Part shown: positions 1 through 64,000 of the stretch, one piece after another
Layout: every line of letters starts with the position of its first letter
Position numbering within the stretch: position 1 is the first letter of the stretch
Assembly: GCF_002105155.1 (NCBI RefSeq)
Contig: NW_019028989.1
Coordinates: forward strand, 806,001-870,000
Length of the DNA: 64,000 nt
Source: Lobosporangium transversale
Lineage: Eukaryota; Mortierellomycota; Mortierellomycetes; Mortierellales; Mortierellaceae
Direction: 5' to 3'
Translations under genes and position numbers: made by a program
The notes under the pieces: generated by a model
What the model saw: only the letters and a program-made list of their open reading frames with translations
Database searches by the model: none
Told to the model about the DNA's origin: nothing

Positions 1-282
1 GGTATGAATGCGAGAAGAGAAAGAAAAGAAAAAGAAAGGAAAAAAAAAAAAAAAGGAAAAAGGGCTTTTCTCTACTGTATATACTTCTGTTGGTTGGCTA
101 AAACAAAATAACCTGCATATACAAAACATGCAAAGGATTGGCTGTAGGCTGTGATAAGTTTGAATGAATGAATTAGAGCGATCTATGAACAGCCAATGTT
201 GATGTATAAACACGCATGGGATCAGTTATCTTCTGGAACATGTATTTCTTACCATCCGTTCAACTACAATGCTCCTTTCAAG

Positions 283-319
<37 letters not shown>

Positions 320-2412
320 CCCTCGCCTTGTGCTTTTGTTAAAGTCGATCGTGTAAAAATACGATAAACAGGTTTTTGTTCATGATGCGAGTATGTTTTA
401 AGCAATGCTTGTGTTTTATTATACCCAATCCCTTTGTCTATTCCCTCTACTCTTCTACTCTTCTACTCTTCTACTCTTCTCCATTGCTCCACTGGTCAGG
501 GTATGTCCCCGTCCAATTTCCGCGGAAGTGCTTCCAGAGATGGCAAAAGGAGGAGAGAGGGGAGAGAGAGATCAACAAGAATTCGGATCACAAACCGAAG
601 CTATCACACGCTCTTCAAAGATAGCCTATAATTGATTGGACAAGAGCAAATGACCATCAGACCACCAGATGTCGCTTTGGTCTTTCTTTTTTAATGCTTT
701 CGTTCATTGCCTGTTGCTTCGTCCTTTCATTACAACTATGATTTGCTTTGGGTTCGTAAAGCCCCATATATACTTTGTAGTACAAATGAACAGAAAGTTG
801 CCTCTTCTATAATCGAATCAACTGAATGAATGAAATGAAATACATTAGGTTTTGACCCGTACAACAGTAACCCGTGGGAAGCTCAGGGAGAGGTCCTTGC
901 CTTCTGATTTGATGATGGTAATGTCGGTATGTATTGACAAACATAATCATGCATCGCATCCAGTCACTCCTTGTCTTTCTCTCTCTGCATTGACCAGATT
1001 TTGACGCTTGACACGATGGGACACATGTGTACACATATTTATACAACCAATGCGTTCGCTCCAGTCATCATTGCTCAACACAGCCCTGTTCTTCTGAATT
1101 GTCTTTTTTTAAGATTTCGGACATGCTCCCGGTGTTTGTGTATCTATTCATTCTTTTTTTTAAAAAAAAAAAAACTATCCATCTTTGCTTACTATTCTCG
1201 ATTGTGATCAGTAACAGAAGTTTTTTAACTCTAAAGAAAAATAGAAAGAAAAGATTCCAATAATACATTATATAATATATACTTCTTCAAAGGTCCAGAA
1301 CATCTGTCCTCCTTCCATACAACAAAATAAGATCGCTTATGCTTAATCTGCTACTGAATCCTTTCACTTGGGAAAGAAGGCAATCAATCCACATGATCCA
1401 CATGGCAATAGTATTCAAGCCACAGCCGCCATTTAAGACGAGCAAAAAATAAAAGTACCCCATTATCATTGGTCCTACTTTATCTTTAAGTATATCTGGC
1501 ACCCGTTTTTATCAATGAGAGGAGTAGCGTCTTTTGGATATGGCGTGTCAGATAACCATAGAGTTAGCAGAGAAAGAAGTGTGCTCAGCTCGGCTTTTAC
1601 TGCCTTATCAGCATTTATGTACAAACGTGTACATGTGTGTAGTGTGTACTGAAAAAGTGATGCACTGGATCAGCCAATCAACGAATCGAGGAAAATGAAG
1701 GACTAACAGCTTTTTTTTTTTCCTCCTGGGAATCTGGGGGTTTAACTTTTTTAGGGATGTTTCTTCTGTCTGTTGCTTCTGACTTGCTTCTGTTTGTTCT
1801 ATACTTCTGTCTGTTATTGCTACAACCACAAGGGAAGGTTGATCAACTGAGCACTACTCACATGTATATACAAGTGGATGTATATCAGGGCTACAATGCA
1901 GTGCTCTTGTGCGATGTTTTAGCGTAATGCTGAAACATGATGAAGTATTGGGATTAATAGATTTGATCAGGAAGATACTCATAATCATAATAAAATGGTG
2001 CAAGGTGTAGCTGCAGTTGATGCAATTGTTCAATTACAAGAACTTTTTTTTTTTTTTTCCTCTTTCCTTTACTCATTCTCCACTTCTCTCCTTGTCTCAT
2101 GGGTCAATGAACAATTCGCAATTCCATTTGCCTTGTGTTTTTTCTCTCTCATTGACTCTCACCTCCTCTTTTTCTTCTTTACGCTCCCTTTCACATTTTT
2201 ATTCCATCTGTTTGAGTCCTGTATTTCTATTGTATTTCTATTCTATTGTTGTTTGACCTGTATCTCTATCCTCTTTCAGTACACGTTCATTCTTCTCTCC
2301 ACACCCTCTTGAGGGCTCAGCAATCTCTCTTTGATCTGATCTCGAAAGTGTCCAACATCATTCATTGACATTAGCATATCCCATATAACACAATCAAAAA
2401 CCAAAAACCAAG

Positions 2413-2443
<31 letters not shown>

Positions 2444-2450
2444 GAAAAGC
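1..2450. other. no gene recognised; intergenic
   Basis: I see no convincing coding region. Short open frames here are low in coding character and carry no recognisable motif. The stretch contains long A-runs (about 287-318 and 1148-1173) and a pyrimidine-rich segment (about 2045-2290) that probably belongs to the promoter and leader of the downstream channel gene. An A-run of about 28 lies just before that gene's start codon. Confidence 0.6.
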
Positions 2451-3738
2451 ATGGCCCCTTCTTTTATACCAGAAGACAACATTCAATTGTCATCAGATGT
2501 ATCAGTGAAGGCCTTTACCTCATCCTTAGCCTTCAACTCTGGAATTGGTATCGCCATCTTTGTTGCTTTCTGTATTGTCAGGCACTGGAGCAAGAAAATC
2601 TATCAACCTCGAACATATCTTGTTAACAAAGAGTAAGGAAAATAATTTCATTACATATCCCTCCAAGCCAAGAAAGAATAGTTTCAACTTATTCCTCCGT
2701 ACGATCTGATCAGCTCTTTACAACTTTTGTGCTCAAAAAAAAAAAAAAAAAAAAAAAAAAAGAGAGAAAAGGGAGTTAAAGTTGTTCCTTTTGTGCTACT
2801 GCAGTTGAACGTCATGGATTACAAAAAAAAAAGAGCCCTTTACTATATCCTGTAGATGCTGATCCCCCATTTAAATATTCCGTACTCATGCTGTCTTATT
2901 CTTTTGCTTATTTAGTCTTCGGCCGCCTGAACTGCCGCCTGGTATCTTCACCTTTGTTACAGCCTCGTTCAAGGTCAAGGATACAGAACTGTTGGACAAA
3001 GTGGGTTTGGACGCCTATATGTTTCTGAGGTTTCTCCGCATGAGCGCGTAAGTAAAAGCTGCTGTTCTACTGTTCCAGTACAAGGTCAACTATGATGTAA
3101 AAAGAAAAAAAGGAAAAAGGAAAAAGGAAAAAAAAGAGCTTGTTACGCAAGAAGTAAAAAGATAATCCGAAAACAGGTCTAATACCCAGGATTGTCGATT
3201 GTCGCAGTCAGTAATGTTATGATGTCACTCGTGATGAATGTTGGAGATACAGATGTATATTGACAAGTCGAACAATCTCATGACTAGAGACAAAAAGGAT
3301 AATTATGTCCATTGGACAGCTAAATCGGGACATCTTGCATCTAGAGTGGAAAAAAAAACAACAACAACAGCAAGTGAATGTTGGAACTAACTTTGAAACA
3401 ATTGCTTAATCTCAACTAGGATGTTTTTTGCTGGATGCACCCTTCTATCTATTCCTATTCTCATCCCAATCAACATGAAAGGCGGTATCAACGGAAAAGG
3501 TCTTCAACTTTTTAATATCGGTAACGTCAACACGCAATGGCGTCTCTGGTTCCATCTGACCTTGACGTATATCTTTACTGGTAAGTTTATTTTATTTTAT
3601 TTTTATTTTTAATAAATAATTCTTGATCTGAAATATTAGAAGGCCACATATCTTTTGAAAAAGGAAAAAACTTAAAAAAAAATAGTCAAAGGGCATCCCT
3701 GTTCAAAACTAGTCTAGTTGGCCTAACTCATTACCTTT

Positions 3739-3769
<31 letters not shown>

Positions 3770-4099
3770 CTCATCCTGGGGTAGCTAGTGCAATTGGTTT
3801 GTTATGGCGAGAGATGCATGAGTACACTCGCCGTCGCCATGCCTTTCTTTTGAGTGAAAAGCATGGCAAGACACCCCAAGCGACCACTATTCTTGTCACT
3901 GCCATCCCCAAGGGACTCAATTCTGAGATAGCCCTTTACAACATTTTCAATCGATTCCCTGGTGGAGTGGCAAAAATCTGGATAAACAGGTAAGAAACAG
4001 TATTTTTTTTTTTTTTAATAATCGATGATTAGAATTTATTTTTTCATGGATCAATCCAAAACTATTATTGTTTATGTATAACATACTTTCTTAACGGCA

Positions 4100-4140
<41 letters not shown>

Positions 4141-4165
4141 CATAAAATAACAATCATTCTCACTG

Positions 4166-4197
<32 letters not shown>

Positions 4198-6710
4198 CCA
4201 AGAACTTGATGAACCTTTGCAAGGAACGGAATAATGTTGTTAAGGAACTGGAGATGGCAGAGTACAAATACATTCGGTCCGCTTACAAAAAACGATCCAA
4301 AAACGATCCACCAATCAAGGAGCCTCAGCGACCCATCGGAAAAACCTCCCGTATTCCCTGCAGGGGTGAAAGAGTGGACTTGGTGGAGTACAACATTGTG
4401 CGGTTGTGCCGACTTAACCAGCAAATCGAGGAGGCTCAGCGTACCGGATCACTAGAGTCGCTCAATTCGGCATTTATCCAATTTCGTAGCCAGTTTGCAG
4501 CGCACAGTGCTGTCCAAACAGTTGTCCACCCCAAACCGTTCATGATGGCACCTATATACGCAGAAATCTCTCCATTAAATGTTGTGTGGGACAATATGAG
4601 TCTGGATAGTTTGGCCAGGAAGGGACGCTACACCACGATCCTCGTCGCGTCCACTGCCATGATCTTGTTATGGACGATCCCCACCATCTTCATCTCTTCA
4701 CTTGCAACCATCTCGGATATCGTTTCAAAGGTTTCGTTCCTGGCCTTCCTGGAAAAACTCCCTACAGGGATACTGGGTATTATCCAGGGTATCTTGCCTC
4801 CATTGCTGCTTGCAGGACTGATGGCGTTACTTCCCGTTCTGTTGACTATGATGGCGACTTATGAGGGTCATGTCCGCTACAGTGATATTTCCCTCTCTGT
4901 CATGTCCAAATACTTTTTCTTTCTTGTGACTAATGTCTTGCTTATCTCTACTCTTTCTGGTGGGATCATCAAGACATGGGAAAAGCTCACGGAAGACAGC
5001 TTCAGATTCGACACCATCATCAGACGGTTTTCAGAGAACCTTCCTAATGCTTCCACCTTCTTTATCACCTACGTCCTACTTCGCGCTTTAACAGGACCAG
5101 CGCTGGAACTTTTGCAGATCATACCCCTGTTGCTCAACTTATTCTTCACTCGTATATTGGCCAAGAGTCCTCGCCAGATCTGGAGTGTCCAAGGCCGCTT
5201 GGAATCGGTCAACTATGGCATTCTCTTCCCACCCCAAACGCTCATGTTCTGTATCGGCATCGTATACGCTACCATGGCACCTCTAATCCTGCCTTTTGTG
5301 ACTTTATATTTCACATTGCATTACTTTGTTTTCCGTCATCAGTTCCTTTACGTCTACCTCCAACCTTTCGAAACTGGTGGTCTAGCCTTCCCTAAAGCGG
5401 TCAAGCAAGTGTTTACGGGGATTTTTATTTCACAAATTACGCTATTTGGTATCTTTTTGATGAAACAAGCCGATGCCAATTTCGGGCCGGCTGTTCCACA
5501 GTTGGTCCTACTGGGGATTTTATTTGTCTGCACAGCGTTGGCGCTTAGTAATATGAACGAGGCATTTAATCCGCTGGTGGAATTCTTACCTGTAGCGTTA
5601 TTTTCGGATGACCTTCATGTGGATCAGGATGGAGTTGTAACGGATAGTACTGAGAGAGCAACCAAGGCATCTCGACATCTCCACGATGAGGAGGCTGTTA
5701 GACCCAATGATGACAATAATGGGGCAATCATGCGTCTGGATAATCTTTCGAGAGACAACCTTACTTCAGAACGATTTCCTCTCCCTGAAGACAATGCTCA
5801 GCCTCGAATCCAGACGAATAAACAGGAACAGGATGATAACAATGAGCTTGAAGACGGCTACTCTATGAGACCAGTTATACATGAAGATACAATGCTTGAC
5901 TATTCAACACAATCTTTCAGACATCGTCATCCATACACGAATCATTTAACAACGCTTTCTACCGATCATGAGCGGCGACGTTCGCTGTACAAGTCAATGA
6001 GTGCACCTGACGATGGATTCAAGCACTCTTTGCATCCGTCCAGTCCTGAGACGTCCAAGCTTTCGTTGTCTCAATCAGCACATCAGTTATCACCACAGCT
6101 GAAATACATGCCTATGCCGATGCCAACGCAACAGGAGGATTCGAAGAGACCAAGTTTACGATCTCATTACTTCAATGACGGCAGCCCAAGGTCACTGGCC
6201 CGACCAATGTCGTTCCTAGATCGACCTCCATCCTTTATGATGCACCGTAGGAGGCAGGGATCTTTTGTCGATAGACCTGGATCCATTTGGGTCGATGGTT
6301 CATCACCACCATCACAATCACGATACCGCTTCCCACCTCAAGAGCAACAATACCAACAACAACAATGCCAAGAACAACAACAGCGCCAAGAACAACAACA
6401 GCAACAGCAACAACAACAGCAATCAGTGGATGGTGTGCCTATAGCTCGCGGTCCAGAAGATATTGAGTTGGAACGCCTACAAGATCAAGCCTACTGTCAT
6501 CCTGCCATTTACAACGTACAAAAGCCAGTATGGTTACCCATGGATCAGAGAGGGATTGTACAGGGAGAAATTGACAGATTGACGAGTCTGGGGATCGTTG
6601 TTGCGACGGATGGCGCTATACTAAACGGAGCCACTGCTAAAGCACAAGTTGGAGGAATCATTTATGCACCAGGCGAAGAGATTCAGTATCGATTAGAGCG
6701 CGGTGAATAA
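2451..6710 (+). CDS. CSC1/OSCA-like (DUF221, RSN1_7TM) ion channel
   Basis: Predicted calcium-permeable, stress- or stretch-gated cation channel of the CSC1/OSCA/TMEM63 family, in the plasma membrane or an internal membrane. Model: join(2451..2632, 2916..3047, 3420..3580, 3785..3989, 4193..6710), 1065 aa, in frame throughout. A first membrane helix lies near residues 20-43. It is followed by the family's 'GLDAYMFLRFLRM' block (GLDAY..LR). 'IPINMKGG' and 'NIGNV' lead into the second helix. A cytosolic RRM-like segment carries 'ILVTAIPKGL' and 'KIWINR'. The multi-helix RSN1_7TM region covers about residues 380-690. The C-terminal third is hydrophilic, with a Gln tract near residues 942-973 and a conserved-looking end (APGEEIQYRLERGE). 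The last intron has an unusual all-A tract directly before its AG. Family assignment is firm; ion selectivity cannot be read from the sequence. Confidence 0.93.
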
Positions 6711-7280
6711 ATGAATAAAAGAAAGAAAGAAAAATCTTGGTTTTTTCAACTGAATTTGTAATTTTTTTTTTTTTTTTTTTTTTTTTTCACCATTTTCAAA
6801 TAAAAACAAAGCGTGGCTGTGTGCTGAAAGAAGTAAGCAACAATGATGATAATTAATTTTTATTTATTAAGCAACAATATGTTGAATACTTTTCGGTTTT
6901 CTTTTGTACAATCAAATAGACACAGAGTACATGTACATGATATTAGGAGGGGGAGGGGTATACATTCACCCAGTGAGTGACTTTTTCCAAGATCGTTGGA
7001 ATGAATAAATGTACATTGTACATAGTCCAACCGAACTGAAAAAAGTCAAGTATAAGATATACATGTGAAAAGTGTTACATGTATTGGTTGTTATACAAAT
7101 GAAGAAGACAGAAAAAAAAAATAAAAAAAAAAAAAAAAAAATTACAAACACTAGAACTACAGATACGTGTGAAGTCAAAGACCAATCAGGCAATATGCCA
7201 GAAAGAAAGGGAGAAAGGAAAAAAGGAAAAAGAGAAAGAAAAAGAAGAGATAATAAGAAGAAAAAAAAAAAAAAGATTTC
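6711..7280. other. convergent 3' flanks, no gene
   Basis: This is the tail-to-tail spacer between the channel gene (+) and the Ser/Pro-rich gene (-). It holds a T-run at about 6762-6787 and A-rich tracts at 7110-7140 and 7260-7274, as expected for A/T-rich 3' UTRs. Nothing else is seen. Confidence 0.6.
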
Positions 7281-9473
7281 TCATAGACGTCGCGATTGAG
7301 ATGTGAGAGGAGAGTTCAAGAGTCGCCGTTCTCTGAAATCATAACGATCCTTAAGTCGAGCTTGTCGATCTGCAGCTCGATGACTCGGACTTGGTGGAAG
7401 CTGTGCTTCTTCCTCCTCCTCTTGCCCCCCATCATGTTGGTCCGGCGTTGGATCGGATTCTGGGCAACCCCCACTGAGGGACTCACGGTGGATCCGAGCT
7501 CTTTTTGAAGATGGACCACTAAGCTGACGTTCTGTCAACTTACCCTTGCCTTTGTAAGGAACGGGCGCAGATGCAACGCTAAAGCTGTCTGATAGAGGAA
7601 AGGCATGACTGGCACTGGCACTGCTTCCTTCACCAAAATTTGTGGGTGAATTTGGCGATTCTGGGTCCTGATAGACCTCAAACTTCCACTCTCCTGGCCA
7701 TTGCTGCCTGTCCTGTTCACTAAGCAGTTGAGTGCTTCCGTGCTTCCAATAAGAAATCCGTCCTGCTAATCGTTGTGCACGCCGGTTAAATGCCACCGAG
7801 TTGGGTTGAATCACCGTCTCAGTCACTTTTGCAACAAAGGCTGCTGAAGGTCCACTCCTGCGCTCTGCAGATTCCATAGAGTTAGGATGGTCAGCTGGGA
7901 GCTTTTTAGATTCAGTTGCAGTCGTAGAAGAGTTGGGCGCTGTATTCGTGCTCCTGCCAGGGAGTAAAGGCCCAAATAATGTTGATGATGAAGGTATGGA
8001 GCTAGAGGCGACGGTTTCTCGGTTTTTAGCATTAGAAGATGATGAGCCGGGTCCAGAAGATGATGAAGCACCGGATAGATCGTTGGGAATCATGACAGAG
8101 GCACCACCTTTTTGCTGCGATATAGACTCTACCCATTCAGACATTCCTTTACAACCTGCGACATCTCCAAGTCCCTTGGATCCTTTGACTTGAAGTAAAG
8201 ATGCAAGGACCGCTGGGTCCGCAAACGTATTCCATCGCCATGGTGAGATGGACCCCAAGGCAAGTCGTTTGGAACGAGTAATTGTCCCTGAACTTGCTGT
8301 TAAAGGTCCAGTAGGTGTCGTGCACCCATCCGTTTTGGAATATGAGGAGCGTGTTTGGCGTCGAGAAGGCCCAACATAAAAGGGGTTTGTAGAATCATCG
8401 GACATCTTTGGTGTAATGTTTTCCTTCTCCAAGTCAACAGAGCCTTGGATAGACTCGGTTTCAACTGGTTCCTCCTCTGTGAAATCTAGACCAATATGGG
8501 ATATAGTGCCGTCATCCTGCCAGAAGGTAATAGCGGCATCAGAGTTGGCACTGACACAGTCTTCGAATTCAGGTGCTACAGCAGATGTAGCTGCGCTAGT
8601 GCTCGTTGAAGAGCTAGCCGCTGTTATCGCTCCTGCAGTGGATGGACTAGCATTGGCTTGACCTTGCAGGCGACGTGGTGTTCGGATGGCTCGTGGTGAC
8701 TGTGTCAAAAATAAATTGTTGGCCTCATCGGTCATAAACTGATTTTGCTGCGAACGTGTCTGGCTCCGAGGTGGACTGAGCAAGGTCGAGCGCTGTGAAT
8801 TAGGTGGTGTTGCCAATTTATTCTTGAAGGATGATCGAGCCTTGACAGGCGTAGTCTGAATCTTATTCGAGCCACCATTTGATGATGGTAGTAGCTGTAA
8901 TGGCGATGATTGTTGTTGAGTGGATGTCCGAGCAGCGTACCCGTGGGCAGACTCTGAGACAGCTGAGATGGCATCCTCATCTCTGAGATTACTGTTGCTC
9001 TTGACGGGGGTTGTTTTGCGCGGAGACAACAAAGTACGGGGAGACTGACGTATCTGCTCGAAGGGCAGACTAAGGCTCATGTGTTCAATTCCTTGATCTG
9101 ATAGCTTAGCAGAAGGTGTTGATAAATCACGCGCGCCGACACCGCTATCTCTACGGCTACTACTACTGCTACCATTATTAGGGCCAATAATATGGTGTAA
9201 AGCCAAGGTATGCATGTCCAAGGATAACATTTCAGACGGTGTTGGGTTGGCGTTAGGTAGGCTTGCCAGTCTATGTGTGTCGGTAAAGTCGGCGTCGATA
9301 TCGATGTCATCATCATGGCTACGCTTTAACGCTGTCCGTGTGGATAACGTTGGTGAAAGCAAACGGGAACGATGGAGATGTGGCGAGCGAGGTGTACGAG
9401 GTGTGAGTGGTGTTTCTGGTACTTCTTTGCTGGCTCTATAGGCCGTGATTGAGTTGGCGCGCTGACGTACCAT
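7281..9473 (-). CDS. Ser/Thr-Pro-rich, mostly disordered protein, function unknown
   Basis: Single-exon frame of 730 aa. I chose the ATG at 9473 (protein begins MVRQRANSITAYRA). The frame stays open for 76 codons upstream, but that part has a different, leader-like composition. The protein is low-complexity. It opens with a dense run of TP/SP sites (PETPLTPRTPRSP), and SP and TP pairs recur throughout, as in substrates of proline-directed kinases. Basic clusters such as 'KRAR' and 'RRL' suggest a nuclear location. One more ordered island, 'RRAQRLAGRISYWKHGS' in the C-terminal third, is followed by 'EWKFEVYQDPE'. That island loosely resembles the short GTB motif of Whi5/Nrm1 G1/S repressors, but the match is weak. 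No enzyme domain is visible. Confidence 0.75.
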   Translation of the reverse strand: MVRQRANSITAYRASKEVPETPLTPRTPRSPHLHRSRLLSPTLSTRTALKRSHDDDIDIDADFTDTHRLASLPNANPTPSEMLSLDMHTLALHHIIGPNNGSSSSSRRDSGVGARDLSTPSAKLSDQGIEHMSLSLPFEQIRQSPRTLLSPRKTTPVKSNSNLRDEDAISAVSESAHGYAARTSTQQQSSPLQLLPSSNGGSNKIQTTPVKARSSFKNKLATPPNSQRSTLLSPPRSQTRSQQNQFMTDEANNLFLTQSPRAIRTPRRLQGQANASPSTAGAITAASSSTSTSAATSAVAPEFEDCVSANSDAAITFWQDDGTISHIGLDFTEEEPVETESIQGSVDLEKENITPKMSDDSTNPFYVGPSRRQTRSSYSKTDGCTTPTGPLTASSGTITRSKRLALGSISPWRWNTFADPAVLASLLQVKGSKGLGDVAGCKGMSEWVESISQQKGGASVMIPNDLSGASSSSGPGSSSSNAKNRETVASSSIPSSSTLFGPLLPGRSTNTAPNSSTTATESKKLPADHPNSMESAERRSGPSAAFVAKVTETVIQPNSVAFNRRAQRLAGRISYWKHGSTQLLSEQDRQQWPGEWKFEVYQDPESPNSPTNFGEGSSASASHAFPLSDSFSVASAPVPYKGKGKLTERQLSGPSSKRARIHRESLSGGCPESDPTPDQHDGGQEEEEEAQLPPSPSHRAADRQARLKDRYDFRERRLLNSPLTSQSRRL

Positions 9474-11231
9474 GACAAGGGAAGGTGTTACAGATAGAAA
9501 CGTAGAAATAGGATATCGAAATAGAGCAGTGTATAAGGAGCTGTGTGGTTGTTTTGTGTTGACTGGATTGAAAGATATTAGGTGTGCTGTGGTCCAAAAG
9601 GGTGCTGCAACAAATAAAAAGGTAAGAGGCTCCAACAAGTAAATGAGGCGATACAACTCGGACTTTGCCAAGTTTATATGTTGGGGTTCTAAATTCAGCA
9701 AATAAACAGTTCACAGTTAGCAGCACAATATATCAGTCGTATCTGTGGATGAGAGCTAAAGTTGTTGAGAGGGAGATGCATGCCCCCATGGGGTAAATGA
9801 TGCTCTTTTGTGATGTCACACTTTTTTTTTCTTGTCACAGGACTTTGTGTCAAATGAACTCACCTCTAAAGTCAGATGTAGTTCACTGACTTGTCTTTTC
9901 TCCTTTTTTTGTATTTTTTTTTTTTATTTTTTAATTTTTTCAGGGACAAAATCGGTTATGTTTCTGCCTTCATGTGAATGAGGCGATCGTGGTGACAGAA
10001 CGACAATGATGAAGGGATGTTTGATCAACAAGATTAAGATGAGCGGGATGATGGAGCCCTTACTTTTTTCGTCTCTGCCGCGTCAATTTTGGCCAAGGAC
10101 ATCGCACGTGATGTTTACATGCCTGTAATTCGACATTAAGAAATACTCCAGAGTTCCCTTCCTTAGTAGAATATATCTGCATAATGATTTGCTAGTGTGA
10201 ATTAAGGTAGATGGGAAATAGACAGAGGGTCAAGCTTGTCGCTCTTTTTGGTTAGTCCTTTTCAATTATAAGAGTTTTGTTAAGTAAACCATTTATATTT
10301 GAAAAGGGGCTAATCCAAAAAGAGCGACAAGGGGAAATAGAGACATAATAGTCACATGATTTGTAAGGACGCGGAGCAGTTTGGTCATATCATAAAGCAT
10401 ACGAGTCCCTTTACTAAGACTATTCCACAGAAATGTAGCCCTCTCTTGACTCCATACCGGCCGAAACTCCTGAAAGATATTTTTACAAGGATTGGGCGTG
10501 CTGAGTCGTTTTGAAGTGAACCACGACCTGAGTGACACTTTTCGTGAAATAATGTAAAGCTTTGATGGCAAGGCTGCATGATATCGCAAAAAAAAAAAAA
10601 AAGAGGCGGAAAAGCCTAAAGAACGAGAAAAAAAAAGTAGAGAAGGGTCTGAAAAGACGACTCTAATCCTAGAGTTTTAACTGTATATAAACTCGTCCAC
10701 AAATAATATCGGCTTACGAAAACATTCTACTCCCATAATTAATAAAAGACAATGCAACGATATTTATGCAAAGAGTAAAGCAGATATTGTAAATACAACA
10801 TTAATGGGCATTCAGTATATAAACTAGATGGGCTTTAAGTGAGCGTTGCTAAACAATGATGAAAGTGCGAATACTTACCACCACATATCATAGTCCAAGC
10901 TTCCTAATTCAGTTCAGTCATGCTTCCCATGGTTACAACAATCGTGAATATCATGAGCAGGGCTTTACGAAAGAGAAAGTTACAAATAGGAAGACAGGTT
11001 GGTCGATAGACTTCTTTCTATAGATATTGTCATCCTTCTTTCGTTTTAAAAAAACAGCAGACTTCAACATTTGCGATTTAGCACCCATTTTATGTGCTTT
11101 CATTTCACACCAGCAATCGTTTTCTTTATATGATATGTCATAGCTATCCTTTATAGACTAATAGGTTTGCATGGTTTCCGATTGTTTTTATTGCTAGTTC
11201 AGTGTGTTACTGAGGATGGAGCATTCCTCAA
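9474..11231. other. intergenic, one hairpin element
   Basis: Upstream of the Ser/Pro-rich gene. No coding region is supported. It contains the 97-bp hairpin listed separately at 10,235-10,331, a pyrimidine-rich segment at about 9818-9945, and A-runs at 10,588-10,602. The stretch from 10,670 to 11,230 is plain A/T-rich DNA. Confidence 0.55.
10235..10331. repeat. 97-bp imperfect hairpin, MITE-like
   Basis: The ends are an exact 17-base inverted pair (CTTGTCGCTCTTTTTGG at 10,235-10,251 and its complement at 10,315-10,331). Pairing continues imperfectly inward through 'TTAGTCC..TTTTCAA' against 'TTTGAAAAGGGGCTAA'. The loop holds the sequence 'AAACCATTT'. A related core (TCAATTATAAG, then TAAACCATTT) recurs at 62.49 kb. 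I find no clear target-site duplication. Its size and shape suit a small non-autonomous element, but two loosely similar copies in 64 kb are thin evidence. Confidence 0.5.
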
Positions 11232-12591
11232 TTAGACCTTCTGCTTCTTGGACGAGTCATCTGCGGCCTGTAAATAATATACAAAGTACCAAAAAAAAAA
11301 AAAAAAAAAAAAAAAAAGTCAAGAATAAATAACATTAAAAACAAATATTATATCTACGCCAATCATGCCAATCAAGTTAGAAAGACTCCGATCTACTGTG
11401 TCCAACTTACTGGTGTAAGACCAAACTTCAATGCACGCTTGCGCTTCTTTTCCTCTTCGGCAGCATCCACGCCAGCGATCACTTTCTTGCCTGTTGCAGA
11501 GGCACTGGGAGAAGCCTGGATTCCAAAACGCTCCCGCCGTTTGTTCAACACATCCTCGGGAATCTACGCAATGACATTTTTTTAAGCAATGAATATATTA
11601 AAAAATGAGATTATGAACCATAAACGCGTTTTTCTTTCTTCTTATGACTCATTATATTAAAATGTACGAGTGCACAAGATATGACATATTGATTGTTGAA
11701 AAAATGAATAAAGTCCTTGAGCAGGCTTTCCTCACCTGAACAGAAACAGCTCCTGGTTTGTTAGGGAGCCCTTTTGAGCCAGGTGTCGCAGCTTTGGTGG
11801 AAGTACCAGCGGCTTTGGCCAATGAAGCGGTGGCTGCGGCTGTAACGGGTACACCAAAACGGGCAGCTCTCTCAATAGCTTTATCCTGCTCTGTCAATGG
11901 GATGCCGAAGCGAGCTGCCCTGTTCTTGCGTTTCTCCCATTCTGCTTTCAAAGCCTCTTTGTCACCAACATTGCCCTGAAATTCGACTGATTCAGTGGTC
12001 GATGGTTTTGAGGCTGAATTAGTGGATGATGGTGCTGGTGTAGTAGCAGCCTTTGTGTTGGCTGAAGTTGATTTATTTGATTCGCTGCTGGGTGAAGCAG
12101 CAGGTTTCGTTGAGGGCGCAGGCGCTACAGCTGCTGTGTTTGTTGAGGGCGCTGCTTTGGTTGAGGATACTGGATCTGCGGGAGGAGCCAGATCACTAAA
12201 TGATACGGATCAGAGAGAGAGAAAAAAAAAAAAAAAAACGATTAATTTGTTGAGCAAGCAACCTATTCTGATATAAGTTCCAGATTGGCGTACAATACGC
12301 TGTATTGGAAGGATTCAGCAGGATTGCCTAAATATTTTTGTGGTTGCAAGATCTTTCAAGTTGATTGACTGCCATGTAAATCTAAACATACTCAACATCA
12401 AACTTGTTTTCATCCCATTCAAAGCTTTCTCCTGATCCTGTAGGTGGGCCTACTGCTGAAACAACGTCCTCGTCAGCCTTTTGATGCTCTAGAAGACGAG
12501 CCACGAGTTCTTCTTTCTTTCCGTTGACGGATAAACCAGCAAGCTGGAGTTGTTCCTTCAGCTCATTAACTTTGAGTTTGCGGGGATCCAT
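11232..12591 (-). CDS. SAP-domain RNA/mRNP protein, Tho1/SARNP-like
   Basis: Model: complement(join(11232..11267, 11411..11563, 11736..12195, 12392..12591)), 282 aa, in frame. Residues about 4-38 are a SAP domain (KVNELKEQLQLAGLSVNGKK...VARLLEH). This helix-extension-helix fold binds DNA or RNA. After an acidic patch (ESFEWDENKFDVDD) comes an Ala/Ser/Thr-rich linker. Then come short repeated blocks 'KRKNRAARFGIP', 'IERAARFGVP' and 'KRRERFGI', plus a final 'KKRKRALKFGL'. The [K/R]xxRxxRFG(I/L) motif is typical of Tho1/SARNP (CIP29), an mRNA-export factor working with the THO/TREX complex and the helicase Sub2/UAP56. The last exon is very short and ends in a Lys-rich tail (KKQKV) that could act as a nuclear localisation signal. 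The four exons and repeated RFG blocks make the assignment good. Confidence 0.87.
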
Positions 12592-14643
12592 TTAATAAAA
12601 AATTGGGTTCTTCCTTGATGTACTGTTGCACTATGATGTGCTTTCGAATATGAGCTGATGCAATGTGAAATGTGAGTCAAATATTGTAAATGAACGACTA
12701 CGGAAAAAAGCAATAAGTGAAATATAAGAAAATTAATTGTGGATCAAGTCTGGATGATCAATCTACTTTGTCTGTAACAGGCATTACACGTCCAAATTTA
12801 GTGGCGCAGCTCTTTGATCTTTTTTGGTGTGCCTCTTTGATCCAACATGAAAACCATGTGCTTCTCTAGAAAATGGCATGTAGAGAAGAAATGGCCTGAA
12901 AGCATTCGGTCGGCTAAAGAAGACTGGTTCCGACATTCCTACCGGCTTTTTGCTGTACTCCACGTCCAACTTTTGTCCAAGAGACGCCTTGGTATCATAT
13001 TGGATAAGTAGCAGGCAATTTTCGAATTTTTTTTTTTTTTTTTTTTTTGCTCATACTTTCAAGCAATTGAGCTAATTCAGAAATGTTCAATAGTTGAATA
13101 TGCATGTTGCGATGGATTTGTCGGAATGGAGGCACTCATTCAGTGACTTTGGGATAAAAAAACATTGAACAAGACTGAAGATGCTATTGAGTGTACATGT
13201 TTCAATCTGGTGGCGCACCTGCCAAGGCAAGACTCGAGCTCAAGAGCAAGAACAATAAAAGCTCTGTCTTCTCATTATGAAAGATATAACCATGGTAGTC
13301 CCAGAAAGGTTTATTTTGATTCCCAAGATGAACGATATGGTGTTGATGAGTAGTTGTGATAATATAATGAGTAAATAATAAAAAGGCACCAGACTCTTCG
13401 CCTGTCTGCCGCGAAGCAGACAGCCCAAGGCGCACCACGTGGAGGTGGGCTAGTTGCGCGCCCCCTGGCCCAGGAACCTAGGGCAGTCTATCAACACGCA
13501 CCATCGTCGGGTCCAACCCGCCATTCTCAGCCCGCAGCGTCCTGCAGGCCGACGATGGAACTCGTTGGACAAAGGGTAGCACTCTCTACCGTGCTAACAC
13601 ACCGCTTTAGAGACCGTTAGAGAGGGGAAAGAGAGGTCTTTCTATACGTTATCAGGACCTAGTGGCTTCATTTGTCATCAATCTTTGACATCGATTGTGG
13701 GATCTTTTTTTTCCGTACGAAAAGCGCTTCGCAATTTGGAGGTTTTTTCATCTTTTCTTTCAAGAAGATGCAGCCCCCTTTCCCTGTAATGCTATTGAAT
13801 GAAAATGCATTAAATTTCTCTTCATACTGTGAGATATCGAATAAGCATCCATATGGCTATAATCCTGTCTGCTTTTGTTCCTCTCTTGACAATCAAGAAG
13901 ATCGCCATTCTTTTTAATTTTATTTTATTTGCAGCTAGCTTGGTAAGGCTGAAAGACAATAAAGCGAAGTGCATTTTTGCATTTTCAGGATAGTAGGATT
14001 GGCGTTATAAATTTTATTAGATGTTCCACACCATTAAGGCACAGTCGACAGCAATCTGAATGAAAAAAGCAAACCACTGACCTACTTTTCGCTCAGCGCT
14101 GGTGGCAAAAAGGACAAAGGCAAAAAGAAGGCAAGGCTCTAAGCTCAGACTGACGTACATAAGCACCTCTTTCTTCTCCTTTTCTCGAGTTCCTCGCCGC
14201 ATTTTTTACAGGATGGTATTAGTACGAACTAGCTGCTTCTGGTGGTCTGTTCATGATGTTGTTCATGATGTTCCTATGTTATATGGGATGATGCTAAAGC
14301 TCAATAGTGCAACCAGTCCTGATGGACTTGCTCTACACCATGGGGTGCCCCAGATCACTTCCACATGGCACGTCCTGAGCTGTCTGCTTAGCTGCAGGCG
14401 GGCGAAGGGTCTGGTAGCTCTTTATTGGTATGGTTTATATTCTGTTTTTCATAAAACAATATCATCTCTTCTATTTATGGTTGCTCAATACATTTGTAAG
14501 GTATGGTGTCATTATCTACCGTAACTCAATGGAACAAAAGGAATGAAAAGCATGCTCATTACAATTTTTTTTAGTAGATCATCCGCCACCTTATATAAAC
14601 ATTGAGTGAAGAGCACAGTATGCACCATATAGACTCATACATA
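12592..14643. other. gene-poor accessory stretch left of the inverted-repeat unit
   Basis: No supported gene. It holds a T-run at 13,026-13,049, the GC-rich stem-loop patch listed separately at 13,398-13,660, and several short frames without family resemblance (for example 12,784-12,969 - and 14,102-14,524 +). The base composition changes abruptly at about 13,390 and again at about 13,640, which suggests inserted sequence. Confidence 0.5.
13398..13660. other. GC-rich block of nested stem-loops, possible structured RNA or short element
   Basis: Several perfect or near-perfect inverted pairs follow one another. CTGTCTGC (13,402-13,409) pairs with GCAGACAG (13,416-13,423) across a 6-nt loop. 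GGCGCA (13,429-13,434) faces TGCGCGCC (13,455-13,462), with CCAC/GTGG inside. CCTGG faces CCAGG nearby. CCATCGTCGG (13,501-13,510) pairs with CCGACGATGG (13,549-13,558). Surrounding DNA is A/T-rich, so the block stands out. I see no tRNA-type A or B boxes, no hammerhead core and no coding frame with a known motif. Strand is undecided. Confidence 0.45.
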
Positions 14644-15485
14644 TCACTCTTAGTGTGCTTGTATGTCTATTAAGTTTTCTGTCTGGTTGTATAACACTAG
14701 GGACCCCCTACGCCGGAAAAAATACCTCGCATGGTTGGTGCCAGGTCTGAAAACAATAATAATGCACATACCATGCATGAAAGATAGGGTCTTTAATACT
14801 ATGACTATTGTTATGTTCAACTCATGCGGACTCTCCGGAATCAACTTGCGATCACAACTGCCACTCATGCTCTGTTGCCAAGGTCTTGAAAAGGGATACA
14901 AACCCCTTCTTCCTTACTCTCATAATCGCTCACATCCTTTCAATACTTTCTTTCGCCGTAAATGTCCATTACATCTAAATCACGCACAGGCATTTCACCA
15001 TTCACTTCAACATAGATATATGTATCACCTTGGGTATGATATGTTGGTGTAGTTCCCTCTGGTTTCCACAGGGCCAACAAACTCTATTAGCGGTGGTTAC
15101 CAACCCAGATATATCAAGGGAACGCAAGAAGACGAGGAAGCAAACGATGTGACAAACCAAGTCTTGCCGAGCTGTACAAGAAAAGATCAAGTTAGTCAAG
15201 CTCCATGGCGCGGTAGAATGAATCAACTCAGATTGCCCTCCTTTCAAGTCGAGGCTACGGCGGCGAATATTATCACTGCTATTAGACCAGTCAATAAATA
15301 GACAATACAATGGGCTCCCAAGAGGATGCTAGGGTCACGCGAAAGTCTTCATGAGTTTTTTATTTGCACAAATAAAGAAGCCAGGATAGCTCCATGACAG
15401 TTTAGTTTTCGGTCATTTATTTCGACATTAAAATGAAATTTCAAGACAATGCCCATGGATTGCTGGATTTTAGCCCATTTATAAT
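14644..15485 (+). repeat. left arm of long inverted repeat (842 bp)
   Basis: Matches the complement of 20,326-21,168. It begins TCACTCTTAGTGTGCTTG and ends at CCCATTTATAAT. The short frames inside it are mirrored exactly in the other arm because the DNA is duplicated. They show no codon or family evidence of being genes. Confidence 0.92.
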
Positions 15486-16392
15486 GAAGGGAAACTATTA
15501 ATCAGCTGATGTGCCCGTATTTAGCCTTTGCCATGGTATGCTAATTTCTAGGACATGGTTGACCAATAGGAACGAGCATGTGGAGTATGTATTGATGGGC
15601 AATGCGCGTCTTTCTTTAGAAGCATAATGAAATTTTTTTGAGAACTTGGCCATAAAAGATAAACCTGTTATCGTACACCAGATTTATATCGCTTCCAGCA
15701 CAGGGCCTCCCCTTGCCTCTGGCACTACTGCGCTTGGTTTGTACACTATCGTCCTTACAAATGGGTCTCATTACCGGACGAGACTATTGATCTAACAGCT
15801 GTAGACTTGTTCATAAACTTACCATCAGTTGAGGCCATATACTTGTCATCATATACAGTAGAAACACTTATCAATATCCCCTATATGGCTATCATATGTA
15901 GCCACTCGCTCATTATCGTCCTTAATCACAATGGCCTCTTTTTACATCTTGGGTTTATTATGCCCCAATTTCACATCCAAAACCTCATCGAATCCCGTCA
16001 CCGCCATTCGCATCCCTGCATCAAAAAAGAAAAAGTGGAGGAGTAATTGGGCTCACCGTACTGTACCAACCGGGTCTTGCAAAGGCGGATTTAAGCCCTC
16101 AAGGAGGTCAGGACTTGGTCATTTGTCACGGAACTTTCCACCTTTGCGAGAAGCTCGGCCTCCCACATGGCACCTCGTTGGCACACGGACCATCCACTAG
16201 TGATATCACCTTGAGCTACAAAAACTTTGCAGGGGGGTTTGATTTAGCTCATCAGACCGTGGAGCACTTGACTGGGTAGGAAGGTTTCCTAGGGACTCAC
16301 CAATGGAAAGGCTTATCCGTAGCTTTAAAAGGAAACCATTGTCTACGGCCCCCTATTGTACACTACAACCTGCACCGCAAAGCTGCGGAGGG

Positions 16393-16423
<31 letters not shown>

Positions 16424-16617
16424 TCTATGTTATGTCTATTGACTTCTCTAGGATGGTAATTTCAATAAGAAAGACGTAGATTTGTTGTGCTTCCCATAGG
16501 ACTTGAGGTTTGCCATAAAGCCGACTTACTGTGGTTACAAGCCTTGGAAGTATTCTGTTCTGTTTGCACCCTAATATCATTTTTCTATCCGGACATAACA
16601 GAAAGTGACTAGCCACA

Positions 16618-16650
<33 letters not shown>

Positions 16651-17464
16651 CGTGCCTGCTTTAATCAGTGGATCCCAAGTGCGATTGTGCAAATTATAAG
16701 AAGTAAGTCGTATTAATCGCACTTGGCCATCTATACCGACTATTTCCAGCCTTCCTTTGTCCAATATAGGCGGGTTTCAGTGAAGTGGCACCTCGCAGTG
16801 GATAATCTCCCTCGTAATGCTCTGCTTTAGCTGGAGGACAGACTTCTTGAAGCCATCGATACCAACTTTTCTTGATAATTGGAGTAGAGATGTATGCCTT
16901 CTCCGTCGGCCCCACAAGCTGATGGCCAGTATTTAGAGTTGCGGGTTTCTCGGGCCCAAAGTGGCAGGTAAAATGCAGCTTTATTCCTCTAGAGATCATC
17001 ACGAATCAACCCCGTCTTTGGTAGTGAAACACCTCAATCCATTCCCTGGGCCCTCGACTGACCTAATTGAAGTCTCTGTCCTAAGGGAGAACAACTACCG
17101 TCTTTGCATTTTGCAATTATGCTTTACGTAGCTTAGAATTGCAGAAAGCTGTGTACGAATCTTTACCAAACTGATATTGATGCCCCGTCTTATTAAAAAT
17201 AATGAGCTTTCACCAACACTGGCATGCGAAAAGTGCCTTGCAAGGAGAGGAGGAGCTGGCATCGAATGATTAAAAACCGGCACTGTCATGGCCGCTTGGC
17301 TGTTACAAGCAAGCTTTTTATTTAAACCGAGCTATTTCTTTTTTACCTACTCCAGAGCTATTTCAACCATCAAATCAGTCAAGCATCCCAAAAAACGATA
17401 CAAAATTGGTCAATCAGTCCTGAGTGTGTCTAACGCCCTTATTTAGCGCTTAAGGTACTTTTAT
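15486..17464. other. interior of the inverted-repeat unit, no gene recognised
   Basis: This is about 2 kb between the left arm and the 3' end of the LRR gene. It has an A-run at 16,394-16,421 and a T-run at 16,622-16,650, and nothing with recognisable coding character. A 102-codon frame at 16,694-17,002 (-) repeats the words 'KPATLNTGH' and 'KPAYIGQRKAGNSRYRW' loosely, but I cannot place it. Confidence 0.5.
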
Positions 17465-20097
17465 TTATTGAGTTATAACCGCGTTTTCCTTGAGTGCTTC
17501 TAAAATTGCCAAAGCTGTTTCATCCCCAACTGAGTTGGATCCCAAGTCCAAATTCGTTAAAGTTGCATTGGTCTTGAGCGCTTCTGACAATGCCAGAGCT
17601 CCTTCTTTTCCAATTGAGTTGTCCCACAAGTCCAAATTCGTTAAAGTTGCATTAGTCTTGAGCGCTTCTGACAATGCCAGAGCTCCTTCTTTTCCAATTG
17701 AATTGTCCCGCAAGTTCAAAGTTGTTAAAGTTGCATTGGTCTTGAGCGCTTCTGACAATGCCAGAGCTCCTTCTTTTCCAATTGAGTTGCGCCCCAAGTT
17801 CAAAGTTGTTAAAGTTACATTGGTCTTGAGCGCTTCTGACAATGCCAGAGCTCCTTCTTCTCCAATTGAGTTGTCCCACAAGTCCAAATTCGTTAAAGTT
17901 GCATTGGCCTTGAGCGCTTCTGACAATGCCAGAGCTCCTTCTTCTCCAATTGAGTTGCCCCACAAGTTCAAAGTCGTTAAAGTTGCATTGGTCTTGAGCG
18001 CTTCCGACAATGCCTGAGCTCCTTCTTTTTCAATTGAGTTGCTCCCCAAGTTCAAATTCGTTAAAGTTGCATTGGTTTTGAGTGCTTCTAACAATGCCAG
18101 AGCTGCCAGAGCTCCTTCTTTTCCAATTGAGTTCCACTCCAAGTTCAAAGCCGTCAATGCCGTGCTAGCCTTGAGTGAATTTACGAGTCCTTGTAATCCA
18201 ATGGCTCCAGCCGATTTAGCGTTCACCTCATAGGTTAGCTTATGAAGGTGTGATGATCTTCTGGGCTGTAAACTGAGAAGCTTTATGAGATCCAGAGATA
18301 GAGTAATATGGATTGTTTTCATATTACCGAGCTCTATGATGCGAATAAGTCTTTCATATCGCGCGGATGTTAAAGGTACTTTTATGTCGGTGTTTCCTTG
18401 AGTCCGTATAAGCCCAAGTCGAAGATTCGATACATTCGACATCGCCAAAGCATTCTCAAATACTTCAAGATCGATCTCTGTCCAATCCCAACCGAATGTG
18501 ATATCCAAGTCGTAAATACATCTTGCAGTGGTTAGGGCATCGAAAAACCCTCTAGCTCTGTCTCTGGATGCCAATGTGATAACCACTTTACCAAGATGCG
18601 CGTTATATTTACCACTATTCATCTCCACTGCATTTACAAATGCTTTTTGTTCTTTTTCCTCATATATTGAACGACAGTGGGCGAGACAAACCCATTTGGC
18701 ACGGCCTGTTTCGGTCATGATCCTGTACAAATCCCCAAATTGCTTGTCTTCATCATTAGTTCGAAGGTATGTGCCAACGTTTTGAAAATCAGATCCTTCC
18801 AGTCCATCAGAGTCGTCGATTGTAGTAATATTGCTCAAGGTTGAGTCCTCCTTAGAGAGTGCTTCCATATAGTCGATTGAACAATCAATGTCGGCATCTA
18901 TCAAATCTGGGGATGGTGCCAGAGATGCAGACGAGGACATTCCTAGCTTGAGCCACTGTAAAAGGATGAACATGTGCTTTCCATACTTGCAGAAGAATTC
19001 TGTGCCGCTTGGGATCTCATACCCACCATGTTTGATGATATGGAATGGGCTCTGACTATTCTTGCTTATCATTTCAGTGTGGTCTCCACATTCACATAGA
19101 AAATGAAGACGGAACTTGTTCTTCAAGACATTCATTTGGTCCCACTTGGTGTGATCGACAGGTATAATGATAAATAGTCGGGGAGTTGAATATCCGTGAA
19201 GCTCGATATTCTGGGTGAGAATACCATCAACATGCTGTTGAAGCAAGGCAAGTTTGTCGAGGCTTTGATGCTGCACTTTGTCATCCTTCTCCTTAGCTTC
19301 CAATTGCATCCTAGCCATATTATATTGCAGTTTAAGCATCTCAATGTCTTTCTCTTTAGCCTCCAATGTCAGGTTAAGCATTTTATCTTTCAGTTTAAGC
19401 AGCTCGCTGTCCTTTTCTTTGGTTTCCAGTAGTAGATTAATCATCTTATCGTCCTTCTCTTTGGCCTCCAAGAGTAAATCCGCAACTTTCTCAAGGTTAG
19501 AGTTGACCACCTCGATTTGTGCATTGCCATGGGTAATAAGGAATGAATTGAAAGATTGAATCAAGTCTGATAATGGTAAAAGAGTATCCTGAGAGGCCTG
19601 CTTTGCCGACTTTCTCAATGTAGGCAAGTGGATGACGGTGTTATGATTGCTGTTGCTATTGCGGCTGCAGTTGGTATTGATGCTGCTGATATTGCTGGTA
19701 TTGCTGGTGTTGTTGGTGCTGATGTTGTCGCTGTTGCCTAACTGCGGCGCTTCTGTAATGACATCCAGGATCTTGTAAGGATAGAATGCAATGCATGGAG
19801 GCTCTACCCTAATAAAGTAAATCGCGTCAGATTGAATTTTTTTCGTTCGCTTTCCAAAGATAACTGATAGAGCGCACCATAATCAGTTACATACCTGTTC
19901 CCATTAGGGTCTATGAGGAATGGGATGGGAAGTTCCTCCAGCTCGAATCGCTGTGCATCTGGAAACATGTCTCGAATGTCTTGCAGACTCACATGGCAGG
20001 ATGAGTCGGCATTGCTTGCGAAGGTAGAAGCAATCCTGACACAAACTTTTTTAATAATGCCAGCCCTTCGGAATTGTTGGTATTGATGCTCCGTCAT
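17465..20097 (-). CDS. LRR protein (ribonuclease-inhibitor type) with Mortierella-type N-terminal module
   Basis: Model: complement(join(17465..19808, 19895..20097)), 848 aa. The 86-bp intron (GTATGT...TTAG) keeps frame and joins 'IPFLIDPNGNR' to 'VEPPCIAFYPYKILDV'. The N-terminal block (DIRDMFPDAQRFELEELPIPF) matches, from memory, a head module common in Mortierella proteins. Next come an Asn/Ser-rich linker and a heptad-like coiled coil with four EAKEKD/ETKEKD units. A module with 'YSTPRLFIIIPVD', 'RLHFLCECGDH' and 'GTEFFCKYGKH' follows. The C-terminus has about eight 28-residue LRRs of the pattern TxLxLxxNSIGxEGAxALSEALKxNA. It lacks NACHT or kinase motifs. A recognition or scaffold role is an inference. 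It lies wholly inside the inverted-repeat unit and has no frame damage. Confidence 0.85.
17466..18170. repeat. 84-bp tandem array encoding the LRRs
   Basis: About eight head-to-tail units of 84 bp, each encoding one 28-residue LRR. Units are far more alike at DNA level than LRR folding demands, including synonymous sites. The first unit on the coding strand (about 18,090-18,170) has three extra residues. The opposite strand is also open for 175 codons because of the repeated composition. Confidence 0.9.
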
Positions 20098-20325
20098 GTC
20101 GGTAGAAATTCGATGGATGAGGACAGAATGAAAGGTTTCATTTCTCTTTTGTGCACCCTTTTTCTTAAAGCCCTACTGTTACTTTCTAACCACAACAATA
20201 AATGACGTGTTCCTTCTCTGGGCAAAATTGGTGAGCCACCTCCTTGTGTGCATTTTGTGGATATCACACCTTTTCCCATTCAGTTGTCGCTTTATCCCTT
20301 CGTCCGTAACAAGGGCAAATTTGCC

Positions 20326-21168
20326 ATTATAAATGGGCTTAAAATTCAGCAATCCATTGGCATTGTCTTGAAATTTCATTTTAATGTCGAAATAAATGAC
20401 CGAAAACTAAATTGTCATGGAGCTATCCTGGCTTCTTTATTTGTGCAAATAAAAAACTCATGAAAACTTTCGCGTGACCCTAGCATCCTCTTGGGAGCCC
20501 ATTGTATTGTCTATTTATTGACTGGTCTAATAGCAGTGATAATATTCGCCGCCGTAGCCTCGACTTGAAAGGAGGGCAATCTGAGTTGATTCATTCTACC
20601 GCGCCATGGAGCTTGACTAACTTGATCTTTTCTTGTACAGCTCGGCAAGACTTGGTTTGTCACATCGTTTGCTTCCTCGTCTTCTTGCGTTCCCTTGATA
20701 TATCTGGGTTGGTAACCACCGCTAATAGAGTTTGTTGGCCCTGTGGAAACCAGAGGGAACTACACCAACATATCATACCCAAGGTGATACATATATCTAT
20801 GTTGAAGTGAATGGTGAAATGCCTGTGCGTGATTTAGATGTAATGGACATTTACGGCGAAAGAAAGTATTGAAAGGATGTGAGCGATTATGAGAGTAAGG
20901 AAGAAGGGGTTTGTATCCCTTTTCAAGACCTTGGCAACAGAGCATGAGTGGCAGTTGTGATCGCAAGTTGATTCCGGAGAGTCCGCATGAGTTGAACATA
21001 ACAATAGTCATAGTATTAAAGACCCTATCTTTCATGCATGGTATGTGCATTATTATTGTTTTCAGACCTGGCACCAACCATGCGAGGTATTTTTTCCGGC
21101 GTAGGGGGTCCCTAGTGTTATACAACCAGACAGAAAACTTAATAGACATACAAGCACACTAAGAGTGA
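20326..21168 (-). repeat. right arm of long inverted repeat (843 bp)
   Basis: Inverted copy of 14,644-15,485. Differences are limited to the inner ~70 bp: for example GACAATTT against GACAGTTT, CCAATGG against CCCATGG, and one extra A before GCCC. Sequence beyond 20,326 toward the LRR gene is unrelated to that beyond 15,485. The A/T-rich, T-run-containing DNA outside begins at 21,169. Confidence 0.92.
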
Positions 21169-21828
21169 CAAATAATTTTTTTTTTCTACGTGAGTAAACT
21201 GGAGGATACTGATCAAACAATCAAACAGCTGACGTGCTTCTTTTTTGTCTGCACATGCCTTCTTGCATCGCGAGTTTTTTTTATTGTTTCGAGAATATTT
21301 GGCGGTACATGCATGGAATGGGGCGTGGATTCCTTTTTTGTTCATCAATCACTATCAGTTGTGTGTACACGAACATGCACCAGGCTATTGAATAAATAGC
21401 TGAAGCAACTCTTTGGTTTCTGCACACGTAGAATGCATTTTGCATCGCGGCGTTTTTTTTCGTCTTCTAGGCTATTTCATTTTACTCCAAGCAATAAGCG
21501 CATGCAACTACATCACTCCTATCTCCGCCATTGATGCCGGGACCTGAGAGCCAACGAATATCTCTGCTATAATGCAATAGTACTTAAGCTGTTGGAGCAA
21601 AGAGCGACATCTGAACCCATTCTCTCATACAAAAGACTTTTTTTTTCTTTTGTTGTTAGTTTTGACAAGGGTGTAATCACCTGTTTCAAAACCAGCTCCT
21701 ACACACCGAGTCAAATCTGTCAATGTATTGTATTATTCATTACCCCTGTTCAAAATTATAAATCTTCTTTTATTCATTAAATTCCTCACAAAGCACAAAG
21801 CAAGGGCCAGTGCAAACAAAAGAAACTG

Positions 21829-21861
<33 letters not shown>

Positions 21862-22309
21862 TGTAACAAAGGATCGACATCGACACTGTATGCTGTATCT
21901 GGAGATGATTTTCGAATGCTCACTTTGGTATCTCAATGCTATTGTTTCTGCTATTGACTGGGACAAAACCCCAATCCAAACAAAGGAACTGAATAAAGAT
22001 TGATGTGGCCTGTGAAGCAAAGGATCGACATCACAACTATATGAGACAATGTTAAAATTCATCATCAATCCAGGATATAAAAAGGGATCATTGTCTTCCT
22101 CCTTTCCCGCTCGCTCACTCCAAAGTCCCATTCCTTTTACCACTGCCACTTGTTCCTGTATCTTCTCCTCAATATCCTTTATCTATTCACTTTGGATCTT
22201 TAAGCCATAAAAAAGCTCATCCACTTATACATTTGCCGCTCTTTTTTTTATTTTTCATCTCTTTCATCATTTTTTCCTTTTTTCTTTCTCTTTCGCTTAG
22301 ATATTGACC
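21169..22309. other. spacer between inverted-repeat unit and PIN-Fanzor relic
   Basis: No coding region is supported. The phrase AAAGGATCGACATC occurs twice (about 21,867 and 22,019). An A-run lies at 21,829-21,858. The last ~200 bp (from about 22,090) is pyrimidine-rich and ends at CTTTCGCTTAGATATTGACC just before an ATG, typical of a fungal promoter and leader, so the relic may have kept its own promoter. Confidence 0.5.
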
Positions 22310-24185
22310 ATGGGGCTGAAGTCCTTCTTCAAACTGGTTGCGGATCGCGGGGTTTTACCTTCGGAAACTGACGTGGGCGGTTTCTTGGCGGCAAATCCTG
22401 ACCATCCTGCCCATGTAGATCTCTTCGGTACGTTCTATTACGACATTCATCGTAGAGTCGTCCATGCAAATATGAAAAAAAAAATCCATCATTGATGTAG
22501 GAATGTCCCTGGCTATCGAGATAAAGGATCTTTTCAAAACGGACAATCTGGCTATACATATTGATGGGAGACCTTGTACTGAGATAGAAAAAGCAAGAGC
22601 AGAACGGCAAGCCATAAGACAAAAAAATATGGACGCTTTGGAGAACGATATGAGCACCTTCGAGAGAAATTCCCGGAGTGGGGTATGGACTTGTCCTCAA
22701 GTCATGAGGCGCATCCAGAAGGGTCTTTGAGAGTGTCCAGGGAAAGAATCAGCTGTCAACAGACCTTGGCTCTGTCTTCGATGGCTGTCTGTGTGCATAT
22801 GAAGCGGACCCATGCATAGAGTGCCCTAATGAGAAGAATGATAGGATCGTAATATCCCAAAATTCTGATTTTTTTGCGTACGAACGAGTCTGCATCCTAG
22901 TGCGACTCCTTCCACATCGTAGACGGAAGTTTGGGGTTTACGATGTAGACAACATTATCCAAGCACTAAGCCTGTCATCACATGTTTGAGTGTGTACAGG
23001 GAACAAAAGGGGTTTTGATACAGGCTCTCTTTTGTGACATTGGAAGTGATCGCATGGTTCATGGATATCGAGACAAAGTATCCTTGCAGTCACAAGGCAA
23101 AGATATAACTCAGTTGAAACTCAAAGGAACGATTTCTACCAAAAATCTTGTTCTGAATCTACTTGCCTATGATACAACCCAGACGAAGAGACAGCAGCAG
23201 TCTGACGTAGATGAAGAAGACGCCAGCCAAGAACTGGAGCTTTCTCAGGGATTTCTCAACACGACGTGTTCAGAGGCGGCCGGTGAAGACCTAACAGATG
23301 AAGACTACGCAAACATAAACTGGAAGAGGAGCTCCAAACTGCTTGAAAACGTTGAGCTCACATTCAACGAACCAGGGCGATGCCCATCCGCAAACACCAC
23401 AACTATTGTCGGATGTGATCCTGGTATTGTTAACGCCCTTACGTTTTCCTCACTGGACCCTCACAACCCTAACTTGCGGCAAACGGTGAAGGTGAGAAGC
23501 AGGTTCTTGTACCTTCCCGTCCTCTGGTTCAATCACCTGTTGAATAAAAGGAAGCGTGAAAAAGGAATGATTGAGGTTGAGAGCGCCATCCCTGTGTTTG
23601 GAAGGGATACAGACAGGATCAACGAATTTGGATGTGCTTCAAGAGTTCTACGAATCCAGATGGCATCTGAAAAAAAAATGGGACCTACGAAAGGCTCAAC
23701 GAGCTACGTTCGACTACGTGGTACAGCGAGTGTTGAAGATGCTTGGGATAAAGGAGTACTTGTCGTCGGCCTAGGGTCCTTTGAAAGTAGTAAAGGAGTT
23801 CCCAGCAAGCACACTGCTATAACGAGACATCTTGTCACACAGGTATGGCTTTTTTTAAAAAAGTAAGCAAAGCTGGAAAGCCATAGAATCCTTGCTAATA
23901 AACGACTGCCATTTGAAACGCTTAGGTCAAAGCACGAGGACACTTCGCTGTAGGGGCGCACGAATTTTACACCAGCGCCCGACTCTTTGCGATAGCTTTT
24001 TAGAGACGGTGTACCCTCGCTCTAAATATTGCCGGGCATGTAAGGTATTCTTCGACCGTGACGCAGTAGGGGCGGAAAACATCGCAAGAATCGGTCTTGC
24101 TCAAATTGAGAGGCAAGAGAGGCCTGCAAAGTACAAGCCCACGGAAGAGTCGCCTGCTCCGGCTGCAAAGCGCGCACGACGCTAG
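22310..24185 (+). pseudogene. decayed XPG/FEN1-type PIN nuclease fused to a Fanzor (TnpB-like) RuvC nuclease
   Basis: Read in pieces across shifted frames. From 22,310: MGLKSFFKLVADRGV and HVDLFGTFY, the XPG N-terminal signature with its first acidic residue. From about 22,485: AIHIDGRPCTE, then EKARAERQAIR. From about 22,723: LCAYEADPCIE and IVISQNSDFFAYERV, the XPG-I block. From about 22,985: TIVGCDPGIVNALTFSS, the RuvC-I motif of TnpB/Fanzor. From about 23,625: LQEFYESRWHLKKKWDLRKA. From about 23,755: LVVGLGSFESSKG. An intron at 23,843-23,925 (GTATGG...GCTAATAA...TTAG) joins LVTQ to VKARGHFAVGAHEFYTSA. A shifted end gives CPTLCDSF...YCRACKVFFDRD then GAENIARIG, the zinc ribbon and RuvC-III. 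At least five frame changes are seen, one in an A10 run. Most likely a pseudogene; a few shifts could be sequencing errors. Both nuclease assignments rest on motif order; that both come from one gene is inferred. Confidence 0.78.
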
Positions 24186-24518
24186 ACACAAGTATTTGGG
24201 TGCCGGCACACCCACAAAAAACTTGTAAGTTCTGTTTATTTTCGTCTCCTGTATCCTCTCTACCTAATTTTTTGCCCCTGAATTTCTGGACTAACTTTAA
24301 AAACCGTACAGATCAACAGATAATTGAGTCCAATCTTTGTTGAGACGCGTTTCTAGACTATGTGGCTGAGGCCGAGTTCAAATTCCGATGGCAACTTTAA
24401 AAAGGGACGTGTCGATGCTGACTGGTTCGCTTGATATTGGTGAATTGGGTTACTGTACCACTCTGTTTGCTTTCATCATCTCATTTCACCTCCATCTTCA
24501 TCTGCTCTACTCTTCATC

Positions 24519-24591
<73 letters not shown>

Positions 24592-24644
24592 CTTTCTTTC
24601 TTTGCCCATCTTTTCTTGCTGTTTCGTACAACCTCATCTCAGCC
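24186..24644. other. promoter and leader of the small membrane-protein gene
   Basis: No gene. A CTTT/TTTC microsatellite (24,519-24,566) is followed by a run of about 25 T (24,567-24,591). This pyrimidine-rich DNA ends about 30 bp before the next start codon, as often in fungal 5' leaders. Confidence 0.6.
24519..24566. repeat. (TTTC)n microsatellite
   Basis: About eleven perfect tetranucleotide units, directly followed by a T-homopolymer, in the leader of the gene at 24,645. Confidence 0.9.
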
Positions 24645-25184
24645 ATGCCTCGTTCAACTTTTGTCAACCACGACTTTGTCCTCACTGTGCTTGCTATTTA
24701 CGGTGCAACAGTCGCTTTCACTCGTTGGTTCCCTGAAGCTGACCTTGTTGCAGTCGAGGCCCATCCTTCGACCTATGTCAAGACTTTTGAGGCTGCGTCT
24801 CAGTCCCAATTGACACTTTATGCCGCCCATCTTGCTATCGATATCATCCGTGTCTTATCTCTTGCTGTCCTCGAGTCTGCCGCCTTTTCGTTTGCGTTCA
24901 TCGATGATGTCTTTGAGCCCTTCTCGTATGCGTTCATCCTCTTCTCTATGGTCATAGTAACTAAGGATATCTTGATGCTTGGATGCCTCCACGCCTTCCC
25001 TGCATCCAACGACCTTGCCGCTGCCAAAGTTGCAGAGTTGATGCCTCTCTCTGCGACGGTGGAGTACGGTCTTTTGCTTTGCGGAGCCTTGTCCTTGGCC
25101 AAGGGACTTTACCAGTGGACTTATGCCATTGGACGTGACAAGCGTCAGGTCATTGACAAGGAGGAAATCAAGAAGACTCAGTAA
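24645..25184 (+). CDS. small multi-pass membrane protein, function unknown
   Basis: Single exon, 179 aa, starting MPRSTFVNHDFVLTV. I do not recognise the family. Hydrophobic segments lie near residues 8-25 (FVLTVLAIYGATVAF), 55-85 (around LTLYAAHLAIDIIRVLSLAVL), 88-110 (FIDDVFEPFSYAFILFSMVI) and 135-155 (YGLLLCGALSLAKGLYQW), so three to four membrane helices are likely. The tail is charged (GRDKRQVIDKEEIKKTQ) and probably cytosolic. The gene has a strong pyrimidine-rich leader and an A-run right after the stop, and its codon use is clean, so I take it as real. It converges on the Rpp30 gene. Confidence 0.8.
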   Translation: MPRSTFVNHDFVLTVLAIYGATVAFTRWFPEADLVAVEAHPSTYVKTFEAASQSQLTLYAAHLAIDIIRVLSLAVLESAAFSFAFIDDVFEPFSYAFILFSMVIVTKDILMLGCLHAFPASNDLAAAKVAELMPLSATVEYGLLLCGALSLAKGLYQWTYAIGRDKRQVIDKEEIKKTQ

Positions 25185-25768
25185 AAAAAAAAAAAAAAAA
25201 AAAAGAAAACAGTTATCACGGGCAAAGGCGATCGGATGGAGTATATAACGACAACCAAAAGATACTAAAGAGAGGAGATCTACCAACTGACAGAAGGCAG
25301 ATGGAATTGATCCCTGTTCCTGCATGTTTATTCTATTGACTTTTTTTTTTTTCCGTTCTTTCCTTGTTTTTTGATTTTTGATTTTTTTGTTTAGATTTTT
25401 CTGTTTTTGTCACCCCTAAAAGAGATCGAAGCCACCATCATCTATTACTCACCTTAGTTCCCAGTTGGGATTGCAATGCACCGCACTCTTTTTTTTTTTT
25501 TTTTTTTTTTTGTCTTACTTTTGTCTTACCTGTGTTGATCGACCCATGTAGTTTCTTAATCCTTTTTTAGCAAACTGCACTTTTACACACTGTACATCAT
25601 TAAAGTCCATATCCACACGAAAATTACAAAAAAAAATTTAGAATGTGTATAAATAATGTATAATGTTTGTAATATATATAAATATTTATTGATGTTTTGT
25701 GAAACAACGCCCCATCCTCAAGAGACATGCATTTCAAACCACGAGGAACACAAGGAACACAAGCACTA

Positions 25769-25804
<36 letters not shown>

Positions 25805-25847
25805 CCCTTCCTTTAGTTGATTAATGCTTTATTTCCCAATATGAACC
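25185..25847. other. convergent 3' flanks, no gene
   Basis: Spacer between the membrane-protein gene and the 3' end of the Rpp30 gene. It is A/T-rich with T-runs at 25,492-25,511 and about 25,772-25,804 and an AT-dinucleotide-rich patch at 25,640-25,690. Nothing else is seen. Confidence 0.6.
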
Positions 25848-26230
25848 TCAGGAGGAAGAGGATTCTTTACTTTTTTTCTTTTGAGCCGTGTCTTTAGAGA
25901 CTTGGATTTTGCGCTTATTTCCCAACTTCCACGTCTCAGTCTCTGTCAACGAGGACACTGGGGCTACAGAGATGACAGCGCGCGTAGTATTCCGACGCGT
26001 TTCTATACCAGTATAAAAAAGGTTAGCACTCTAACGTTGGACAAAGGATAGCCGCTAATATAAAACAAAAAAAAAAAAAAAAAAAAAAAAAAAACACTCC
26101 GGCGATACGATGACATGTGCTTACCTGCATGCATTGCAACTGCGCGGCAATGTGAACTCAGACAGTCTTTTGCTGTAGCTTGGTTTAGACCCAGTAATGT
26201 ACCACTGGTATTTGAAAATCAATAAACATT

Positions 26231-26265
<35 letters not shown>

Positions 26266-27486
26266 AGAGAGAGAGAGAAGAGGGCCTTCAGCGTTAATGA
26301 AAACGAATGATCAGACTTTTGACTGAGAGATGAATTCTCGTTATGCATAGAGGAAAACCCTGGCTCCTTACAAATTCACGATATCGTATGGTCCACGCAA
26401 TTCCATAGCTCTCATTGCTTGCGAGCTTAATATGATATTTTTGCCTCTTGTTACTCGAATCAAACTTTGTGCATTGCTGATTAAATTCCTTCTCGCGCTT
26501 GCATCTAACCGTTAAAAAAAAAAAAAAAAAAAAAAAAAAAGTGTTTGTCAATGTTGGACTACAGATAGAGCAAAAAAAAAAAAAAAAAAAAAAAAGAAAG
26601 AAAGAAAAAGAAAATTGGAACATATTCACTTTTTGTTCCTTTAGTATTATTATTTACCTCTGATGGCAGCGCTATAACAGAGCTCGAAATAGATACCTCG
26701 TTCGATAGCCAATCCAACTGTAGAATGCTTAAGATAAAAGGGCAACCTTGCAGACATATCCAACGAGATAATATCGACTTCAAATGTCCCACACGCTGCC
26801 TGAAAAAGCTTTTCATTAGTGGGCTGCACTGCAATGATGTCGTATGATGATATAGTGGGGTTACCGGTATTCTAGTGGTCATTCAGTAATAAGACGTGTC
26901 CAAGATGAGAAAAGCTTTCATTTTCTTTATTTTTTCTTTTCTTTTTTTTTTTTTGAGCTAAAATATCTTTAAAGATACTCTTACCAGACCATAATTTTGT
27001 GAGACATCGTCAACTACCAATGTCAGCCTCGAATATTGCTTAAGATTGATTCCTGGAAGGTTGAGTTTTGTAATTGGGTTGATCTACAAAAGACCAGTTA
27101 TTATCGTTTTCAGATAAGAAAGAGAGGGTAAGAACAAGTCAAACAACCCCATTCGACTTTCTTTATACGAGCCCATATACTAGAGTTTGCTGATTGCACA
27201 AAATGCGTTGATCATACGTACATGATTGTTGCCTATTTTGCCTGTGACTTCGTGATTATAAGCTACGGCTTGATATCCTACTGTCGGGAGAGAGCTGTTC
27301 GTGAGCCATTGTGAGATTATAATGTACTTCTGGTATTCCAGCTCCTCATGGATTCTGTCCTAGATAAACTAATCGACACCTACAATGATTCAATAGCTCC
27401 ACTCTCTTCCTTGTTTCGAGCTGTTCCTGTGCAGCTTGGGCTGATCCGGGTGTGGCAGAGACCGGTAAATTGAGATCATAAAACAT
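25848..27486 (-). CDS. RPP1: RNase P/MRP protein subunit Rpp30/Rpp1
   Basis: Protein subunit of nuclear RNase P (5' maturation of tRNA) and RNase MRP (rRNA processing). Model: complement(join(25848..26002, 26125..26204, 26372..26504, 26658..26871, 26985..27083, 27222..27280, 27384..27486)), seven exons, 280 aa, in frame throughout; human RPP30 is 268 aa. Diagnostic words of the PHP-like TIM-barrel family appear in order: MFYDLNLP at the start, LGYQAVAYNH, YSRLTLVVDD, YDIIAVQPTNEKLFQAAC, then DIISLD..ARLPFYLKHS and AIERGIYFELCYSAAIR. After these come RRNLISNAQSLIRVTRGKN, IILSSQAM, LRGPYDIVN and CRAVAMHAETRR. The tail is basic and Ser-rich (KRKIQVSKDTAQKKKS). Divergent from the cofactor D gene, sharing a ~700-bp intergenic region. 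Confidence 0.95.
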
Positions 27487-28190
27487 TGTAATTATTAAAT
27501 TCCTCCTTTCTGATGTTATTGGTCCTTCTGTACAATACTTGATACTATTGAGTTATAGTGTGAGCCCTCTTTTGTCTTTTCTTTTTTTGTTGTTGTTGTT
27601 GTTGTTGCTCCTATGCAGGTTTGATAGTTTGTTTGAAGTAAGCACATGCAGCCATGTATTAACCCTCCATTGCAATCTGCTACGCATTTATTTATTTTCG
27701 CTTTGGGCTTTATGGGACTGTGAACTTGGACATGCCTTAAAATGGACACATGAGAAAGTTGCTCCGTCGTAAAGTGCTGCGTACATTTTTCGCGTGCTCT
27801 CAAAGAAAATCAGACGCGCTTATTTGCAAGCATTCACATCATTTTTTTTTGTGTTCCCATCATCTCAATTGTAGTAGGCATTCATCCGACTTAACACCTT
27901 TCATCCACTACTTTTCTAGACTTGCTTTTCGTCTGTATAAAAGGCTTACAGCTCTTCCTCTTTTTTTCTTCAGTTTTCTTTTCGGGTCGTCCCTTTTATC
28001 AACTCTTACTCTTTCCTCGACCCTTCTTACCCATACACCTCTATACTTCACATTCCTCAGACAAAAATATACACAAAACAAACAACAATCTGTAGTCGGC
28101 GGCTATCATCCAGTTTGCTTTATACTACTTTTCACTGCAAGGTCAATCTTCATCTCTCTTTCTTTCGAACCCTCTTTCGTTACTCCAGCC
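27487..28190. other. divergent promoter region
   Basis: Shared upstream region of Rpp30 (-) and tubulin cofactor D (+). It has a TTG repeat at 27,585-27,608 and a long pyrimidine-rich stretch from about 27,900 to 28,180 that runs to the cofactor D start codon. No RNA gene or coding region is evident. Confidence 0.55.
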
Positions 28191-33446
<5,256 letters not shown>

Positions 33447-33512
33447 ATACATAAATAAATAACAAATATACAGAAGTAAAAAATAAAAATAAAAAAAAAA
33501 AGCTTACATCCT

Positions 33513-33543
<31 letters not shown>

Positions 33544-33829
33544 GGTTTTGCTCTGTATTGGCTCCTTTCGTCAAAAAACCTTTACTTTCAAAACACAATG
33601 TTCTGATTTGACAAAAAAAGAGAAGTGCGTATTAATAAAACTAGAAAAAAAAAAGGGGGGGGGGGGTCCTCCTTTCCCTCTCTCTGTTGGTATATAATAA
33701 AAAGATTCCATAGCGGAATTGTCATGGTATTTTTTTCCTCTCTTTGTTTCAACCTGTCTGCAACAGATTTTTCATTGAACAGAGCCTTAAAAAAGAAGGA
33801 GGGCTTTCTTTTTTTTTTTTTTTTTTTTT
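33447..33829. other. convergent 3' flanks, no gene
   Basis: Spacer between cofactor D and the LRR gene. It holds T-runs (33,517-33,543 and 33,809-33,831), an A-run, and a G10-12 tract at about 33,655-33,667, unusual in this A/T-homopolymer background. Confidence 0.6.
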
Positions 33830-36800
33830 TTAAGACTCATAATAATAGCATTGAGTCTTTTCCAGAATGGCCTCTCGGATCTCGCCCCAACGTTCCCATG
33901 GCTTGCGCGTAGTTTCCCAATTTGACCCTGCATACATAATAATCGTCTGGAACTGTCGCTCGCTCAACAGTCCCTCATGATCCAAAAACCGTAGGATCAT
34001 CTCTTTGATCTCCCATGGCAGTCCCGCAAGAGTCCCTCGAGGGCTTGGACTATTGATCTCCAAAGGGTACTGAAGCAGCAATTGGGACGGTTCTACTGTC
34101 TCAGCCTTGTCTATTGTGCTCATTTTTTCTTCTTGGTTACCTTCTACTCCTGACCCATTGTTCAAAGGATCCTGCAACTCATGTTCTGTGTCCAGGGTTG
34201 CAGGGGGGGTGGGCAATCCTGTTTGGATAGGTATCATTGCTGAAGATGATTCTTGATGAAGGGTCTCACTATCTTCAGTGTCAGTCAGGGTGCAAGTACT
34301 CGTAGCAGCAGTAGGGATCATGTAATCACCAGCATCTTTGGCAAACATCAGGATCCTGGCCTTCACTAGTATTTCAAAACATAATCTGTGAAGCCGGCTC
34401 GCTCGCTTGAAATTGAGACGAACATAGGTCTTGAGTGTTTTCAACGCCACTTTCATTTGAGCTCGTTCTTCCTCAATATCCCGTGCATTTCTGCCATTGC
34501 CTACTTCTGCTTGCCCTGCCCCTCCCCCTCCTAGTCCCTGCGCAAAAAAGCCTTGAGGCTGAGGATGCAAATAGCTCTGCAAAACTGGCATAGGAATGAC
34601 TGGCGAAAACAATGGCTGATGTGCAGGAAAGATTGAGGAAGCATGTGTCGATCCCAATACTTCACCGACCTGTGCCTCTGTCGGGACCATGAATTCCAAG
34701 GGGTTGATATTAGCCAATGTCTCGGCTGTATTTTCGATGATATTGGATGACCCCTGAATCTGGTCTGGGAAATAGCCCTGAGCCTGAGGCTGAAGGTGCT
34801 GTTGCTGCTGATATTGACGTGAAGGAGGTGGTGACAGGTACTGCTGATGGTGGGTATCAGCTTCACTTGATTGAAAGAGCTCAGGATACAGTCCTCCACC
34901 TCCGCTGTGACTTGAAAGACCTGCATTCGGGTTGCCGTCCACATCTAGTCTCAAGACCAGTAATGTGGTATTCGTCCGCATGGCAGAAATCAAGGCTTCT
35001 AGTCCTGCACGGCTCAGTGCAACGTCGTTCTCGCTCAAATCAAGCTCTTCCAGGTGGTTGTTGAGACACAGACCCTGGCTAAGGGCCAAGATCCCCATAT
35101 CACCAATGCAGTTACAGCCAAGATTCAAAACGCGCAAAGATACGTTGACACTCAGCTTGATGGCGAGTTTCAGAATACCTCCATCTGTCAGCTGACAGTC
35201 ATAAAGATTGAGTGAAACAACAGGGCATTGATGTGACTTGAGAGCCTCTGCCAAGTACGGAACACCTACATCAGTGACTTTGGCGCCTCGAAGGTCTAGA
35301 TGAGTGATCCTAGATTGAGGCAGGACCAAAATCTTACAAATATCAACACCTCCCGCAAACGACAAAGGATTGGCTTCCATGTTGATGTCTTTGAGAGGCA
35401 GATCACTTGACTCGAAAGCGGCCAAAATCGTGGAGGCTCCCCAATCCGAGATCTTGTTGAAGGATAAGTTGATATGAGTGATCTTTGTACTATGAATGAT
35501 TTTCGCAATGGAAATACAGCCGACATCGTTGATATCGTTATTGCATAGATCGAGCCGCCGAATATTGCAAGGTTTGTCCTTCTCGAGCCTAACCATGATC
35601 TATATGGGTTTAAGAGACCGGAATCATAACCAAAAAAAAAAAAAAAAAAAAAAAAAGAGAGAGGGCAATTAATACATAAGAAAAACAACTGAGGCTAAAG
35701 AAACAGGATGACATTCAAAATCCTGCGCCGACACGATGAGTTATACAAATGCATATGCGTATATGTGTGTGTATGTCCATGTGTCTGTACGGGTATATCT
35801 AGCCATAGCCTCTCCATCGCACAAATTTTCTTACCTGCTGTAAAGAGTGGACAGCCTTGGGCCCGAGATGATTCTCGCTTAGATCCAACTCCACTAAAGA
35901 CTGATTTTTATACAGTCCCGAAAGTTGAACAATCCCCTCAAAACCAAGCCGATTTCGGCCCAGATTTAGATACTGGATTCGACAGGCTCTATCTGCCATC
36001 AAGCCACCTACAGCCTGTGCACCCCATGTGCCCAGGTTAGTATCCCACAAATTCAGGTACACAATCCTGGAATAATAACGACTAAAGAAGATGTCATGAA
36101 TACTAATGGGCGAAACCATGTTTCCAGCCAGATTCAGCGAAATATCCTCTCCATTTGGATGAGTAGATCGTCCCAGTAATGGATCATCCGCCTCAAAATT
36201 CCCCAATAGATTGCCCGTGCTCGTAGGTGGCGATAGGAACTGCTCTTCCTGTGTCTGTGCTTGATCTACCATGTTCTCATAATCCAGCTGTGATCCCATG
36301 TCGTTATGGTTGTTGTTATTCTTGTTAAAAGTCAACTCATCCTCATTGCTGATATTGTTTTTGGTATATTTGTTCATTTGGTTTCTAAAAAGTATAGTGC
36401 CTTTGCTGTCCATTTCAAGCCTCATTGCCTCCAATGCACTCGCATCGTTATCTCCATCAAACATGCTATCTCCCTCCTCTCGATTGTGCGTATGAGCACT
36501 CATTATGGTCGGCGTTGAGGAATGGACACTATAAATAGGACAATCCCCGTTGTGATCATGATGGGAAGTGCCTCGACAGCGTTTGGGGTTGTTGCTGTCG
36601 CAGAGAGGATCGTCCATGGTAATAGCTACATCCACTAGGTCTCCATATAGACTACCGTTGAGGATAATGAGAGCATCTGAGATACTAATGGGTGAGACAT
36701 GATCGTCATACAGAATATATTTGGTCTCACTCGGAGGGAGGCACTCTTCGTCGTCGTCATCCATTTCGTCCTGCAAGGCATGTAGAGCCTCTTCATGTCC

Positions 36801-37670
36801 GTGTAGATCTAGGCCATCTTGCTCCAGTGTCAGCGAAATAGGTTGAGGAGCGGTCGCTGCTGCTGCCAGCGCAGTCGATTCAAGTGACAACATTTGTTCT
36901 TGAAAATACTGTGAAAACTGTGTAGAGTTCTCAATCGGGTTCGCCTCCATATTAGATGATGGGGTTGAATAGTCATGTAGTGGGTTTAATTCATCAGGGG
37001 GTTGTAGTGTTGCTGCAAGGACTGCCTCGATTTGTACTTCAGCTTCAGTGTCGACCTCCCCAAGGTCCTCGAGGTATAGCTGGAGCTGTAATTGTGTATG
37101 AAGTGCAAGGTCTTCATTGTATTGCCCAACCGAATTCTCGTCACATGATGGTATGATAGTAGCATCCTCCATCATATATTGCTGATGTTGCTGTTGTTGT
37201 GGTTGTGGTTGTGGTTGTGGTTGTGGTTGTGGTTGTGGTTGTGGTTGTGGCCCTAAGTTATAGTCTGGTTGTGATGATGAGGATGTAGCGGATGGCCAAA
37301 GGGGTAGGGTAAGCGTGGGCTTTGTTCCTGAGGTATTGCTGTTGAGAGTCGAGGATAGATTAGAATCATTACTATTGGATATGCTGGCTGTGTCTGTTAC
37401 TGGTTCTGCTACCAAGGGTGAGGAGATATGCATCGTGATGATTGTAAGATAGTACGGGAAGAAGACCGAAAAGAAAAGAAAATGTGTGAGAAAAAATTAC
37501 TAACCACTCAGGGATTGACAAAGACGCCGAGAAGAGCACTAAGGCGTCTTTATCTCTAACCAAATATGTCTTTGAAAAAGGGTTTAATATTTTATATATT
37601 TACCTCGCAAAGGGTCCTTTTCAGGCCCTAGTTCTGAAAGTGGGGAAGCGGCAATGTCAAGTGGCTCCAT
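33830..37670 (-). CDS. LRR (RNI-like) protein with disordered head and F-box-like tail
   Basis: Model: complement(join(33830..35599, 35835..37408, 37604..37670)), 1136 aa. The 67-bp first exon (MEPLDIAASPLSELGPEKD) splices in frame to AEPVTDTASIS. The alternative is a start at 37,433 (MHISSPLVAEPVTD). The N-terminal ~450 residues are disordered and acidic, with a Pro-Gln array (37,198-37,250). RI-type LRRs start around 'RIVYLNLWDTNLGTWGAQAV' and continue across the exon junction (SLQQ|IMVRLEKD) through 'RRLDLCNNDINDVGCISIA' to 'LEELDLSENDVALSRAGLEA'. A disordered segment follows. The last ~60 residues (TLAGLPWEIKEMILRFLDHE) look like an F-box helix, which is normally N-terminal in F-box/LRR proteins. 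I infer an adaptor or scaffold role. No catalytic motif is seen. Confidence 0.85.
37198..37250. repeat. (GGTTGT)n coding hexanucleotide array
   Basis: About nine units; on the - strand they encode Pro-Gln pairs in the LRR protein's disordered head, so length variation would change protein length without a frame shift. Confidence 0.9.
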
Positions 37671-40269
37671 TGTGACATTCCCATCAACAGAATAACTTTT
37701 TAGTGAGATTCAAATGAGAAAAAGGAAGGTGAATGCTTTTTTTCTTTTTTTTTTTTCTATATATTTTTTACTTTTATTTATTGGTAGGATAAGCAAATGT
37801 TTATGAAGCTGAAGAGTAGAGGAGGAAAGAGGAAAAAATGGAGTGTGTTTGGTTTTGGTGAACGGTGCAGAAATGCTCCAGTAAATATGTGAGAAGAGAG
37901 GAATACATGTACTATACCGAAGAGAAACGTTGCAATGGAATATAGGAAAAAAAAAAAAGAAAAGAAAAGAAAAAAAAAAAGGGTTGCATCGACAATACAA
38001 CGAATGCAGTTCTTGAGCCTTGAGCCCGTGTTTGTTTGTTTGTTTGTCTGACAGGTTGAGGTTGGCGTGTCTGGATATGAAAAGAGAAGATGGAAGATGG
38101 CACAGGGACAGAAGGGACAGAAGGGACAGAAGGGACAGAAATGAAATCGAGACACAAGCGGGACAAGACTGGGAAAGAGACCAAATAGAGGAAGTGAATG
38201 AGCCATTTTTGGACCCGTCTCGAATTGTCTTTTTCTCATCCTGCAATCTCGGTATAATTTTATGCGTGGGTCCCCAAATCAATCACATCATGTCCATGAG
38301 ACCAATGACCCAATGACCCAAATGAGCCGAATGACAAATGGACTTTATTTTTATTTGTCTAGGCGCAGACAGATACTACATAGGGGGATGAGCATTGGAG
38401 AGATAGCGAGATAGCGATATAGGGTAAGGAAGTCAGAAAAGCAGGGGGTGAGGTGGTTAGCTTAGTCTAACAAAAAGGAAAAACACCAAGAAGAACAGAA
38501 CAGAGCATGGAGGTCAAAGGAGTAAAAAAGAGTAAGGAGAAGTAGATAAGGAAGTAAAAGGTGTCAAGAGAAGTATATAAACGCGTCGATCAAGACGTTT
38601 GACATGCAAAAATTGAACATCACTTTTATACATTTCACAAATAAAGAGATTGCGAGGTGTATCAGGAGGACTAAAAAACGACTTTTGGACTTGGCCATTA
38701 CAAACATCCAGTCGATCGGGTAAATAAATGCAGAGAATCAATCCCTCAGGGTTGAGCATACATACACCTGTACACGCGAAGGTGTGAGCACTGTCCCTAT
38801 CTAAAAAAAACACGCACACACAGGGTGCAGGTCTTGCATTGGGGGCATCGACACACGTGGCGAAAATGGTCTAGTCCTAACAGGTTTATATTTATACATA
38901 TTACAAATGAAGCGCACATTGGTGGCACCAGAATGCCGGTATTGTGGATTAGTGTGAGGCTTGTGTTTGTGGCTTGGAACAAAAACCGTTGCTAGTGAAA
39001 ACCGTTACTAATTGCACATGGGTAAACCTGCCAGGGGAAAAACTAAAAAAAAAAAAAAAAAAAAAAAATTGGGCGTAGAGTGTTGTATTATGCATGATGA
39101 CAGGGATAAAAACACTTGGCAACTTTTTTAGAAGGGAATGCGTAGTAGGAGCTAAAAAAAAAGGTGAACGAGGATCGATGAGAGGACGAGAGAATGATAG
39201 ATACACCATAGCATTCGTGATTGACGTGAAGGTCAAATAACCTTGCAGAGATATTAAGAAATGAATGGGCTATGATCAAGGGAATAAAAAAAATGTGTAG
39301 TACTATGTAAAGAGGGGGAAAAGAATATGAAAGTGAGCTGAAAGGAATGTAAGAAGTTGAAAAGATAAAAAAAAGAGAGAGAGAAAGAAAAAAAAAGGTT
39401 ACCAAATGGGGAATCCATTTTGCTGTGTTAAAAAAAAAAAAAAAAAAAAAAAGAACCATAGGTATGGGATATAGGAACATGGGGCATGGGGACATGGGGC
39501 ATTGATGAGGGGGGAAACAATTATACACTGTGCATTTGTGCAAATGCAGGACTTGTGTGTGATCCAAATTGCGTAAAAAATGTTATCAGATTTTGTCTTT
39601 CTCTTCTTTTACCTTATCAGATGGGCATACATTCATTTATACGGGAAAGAGATTGTGAGAGATGGGCAGTAAAAAAGATAAAGATACTATACCCAGTTGG
39701 TACATGTTTACTATGAAAACAACAACAACAATAACAACCGCCAATTTCTTTTTAATACCAAGCTGGTCTAGCATATTGCCATGATCATGATCATGATCAT
39801 GATAACAGGAAAAACTTCGTTTTGTGCTCAATTGACCTTCCATAACAAAGAGCACTTTTTTTTTTACTGTGGGAAATAAAAAGGATTGCCCAATGATGAC
39901 ACCTTTTTTCTAACCCATAAAATGAAAGCATCGTGGGATTATTTTTTTCCCTTTCACTTCTCTCCACCATTTCATTCCTTTCTCTGTATTCTCTCTGTTC
40001 TCTCCTTCAAACCTCGGCTTCCTTTCTTCTCATTGCCATTCCTTTTTATTCCATTCGTCTTTGCAAGCACATCTGTTCTCTTGGTAAAGAACCCCAACAA
40101 CATAAAGTCACTGACCATCTCTTGGTTGCACAAACAGCTGTTTGACTGCACACAAGACCGAGAATAGGGAGGGCAGAAGAATGTTGTTCTTCTTCTCAAA
40201 AGGATATACAAGCAAAACAGCCATACTAACCTTTTTTTTTTTTTCCTTCATTTCAGGAATTGAGAAAGA
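37671..40269. other. long intergenic region, no gene recognised
   Basis: A 2.6-kb divergent promoter region between the LRR gene (-) and the Apd1/Aim32-type gene (+). It contains four tandem units of GGGACAGAA (38,104-38,140), a CATGAT array (39,779-39,802), and A-runs at about 39,043-39,068 and 39,430-39,452. The leader from about 39,940 to 40,080 is pyrimidine-rich. Open frames here are low-complexity and not convincing. Confidence 0.55.
38104..38140. repeat. (GGGACAGAA)4 minisatellite
   Basis: Four 9-bp units in a row in intergenic DNA, upstream of the LRR gene's start. Confidence 0.88.
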
Positions 40270-41772
40270 ATGATCATCACCGCTGCCATTGCCTTGAATA
40301 TTGTCAAGGGCCTCGTCTTAAGACAATCGCCTGTCGTTGTAATACCTACGAACCTGGCCACACCAACTTCCGATCAACAGCAACAGCAACAGCAATCACA
40401 GCAGCCATCATCAGCAATATTATCAACACCGCCAGCACCAGCGCCACCATCACCACCACCACCACCACCACAAGAGTATGACCCCAACACACCATACATT
40501 ACTCTCTCAGATTGTCATGCATGTCCAACTCCCTGCCCAGACCAGGATCACCTTCATTATCCTCCTTATCTCAAGATCGATCAAGAACTCCCCCTACTCA
40601 ACTCTACGAAACCCTACAGCCGACATGTCCTCATCTCTACTGGCAAAGATGATTGGGAAGCCAGTATTGACGACGATAAGGATTCCCTTGCCCCTTATAT
40701 GCAACAGGCTATCAATGAGGGACAACAACGTTTGAAAGAGGCCAATGGAGATCAAGACCTTCCTCGAATCGTCCTCACAAACTCCTCAAGAGTGTGTGAA
40801 GATTGGGAGGGACCGGGCTGGCAAGTCATTGTCTTGCCGGATCAGATCGTCGTCAACAATGTCACCCAAGATCAATGTCATGACTTTTTTGAGGCCTTCT
40901 TGAAGCCTCCAGTCGGATCTGTGGCTCTCAGTCGCCCACAACAGCAGCAACATCTGCATCAGAATGGCAGTGGCAATGGCAATGGCAATGGCAATAGCTC
41001 AAATGTTGTAGTCGATAAGGACTATGGTATAAATCGAGTCAGCAGTCTCAATGGGGTCAAAGGCGCCAATGGTGCTTATGCTATGAATGGTAACGATTAT
41101 CAGAATGGAGGGGACAAGTCATCTTCTACCACTAAGACCGAACAGCGCAAAGAAGGATCACGTATAATCACAACCACTACGACCATCACCAAAACTTCAT
41201 CCTCGACTGAGAACGGTCATGGTCATCAGAACATCAATGGTAACGGTAATGGTTATACGAATGGCAATAGCTATAGTAATGGTAATGCTCATCACTACCG
41301 TCACCAGAATGGCAATGGTCATCATCACTTCCATCACCACGCAGAAGAGACTGAAGAAGATAGGCGGGAAGTCACTGCGGGTAAGACGACATTCATCGCT
41401 CACAAATGGAAACCTAAAGCCGCATTGATGATTTGTTCACACCGTAAACGAGACAAGCGCTGTGGCGTTACTGCCCAGATCCTCAAGAAGGAGTTCACCC
41501 GTATCTTGAGATCTAGGGATATCTATGGCGATTGCGAAGATGATGTGGAGATCTGGCTCATCAGTCATATTGGAGGACACAAGTTCGCAGGCAATGTGAT
41601 TGTGCATCGACGTGAAGGGGGGGGCATGGCTGTCTGGTACGGCCGTGTGGAGCCATGCCATGCTGAAGCCATTGTTGAAAGGACAATCATCAATGGCGAA
41701 GTTATCAAGGAGCTCCATCGTGGAAGCATGATTGGAAGCTTCAATTCATCTTGTAAAAAAATGGCTTGGTGA
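40270..41772 (+). CDS. Apd1/Aim32-type thioredoxin-like [2Fe-2S] protein (sucrase/ferredoxin-like)
   Basis: Single exon, 500 aa, start at the ATG after GAATTGAGAAAGA. Fungal Apd1 and Aim32 belong to this family of thioredoxin-fold [2Fe-2S] proteins, cytosolic or mitochondrial. The N-terminal half has DCHACPTPCPDQ (a family Cys cluster), SRHVLISTGKDDWEASI, and later SSRVCEDWEGPGWQVIVLPD. A long Asn/Gly/His-rich, low-complexity insert covers about residues 220-365. The C-terminal domain has KAALMICSHRKRDKRCGVTA, with C389 and C398 (C-x8-C), and SHIGGHKFAGNVIVH, with H433 and H437 (HxxxH). In Apd1 the two Cys and two His of this pattern bind the cluster. The protein ends in Trp (KKMAW), which may be a targeting signal for the cytosolic Fe-S assembly machinery. 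Role beyond redox or Fe-S is unknown. Confidence 0.9.
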   Translation: MIITAAIALNIVKGLVLRQSPVVVIPTNLATPTSDQQQQQQQSQQPSSAILSTPPAPAPPSPPPPPPQEYDPNTPYITLSDCHACPTPCPDQDHLHYPPYLKIDQELPLLNSTKPYSRHVLISTGKDDWEASIDDDKDSLAPYMQQAINEGQQRLKEANGDQDLPRIVLTNSSRVCEDWEGPGWQVIVLPDQIVVNNVTQDQCHDFFEAFLKPPVGSVALSRPQQQQHLHQNGSGNGNGNGNSSNVVVDKDYGINRVSSLNGVKGANGAYAMNGNDYQNGGDKSSSTTKTEQRKEGSRIITTTTTITKTSSSTENGHGHQNINGNGNGYTNGNSYSNGNAHHYRHQNGNGHHHFHHHAEETEEDRREVTAGKTTFIAHKWKPKAALMICSHRKRDKRCGVTAQILKKEFTRILRSRDIYGDCEDDVEIWLISHIGGHKFAGNVIVHRREGGGMAVWYGRVEPCHAEAIVERTIINGEVIKELHRGSMIGSFNSSCKKMAW

Positions 41773-41990
41773 AGTAAAAGCAAAAAAAAAAAAAAAAAAA
41801 AAAAGCGCAGGGCGCACTCACGAAATTTTATCTTTTTTCGTCTTTCAACCTTCCTCCCATCATTATTTCTCATCCATGTAAAAGGGATCTCATAACCAAA
41901 TAGTAGCATCAGTAATAATATCAATAATATAATCAAAAACAAATATTCATTTTATTGAATTTTAATATGCTTTTCTTTTTTTTTTTTTTT

Positions 41991-43399
41991 TTATGCTTCC
42001 AATGCTTTGACGGCCATCTCCAAGGCACCTTCTTTCGTCCTATTACCTCCAATGAAACCTCCCATGTGAACAAAGACAGAGTTTGGAATACCACTACGCT
42101 CACTCAATTCCTCATCCCTAAAACCTCTCCATTCTTGAGGCAATGCCTTACGGCATTCAAAGCTTTCGGGTGCAGTTGGCACACACTGAACGCGCCATTG
42201 ACCATTATCGTCCGGATAAAGCACATACAGGGCCTTTTCCTCAATACAAAGTTCTTGTTCCAATAAGAACAAATGTTCTTTCCATGGACAAGGTTGTTCA
42301 AACACCAAGATCTTGCCCGAGGGATGAATATCCATCCGAGTGTCCAAAGCCTTCACTACCAGATCCCGAGCCGGTAACCAGGACAGACCCAAATAGCGAA
42401 CTGCATCCGTAAAGTCTTGACCTGTCATCGCCACTGCCTTCATAAATTGTCCATCCTGATCCACATCCTTCTGATTCCACCAAGGATTCAGTCCTGCAAC
42501 CCGTTGAGGTAAAGCTGTACCGACTCGATATTTGGGCTTGATCTCCTCTGGGTATTGCGAAATCCCATTATCACCTGCATCCAATGCTTCAATAAAGTTC
42601 TCATAGACTTTATTATATAACAGCTCTACTCTCGAGTCTGGCTCTTCAAGATTCAACAACGAGGCGATGATCTCTTTTCCAAAATGCCTTGATGCAACAA
42701 CAGTAACGATGATGAAGTTGATAACAAAGGCAAACATGTGTTAGTCAATTGCAACGTTCCAGTCTGTTTGCTATTGGTACTGGTATTATTATTCATATTA
42801 CTACTATTATTCATTATATATAACTCACTTGTATACGAGACCAGCACTGCTGAGCTTGGTATTAAATTTGCCGCCAAAGACCTCAGTGAATCCACGTTGA
42901 TGATGATCGTATCGGTGTGTGCTAGGGTCATACACTCCACCTACATCCACAACAATATCGCAGGTGGCAAGCTTCGCTGGATCACGCGTGCGGATGAGTT
43001 CTAAAAAAAATAAAATAAAGTAAAATAAAATACAAAGAGAAAGAAAGCGGTGAAAATAAAAAGGAGGACATTAATTCCATATCTCTTGAAAGTTCATACG
43101 GGTGTTTTGAAGGAGAATGCTGAAAAAAAAAAAAAAAAAAAAAAAAAAGTCTAGTACCAGCTCCTCTAAATTGCTTAGTCTTCTGAAGCATATGAACAGC
43201 AAGCGCTTCATCGCAGTGAAAGTGTCCATTGTGAGTTCCAATAATCTGACGAAAAGATATTTAGGTGTGGATTCATGAATGGAGAAAATGATAATTAATA
43301 AATGGAACCTTTGGACCTAGACTCAGCAACACTTGAATACCTTGGTCTTTTTAGTCTTCACTGTTTTAAATCAATACAACGACACACTACCTTAGCCAT
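41991..43399 (-). CDS. MYG1: MYG1 family 3'-5' RNA exonuclease (UPF0160)
   Basis: Model: complement(join(41991..42687, 42829..43000, 43158..43245, 43391..43399)), 321 aa, in frame. The first exon is only nine bases (ATG GCT AAG), giving MAKIIGTHNGHFHCDEAL. Yeast and human MYG1 start similarly, so the tiny exon is plausible, though an upstream start cannot be excluded. MYG1 is a DHH-like metal-dependent exonuclease acting on RNA in nucleus and mitochondria. Visible motifs are THNGHFHCDEALAVHML, CDIVVDVGGVYD, RYDHHQRGF (metal-binding DHH-like core) and SSAGLVYKHFGKEII. Further motifs are EALDAGDNGISQYP, WLPARDLVVKAL, PCPWKEHLF and ALPQEWRGFRDEELSE, ending SVFVHMGGFIGGNRTKEGA. All hallmark blocks are present, so it should be active. 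Its 3' end faces that of the Apd1/Aim32 gene about 220 bp away. Confidence 0.95.
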
Positions 43400-43586
43400 T
43401 ATGCCGGGGCGTTTGTACCTGAAGATGAAATGAGTTTTTAGAATGGATGAACGAAAAGAATGCTGAAAAAACGCAAGCATAGGAAAGTTTTTCTGTTGTC
43501 TAAGCACCGAACCACCAACATTAAAAAAAAAAAAAATCCGAGTTGTCCAAATTAAAAGCAGTCCTTTTTATTATTTTTTTTTTTTT

Positions 43587-46500
43587 TCAACTTGAATTTT
43601 TTAAGGCATGATGCTCGTTAATACGCAGCTCTGTCGCTAGTGCCTCGGGTCCCATAGTCTCCTCCAGTGGTTCAGTGAACGGACTCATCTTGCTTGTATC
43701 ATCCATACGCACTGGGTGATACTTTACTTTCAATCCCGCACTTCCATATCCCCCTCCACTCTCTGTATTTGCCACCTTCACGTTGGGTGTGCCAGCTGCA
43801 GTTACCATACCTCCTTGGGCGTACAATGGAGATGTTTCTCTTCCTTGTCCCTGCCGGGCCTGATTTGGCTGTTCACTGGTATTTAAACTGCCTCTATTCA
43901 TCCTTGGACTTGTTCCAGGAGAAACCATAGCTGATTGCCCATGCTCAACCTCCCCATTCTGTATCTGCCCTTGATGTCCTTGGTCACGCGTTGAATATTG
44001 ACTTGACTCAGGCGTAGGTGAAGACATCACGAGGTCTGACATTCCTTCAGATTGCGACTGTGCTCCATGTCGATCACTCATGTATTGTTGCTGACTGATC
44101 GCCCGATTATCATCCCGTGGCGACATGGAGACTGTTCTCGGCTGAGATGACGTGTGGAGCCCAGACTGCGATACTTGCTGATGTTGTTGCTGGTGATGCT
44201 GTTGTGGTGATATTGGTAGTTGGTTATAGCGATAATGTTGAGAAGAATGGCTTGGGTGCTCTTGATGGCTTTGTGAACCATGACTTTGAGAGCCCTGACT
44301 CTGATGTTGAGAAATGCGATCATGACTTGACCTACTCGATGCCATAGAATTGTACGAGTTCTATATGTAAATCCAAGATGCAAAAACCCAGTAGAACGAA
44401 TAGATTTATTAGAATGTCCGTACACAATACAACAGATGATAGAAAAGAAGATACTAAATGTTGTATTCCATTAACCTTGGCTTACATTATCTGCCCGCGA
44501 AAAATCTTGTTGGCCTCGAGACAAATCTTCTGCGCGTCCTTCATGATGAAGGTATGCTCGCTCTCGTTCTACATGTACTTCATGCCTTGGCCCATCCATC
44601 CGTCCATAACTTGAACGCTCATGATCTCGCTCACGGCCATAATGAGCGTCGCTGGTATGCGGCTCCATACCATAGTCCTGGCCGCCACGACTGCCAGTGC
44701 CTGTGTGGCTCGAGGAAGGCGTAAATCCACCACCACGTGTAGGAGCAACAGCCGGGCCATCGTCCCCTCTATAGCTGGGTTTGCGGGGCTGATAATTGCT
44801 GCTCTCTCGTGCACCGCTTGTCATCTGTCCTGAGGGTCCATGTTGCTGAGGCGCTCCCCGAGGATGATACCCCGCACCACCATAATCACGCTGTCTCTGG
44901 TTGTCTGGACGCCCGCCCGCTGGTCCTGAGCTAGCCATTGACCCAAGTTGTTGCTCCTTGGGCCTAGAGCTCATAAATTGTGGAGGAATCTGCGTTGTAT
45001 ATGCCTGGTGCTGATTATGACTATGGAGACTGTGGCCCGGCCGCCCGGAGCCTGCGTGCTTAGATGAAGCGTTTAGCTGTCCACTACCAGCCTGTACGTT
45101 AGTGTGGGCTGCAATTGGTCCCGGGGGGGCTCGCAGCGGCATATGAGTAGAAGACGATGTTGCAGGTCCGGGTGCAGCGTTCGCAGATGCTCCCCAGTGA
45201 CTGTGGCGCCGTGAACTAGGCATGGCAGTAGCAGGCGGAGGATTCGTTCTCGGTGACTCTTTGGATATCAATGTTTTAATTGTTGAAACATACTCCTGCT
45301 TCTTCGCATCAGAGATGGTGGGGTCAAGTGTGATGGACCGACACCGTTCCTGCATGAACTGAACATTTCTTGACTCATGGCATTTGAAAGGTAAGTGATA
45401 TGGCATCTGATTGCAAACAATGCATGCTCCAGGTGTAATGGTAGGAACAAACGCTTTACCAATGGACATGGAGCGAAGACTCTCTTGATACGCTGCACTA
45501 CCAAGCCGTGCTGCTGCTGCGGTAAGGCTCTTTGCCGCCTTACCCTTGGGTAACTCTGAAGGTGTGATCTGTTTGTCGAGTAGAAACCTATCCAAAGTCG
45601 CCAGTGCAAGAGCCTTATAATTATCTGGATAGTTGCTGGTAGCGATTTGTTGTCTACGTTCCAACACTAGGGGTATATCTTGGCTCTCTGGACACCGGTC
45701 TCGATGGCTTCGATGGCACACCAAGCATGGCTGAGGCTTCCGTCCTGTCTTCTTATTGCTAGCGTCCAATGCAGAGATAGTTCGTGTTCCGGGCATTCCA
45801 CCTACTCCAGAGTTCATCTGATAGGGTGACGAAGCTTGCATGCGCACTTTTTTAATCTTTCCGATTTGACTGGAAGCAGGACTGCCATCATGAGGACCAA
45901 AACCCTCTCGCCTGCCATCTTCATCCACGACTTCCATATCTCCAGGCTGCATAGGTGACTGACTCACGTCAACGGCTGCTTTACTTTTCTTGGCTCGTTT
46001 GGTCAGATCCAGTTCTCCCATAATGACAGTAGGATCCTCTTCAACCTCGGATTCAGCAGATTCCAAGTCAGTTCCGTCCATCTGTTGGTCAACATAATCC
46101 TCCTCCTCCTTAGATGGGATCTCCTTCCCTGCTTTGCGCTTCTTATTGGGCGGGCTCTCGTTGTTATTGCCGTTCTCGGCGTAGGACAGAACGGTTTTCC
46201 TTCGCGCTCCACGACCCAATAGCTCTTCTTCTTGAGCATAGGCCATAGCAAGGCGATCACGCAGTAAAGTCGACCAGAAGCCTTCCTCTTCATTCTCCGG
46301 TGGAGCATCAATGGGTATTTCTTCGTCCACAAGACCCTTGGTTTCCGTCCATACTTTTGCAAAGCCGAATCCGCTCACCTTAGTATCGCCATTGTCGTTC
46401 TCATTATGACTATGCTCAATCTTACTGCGGTCAAGCAATGCATCAAGAGCAGCGTCATCATACTTGACATCCTCGTTAGTCGAAGAATCCTCCTCAAAAA

Positions 46501-49500
46501 GCGCCTTAGCGCCAAATTTGAGAATACTCTCTACATCAACCGGGTCTAAATTGTCGTCTTCCATTCGCTCCACAATTAAATGATCCAGGATCATTTTTTT
46601 CTTCCCGATCTGCACAATTCGCTCTTCGGCAGAGTTGCGGGTCATGAACTTTAGGACCAAAACCTTATTCTTTTGCCCAATACGATGAGCGCGACTGAGA
46701 GCTTGCATATCTGCCTTAGGATTGAAATCAACGTCGTATATAATGATAGTATCGGCCGTTGCCAGGTTCACCCCCACACCTCCTGCACGAGTAGACAACA
46801 AAAAGACAAACACGTCCGATCCTGGAGCGTTAAATTTATCAATTCGTGCCTGACGATCAGCGCTACTTGTCCCTCCATCCAATCTGACAAAGTTGTAGTG
46901 TTCTCCATTGAGATAGTCTTCCAAGATGTCTAAAAGCCTTGTCATAGTTGAGAAAATTAGGACACGATGGCCATTCTGCTTCAATTTAGGCAGCATATTG
47001 TGAAGAAGCTCCAGCTTGCCTCCCGCTTCAATCAAACTCTTATGGACCAGCTCCGCAGTATCGAGATATCTTGGTTCAACGCCTTCAATCAGATATGGGT
47101 GATTTAAGCACTTGCGTAGCTCCATCAGGATGTTGTGCAATGATGCTTTGCGATTGCTAGCTGTTCCGCCTCGATTAGTGATGGACTGGAGTAATTTGTG
47201 GTTGCGCGCCAAGATCCCTTTGTAAATCTCCTTTTGAAGGGCAGACATACCCACAGGCACAATAACTTCACTCTAAATATTGAGTCAAACATAAGCGGAA
47301 AACCCCGATTAGAAAAGAGGTGTAGTAGTGTTAACGATAAAGATAAAATCTGCAGCCGAAAGAGGTACCTTTGGAGGAAGATCTTTAAGGACTTCATCTT
47401 TGGTACGGCGCAGGAAGAAGGGTTTCAATAGCTAGCGAGAGTAATAATACCAAATAAAGAAAAAGGTTATTCATTTGATATATTATGTACTGTTAGTCTC
47501 ATCACAATCGATCAAAAAAGAGATTAACTTACACCATGCAGTTCTTCTACAGCGTTTTTGTCCAAGTTTTCATATTTCTTCTCCAGCTCGGTAACATCAG
47601 AGAATTTGACTGGGTCCAAGAAATTCATCAAACTGAACAACTCGCGGATATTGTTCTGCAAAGGCGTTCCTGTCAACAAAACTCGATTCTCAACAACTAG
47701 TTCATTGAGCTTGATAAACAGCATGCTGTTTTCATTCTTTAGACGCTGTCCCTCATCCACCACAAGACACTCCCAAGAGTTCTTCCGAAACCATATGCTA
47801 TCAACGGGGTTCACAATCATCTCATATGTGGTGACCACCACATGGCACTTGAGATCGTGCGTTCCTCGGTGAAAGAGCTCGTATTCACGGACAACTGTAC
47901 GAGAGGTCTGTGGGCCATAATAGGCAACCACACGCAGATCTGGCGACCATTTTGCAAACTCTCGCACCCAGTTGGTCAATGTCGAATTGGGAACTACGAT
48001 CAAACATGGAAACGCTCGAAGTTCGTGAAATAGCGTTGTCACAAATGCCACCATTTGAATGGTTTTACCCAAACCCATTTCATCAGCCAGGATACTATTA
48101 ACATTTTTCCAGTGATTGTAACGCAACCAGCTAGAGACATCATTTGAGACATTAAAAAAAAAAAAAAAAAAAAAAAAAAGTAAGTGATGGTTCGTCAATA
48201 AAAGATCATACTGCAAAATAGAGTTTGCTATAAAGCTTACTTGAGTCCATCCATTTGATAGTCCTTCAATGTGCCACCACTGATGTAAGCAGGCTGCTCC
48301 TTCAATTCTTCAAATGGTGCTTGATTTGATGGCCTAGGCTGAGGGCCTGAACGTCCCTTCTTCGCACGTGCAGGGATATCAATCTTCTGAGCTGCAACCC
48401 ATTCCTTGAAAGCTTGCTTGAAAGTAGCATAGTGCGGACTATCTGGTTCATCTGGTTCATCCCAAGTAGCTATGGAAGATATTTAATAGTTTAAATAATA
48501 ATAATAATAATAAAATTAGTATTGACTGATCAGGATCATTTTCTTACCATCGTCTTTCTAGCTCACTATCAAGTTATACCTCACCTTGATCATAATCCAA
48601 TCCCCTCCATTTTACAAATACACTTTGAATATGATCAAGTGCATCCATATTATCGCCTCTACCATTATAGTCAGCGTCAAATACTACGTCCAGAACCTTT
48701 TCTACTTGTGTCCATTCTGGCTGTACTACATCTGAGATCTCTGATGGACCCTGAACCTTTTTCCAAAAAGACTTCATCTTCGCCGGTGCTACAACTTGAC
48801 TGACCCAGTAGCTTGGAACCCAAGCTACTTTTCGATAAGACATGTTTTTCCATTTGACGAGAAGTTCACGTGTCGTGTTCGGCGGTTGGGGGAAAATGTT
48901 TCCATCCTTTGTGCTGATTTCAGTCGTTGTTGTGGTCTCAGGTTTGGTGGAACTAGCTGAAGCCATCTCTGCGTCACTACCTTGAGTTGTTGAGTCTGCT
49001 CTGCGAATCGGAACGTCCCTAAAGGCAAGAATCAAGTCTAGCTCTCTATCCCATTCAATACATTGGTGACACTTCCATTCTTTCCTGTAATACTTCACAA
49101 TTTGTGCTCGGTCCGTGCTACTGGACATGGCTGACGGCACCCGAAGACATTTTTCATGTGCAGTATATGTGCATCGAAAACATCTAAATAGGATAGAATC
49201 CGTTACTGGAGCTGTGTCTGTAGAATCATCTGCTTTTGACGTTGAGCCATCAACTGTCGTGCCCGCCTCAGCGGCCTTTTCCTTTGTAGCGTCAGAATTT
49301 GAGATAATGATAGTGCTCTCTCTGGTATCTTTAGGCTCACTGGATGTATCCACTGTTGTCGTTGTCAACTCTGTACTAAGTGGTAAATTCTCTGTATCAG
49401 GTTTTAATTGGGTAGGCTCTCCCGGCTCTGTTACCTTTACGGGAGAAGGCGTTCGTCCAACCCACCCATGGCATTCTAAACACTCTGCACCCTTATTCTT

Positions 49501-51155
49501 GATACATGCCTCACATCGGAAGCCAGTCCCAATCAAGCTATCTGTATAAGACTTTCTCAAACAGAGCCGATGGTAGCCTGCAGAGCAACATTCACAAAGT
49601 AGAAGTGACCCTAATGGTTCGTCATCATCCTCATCATCGCTCTTCTTTTTGGATTTGCGCTTGGTGATCTCGCCACGCTGGCCACATCGAGTGCAGAATG
49701 GATGGTGTGCCAGAACAAAGTTGGACTCTGTGGAAGTGGGCACTAAAACCTTTTTTTGCTTTGGAACCGCCAATGTCTTTCTTTCGACTTTAGCTTTTAA
49801 AGGAGTCACTTCATCTGAAGAGCCATCAGAAGAATCCAAGACAGGCTGAGGCTTGATGGTCGCCTGGGCCCTCCGTGGGTAGCCTCGTGCTGAAAGCGTT
49901 GTTGCAGGAGGTGTATCTTGTTCCTGTTCCACACCATCATCACCGCTTGAGTTAACTTTTTTTGATCTACCAGCGCTCTTTTTGCTCCGGGATCCTGAAT
50001 ACTCTGTACCTTCATCAGAATCCTCTCCTTCATAATATTGCACATTGGTTCTAGCCTTTGTTCTCGTAGGACGAGGTGTCGCTGAAGGTCTCCGCTTTGA
50101 AGCATCGATGTCATTTTTGATAGCGGATTGCTGAGATTTACGTGATGGTGGTGGCGATGGGGTATGAGACTTGATATCCGATTTCGAAAATTGACTATGC
50201 TCATATTCTTGTACGAGGTCATCCCATTTGCCTAACGCTTCGACAGATTCCTGTTGAACAAAAGTCAAAATTTTAGATCAGTAATGCGAGCAAGCGACGT
50301 GTCCCAGAAAAATGATCTCCAAAGAGAGATTGAAACAAAGCAAAAGCTTATTCATAGGAGAAGTAACAAACTTGTCCATACAAATCAGCAAATCGCTTAG
50401 TAGAACTGTTCTAATATGCTTTTTTTTTTTTTTTTTTTTTTTTTTTTTGGTCAGTTGTTGCACAGTTAGATCGATCCTTCTCCACTTCCCCTTTTCCTAG
50501 TTCTCCACCTCCCTTGATGTTCTTTGCGTTGTACGGCTGGTTTCCTCCCCTTTCATTCCTATCTGGGCTATTTTTTCTCTATCCAGTCCTTTTTCAATTA
50601 ACACCATACTCTCCACTCCTTTTTTTTTTTTATAGATGTAAAAATTGTCAATTTCTTTCTCCTATTTTTGCTCTTATGCTTTAGTATGCTCAATGCATAT
50701 AGCACACGATTCTCTCCTTGATATCGTGGCCTCGTAGAATTACTGTAAGCATTGTTCCTGACCACGTTACTTCAACTACAAATCTGCTAATTGATATATT
50801 GGAGCTGCATGGGTTGAATATAGATCTCTCTTTCTTAAAGTAAGAGCAATCATCCACATACAGCCATGTAGGATGATCCCGACCGGCTATGTGAAAACAG
50901 AGGCGTATCGAATATGAAAACATTTTTGCGTCGTTGATTTATCAACTGTCTTACCTCAGTGGTTTCACCATTCGTCCATAACACTGTATACTTAACAGCA
51001 CCGCCTTCCTGGATGGTCTGATCAAGAATCTTACGAACTTCCCCCTTTGATGACACGGTAGGGTCCGTCATTGTAGTGTCAATAGCATCCGTTTCCATTT
51101 GACTGTTACTGCTCATTGACAGATCATTTTGTTGTTCCTGAGGATCAATGTCCAT
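43587..51155 (-). CDS. SNF2-family chromatin remodeller, Mit1/CHD (Mi-2)-like
   Basis: Model: complement(join(43587..44360, 44486..47272, 47369..47431, 47533..48130, 48241..48469, 48585..50250, 50955..51155)), 2105 aa, all junctions in frame. The N-terminus has a chromo-like block (EVRKILDQTIQEGG, then VKYTVLWTNGETT) split by a 704-bp intron. Two PHD-type zinc regions lie at about residues 250-335 (FCTRCGQRGE, LLCECCSAGYHRLCL) and 410-470 (CFRCTYTAHEKCLRV). A second chromodomain carries LLVKWKNMSYRKVAWVP. The ATPase core has DYQMDGLNWLRYN, ILADEMGLGKTIQMVAF, VVDEGQRLKNE (DEGQ, not DEAH) and LLTGTPLQNN. The helicase C half has LIFSTMTRLLDILEDYL, VFLLSTRAGGVGVNL and QALSRAHRIGQ. Cys pairs (PCLVCHRSH, CIVCNQMPYHLPFKCHE) lie near residues 1345-1475, then a disordered Gly/Ser/His tail. 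PHD, chromo and SNF2 together recall fission yeast Mit1 of the SHREC silencing complex. The long first intron may hide another exon. Confidence 0.9.
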
Positions 51156-53800
51156 CGTCGCAAGAAATGAAAATCAAATAAATGCTCTGAAGGCGATGAA
51201 CGCGTTACAAGTGCTTAAGAATGAGTGGCTATGCCTTGATATTGCGTCAATGTTGGAAGATAATGATGGTACCGAAGGCCGCGTTGGACAGCTCTATTGT
51301 TGAAACCAAACGGTGATGAACAAAGCAAAAACCAGGTCAGACAACAAACAGTAGTCAGAATGAGTACTGCATGGAGCGATGCGTTAACAGCTAAGTTTGT
51401 TGTTCTGTGCCTGTATTTGTGTATAAACTAATATATATCAGTGTATTTGAACACATGCAAAAAGTCCTCCCAGGAACAGAGAAATGTATAATGCGATTGA
51501 ACCCCACAGCGCACGGTTCAGCTGAAAGATAGACGCGTCTTTTTTGTTGTTTTTGTTTTAACGCTTTTTATGAATGCTTTCTCTTCTTTTTTTAAAGTTG
51601 TAAAGTGGTGATTGCCATGACGAGTCCAAGATGAAGGAAAAAAAAAAAAAAAAAAAAATCTGGAAAGGTGAAATGCCGCGAAAGATAGACAAACAAAATT
51701 AAAGCTGGGGAGGAGAAAGAGGGGGCACGCTGACGTCTTCCAGTACCCGGAATGATGCTGGCTAGTTGGAACAGTGAAAAATATGTGGTGTTGTAATCGT
51801 TGATGGAAGCGCTGAACAGGAGTTCAAGCGTTGGCTATTTACTAACCTATAGCAAAAGTGTAGGAGTAACAAAAAGATACCCATGGCTACAACTAGCACA
51901 CAGAAAACAGATGCCAGAAGGGACTCGATCTGATTATTAAATAAAGAAAAAAAAAATAGCTGGTCTACAAAATTTCCGTCACCCGTCTATTCCCATGCCA
52001 AATGATATGGAACAAGGACCCCTGCCAGCAGCTAGTTGATCACGGACATGGTGATAATAATTAAAAGCTGTCAAAATAACCAAGGCTCGTGGAGCACTGA
52101 AATGACCTTGAACCCAGTAGGGGCCAACACCGCAATCAGGGGAACGAAGACCTGTATATGTGCTCTATCCATCTACATACTACCGTAACACCCGAATGCG
52201 TTGAAACTAGTTGCAGTGCAATGACAGACACCAATTGGCGCTACAGTTTGAAATGGATGGATGTGTTCCAAAGAATAAAAAAATGAAGTTGGTGGCAAAG
52301 GGCTTCCATACGCTATGTAATATGATTATTGCACTTTGTCGAAAAGTAATATGACGTGCAAACGAGCCAGGGATGAATTGACAAGAATAGAGGGACAAGA
52401 GCACAAAAGAGGGGAGTAAAGGTATTCAATAAAGAAGAATTCGAATATCATGTTTGAACGCTGCGGAAAGATGATGGGATTTATGAAAGAGCACAAAAGG
52501 AAAGAAAGGCGAGTATGTCTTTCGTCAGTCTTTTTTTTTTTTTTTTTTTTTTTGACCCTTACCTCGGGTTTAATTCGGTTTTAAAGACAAACAATAAGCT
52601 GATCTCTAGTGACAGGTTTCCAAATGAGAAGGAAATGCACAAAGGAACAATAGAAGGAGAGAGGAAGAAAGAGAGAAAGAGAGAGGTATGTCGAATGAAG
52701 TAAAATGACAAGAGAGACCAAGTTGCTGGTTGGAATGAATTGACCCGTGTGCACTGGCGAGGTAATGTTTGTATGTCTGTGTGTTCGTATGAGTGAGTGT
52801 TCTGGCGTCCAAGAGGGAGAGCAATAGGATGGAGGGCTGGTGGAAATAATAATAAAAAAAAGTGATGGCGATTAACCAAGTGGTGATGGTGGGAGAGAGG
52901 GGAAGGGAAGAAAAGAGAGGGAGGGGGTGTCAGAGGGAGAAAAAGAAAGGGAAAAGAGGGAAAAGAAGGGGCGAGTGAGTCTGTTTGACTGCGAACGAGT
53001 AAGAGTGAGAGCAAAAAGACGGGATCCCATCTCGCATTTTCCCTCTTAGATATGATGATGATGATGATTACTTTTTGCAGTGCACACGCATCACATTTAT
53101 TCACATACAATTCAACATATTAAAATGGACTTGTATCACATAAACTCTTATGCTCAATCCCTATTTTTTGGTGTGTTCTTATTAATTCAAACACTTCATT
53201 GTCTCGTTTCCCTCCTACAACTAATCCTATCACACAATATACAATACATTCTTAAAAAAAAATCATTAATAGATCAATTGATCCATATACCCATCTACGT
53301 GGACTCGTCTCGAAAATCCTTCAGGTACCTATCACTATCGCATATGGAACGACAAGGAAAAAAAAAAGCATTTTCAACCCATGCTGTCATTATCTGGTCT
53401 CCTCTTTATTAGAAACAGTCGGATATGGGCTCGGACCATCTGTATATGCATTGAGAGGATCACTCTGCACTGAGTAGAGTAAATGTTCAAGCTGCAGACC
53501 AAGCTAGACCAGACTAGACCAGATGGTTCCCGCCTTGACAGTAGCGCAACAAATATGAGAAACAACTTTCGAATAAGGAACCTTTGTCTCGCCTCTCGTC
53601 CAATGCATATTCCTCCGAAAAAAAAAAAAAAAAAAAAAAAAAAAAAGCCAGCCAATTTAAGCTCAACGGTGCCACTTAAAATGAAAAAGGGCGCTCATTA
53701 TCACATGATTTATTTGTTAAATAAGTAGTAAAATAGTAAAAATGCAATGCAATGAAAGTTAGGTGTATCAATTGCTACTTGAAAAAGACTAATGCCTACT
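51156..53800. other. intergenic, no gene recognised
   Basis: Upstream of the remodeller and downstream of the VTC gene, both on -. Homopolymers lie at 51,640-51,658 and 52,531-52,553. An A/G-rich strand runs from about 52,640 to 53,010. Frames here (for example 52,559-53,110 -) are low-complexity pyrimidine-rich translations, and I do not regard them as genes. A small structural or non-coding RNA cannot be excluded. Confidence 0.5.
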
Positions 53801-56411
53801 TCATGGCTTCGACTTGACGCTCGACTTGAGGTAAAAGTTCAGCGAGATAGCTGTTAAAATACATACACACATCAACGTGGGCATCACAGGCTCATCTAAA
53901 GGAGAACAAAGCGCCAAACCCGTAAACAGTGCAAAAATCATGAGTAACAAAATCGTTTACCCCGTTTTTTTTCAGTATTAAAACTATTTTTCATCTCAAC
54001 TTACCATAAGGACCTGGGTCCTTATTACGTAGCATTGTTAGACGCCTCTCATACAACCAGATCGAGTACACTAGCGTTAGCAGTGCAGTGATGGACAACA
54101 GTATACCAGCGAATCGTCCAATGTTATCACCAGCATTGTAAAGACTGACCCCAAGAGTGCCGATAAGAATAGCGATATGCATCCACTTGAGGAAAGTACG
54201 TTCATTAGCAAAGAAAACCTTTGCCTCGACCTTAAGAGGACCCACAACCTTCTTCGGTTTGGGTGGAATGATCTTGATCTGAGGGACAAGATCTTGTTGG
54301 CTATCATTAGGACCAAGCAGTGGACTGGTCTCGTGTGCATCTTTGCCTTTACCAGACTTCTTGAAGACACCCCCGAGACCCTTAAAACCAAAAGGCCTCT
54401 TGTTAATGCTGGAAGGTCTGGAGGAGGCCCTTGAGGATGAACCATATTGCCCGTTCCCGTTCTGGCCGTATTGTGAGTCGACCACAATATCCATTGACTT
54501 GTTCTTTCCTTTGGAAAGAGATCGTGTGCTGGCTCCATTTTCAGATTCCGATCTGGACACAACGGAGGACCGACGGCTGTTGATACTATGAATTTCTGCC
54601 ATGGATCCTGACCTGCTAATCGGAAATGTATCTGTTGCCAACTGACCACGCATGGACTCTGAAGTGCGAACGGACTCCTTTTCAAGTTGGGCGAGCCAGA
54701 ATGGTAAGAGAGCCACGTGGCTTTCGAGTAGCACAGCAACACCGTGAACATACTTTGAAAATGACTCGGCTGACTCAACTAAATGACTGTTCATAAGTTC
54801 ATCGACCCACCCTGGCGTAGATTTGCCAATAGGCAGCTCCAATTTGACTTCCAGGATAGCATAATTGAAGCGAGTGATATCATTCTCATAGGCCGTCTTG
54901 GTTCCTAAAGGATAATCAATATCCATTCGACGCCAGTGATTGCCGGAACGCGTGGTGTTGTCCAGGTTATCCTCACGAATCATGCAAAGATCAGTGTCCA
55001 GAGATAGACGAACACGCTTGTCTCCAGGGATCTGAAATGCGGTTCTGTTATAAACAGTTCTCAAAACTGGTACAGCACAAAGTCAAAAAAAAAAAAAAAA
55101 AAAAAAAAAAAAGATTAGTTCTTTAGTTTGAATGCGTAGTTGATCCTATCTTCTCTGTATTTAGCTTACCTGGCTTGAGTTTCATATCAACAATAGTCTT
55201 TTGAACATCCTTGACCATTTCCTCAAACTTCTCAATTTCTGTAGGAGATTTGGCTCCTTGGTCCCTCAGTTTAGCAATCTGTCGGTCCATGGTGTACTCT
55301 CCCTTCAAGAAAGCATCGACGTACTTTTCTTTAATAGTGAAGCGGTCATGATATTCGCCGAACTTATTGATCTCATGGTGGATCTTGCGCTCAACATAGA
55401 TTTCATTGTTGGAGGGACTGCCATACCAGCGCAAACGAATGGCTTGTGCGCCTTCCTTGCGCTCCAGTTTATTGTTGTAGAGATCAAATGCAGAGTTATC
55501 CAGATAGACAGATGAAAGCGAGGGATCCAAAGACTCTGCTGTATTAGGCCCACGAGGAGTATAAAGAACTACAGGCAGGTGTTTGAGTACGGTGGTTTTG
55601 ACCTCCATCACATTGTCAGGGTGCACCCAGAACTTGAATGACTTGCGATCCAGTCCTTCGATGTTAGCCCTTCCTGTGAAAGTAGAGGGTGTGATAGGTG
55701 TTCCGAATGCAAAGGAGTCTGCGCCAAGAGTATGATAAAGCTTCGAGAGACGCACGACAAGCGAGTCAAAGTTGACGTTGTAGAAAGTGCGCGACTTCAA
55801 CTGAACCATGAAGACGGGTCTTAATTTATAAGGCACATTTTTCTATATCACCATCCAAACATCAGAATAGTAGAAAATAAGCTTTACTGAACATGTCTCA
55901 AGATGGTCCAGCAAGCATAAAAAAAAAAACTTACGTCGTGCTTCTTAACGATCTTGAGAAAACCAGCATAATTGGTTCTACAATATTTTGAGAGCTGATT
56001 AACTTCATCTGTGATCTCAGTGATGGTTGATGTCAACGACTCCAATTCCTTTTGGTTATAAGACTGCTGGAAGGTGGCAACACGCAATTCGGCTTTAGAG
56101 GTCCTCTCCTGGAGCTCCTCAAACTTTTCGGTAACGAAATTAAAGACCTAAAAGGAAGGAAGAGTTTTTATTAAGTTGGGGATTCAATGATATGTCAGAT
56201 TGACCCACAGCTATTAAGAAGCTTGCCAACCAAAGCATACCTTTGTCAAGTCACCATCAATGGTCTCACCAAAGATGCCCTCGTCACGCTCTGTCCAGCC
56301 TGCAGGCTTGGACAGGCCCTGTTCGAGTTGCTCCTTGAGTTCATTATATTGGACATAATTGTCCTTCCATGGAGGGTAAATGGAATCTTGCAAATTATCG
56401 CCAAACTTCAT
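53801..56411 (-). CDS. vacuolar transporter chaperone, Vtc4-like polyphosphate polymerase
   Basis: Makes inorganic polyphosphate from ATP and moves it into the vacuole, controlled by inositol pyrophosphates through the SPX domain. Model: complement(join(53801..53895, 54005..55066, 55170..55842, 55935..56147, 56241..56411)), 737 aa, in frame; yeast Vtc4 is 721 aa. SPX: MKFGDNLQDSIYPPWKDNYV to KYCRTNYAGFLKIVKKHD. The TTM tunnel domain has SVYLDNSAFDLYNNKLER, AIRLRWYG (RxR), EIYVERKIHHE, VRLSLDTDLCM and YAILEVKLELP (Glu metal ligand), then SFSKYVHGVA. These basic residues are as in catalytic Vtc4, unlike accessory Vtc2/3. After a Ser-rich linker comes the VTC1-type membrane domain: WMHIAILIGTLGVSLYN, IGRFAGILLSITALLTLVY, and a third helix supplied only by the short last exon (PYDEPVMPTLMCVCILTAIS). 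The catalytic call is an inference from these residues. Confidence 0.93.
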
Positions 56412-57334
56412 TGTGGATAAAGCACGAATTAAGTGTTACTGTGGCAATGAGAGAGGATTATGAATTGTGAGAAATATTCAATAATGAGCACATACACGAG
56501 TTAAAACTAAAAGGAATATAAGAGAATGAGAGGAGTGGAAAGGAAGGAAGGGAAAGAAGAAATAAAAAGGGAAGGAGAGAGTAGAGAAGCAGAGAGAATG
56601 AGAGTGAATGCAAATGAAAGAAATAATAATGAAAAACAATGAAATAAAGAAAGAAAGGAAAGAGTGAGAGAGGTGAGAAAATTAGATCATATTTTTTTAT
56701 TTATTTGATCTTGCAGTCCAGAGGATTGACTATGAAAACCTTTTAGACCAAGAAACTGTGAATAATCGAATTGCTTACTGATGGTATCCGACGTACTGTA
56801 GTCCATCGTTCATTTCTTTCCAATCATTGTCATCCTCACTTGTTTTCTGATAATATCGCATACACACAATAATACAGCTTCGAAGCATGTAAGCTTATAC
56901 GAGCTGTCTAGGCTTGATGGATTACATTTTTCATTTTTATGTTCGTGAAAATATCTGGGAAACGGTGACCTTTCTTTCGTACTCAGTATCAAACTTGCTT
57001 ATAGTTTATTTTTTTGTACAAAACCAGGTCGGTTTATCTAAATTCTCTATTAGAACCAAGCAATTCAAGCACTTCAGCAATTTCGCTCCATAGATTCAAG
57101 CTCCTCTCAAATGACTTGTCTGTGTGTCCAAATCTTTGTTGTCATATTGAACTTACATTGAGCGCGTCGCGCAGAGAGGGAAGTGAGTGGATGATGATCA
57201 AGCCTCGCATCAGCTCCATTCAACCTATCATTTTCGAAAATCTCTGATTTGAAAAATATTTCGGCCAGTCCCAATGCACAATTAAGCAACGTGCTCAGCG
57301 TGCTCAATTAGAGCAAAAGATCCGATGCTGCTAC

Positions 57335-57370
<36 letters not shown>

Positions 57371-58215
57371 CAAACGCCCAACTACGATATGTGCCACCTA
57401 TATTCATCTCTCACTAAAGGATTCTGTTGGTGCAATTATGACTGTACCAGATGGATCTATTACTTCACTCTTCTTTAGGCAAATTGTCAGCAATTTCCGT
57501 CAAAAATTAATGTCTACTTTTGCTCACGGACCATTATCAACTGAACATTTTCTATCTTTCTTATTGAACGTAGTGACTTTTAGCATTTTTCTTTGGCCAA
57601 AGGCAGCAAACCGAAACTAGAAAAAAGAAAAAAGATCTCCTTTTTAGTGGAGGAGATCATCTTGCAGGCCCTTTGTCTCTTTTTTAATTTCCCAGGTTGC
57701 TGATCTAATGCAGCACAATAATAGATCATCAATAATCAAAATCTTTTTTGTTTATCCTCAGCCTTTGGTTTTTGCAATCATAGCCACTATTATTCTATTT
57801 TATTTGTATACTAACCAGTGTAGTGCACATGACCTTTACAGAAATTACAAATGAATAAATTTATTTGGTATCACGTGCACTGGCCATCGATTATATTGCA
57901 CTACCACTTACGTATCATGCATTCAGCGTCCCAAAAAATGCACTGTATACCTAGGCTATTTTTATGAAGTTTTCTAGGTACTCAGGCACCTTTTTTTTCA
58001 CCTTTAATGCTGATTGGCGCAAATGAGATCACGCCATGCAAGAAAAGGTTGATTTGTAATGTCAGGAATGAATGAGGATGAAGCTGACAAAAGGAAAGGT
58101 GAGAACAATAAATTGAAGTCCATTTTGCTTCTCATTCTTTCATTCCTCTTTAACTAATCTATCTCACAAAACCACGTCATTATATCTATCTACCCGCTTT
58201 CATATTACTTAAATT
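56412..58215. other. divergent promoter region, no gene recognised
   Basis: Between VTC (-) and the small protein gene (+). The first ~270 bp is an A/G-rich leader of the VTC gene. A T-run lies at 57,335-57,370. A perfect stem, GATCTCC against GGAGATC, lies at 57,633-57,659. The last ~80 bp before 58,216 is pyrimidine-rich. Short frames at 57,014-57,620 carry no known motif. Confidence 0.5.
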
Positions 58216-58878
58216 ATGTCTTCCTCTAACAACACTGCTTCCTCTTCCACCAGCCAAGTTGCTGGCAAAAAACGCGCTCGTGAGGAATTGGAAAACGACA
58301 AGAGCGCAAGTCGCCAGACCTCACCTTCCCTAGAAGGTCCACCTGCTGCCCTAGCGTTCCACTATGTGCCATGGGAACGTCCCACCAAAAATATACACGA
58401 AATCCAGAAGCTCTTTCTTGAGGGTCCATTCTGTACTTTTAGGGAGCGGGAAGACAGTGAGCTTTATCAGGATGGCGATGAAGGGAGTCCTCGCAAGATC
58501 CTCTTTCTAGAGGGAGTGCTAAAACGCGATTTGTCCAGCAAACCCGTGACGCGTGGCAAATTTGAGATTTTCGGGCTTCATGAACCATCGCTGATCAAGC
58601 AGCTGAAGCGTCGTGACCTCAGGCTGATCAAAAACACGGAATTGCAACGGTTAGAAGCGTTAGCTAGGGCCTCGCAACGTGCACCGGCTGCTGTCGTTTC
58701 AGTTGCAACAGAGACTGACCGTCCAGAGTCGACGCTAGAGATGTCAGAACGACAGCTCCGAACGGTTCTCACTGAACTGGAATCAGTTAATGTGGACTCG
58801 CCTCGTAACAAGCTTTTGCAAGAAAAAGCAGCACTGTTGTTAGATGTGTATAGAACCTTTAAACCAGTTGCGGAATAA
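58216..58878 (+). CDS. 220-aa charged protein, function unknown, possible Crypton neighbour or cargo
   Basis: Single exon beginning MSSSNNTASSSTSQVAGKKR. I do not recognise the family. The first ~45 residues are Ser-rich with a basic patch (GKKRAREE) that could be a nuclear signal. The middle has a more ordered block, FHYVPWERPTKNIHEIQKLF, and RKILFLEGVLKRDL. The C-terminal half is predicted helical and charged (SLIKQLKRRDLRLIKNTELQ; then RQLRTVLTELESVN and LLQEKAALLLDVY), so it may dimerise or bind nucleic acid. It has a good pyrimidine-rich leader and no introns. Its 3' end is 88 bp from the 3' end of the Crypton recombinase on the opposite strand. Whether the two travel together is untested. 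Confidence 0.7.
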   Translation: MSSSNNTASSSTSQVAGKKRAREELENDKSASRQTSPSLEGPPAALAFHYVPWERPTKNIHEIQKLFLEGPFCTFREREDSELYQDGDEGSPRKILFLEGVLKRDLSSKPVTRGKFEIFGLHEPSLIKQLKRRDLRLIKNTELQRLEALARASQRAPAAVVSVATETDRPESTLEMSERQLRTVLTELESVNVDSPRNKLLQEKAALLLDVYRTFKPVAE

Positions 58879-58966
58879 AGTGTTGTTTTCAAAAATATAT
58901 ATTATCATGAGTATAAAAAATTCGTACGGCGGTGCACTTTGGAGAGTACATCAAAACCATAGCTTT

Positions 58967-61247
58967 TTATTTGCCCTTCTTCTTTTGGATAGACTTAAAG
59001 TACGCGTTTGAGGACCCAGCTTGCCTGATTGCAGTATCCATTGTCGTTTTTGCCTTTATAACTCTGTCGTTCAGTGTTGGTCCTTCAGTCTTCAGGACCT
59101 CAGCCAGAGTAGCAAAGATAATTCTTCGCTTGAGCATATACTGGTTCCTAAGATTAGGATTCCAGCCTTTGCGCCAGTCCTTTTGGAACCTATTCAAACT
59201 CCAAATCGATGGCTTTGCCCCCTGGGCCGTAAACCATTCATCCCAAAGAGGAAAAAGAGGGGTGACCCTTGACAACATAGAGAAATTTGGGGCTGCAGCT
59301 CTGACCTGGTCAATTGGGAGCTGCAAGTAAGTCTCTGCAATCTTATCCGCTAAACATTCCAACTTCATTGTTTCCATGGCTTCATTTATCCCTCCATCTT
59401 CCTCTTGTTCCTGCACCTCGGGGTCTACTTGGTCTAGTTGCTCATTTTGGCCTGGTTGCTCGTCTTGGCCTGGTCGCTCATCCTGCTCTGGTTGCTGCTC
59501 CAAAGCATCCATCCCCCTTTGTTCAAATCCCCGCGGCTGCTCCTGGAGATGCTGCCTTGGAGGTATATGATGTATAAGGTCATTCAACTGTTGTTCTTGC
59601 TCTTTCGCTTGACGCTGCTCTTGTTGCGTCAGAATGCGATGCTCGTTCTCCATATCACTAGCTAAATGCCCAAAAGACCTGGCGGTTGTCTTCGTAAGGT
59701 TCGACATTACAGTTTGAAGCCCTTGTACGATGGTTATCATCTCACGATGCATATGACTGCATGTTCTAGACCAGCCAGCATTACTATTCTCCGCTGTAGC
59801 TTGGAGTGCGCCCATAAAATCATCACGTACGTAATGATCCAAAGATGACACGCTCGATTTGATGGCTTGAAGCTCTTGATGGATGACTGGAGCATTGAAA
59901 CGGAGACTGTCGTTTGTTGGTGATTGTGTCTTCTGCATGGCATCGTGAAGTCGCAAAGAAAACTCTTGGAACAGTTGCGACGAAAACACAGGGTTACTAG
60001 TGAAAACGTGGTGCTGGCTGTAGATACACAATGGATCGCCATTGCACGCCATCAGAGCAACTGCATCTTGTAAAATAACCTTGCGCAAGTGGGCTAGGAT
60101 AAGCATGATTCGCATGGCTGGAATGTACTCAGCTGGATAAGGTACTGACTCATTGTCAGGACGATTCAGATCTTCGGGACGATCCATCATAACGTTCTCC
60201 ATCCATCTGGCCCAATCGACATTGTCTGGAAACAGCTCCTCAATGAATGGAAAGATTTGCTTCTGTAATTCAACAGGCGGTATAACGGTGTTCCGCGGAA
60301 GCCAGAAATCCTCATTCTCGTGGAGAAATCCGGCCATTTTAAATGGTACAGTCTGCGCTACCGGACTAAGGTAATGCGTTACCAAGCGGCGATGGTTCCA
60401 ATTACCATGTTGGGCAATATCTTCGATGCTAGCCCCATTGGCTTGCGCATGTTGCGCCCCAGCCTTACGGCCACTATGAGTAACCTTGGATGATGTGTAA
60501 TGCGCTAGCTTCATCACCTCGCTTAGAGATCTGAGTATGGCTATGCTATTGGTTAGGAAACAGAGTACAAAAACTTCATGTAATGGCGTATTTGCATTTC
60601 TGATAATTTCACTTGCCTGTAGAGAGTCGCAGCATCCATCGCTTTGTATTTGTCAGAGGCATGTACAAGGTACTGGGATTTCCAGTCATGCATGCGGAAA
60701 TTTGGAGTAGATTCTTTCGTCTGTTGTGTAAGGTAAAGGGGTATTTTAATCATGGATGAATATTAATAGACAGCTTATATGCTGAGTTAATCTTCAACAG
60801 CAACCCATAGAAGCAGCCAATACGTACCATCCACTGCTCGAATAGATAAAAAGCGAGGCATCCAACAGGGCAAATCTCTACGTCCTTGTTACGAATAAAT
60901 ACAGAATGGAGCGTATGATCATTGTTCATTTTTCCTTGAGGGATTGCTATTACAATCCCAAGTGCGAACTGGTGTCCATTTCCAGCAGTCGCAAAGTGGT
61001 GGGGAAATAAGTGGCTCACTAAGGCATCTCGTATACTTTGTCCCCGAGTGATCATAAAATGATTAAATGCAAAACACAGACGATTACGCGCGCCAACTAG
61101 CTTCTGTGTCCTGGAGACAGCACTCAGATGCTTATAGCTCCTGCTCCACGAGATCTTCATAAATTTCTTGAACATAGATAGAGGATATCCCGCACCAACT
61201 GTCAGTTGCAGAACGTCCTGGGACGACGTTCTTTTGTTCTGGTTCAA
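58967..61247 (-). CDS. Crypton tyrosine recombinase (DUF3504 with GCR1/Ndc10-like tail)
   Basis: Crypton elements move by a tyrosine recombinase. Model: complement(join(58967..60530, 60617..60720, 60828..61247)), 695 codons. The intron at 60,531-60,616 uses a GC donor (CAG|GCAAGT); only this choice keeps frame. Exon 1 has RNRLCFAFNHFMITRGQSIR (catalytic Arg region), later IPQGKMNNDHTLHS and VEICPVGCLAFYLFEQWM. Exon 2 has NFRMHDWKSQYLV. Exon 3 has THSGRKAGAQ (HxxR), QHGNWNHRRLVTHYL (His/Trp then the Tyr nucleophile) and VALMACNG. It ends in a GCR1_C-like DNA-binding domain with FPLWDEWF, PSIWSLNRFQKDWRKGW and KRRIIFATL. Active-site residues look intact. The 5' end is unclear: the frame opens with a TTG and the first ATG is at 61,175, so an upstream exon is missing or the copy is 5'-truncated. 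No terminal repeats are expected for Cryptons, and element limits are not visible. Confidence 0.85.
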
Positions 61248-61878
61248 AAGTAACGTTCATAATCTGTTTCTAGCTCTGCTGATATAAAAAAAAAAAATAA
61301 ATAAATAAAGAAAGAAGGCGTGAGACTGAGGCCATAGAGGGTCGGCGTACGGCTCTAAGCAAATGGGATACATAATGGGTCCTTTGCTCAGAAGCACTCC
61401 TACTCTCTTAGAGGGTGTTGGTATTGCGTTTTATTGAATCCATCTTTTTTTTTTTTCTAAAGGGGTTACGGGGACAAGAGACAGGAACGCCGAGAAAGTA
61501 AATGAGTGAGTGGGAAGGAGAGCTTACTCGGTTTAGAAGGGTTTGGAAAGGTGTTGGGTGTAGCAATGAAGAAGGAAGAAAAGGAATGCATGAATGCATG
61601 AGACATTTTTTTTTTTTTTTTTTTTTCCCAGTATAGCCTGGGAGGTATTTGCAGAGGTTACAAGCAGGATTACAATTGGTGCGAAAACACAGTCACATAT
61701 ATACTTATTGAATACAAATTTTGTAATTTAAATTGTTAAGATTTCATTTTGTAATCCGATTACAGCAAACTACCGTTTCAGTAATAAAAAGATTTGCTGA
61801 TTTAGATCATTTAAGCTTTGACACGGAAAAAATACACATTCCCTTGTGTCAGGGAGACACATAAAACAAGAAGAATCG

Positions 61879-61959
61879 CGACAACAGCAGGATTTGAACC
61901 TGCGCGGGAGAACCCATGAGATTTCTAGTCTCACGCCTTAACCGCTCGGCCATGTTGTC
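61879..61959 (-). tRNA. tRNA-Ser (anticodon AGA)
   Basis: Read on -, the acceptor GACAACA pairs fully with TGTTGTC, followed by G as discriminator. The D arm is GCCGAGCGGTTAAGGC. The anticodon stem TGAGA/TCTCA encloses CTAGAAA, giving anticodon AGA. A long variable arm (TGGGTTCTCCCGCG) and a T arm GCAGG-TTCAAAT-CCTGC follow. The long variable arm and AGA anticodon fit serine. There is no intron. Inserted elements often lie near tRNA genes in fungi; here the Crypton gene's upstream end is about 630 bp away. Confidence 0.97.
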
Positions 61960-62482
61960 TCAGTTATAAATGTGTCGTAGAGCATCTACTAGTGATCTCT
62001 GAAAACTAGTAGGTAATGATGAAAAATGAAGAATTGGGCAAGAGCCTCGTGGTTTTGGGATACGATAGTGATCCTAAGTAATGCTTTGAATGATTTTGAG
62101 GATGCTGCAAAAGGGCATCGATAATAAGAAGAGAGATGCCGTTTTTGCAGTGAAGGAAAAAGCTACTTAAATACTATTTAAAAATGGTAGAAAATAGGAT
62201 GATAGGAAATAAATAAATTGAAAGGAAATACATATTTAGGTAAATGAATAGGCGTCATTTACGACATAAAGAGTGGTCTCTTAATAATATATATATAGAA
62301 AAAATATGATAGCCACACATCAAGGATTACAAGTTTATAAGCCACTGACCTTTGTTATTTGAAAAAATAATAATAAAAGAATAAAATAAAAGTGTCGTGT
62401 CTAATTTAGAGACTCATACCAGCGATATCTCTTTTAGAGAGGTTACATGACCTCGTGTTATCAAAAAAATCTCTTTTAGAGA

Positions 62483-62545
62483 GGTTTTGTCAATTATAAG
62501 CTCATCTATCAAATAAACCATTTGTAATTGATAACGGACAAACCA
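62483..62545. repeat. short hairpin related to the 10.2-kb hairpin
   Basis: GGTTTTGTCAATTATAA faces, imperfectly, the complement of TTGTAATTGATAACGGACAA. Its core, TCAATTATAAG then TAAACCATTT, matches the middle of the hairpin at 10,235-10,331. The outer arms differ. This may be a diverged second copy. Confidence 0.4.
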
Positions 62546-62936
62546 AAAATGACATCGGTATAAGTCTCACTAGATTCTTTATGCATTTATGGAACTAACA
62601 TCCAAATAAACATGGTTCCCGTTATCAAAAAAATAAATAAATAAATAAATAAAAGTGTCACCAAGTTCTTTAAAACAATCTTTTGCAAGCACGACCCAAG
62701 GGAGCTCAATGCACTCTATGTCTTCAATGAAGACGAGAAATTAAAACAACCTTAGGACTTCAATAATGTTGGTATGAAAATAAAGCCTGTAACACTTGAC
62801 ACTTTTATTTGCCATTTTCATTAGTAGTGTGGCTATCATTACGTCAATGATCTTGGGTCGAGCATCAAGGAAGGGCTTCCGCAAAGTATATCTGATAGGA
62901 ACATTCCCCACATTGGACGAAGTGTTCGCTGTCCTC

Positions 62937-64000
62937 TTACCACAGGTTGTACTTTGAGTCTAAATCGCCCTCAGCTGGGGCATCCAGATCCACATATGAT
63001 TTAACCTTGCGAGGATCAGACATCCTACTGTGTAAGCATTGTTGATCAAATGGGTAGATACGTTCATCAGTCATGCGAACTGATATGAACCATTTTCACT
63101 ATTATACAATGCCATATGCTTGAATGTATGCATGTCCTTACCTTCTGGGGTCGAGCATCATTGATGGTGGACGGGCGGGGATAAGATCCGGCCCTCTAAG
63201 CTTTGATTTGTCGCCTGCATCATCCTTCGAGCCGCCACGCTTGGGTAAGTCAAAGCCAATGCGAGGAATCTGATCCATAGGCGACCCTGCCATTGCTCCA
63301 GCAGTTGCAAAAGAGGGTGGCATGAAGCCGGGAGGGAATCCTGGCATAGGTGATACTCCTGGGTTCATGAAGGGCATGCCCATAGGATGACCACCCGACA
63401 TGAAGCCCATTTGCATAGGCGGTCCACCATACATGGGACCTGGCATATTGAATCCGAATCCAGCTGATGGTTGGGGCTGTTGTTGTTGTGCAGATGGGTT
63501 GATATGATTGGGGTCCAATATGTAGTTGTTGAAAAGTTGAATCTATAGAATCAAAGTAATATGATAATATAAGAATGCCCATTCAGCTCAGTGCTTTTGA
63601 ATCAATACACCAGAGATAGACAACGAATCCAACTATGCTATTTGACTATTTTCATCACTCAACATACGTTGTTTTCAACCGATTTGATTTCCTCTGGATG
63701 TTTAGTGCGAATGTGCTTGTGTACAAATTCTTCACCACGGAACGGCTTCGTGCAAATTTTGCAGCGCCATTTTGTGGGTTCATCCTGCTGTGTCTTGCCC
63801 TGCAAAAACTTCAGAACACCCCTGCACAAATTCAAATGAAGGAGTAAAAAACATTAGAGCCATGTCATTAAGCCTATATTCATAACAGCTTTTTTAAACT
63901 TTTGTTGCTTCGAAACCAAAGTCATACTTCTCGAGTGATTTTCCTCCAAGTTTAACAATCTCCTCATCCGTGGGAGGTTTAAGCTTCAGGTTAAGCTTCT
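62937..64000 (-). CDS. ARS2/Serrate RNA-processing factor, 3' part (runs off the window)
   Basis: ARS2 (Serrate in plants) links the nuclear cap-binding complex to RNA processing, decay and export. Partial model: complement(join(62937..63024, 63142..63542, 63668..63821, 63928..>64000)), in frame; the N-terminal portion lies beyond 64,000. Visible: KLNLKLKPPTDEEIVKLGGK, then SLEKGVLKFLQGKTQQDEPT. The family's C2H2-type zinc finger follows (KWRCKICTKPFRGEEFVHKH, then IRTKHPEEIKSVENN), then IQLFNNYILDPNH. A Gly/Met/Pro-rich segment (GPMYGGPPMQMGF) precedes the conserved end, DPRKVKSYVDLDAPAEGD. The zinc finger followed by VxxFNNYxxDP and a DLDAP tail is the ARS2 pattern. The final residues rely on a stop that overlaps a possible donor (TGGTAAGAGG), so an extra 3' exon is not excluded. 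Confidence 0.92.

Follow-up and report, generated by a model that had tools for sequence, protein, structure and literature searches.

Eukaryotic and viral Fanzors were reportedly covered by the 2023 survey of Jiang and colleagues, and we know of no RNA-guided Fanzor or TnpB that has been described as fused to a second, structure-specific DNA nuclease. Fanzors and their carriage by mariner-group elements are already known, with the signature D-X(125,275)-[TS][TS]-X-X-C4 zinc finger-X(5,50)-RD (PMC3627910). In published systems of the Fanzor1 type, the scaffold of the guide RNA includes the target duplication, and the RNA runs ~15 nt past it (PMC10711439), and PpFz1 has an extra domain, FRI, that binds cyclophilin (PMC11423790). 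XPG, for its part, is known to participate in R-loop processing (PMC8235791), and the transposon Sailor has been reported from Lobosporangium transversale or its group, with a length of 6979 bp, repeats of 1362 bp, a 607-aa product and TATA flanks (PMC8533490).

The window analysed here, a stretch of 64,000 nucleotides of L. transversale, had been said in a preliminary description to hold, at 22310-24185, the relic of a single protein in which an XPG/FEN1-type nuclease is joined to a Fanzor. Our best explanation of the whole, with a probability of about two in three, is a dead transposon copy whose two-nuclease gene would combine a guided cut, XPG processing and copy-back of the element. The parts of this copy are as follows:

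20295-24320, + strand: whole transposon copy with a broken gene, ~4.0 kb; right end sharp, left end placed by comparison with other copies
20293-20294, no strand: TA at the left junction, compared with the left ends of other copies; the element then starts TCCCTT at 20295
20295-22309, + strand: leader of ~2 kb, common to other copies, with indels
22310-22982, + strand: what is left of exon 1 (~1037 nt in family 1), with the XPG/FEN-type nuclease module in broken frames
22982-22983, + strand: internal deletion junction, ~1561 nt missing relative to the compared copies
22983-23842, + strand: remnant of exon 3, Fanzor RuvC part, with the DPG motif (VGCDPG) and VVGLGSF
23843-23925, + strand: intron 3, GTATGG...GCTTAG, 83 bp, also in all 10 aligned copies
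23926-24185, + strand: remnant of exon 4, with the catalytic Glu (EFYTSA), the zinc ribbon (first Cys lost), FFDRDAVGAENI and the stop
24198-24213, + strand: candidate scaffold of a guide RNA, a hairpin (GGGTG/CACCC) of the 3′ noncoding end that all 14 distinct right ends contain
24225-24311, + strand: intron-like stretch of the 3′ noncoding end, with GTAAGT (donor, 14/14), CTAAC (branch, 13/14) and TACAG (acceptor, 14/14)
24321-24322, no strand: TA at the right junction; the putative guide is host DNA downstream of it

The extent first proposed holds for the gene remnant only, the element spanning 20295 to 24320 with its 2-kb leader, in which no clear ORF was recognised. The motifs themselves were recovered at their place and strand: MGLKSFF at the ATG at 22310, HVDLFGTFY, AIHIDGRP in the 22476 frame, CAYEADPCI and VISQNSDFFAY in the 22708 frame, VGCDPGIVN and LVVGLGSFESS in the 22970 frame, and FFDRDAVGAENI and the zinc cysteines close to the end. 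The gene is indeed broken, but one of the "about five frame changes" is the 83-bp intron at 23843-23925. Five small indels of 1-44 nt are real, and the largest lesion had been overlooked: the deletion of ~1561 nt, which removed the end of exon 1, intron 1, exon 2, intron 2 and the start of exon 3. The zinc ribbon had been misread as CxxxC: intact copies have C-x4-C as first pair, and the window copy lacks its first cysteine. In the XPG-I block, the window reads NSD, and most intact XPG modules DSD. The profile search that had been proposed was run on the window's pieces, which are too decayed for Pfam; no XPG match was found and the best hit was Cas12f1-like_TNB (E 0.048). With the family-2 XPG exon as query, part of the exon 1 remnant was matched (C13:828735-828983, E 1.1e-4). 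Of 2015 positions compared, the window copy agrees with the majority of the others at 1910. We conclude that it is an internally deleted, dead derivative of a transposon-borne gene.

Two other features of the window were noted. At 58967-61256 (- strand), pieces of a Crypton-like tyrosine recombinase lie in separate open frames (NDC10_II 4.5e-11 and 6.2e-8, GCR1_C 5.5e-5), probably another decayed mobile element. At 17465-19882 (- strand), an 805-aa open frame encodes tandem, near-identical leucine-rich repeats (LRR_6 3.1e-32).

The longest open piece of the gene (298 aa, 22970-23863), used as query, gave 158 matches in its own genome, many at 80-95% identity. Ten fetched copies of the same family (family 1) were aligned with the window, and all 11 sequences end at an identical base (24322), beyond which the flanks diverge. 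Pattern searches detected 38 right ends (at most 2 mismatches) and 16 left ends (at most 3 mismatches) genome-wide, the left end of the window copy, an older variant, being missed; reversed control patterns gave zero matches genome-wide for either end. Given these common sharp ends and the genome-wide end matches, 20295-24320 is a transposon. Other copies with both ends found measure ~4.1-5.8 kb.

Three frame changes in the copies are GT..AG introns at constant places, of 84 bp, 83-97 bp and 83-86 bp in the five copies measured, and family-1 copies encode ~1080 residues. Five of the ten copies were fully spliceable by script. As each of these five had at least one frame break, a second family was examined, which is ~31% identical to family 1 in the XPG part. 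Here 7 of 9 copies were spliceable, and one of the seven (C51, L036) reads through 1209 codons, with both modules and past the zinc ribbon, its last ~48 residues being in a different frame from other copies; the remaining six stop at 370-657 residues. The breaks in the spliced copies of both families arose through decay or assembly error. The XPG exon alone was full-length and stop-free in 14 family-2 and 11 family-1 copies among 105 matches (119 of 124 candidates scored). In pairs of these exons, which show few differences each, pN was below pS for 19 of the 20 family-2 pairs with a defined ratio (exception, 1.46; one further pair undefined) and for 5 of 6 family-1 pairs.

Family-2 elements are ~6.4 kb long, begin TATA-GCCCGTTCCATT and end AATGGGACGGAC-TATA. 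Among the ends read, TATA was present in 5 of 6 on the left and 7 of 9 on the right (exceptions in L034 and L039), and the terminal sequence is Sailor-like, G[CT]CCGT[CT]CCATT, with repeat sites found genome-wide. L056, an element of 7 kb, has ends almost identical to these. It measures 6976 bp, is bounded by TATA on both sides, has 1359-bp inverted repeats and encodes a transposase of 607 aa; we assign it to Sailor on its size, the size of its repeats and the flanking TATA. Its transposase reached only E 0.095 with Pfam DDE_3, and the single D-82-E pair found, D329-E412, is putatively catalytic. Since the family-2 elements read contain no DD82E transposase ORF, family 2 is classed only as non-autonomous with Sailor-like ends; it is probably mobilised by a Sailor-type transposase acting in trans.

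The ends of family 1 differ from those of family 2, and TA is found at both junctions. Precise insertion of the C14 copy is evident from its paralogous empty sites, which lie at C82, C12 and C114: the filled site reads TTTTAATA, element, TAAGGTAAT, and the empty site at C82 ATTAATATAAGATAAT. These empty sites fit both a TA duplication and no duplication. Helitron-type ends, of which a CTRR end is a feature, were set aside for family 1, as it has no CTRR end and has TA at both junctions.

Several observations concern the arrangement of copies. Each of the nine family-2 loci (L031-L039) has, upstream of the gene, an inverted family-1 relic of 405-525 bp, equivalent to 22983-23507 of the window and ~85% identical. 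The C37 family-1 copy (L034 from ~7706) has a Sailor-like terminus, TATAGCCCGTTTCATT, ~255 bp inside its left end, absent in the window copy. Near 7450 in L034 and 5020 in L038, family-1-type left ends lie at or just beside family-2 right ends; this arrangement suggests that insertion favours the family-2 terminus (GGACTAT) itself. The family-1 copies of C66 (L048/L011) and C14 (L042/L016) have a right flank in common (96% over the 683 bp tested) and differ in their left flanks; the left end of the C66 copy is precise, and we raise the question of a one-ended or repair-copied event. The 3038 bp around the left ends of L045 and L046 (C48, C50) are 100% identical, from a recent duplication or as an assembly duplicate. 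At C44:229222-233487, two inverted family-1 matches of equal scores lie within 4.3 kb, perhaps a large palindrome. Finally, a short frame inside the Sailor element (L056:1839-2144, - strand) weakly resembles HSDR_N, the N-terminus of the type I restriction R-subunit (E 0.0019, below cut-off).

Flank conservation is seen on the left of the insertions. In family 2, G stands before the left TATA at 14 of 16 sites (of 17 hits, one with another core was dropped); reading outward from the right end, G occupies the corresponding position in 3 of 22. In family 1, C precedes the left TA in 17 of 19 sites, with A before C in 15 of 19; the right-end count is 6 of 27, the 27 being those of the 38 right ends with flank available. 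Fisher p values were 7.5e-6 for family-2 left versus right and 1.3e-5 for family-1 left versus right (3.5e-5 for family 1 without duplicated flanks). Because the empty sites carry the A of the C14 flank and the neighbouring element end is constant, the conserved base, as the sequences suggest, would be part of the target rather than of the element; the left end of the element was exact over 38 nt in 14 of 16 cases, an agreement that the search itself favours.

It might nevertheless reflect a target preference of the transposase rather than a Fanzor target-adjacent motif, a reading with a real, if minor, chance of being right. The two inverted repeats of family 2 are not quite identical, which could let a transposase take its orientation from an asymmetric target, and the window copy, contrary to the family-1 rule, has T and not C before its left TA. 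Yet ends of Sailor type, whose repeat is nearly identical, have G in only 22 of 74 cases (either side, fragments included; 84 hits, 10 with other cores dropped; p 2.7e-5 versus family-2 left ends), and two families with different ends show the conserved base on the left only, which is the motif side in published systems (PMC10711439). The SpuFz1 motif, CATA, likewise ends in TA (PMC10432273).

Protein searches, which rely on shared 5-letter words and scored in part ~8000 candidates, yielded eleven relatives:

P0001, P0009, P0011: Lobosporangium
P0002, P0004: Benniella
P0003: Podila verticillata, 1260 aa, both modules complete
P0005: Mortierella antarctica
P0006, P0007: M. alpina, 1186 aa and 1502 aa, both modules complete
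P0008: Podila horticola
P0010: Entomortierella beljakovae

All these genera belong to the Mortierellaceae; given this search scope, the protein family may extend further. Both modules are present with parts missing in P0002, P0004 and P0005, and one module, or most of one, is absent from the other five. The preliminary statement that intact, unannotated relatives occur in Mortierella was borne out; the relatives are named "hypothetical protein" or "unnamed protein product", and the UniRef label of P0009 is Cas12f1-like TNB domain. The idea of one protein with two nuclease modules likewise stands: intact homologues have both in a single frame, spliced in L036 and annotated in P0003, P0006 and P0007, in several Mortierellaceae. 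In trees built from eight sequences, the XPG part and the RuvC part give the same topology except where family 1 is placed (support 74 and 56); the two modules were thus fused long ago and have been inherited together.

A profile of the XPG half of the intact relatives found FEN1 as best solved structure (E 1.7e-4), and in a predicted model residues 2-316 adopt the FEN/EXO1 fold. Relative to the seven metal-binding residues of FEN1, all seven acids are present in P0003 (D33, D85, E170, D172, D195, D197, D247), and they are kept in eight aligned N-terminal parts with one exception, L024, which has N for the second D of DSD. As scores fall under the cut-offs in Pfam (XPG_I in intact copies, 13.9 and 13.0 bits versus 24.9; XPG_N in intact copies, no match), the module is filed as XPG/FEN-fold only and not as FEN1, EXO1 or XPG; NCBIfam fen_arch gave 13.2 bits on P0003, far under its cut-off. 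The N-terminal module (~1-320) is read as an XPG/FEN/EXO1-fold nuclease, a putative cutter of flaps, bubbles or 5′ ends.

It could be asked whether this module cuts at all. A DNA-structure-binding or host-factor-docking domain, with the Fanzor half as sole nuclease, would agree with the divergent sequence and the scores under Pfam cut-offs, and accessory domains are known on Fanzors, as in PpFz1 (PMC11423790). What makes this unlikely is that the seven acids are kept among XPG parts only 28-49% identical to each other (75% for Podila versus M. antarctica), which is unexpected for a domain that only binds.

The profile of the Fanzor half of the intact relatives had SpuFz1 as best solved structure (E 0.0048; 1.3e-4 with the RuvC part alone). 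Together with the FEN1 match and the 158 matches in the same genome, this means that the window's motifs are not due to chance. DPG stands at RuvC I in P0003, P0006, P0007, P0009, L036 and the window (CDPG), P0004 having DSG. The relocated catalytic Glu, in the form E-x6-C before the first zinc cysteine, is found in P0003, P0006, P0007, P0009 and L036, and aligns with DEYKTS of SpuFz1. The published Fanzor pattern is present (PMC3627910), with C-x4-C and not CxxC as first Cys pair, and the DPG-to-Glu spacing, 170-218 residues, is longer than the mining pattern of PMC10711439 allows (120-160). With the OrfB/TNB zinc-ribbon profile (gathering 26.3 bits), P0003 (33.2) and L036 (28.9) score above the threshold, family 1 (23.9), the window (14.3), P0004 (14.2) and P0001 (13.8) below it, and P0002, which is cut short, had zero match; NCBIfam guided_TnpB gave 25.2 bits on P0003, far under cut-off. 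The structure model, also proposed at the outset, was built and matched both module folds, with REC, WED, RuvC and TNB folds present and the Fanzor match within residues 442-1158; at a mean pLDDT of 58 and a pTM of 0.43, the packing of the modules is not readable from it. The modules are joined by a Lys/Arg-rich linker. The region from ~440 to the end is thus classed, on conserved residues and fold, as a complete Fanzor1 (REC/WED, RuvC, zinc ribbon), predicted to be RNA-guided, and the active sites of both modules are conserved.

The fusion could serve its element chiefly as a transposition enzyme or a modulator of host repair, with no RNA guidance, the more so as no separate transposase gene was found in the family-1 or family-2 elements read. 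This is quite improbable: the ends and TATA flanks of family 2 are those of Sailor elements, which encode their own transposase, the Fanzor fingerprint and whole fold are retained, and flank conservation is one-sided. That two unrelated neighbour genes, or a gene-prediction artefact, only appear fused would suit the different frames of the halves in the window alone and the single-module database models of the family (P0001, P0009, P0010, P0011), but is very improbable, given the same module order in four genera, the single frames of P0003, P0006, P0007 and spliced L036, splice sites consistent across copies and agreeing trees of the two halves.

From stop codon to right end, family 1 has the GGGTG/CACCC hairpin, then GTAAGT...CTAAC...TACAG, then 11 nt. 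Conservation is seen at the 3′ noncoding end, where the preliminary description proposed looking for a conserved RNA: among the 14 distinct right ends that have the hairpin, its tip pair is weakened in two and one loop base is missing in one, and length changes fall mostly between donor and acceptor. Family 2 has the same plan, with a 65-92-nt stretch in seven folded copies (an eighth, L038, lacks the 3′ splice donor), and no evident sequence similarity to the family-1 end except an A-run and GTAAGT. The copies are too alike for covariation to inform, and Rfam gave no match in 22000-24700 of the window at E up to 1. Removal of the stretch would leave the hairpin within ~25 nt of the putative guide start. 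A guide RNA finished by the spliceosome, predicted splicing of the 3′ intron bringing the scaffold hairpin near the guide, is a conceivable but rather doubtful proposal.

In the two-nuclease reading that we prefer, an RNA from the right end, its guide taken from flanking host DNA, would direct the protein to a target beside a TA-terminated motif, which would resemble ACTA in family 1 and be GTATA in family 2. The Fanzor half would open an R-loop next to this motif, where RuvC would cut; the XPG module may then cut the junction of single and double strand of the same R-loop, or trim a 5′ flap or ends. An end so processed could favour templated repair, by which the element would be copied back into the vacated site or into an empty homologous site. 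That this is a natural RNA-guided dual nuclease, RuvC cutting first and the XPG fold then cutting junctions or flap of the same R-loop and thereby promoting copying of the element, we propose tentatively, somewhat short of an even bet.

If the XPG half does act on the R-loop formed under guidance, evolution would have arrived at a way of steering repair after guided cutting. The many similar, partly intact copies in one genome provide a test bed for the benefit of Fanzor to transposons, and the same genome offers a predicted target-adjacent motif and paralogous empty sites. That the preliminary description knew of no published account agrees with our search of the open-licence literature, which is not proof: no full text joined Fanzor with XPG, PIN domain or Mortierella, or TnpB with Mortierell-; papers on TnpB and flap endonuclease held no such fusion by title and start of abstract; and for Fanzor and fusion none was titled so among the matches listed. 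To our knowledge, the novelty is a flap-type nuclease joined to a complete Fanzor in one transposon-encoded protein.

Compared with known systems, the N-terminal module shares with FEN1, EXO1 and XPG (Rad2) the fold (residues 2-316) and all seven metal-binding acids; unlike them, it falls under Pfam cut-offs, is joined to a Fanzor and is transposon-borne. Family 2 has Sailor-like termini and mostly TATA at both ends, as does Sailor (DD82E; PMC8533490), but carries the XPG-Fanzor gene in place of the transposase, and lacks the 1.36-kb repeats of L056. The Mariner elements of Bao and Jurka 2013 also have a Fanzor between Tc1/mariner-group-related ends, whereas the available part of that text describes no nuclease fusion, and XPG, flap and Mortierella are absent from it (PMC3627910). 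With the Fanzor1 proteins PpFz1, SpuFz1 and GtFz1, our family has in common DPG, a Glu six residues before a four-Cys zinc ribbon, the RD motif and the fold, as well as carriage by a DNA transposon and a 3′ noncoding end that reaches the right end of the element; it differs by C-x4-C, the spacing of 170-218, the 3′ intron-like stretch and, above all, the N-terminal XPG/FEN/EXO1-fold nuclease. PpFz1 is, like ours, a fungal Fanzor1 with an extra domain, but its FRI is an insertion in RuvC (PMC11423790), whereas the extra part here is N-terminal and has a nuclease fold with its active site.
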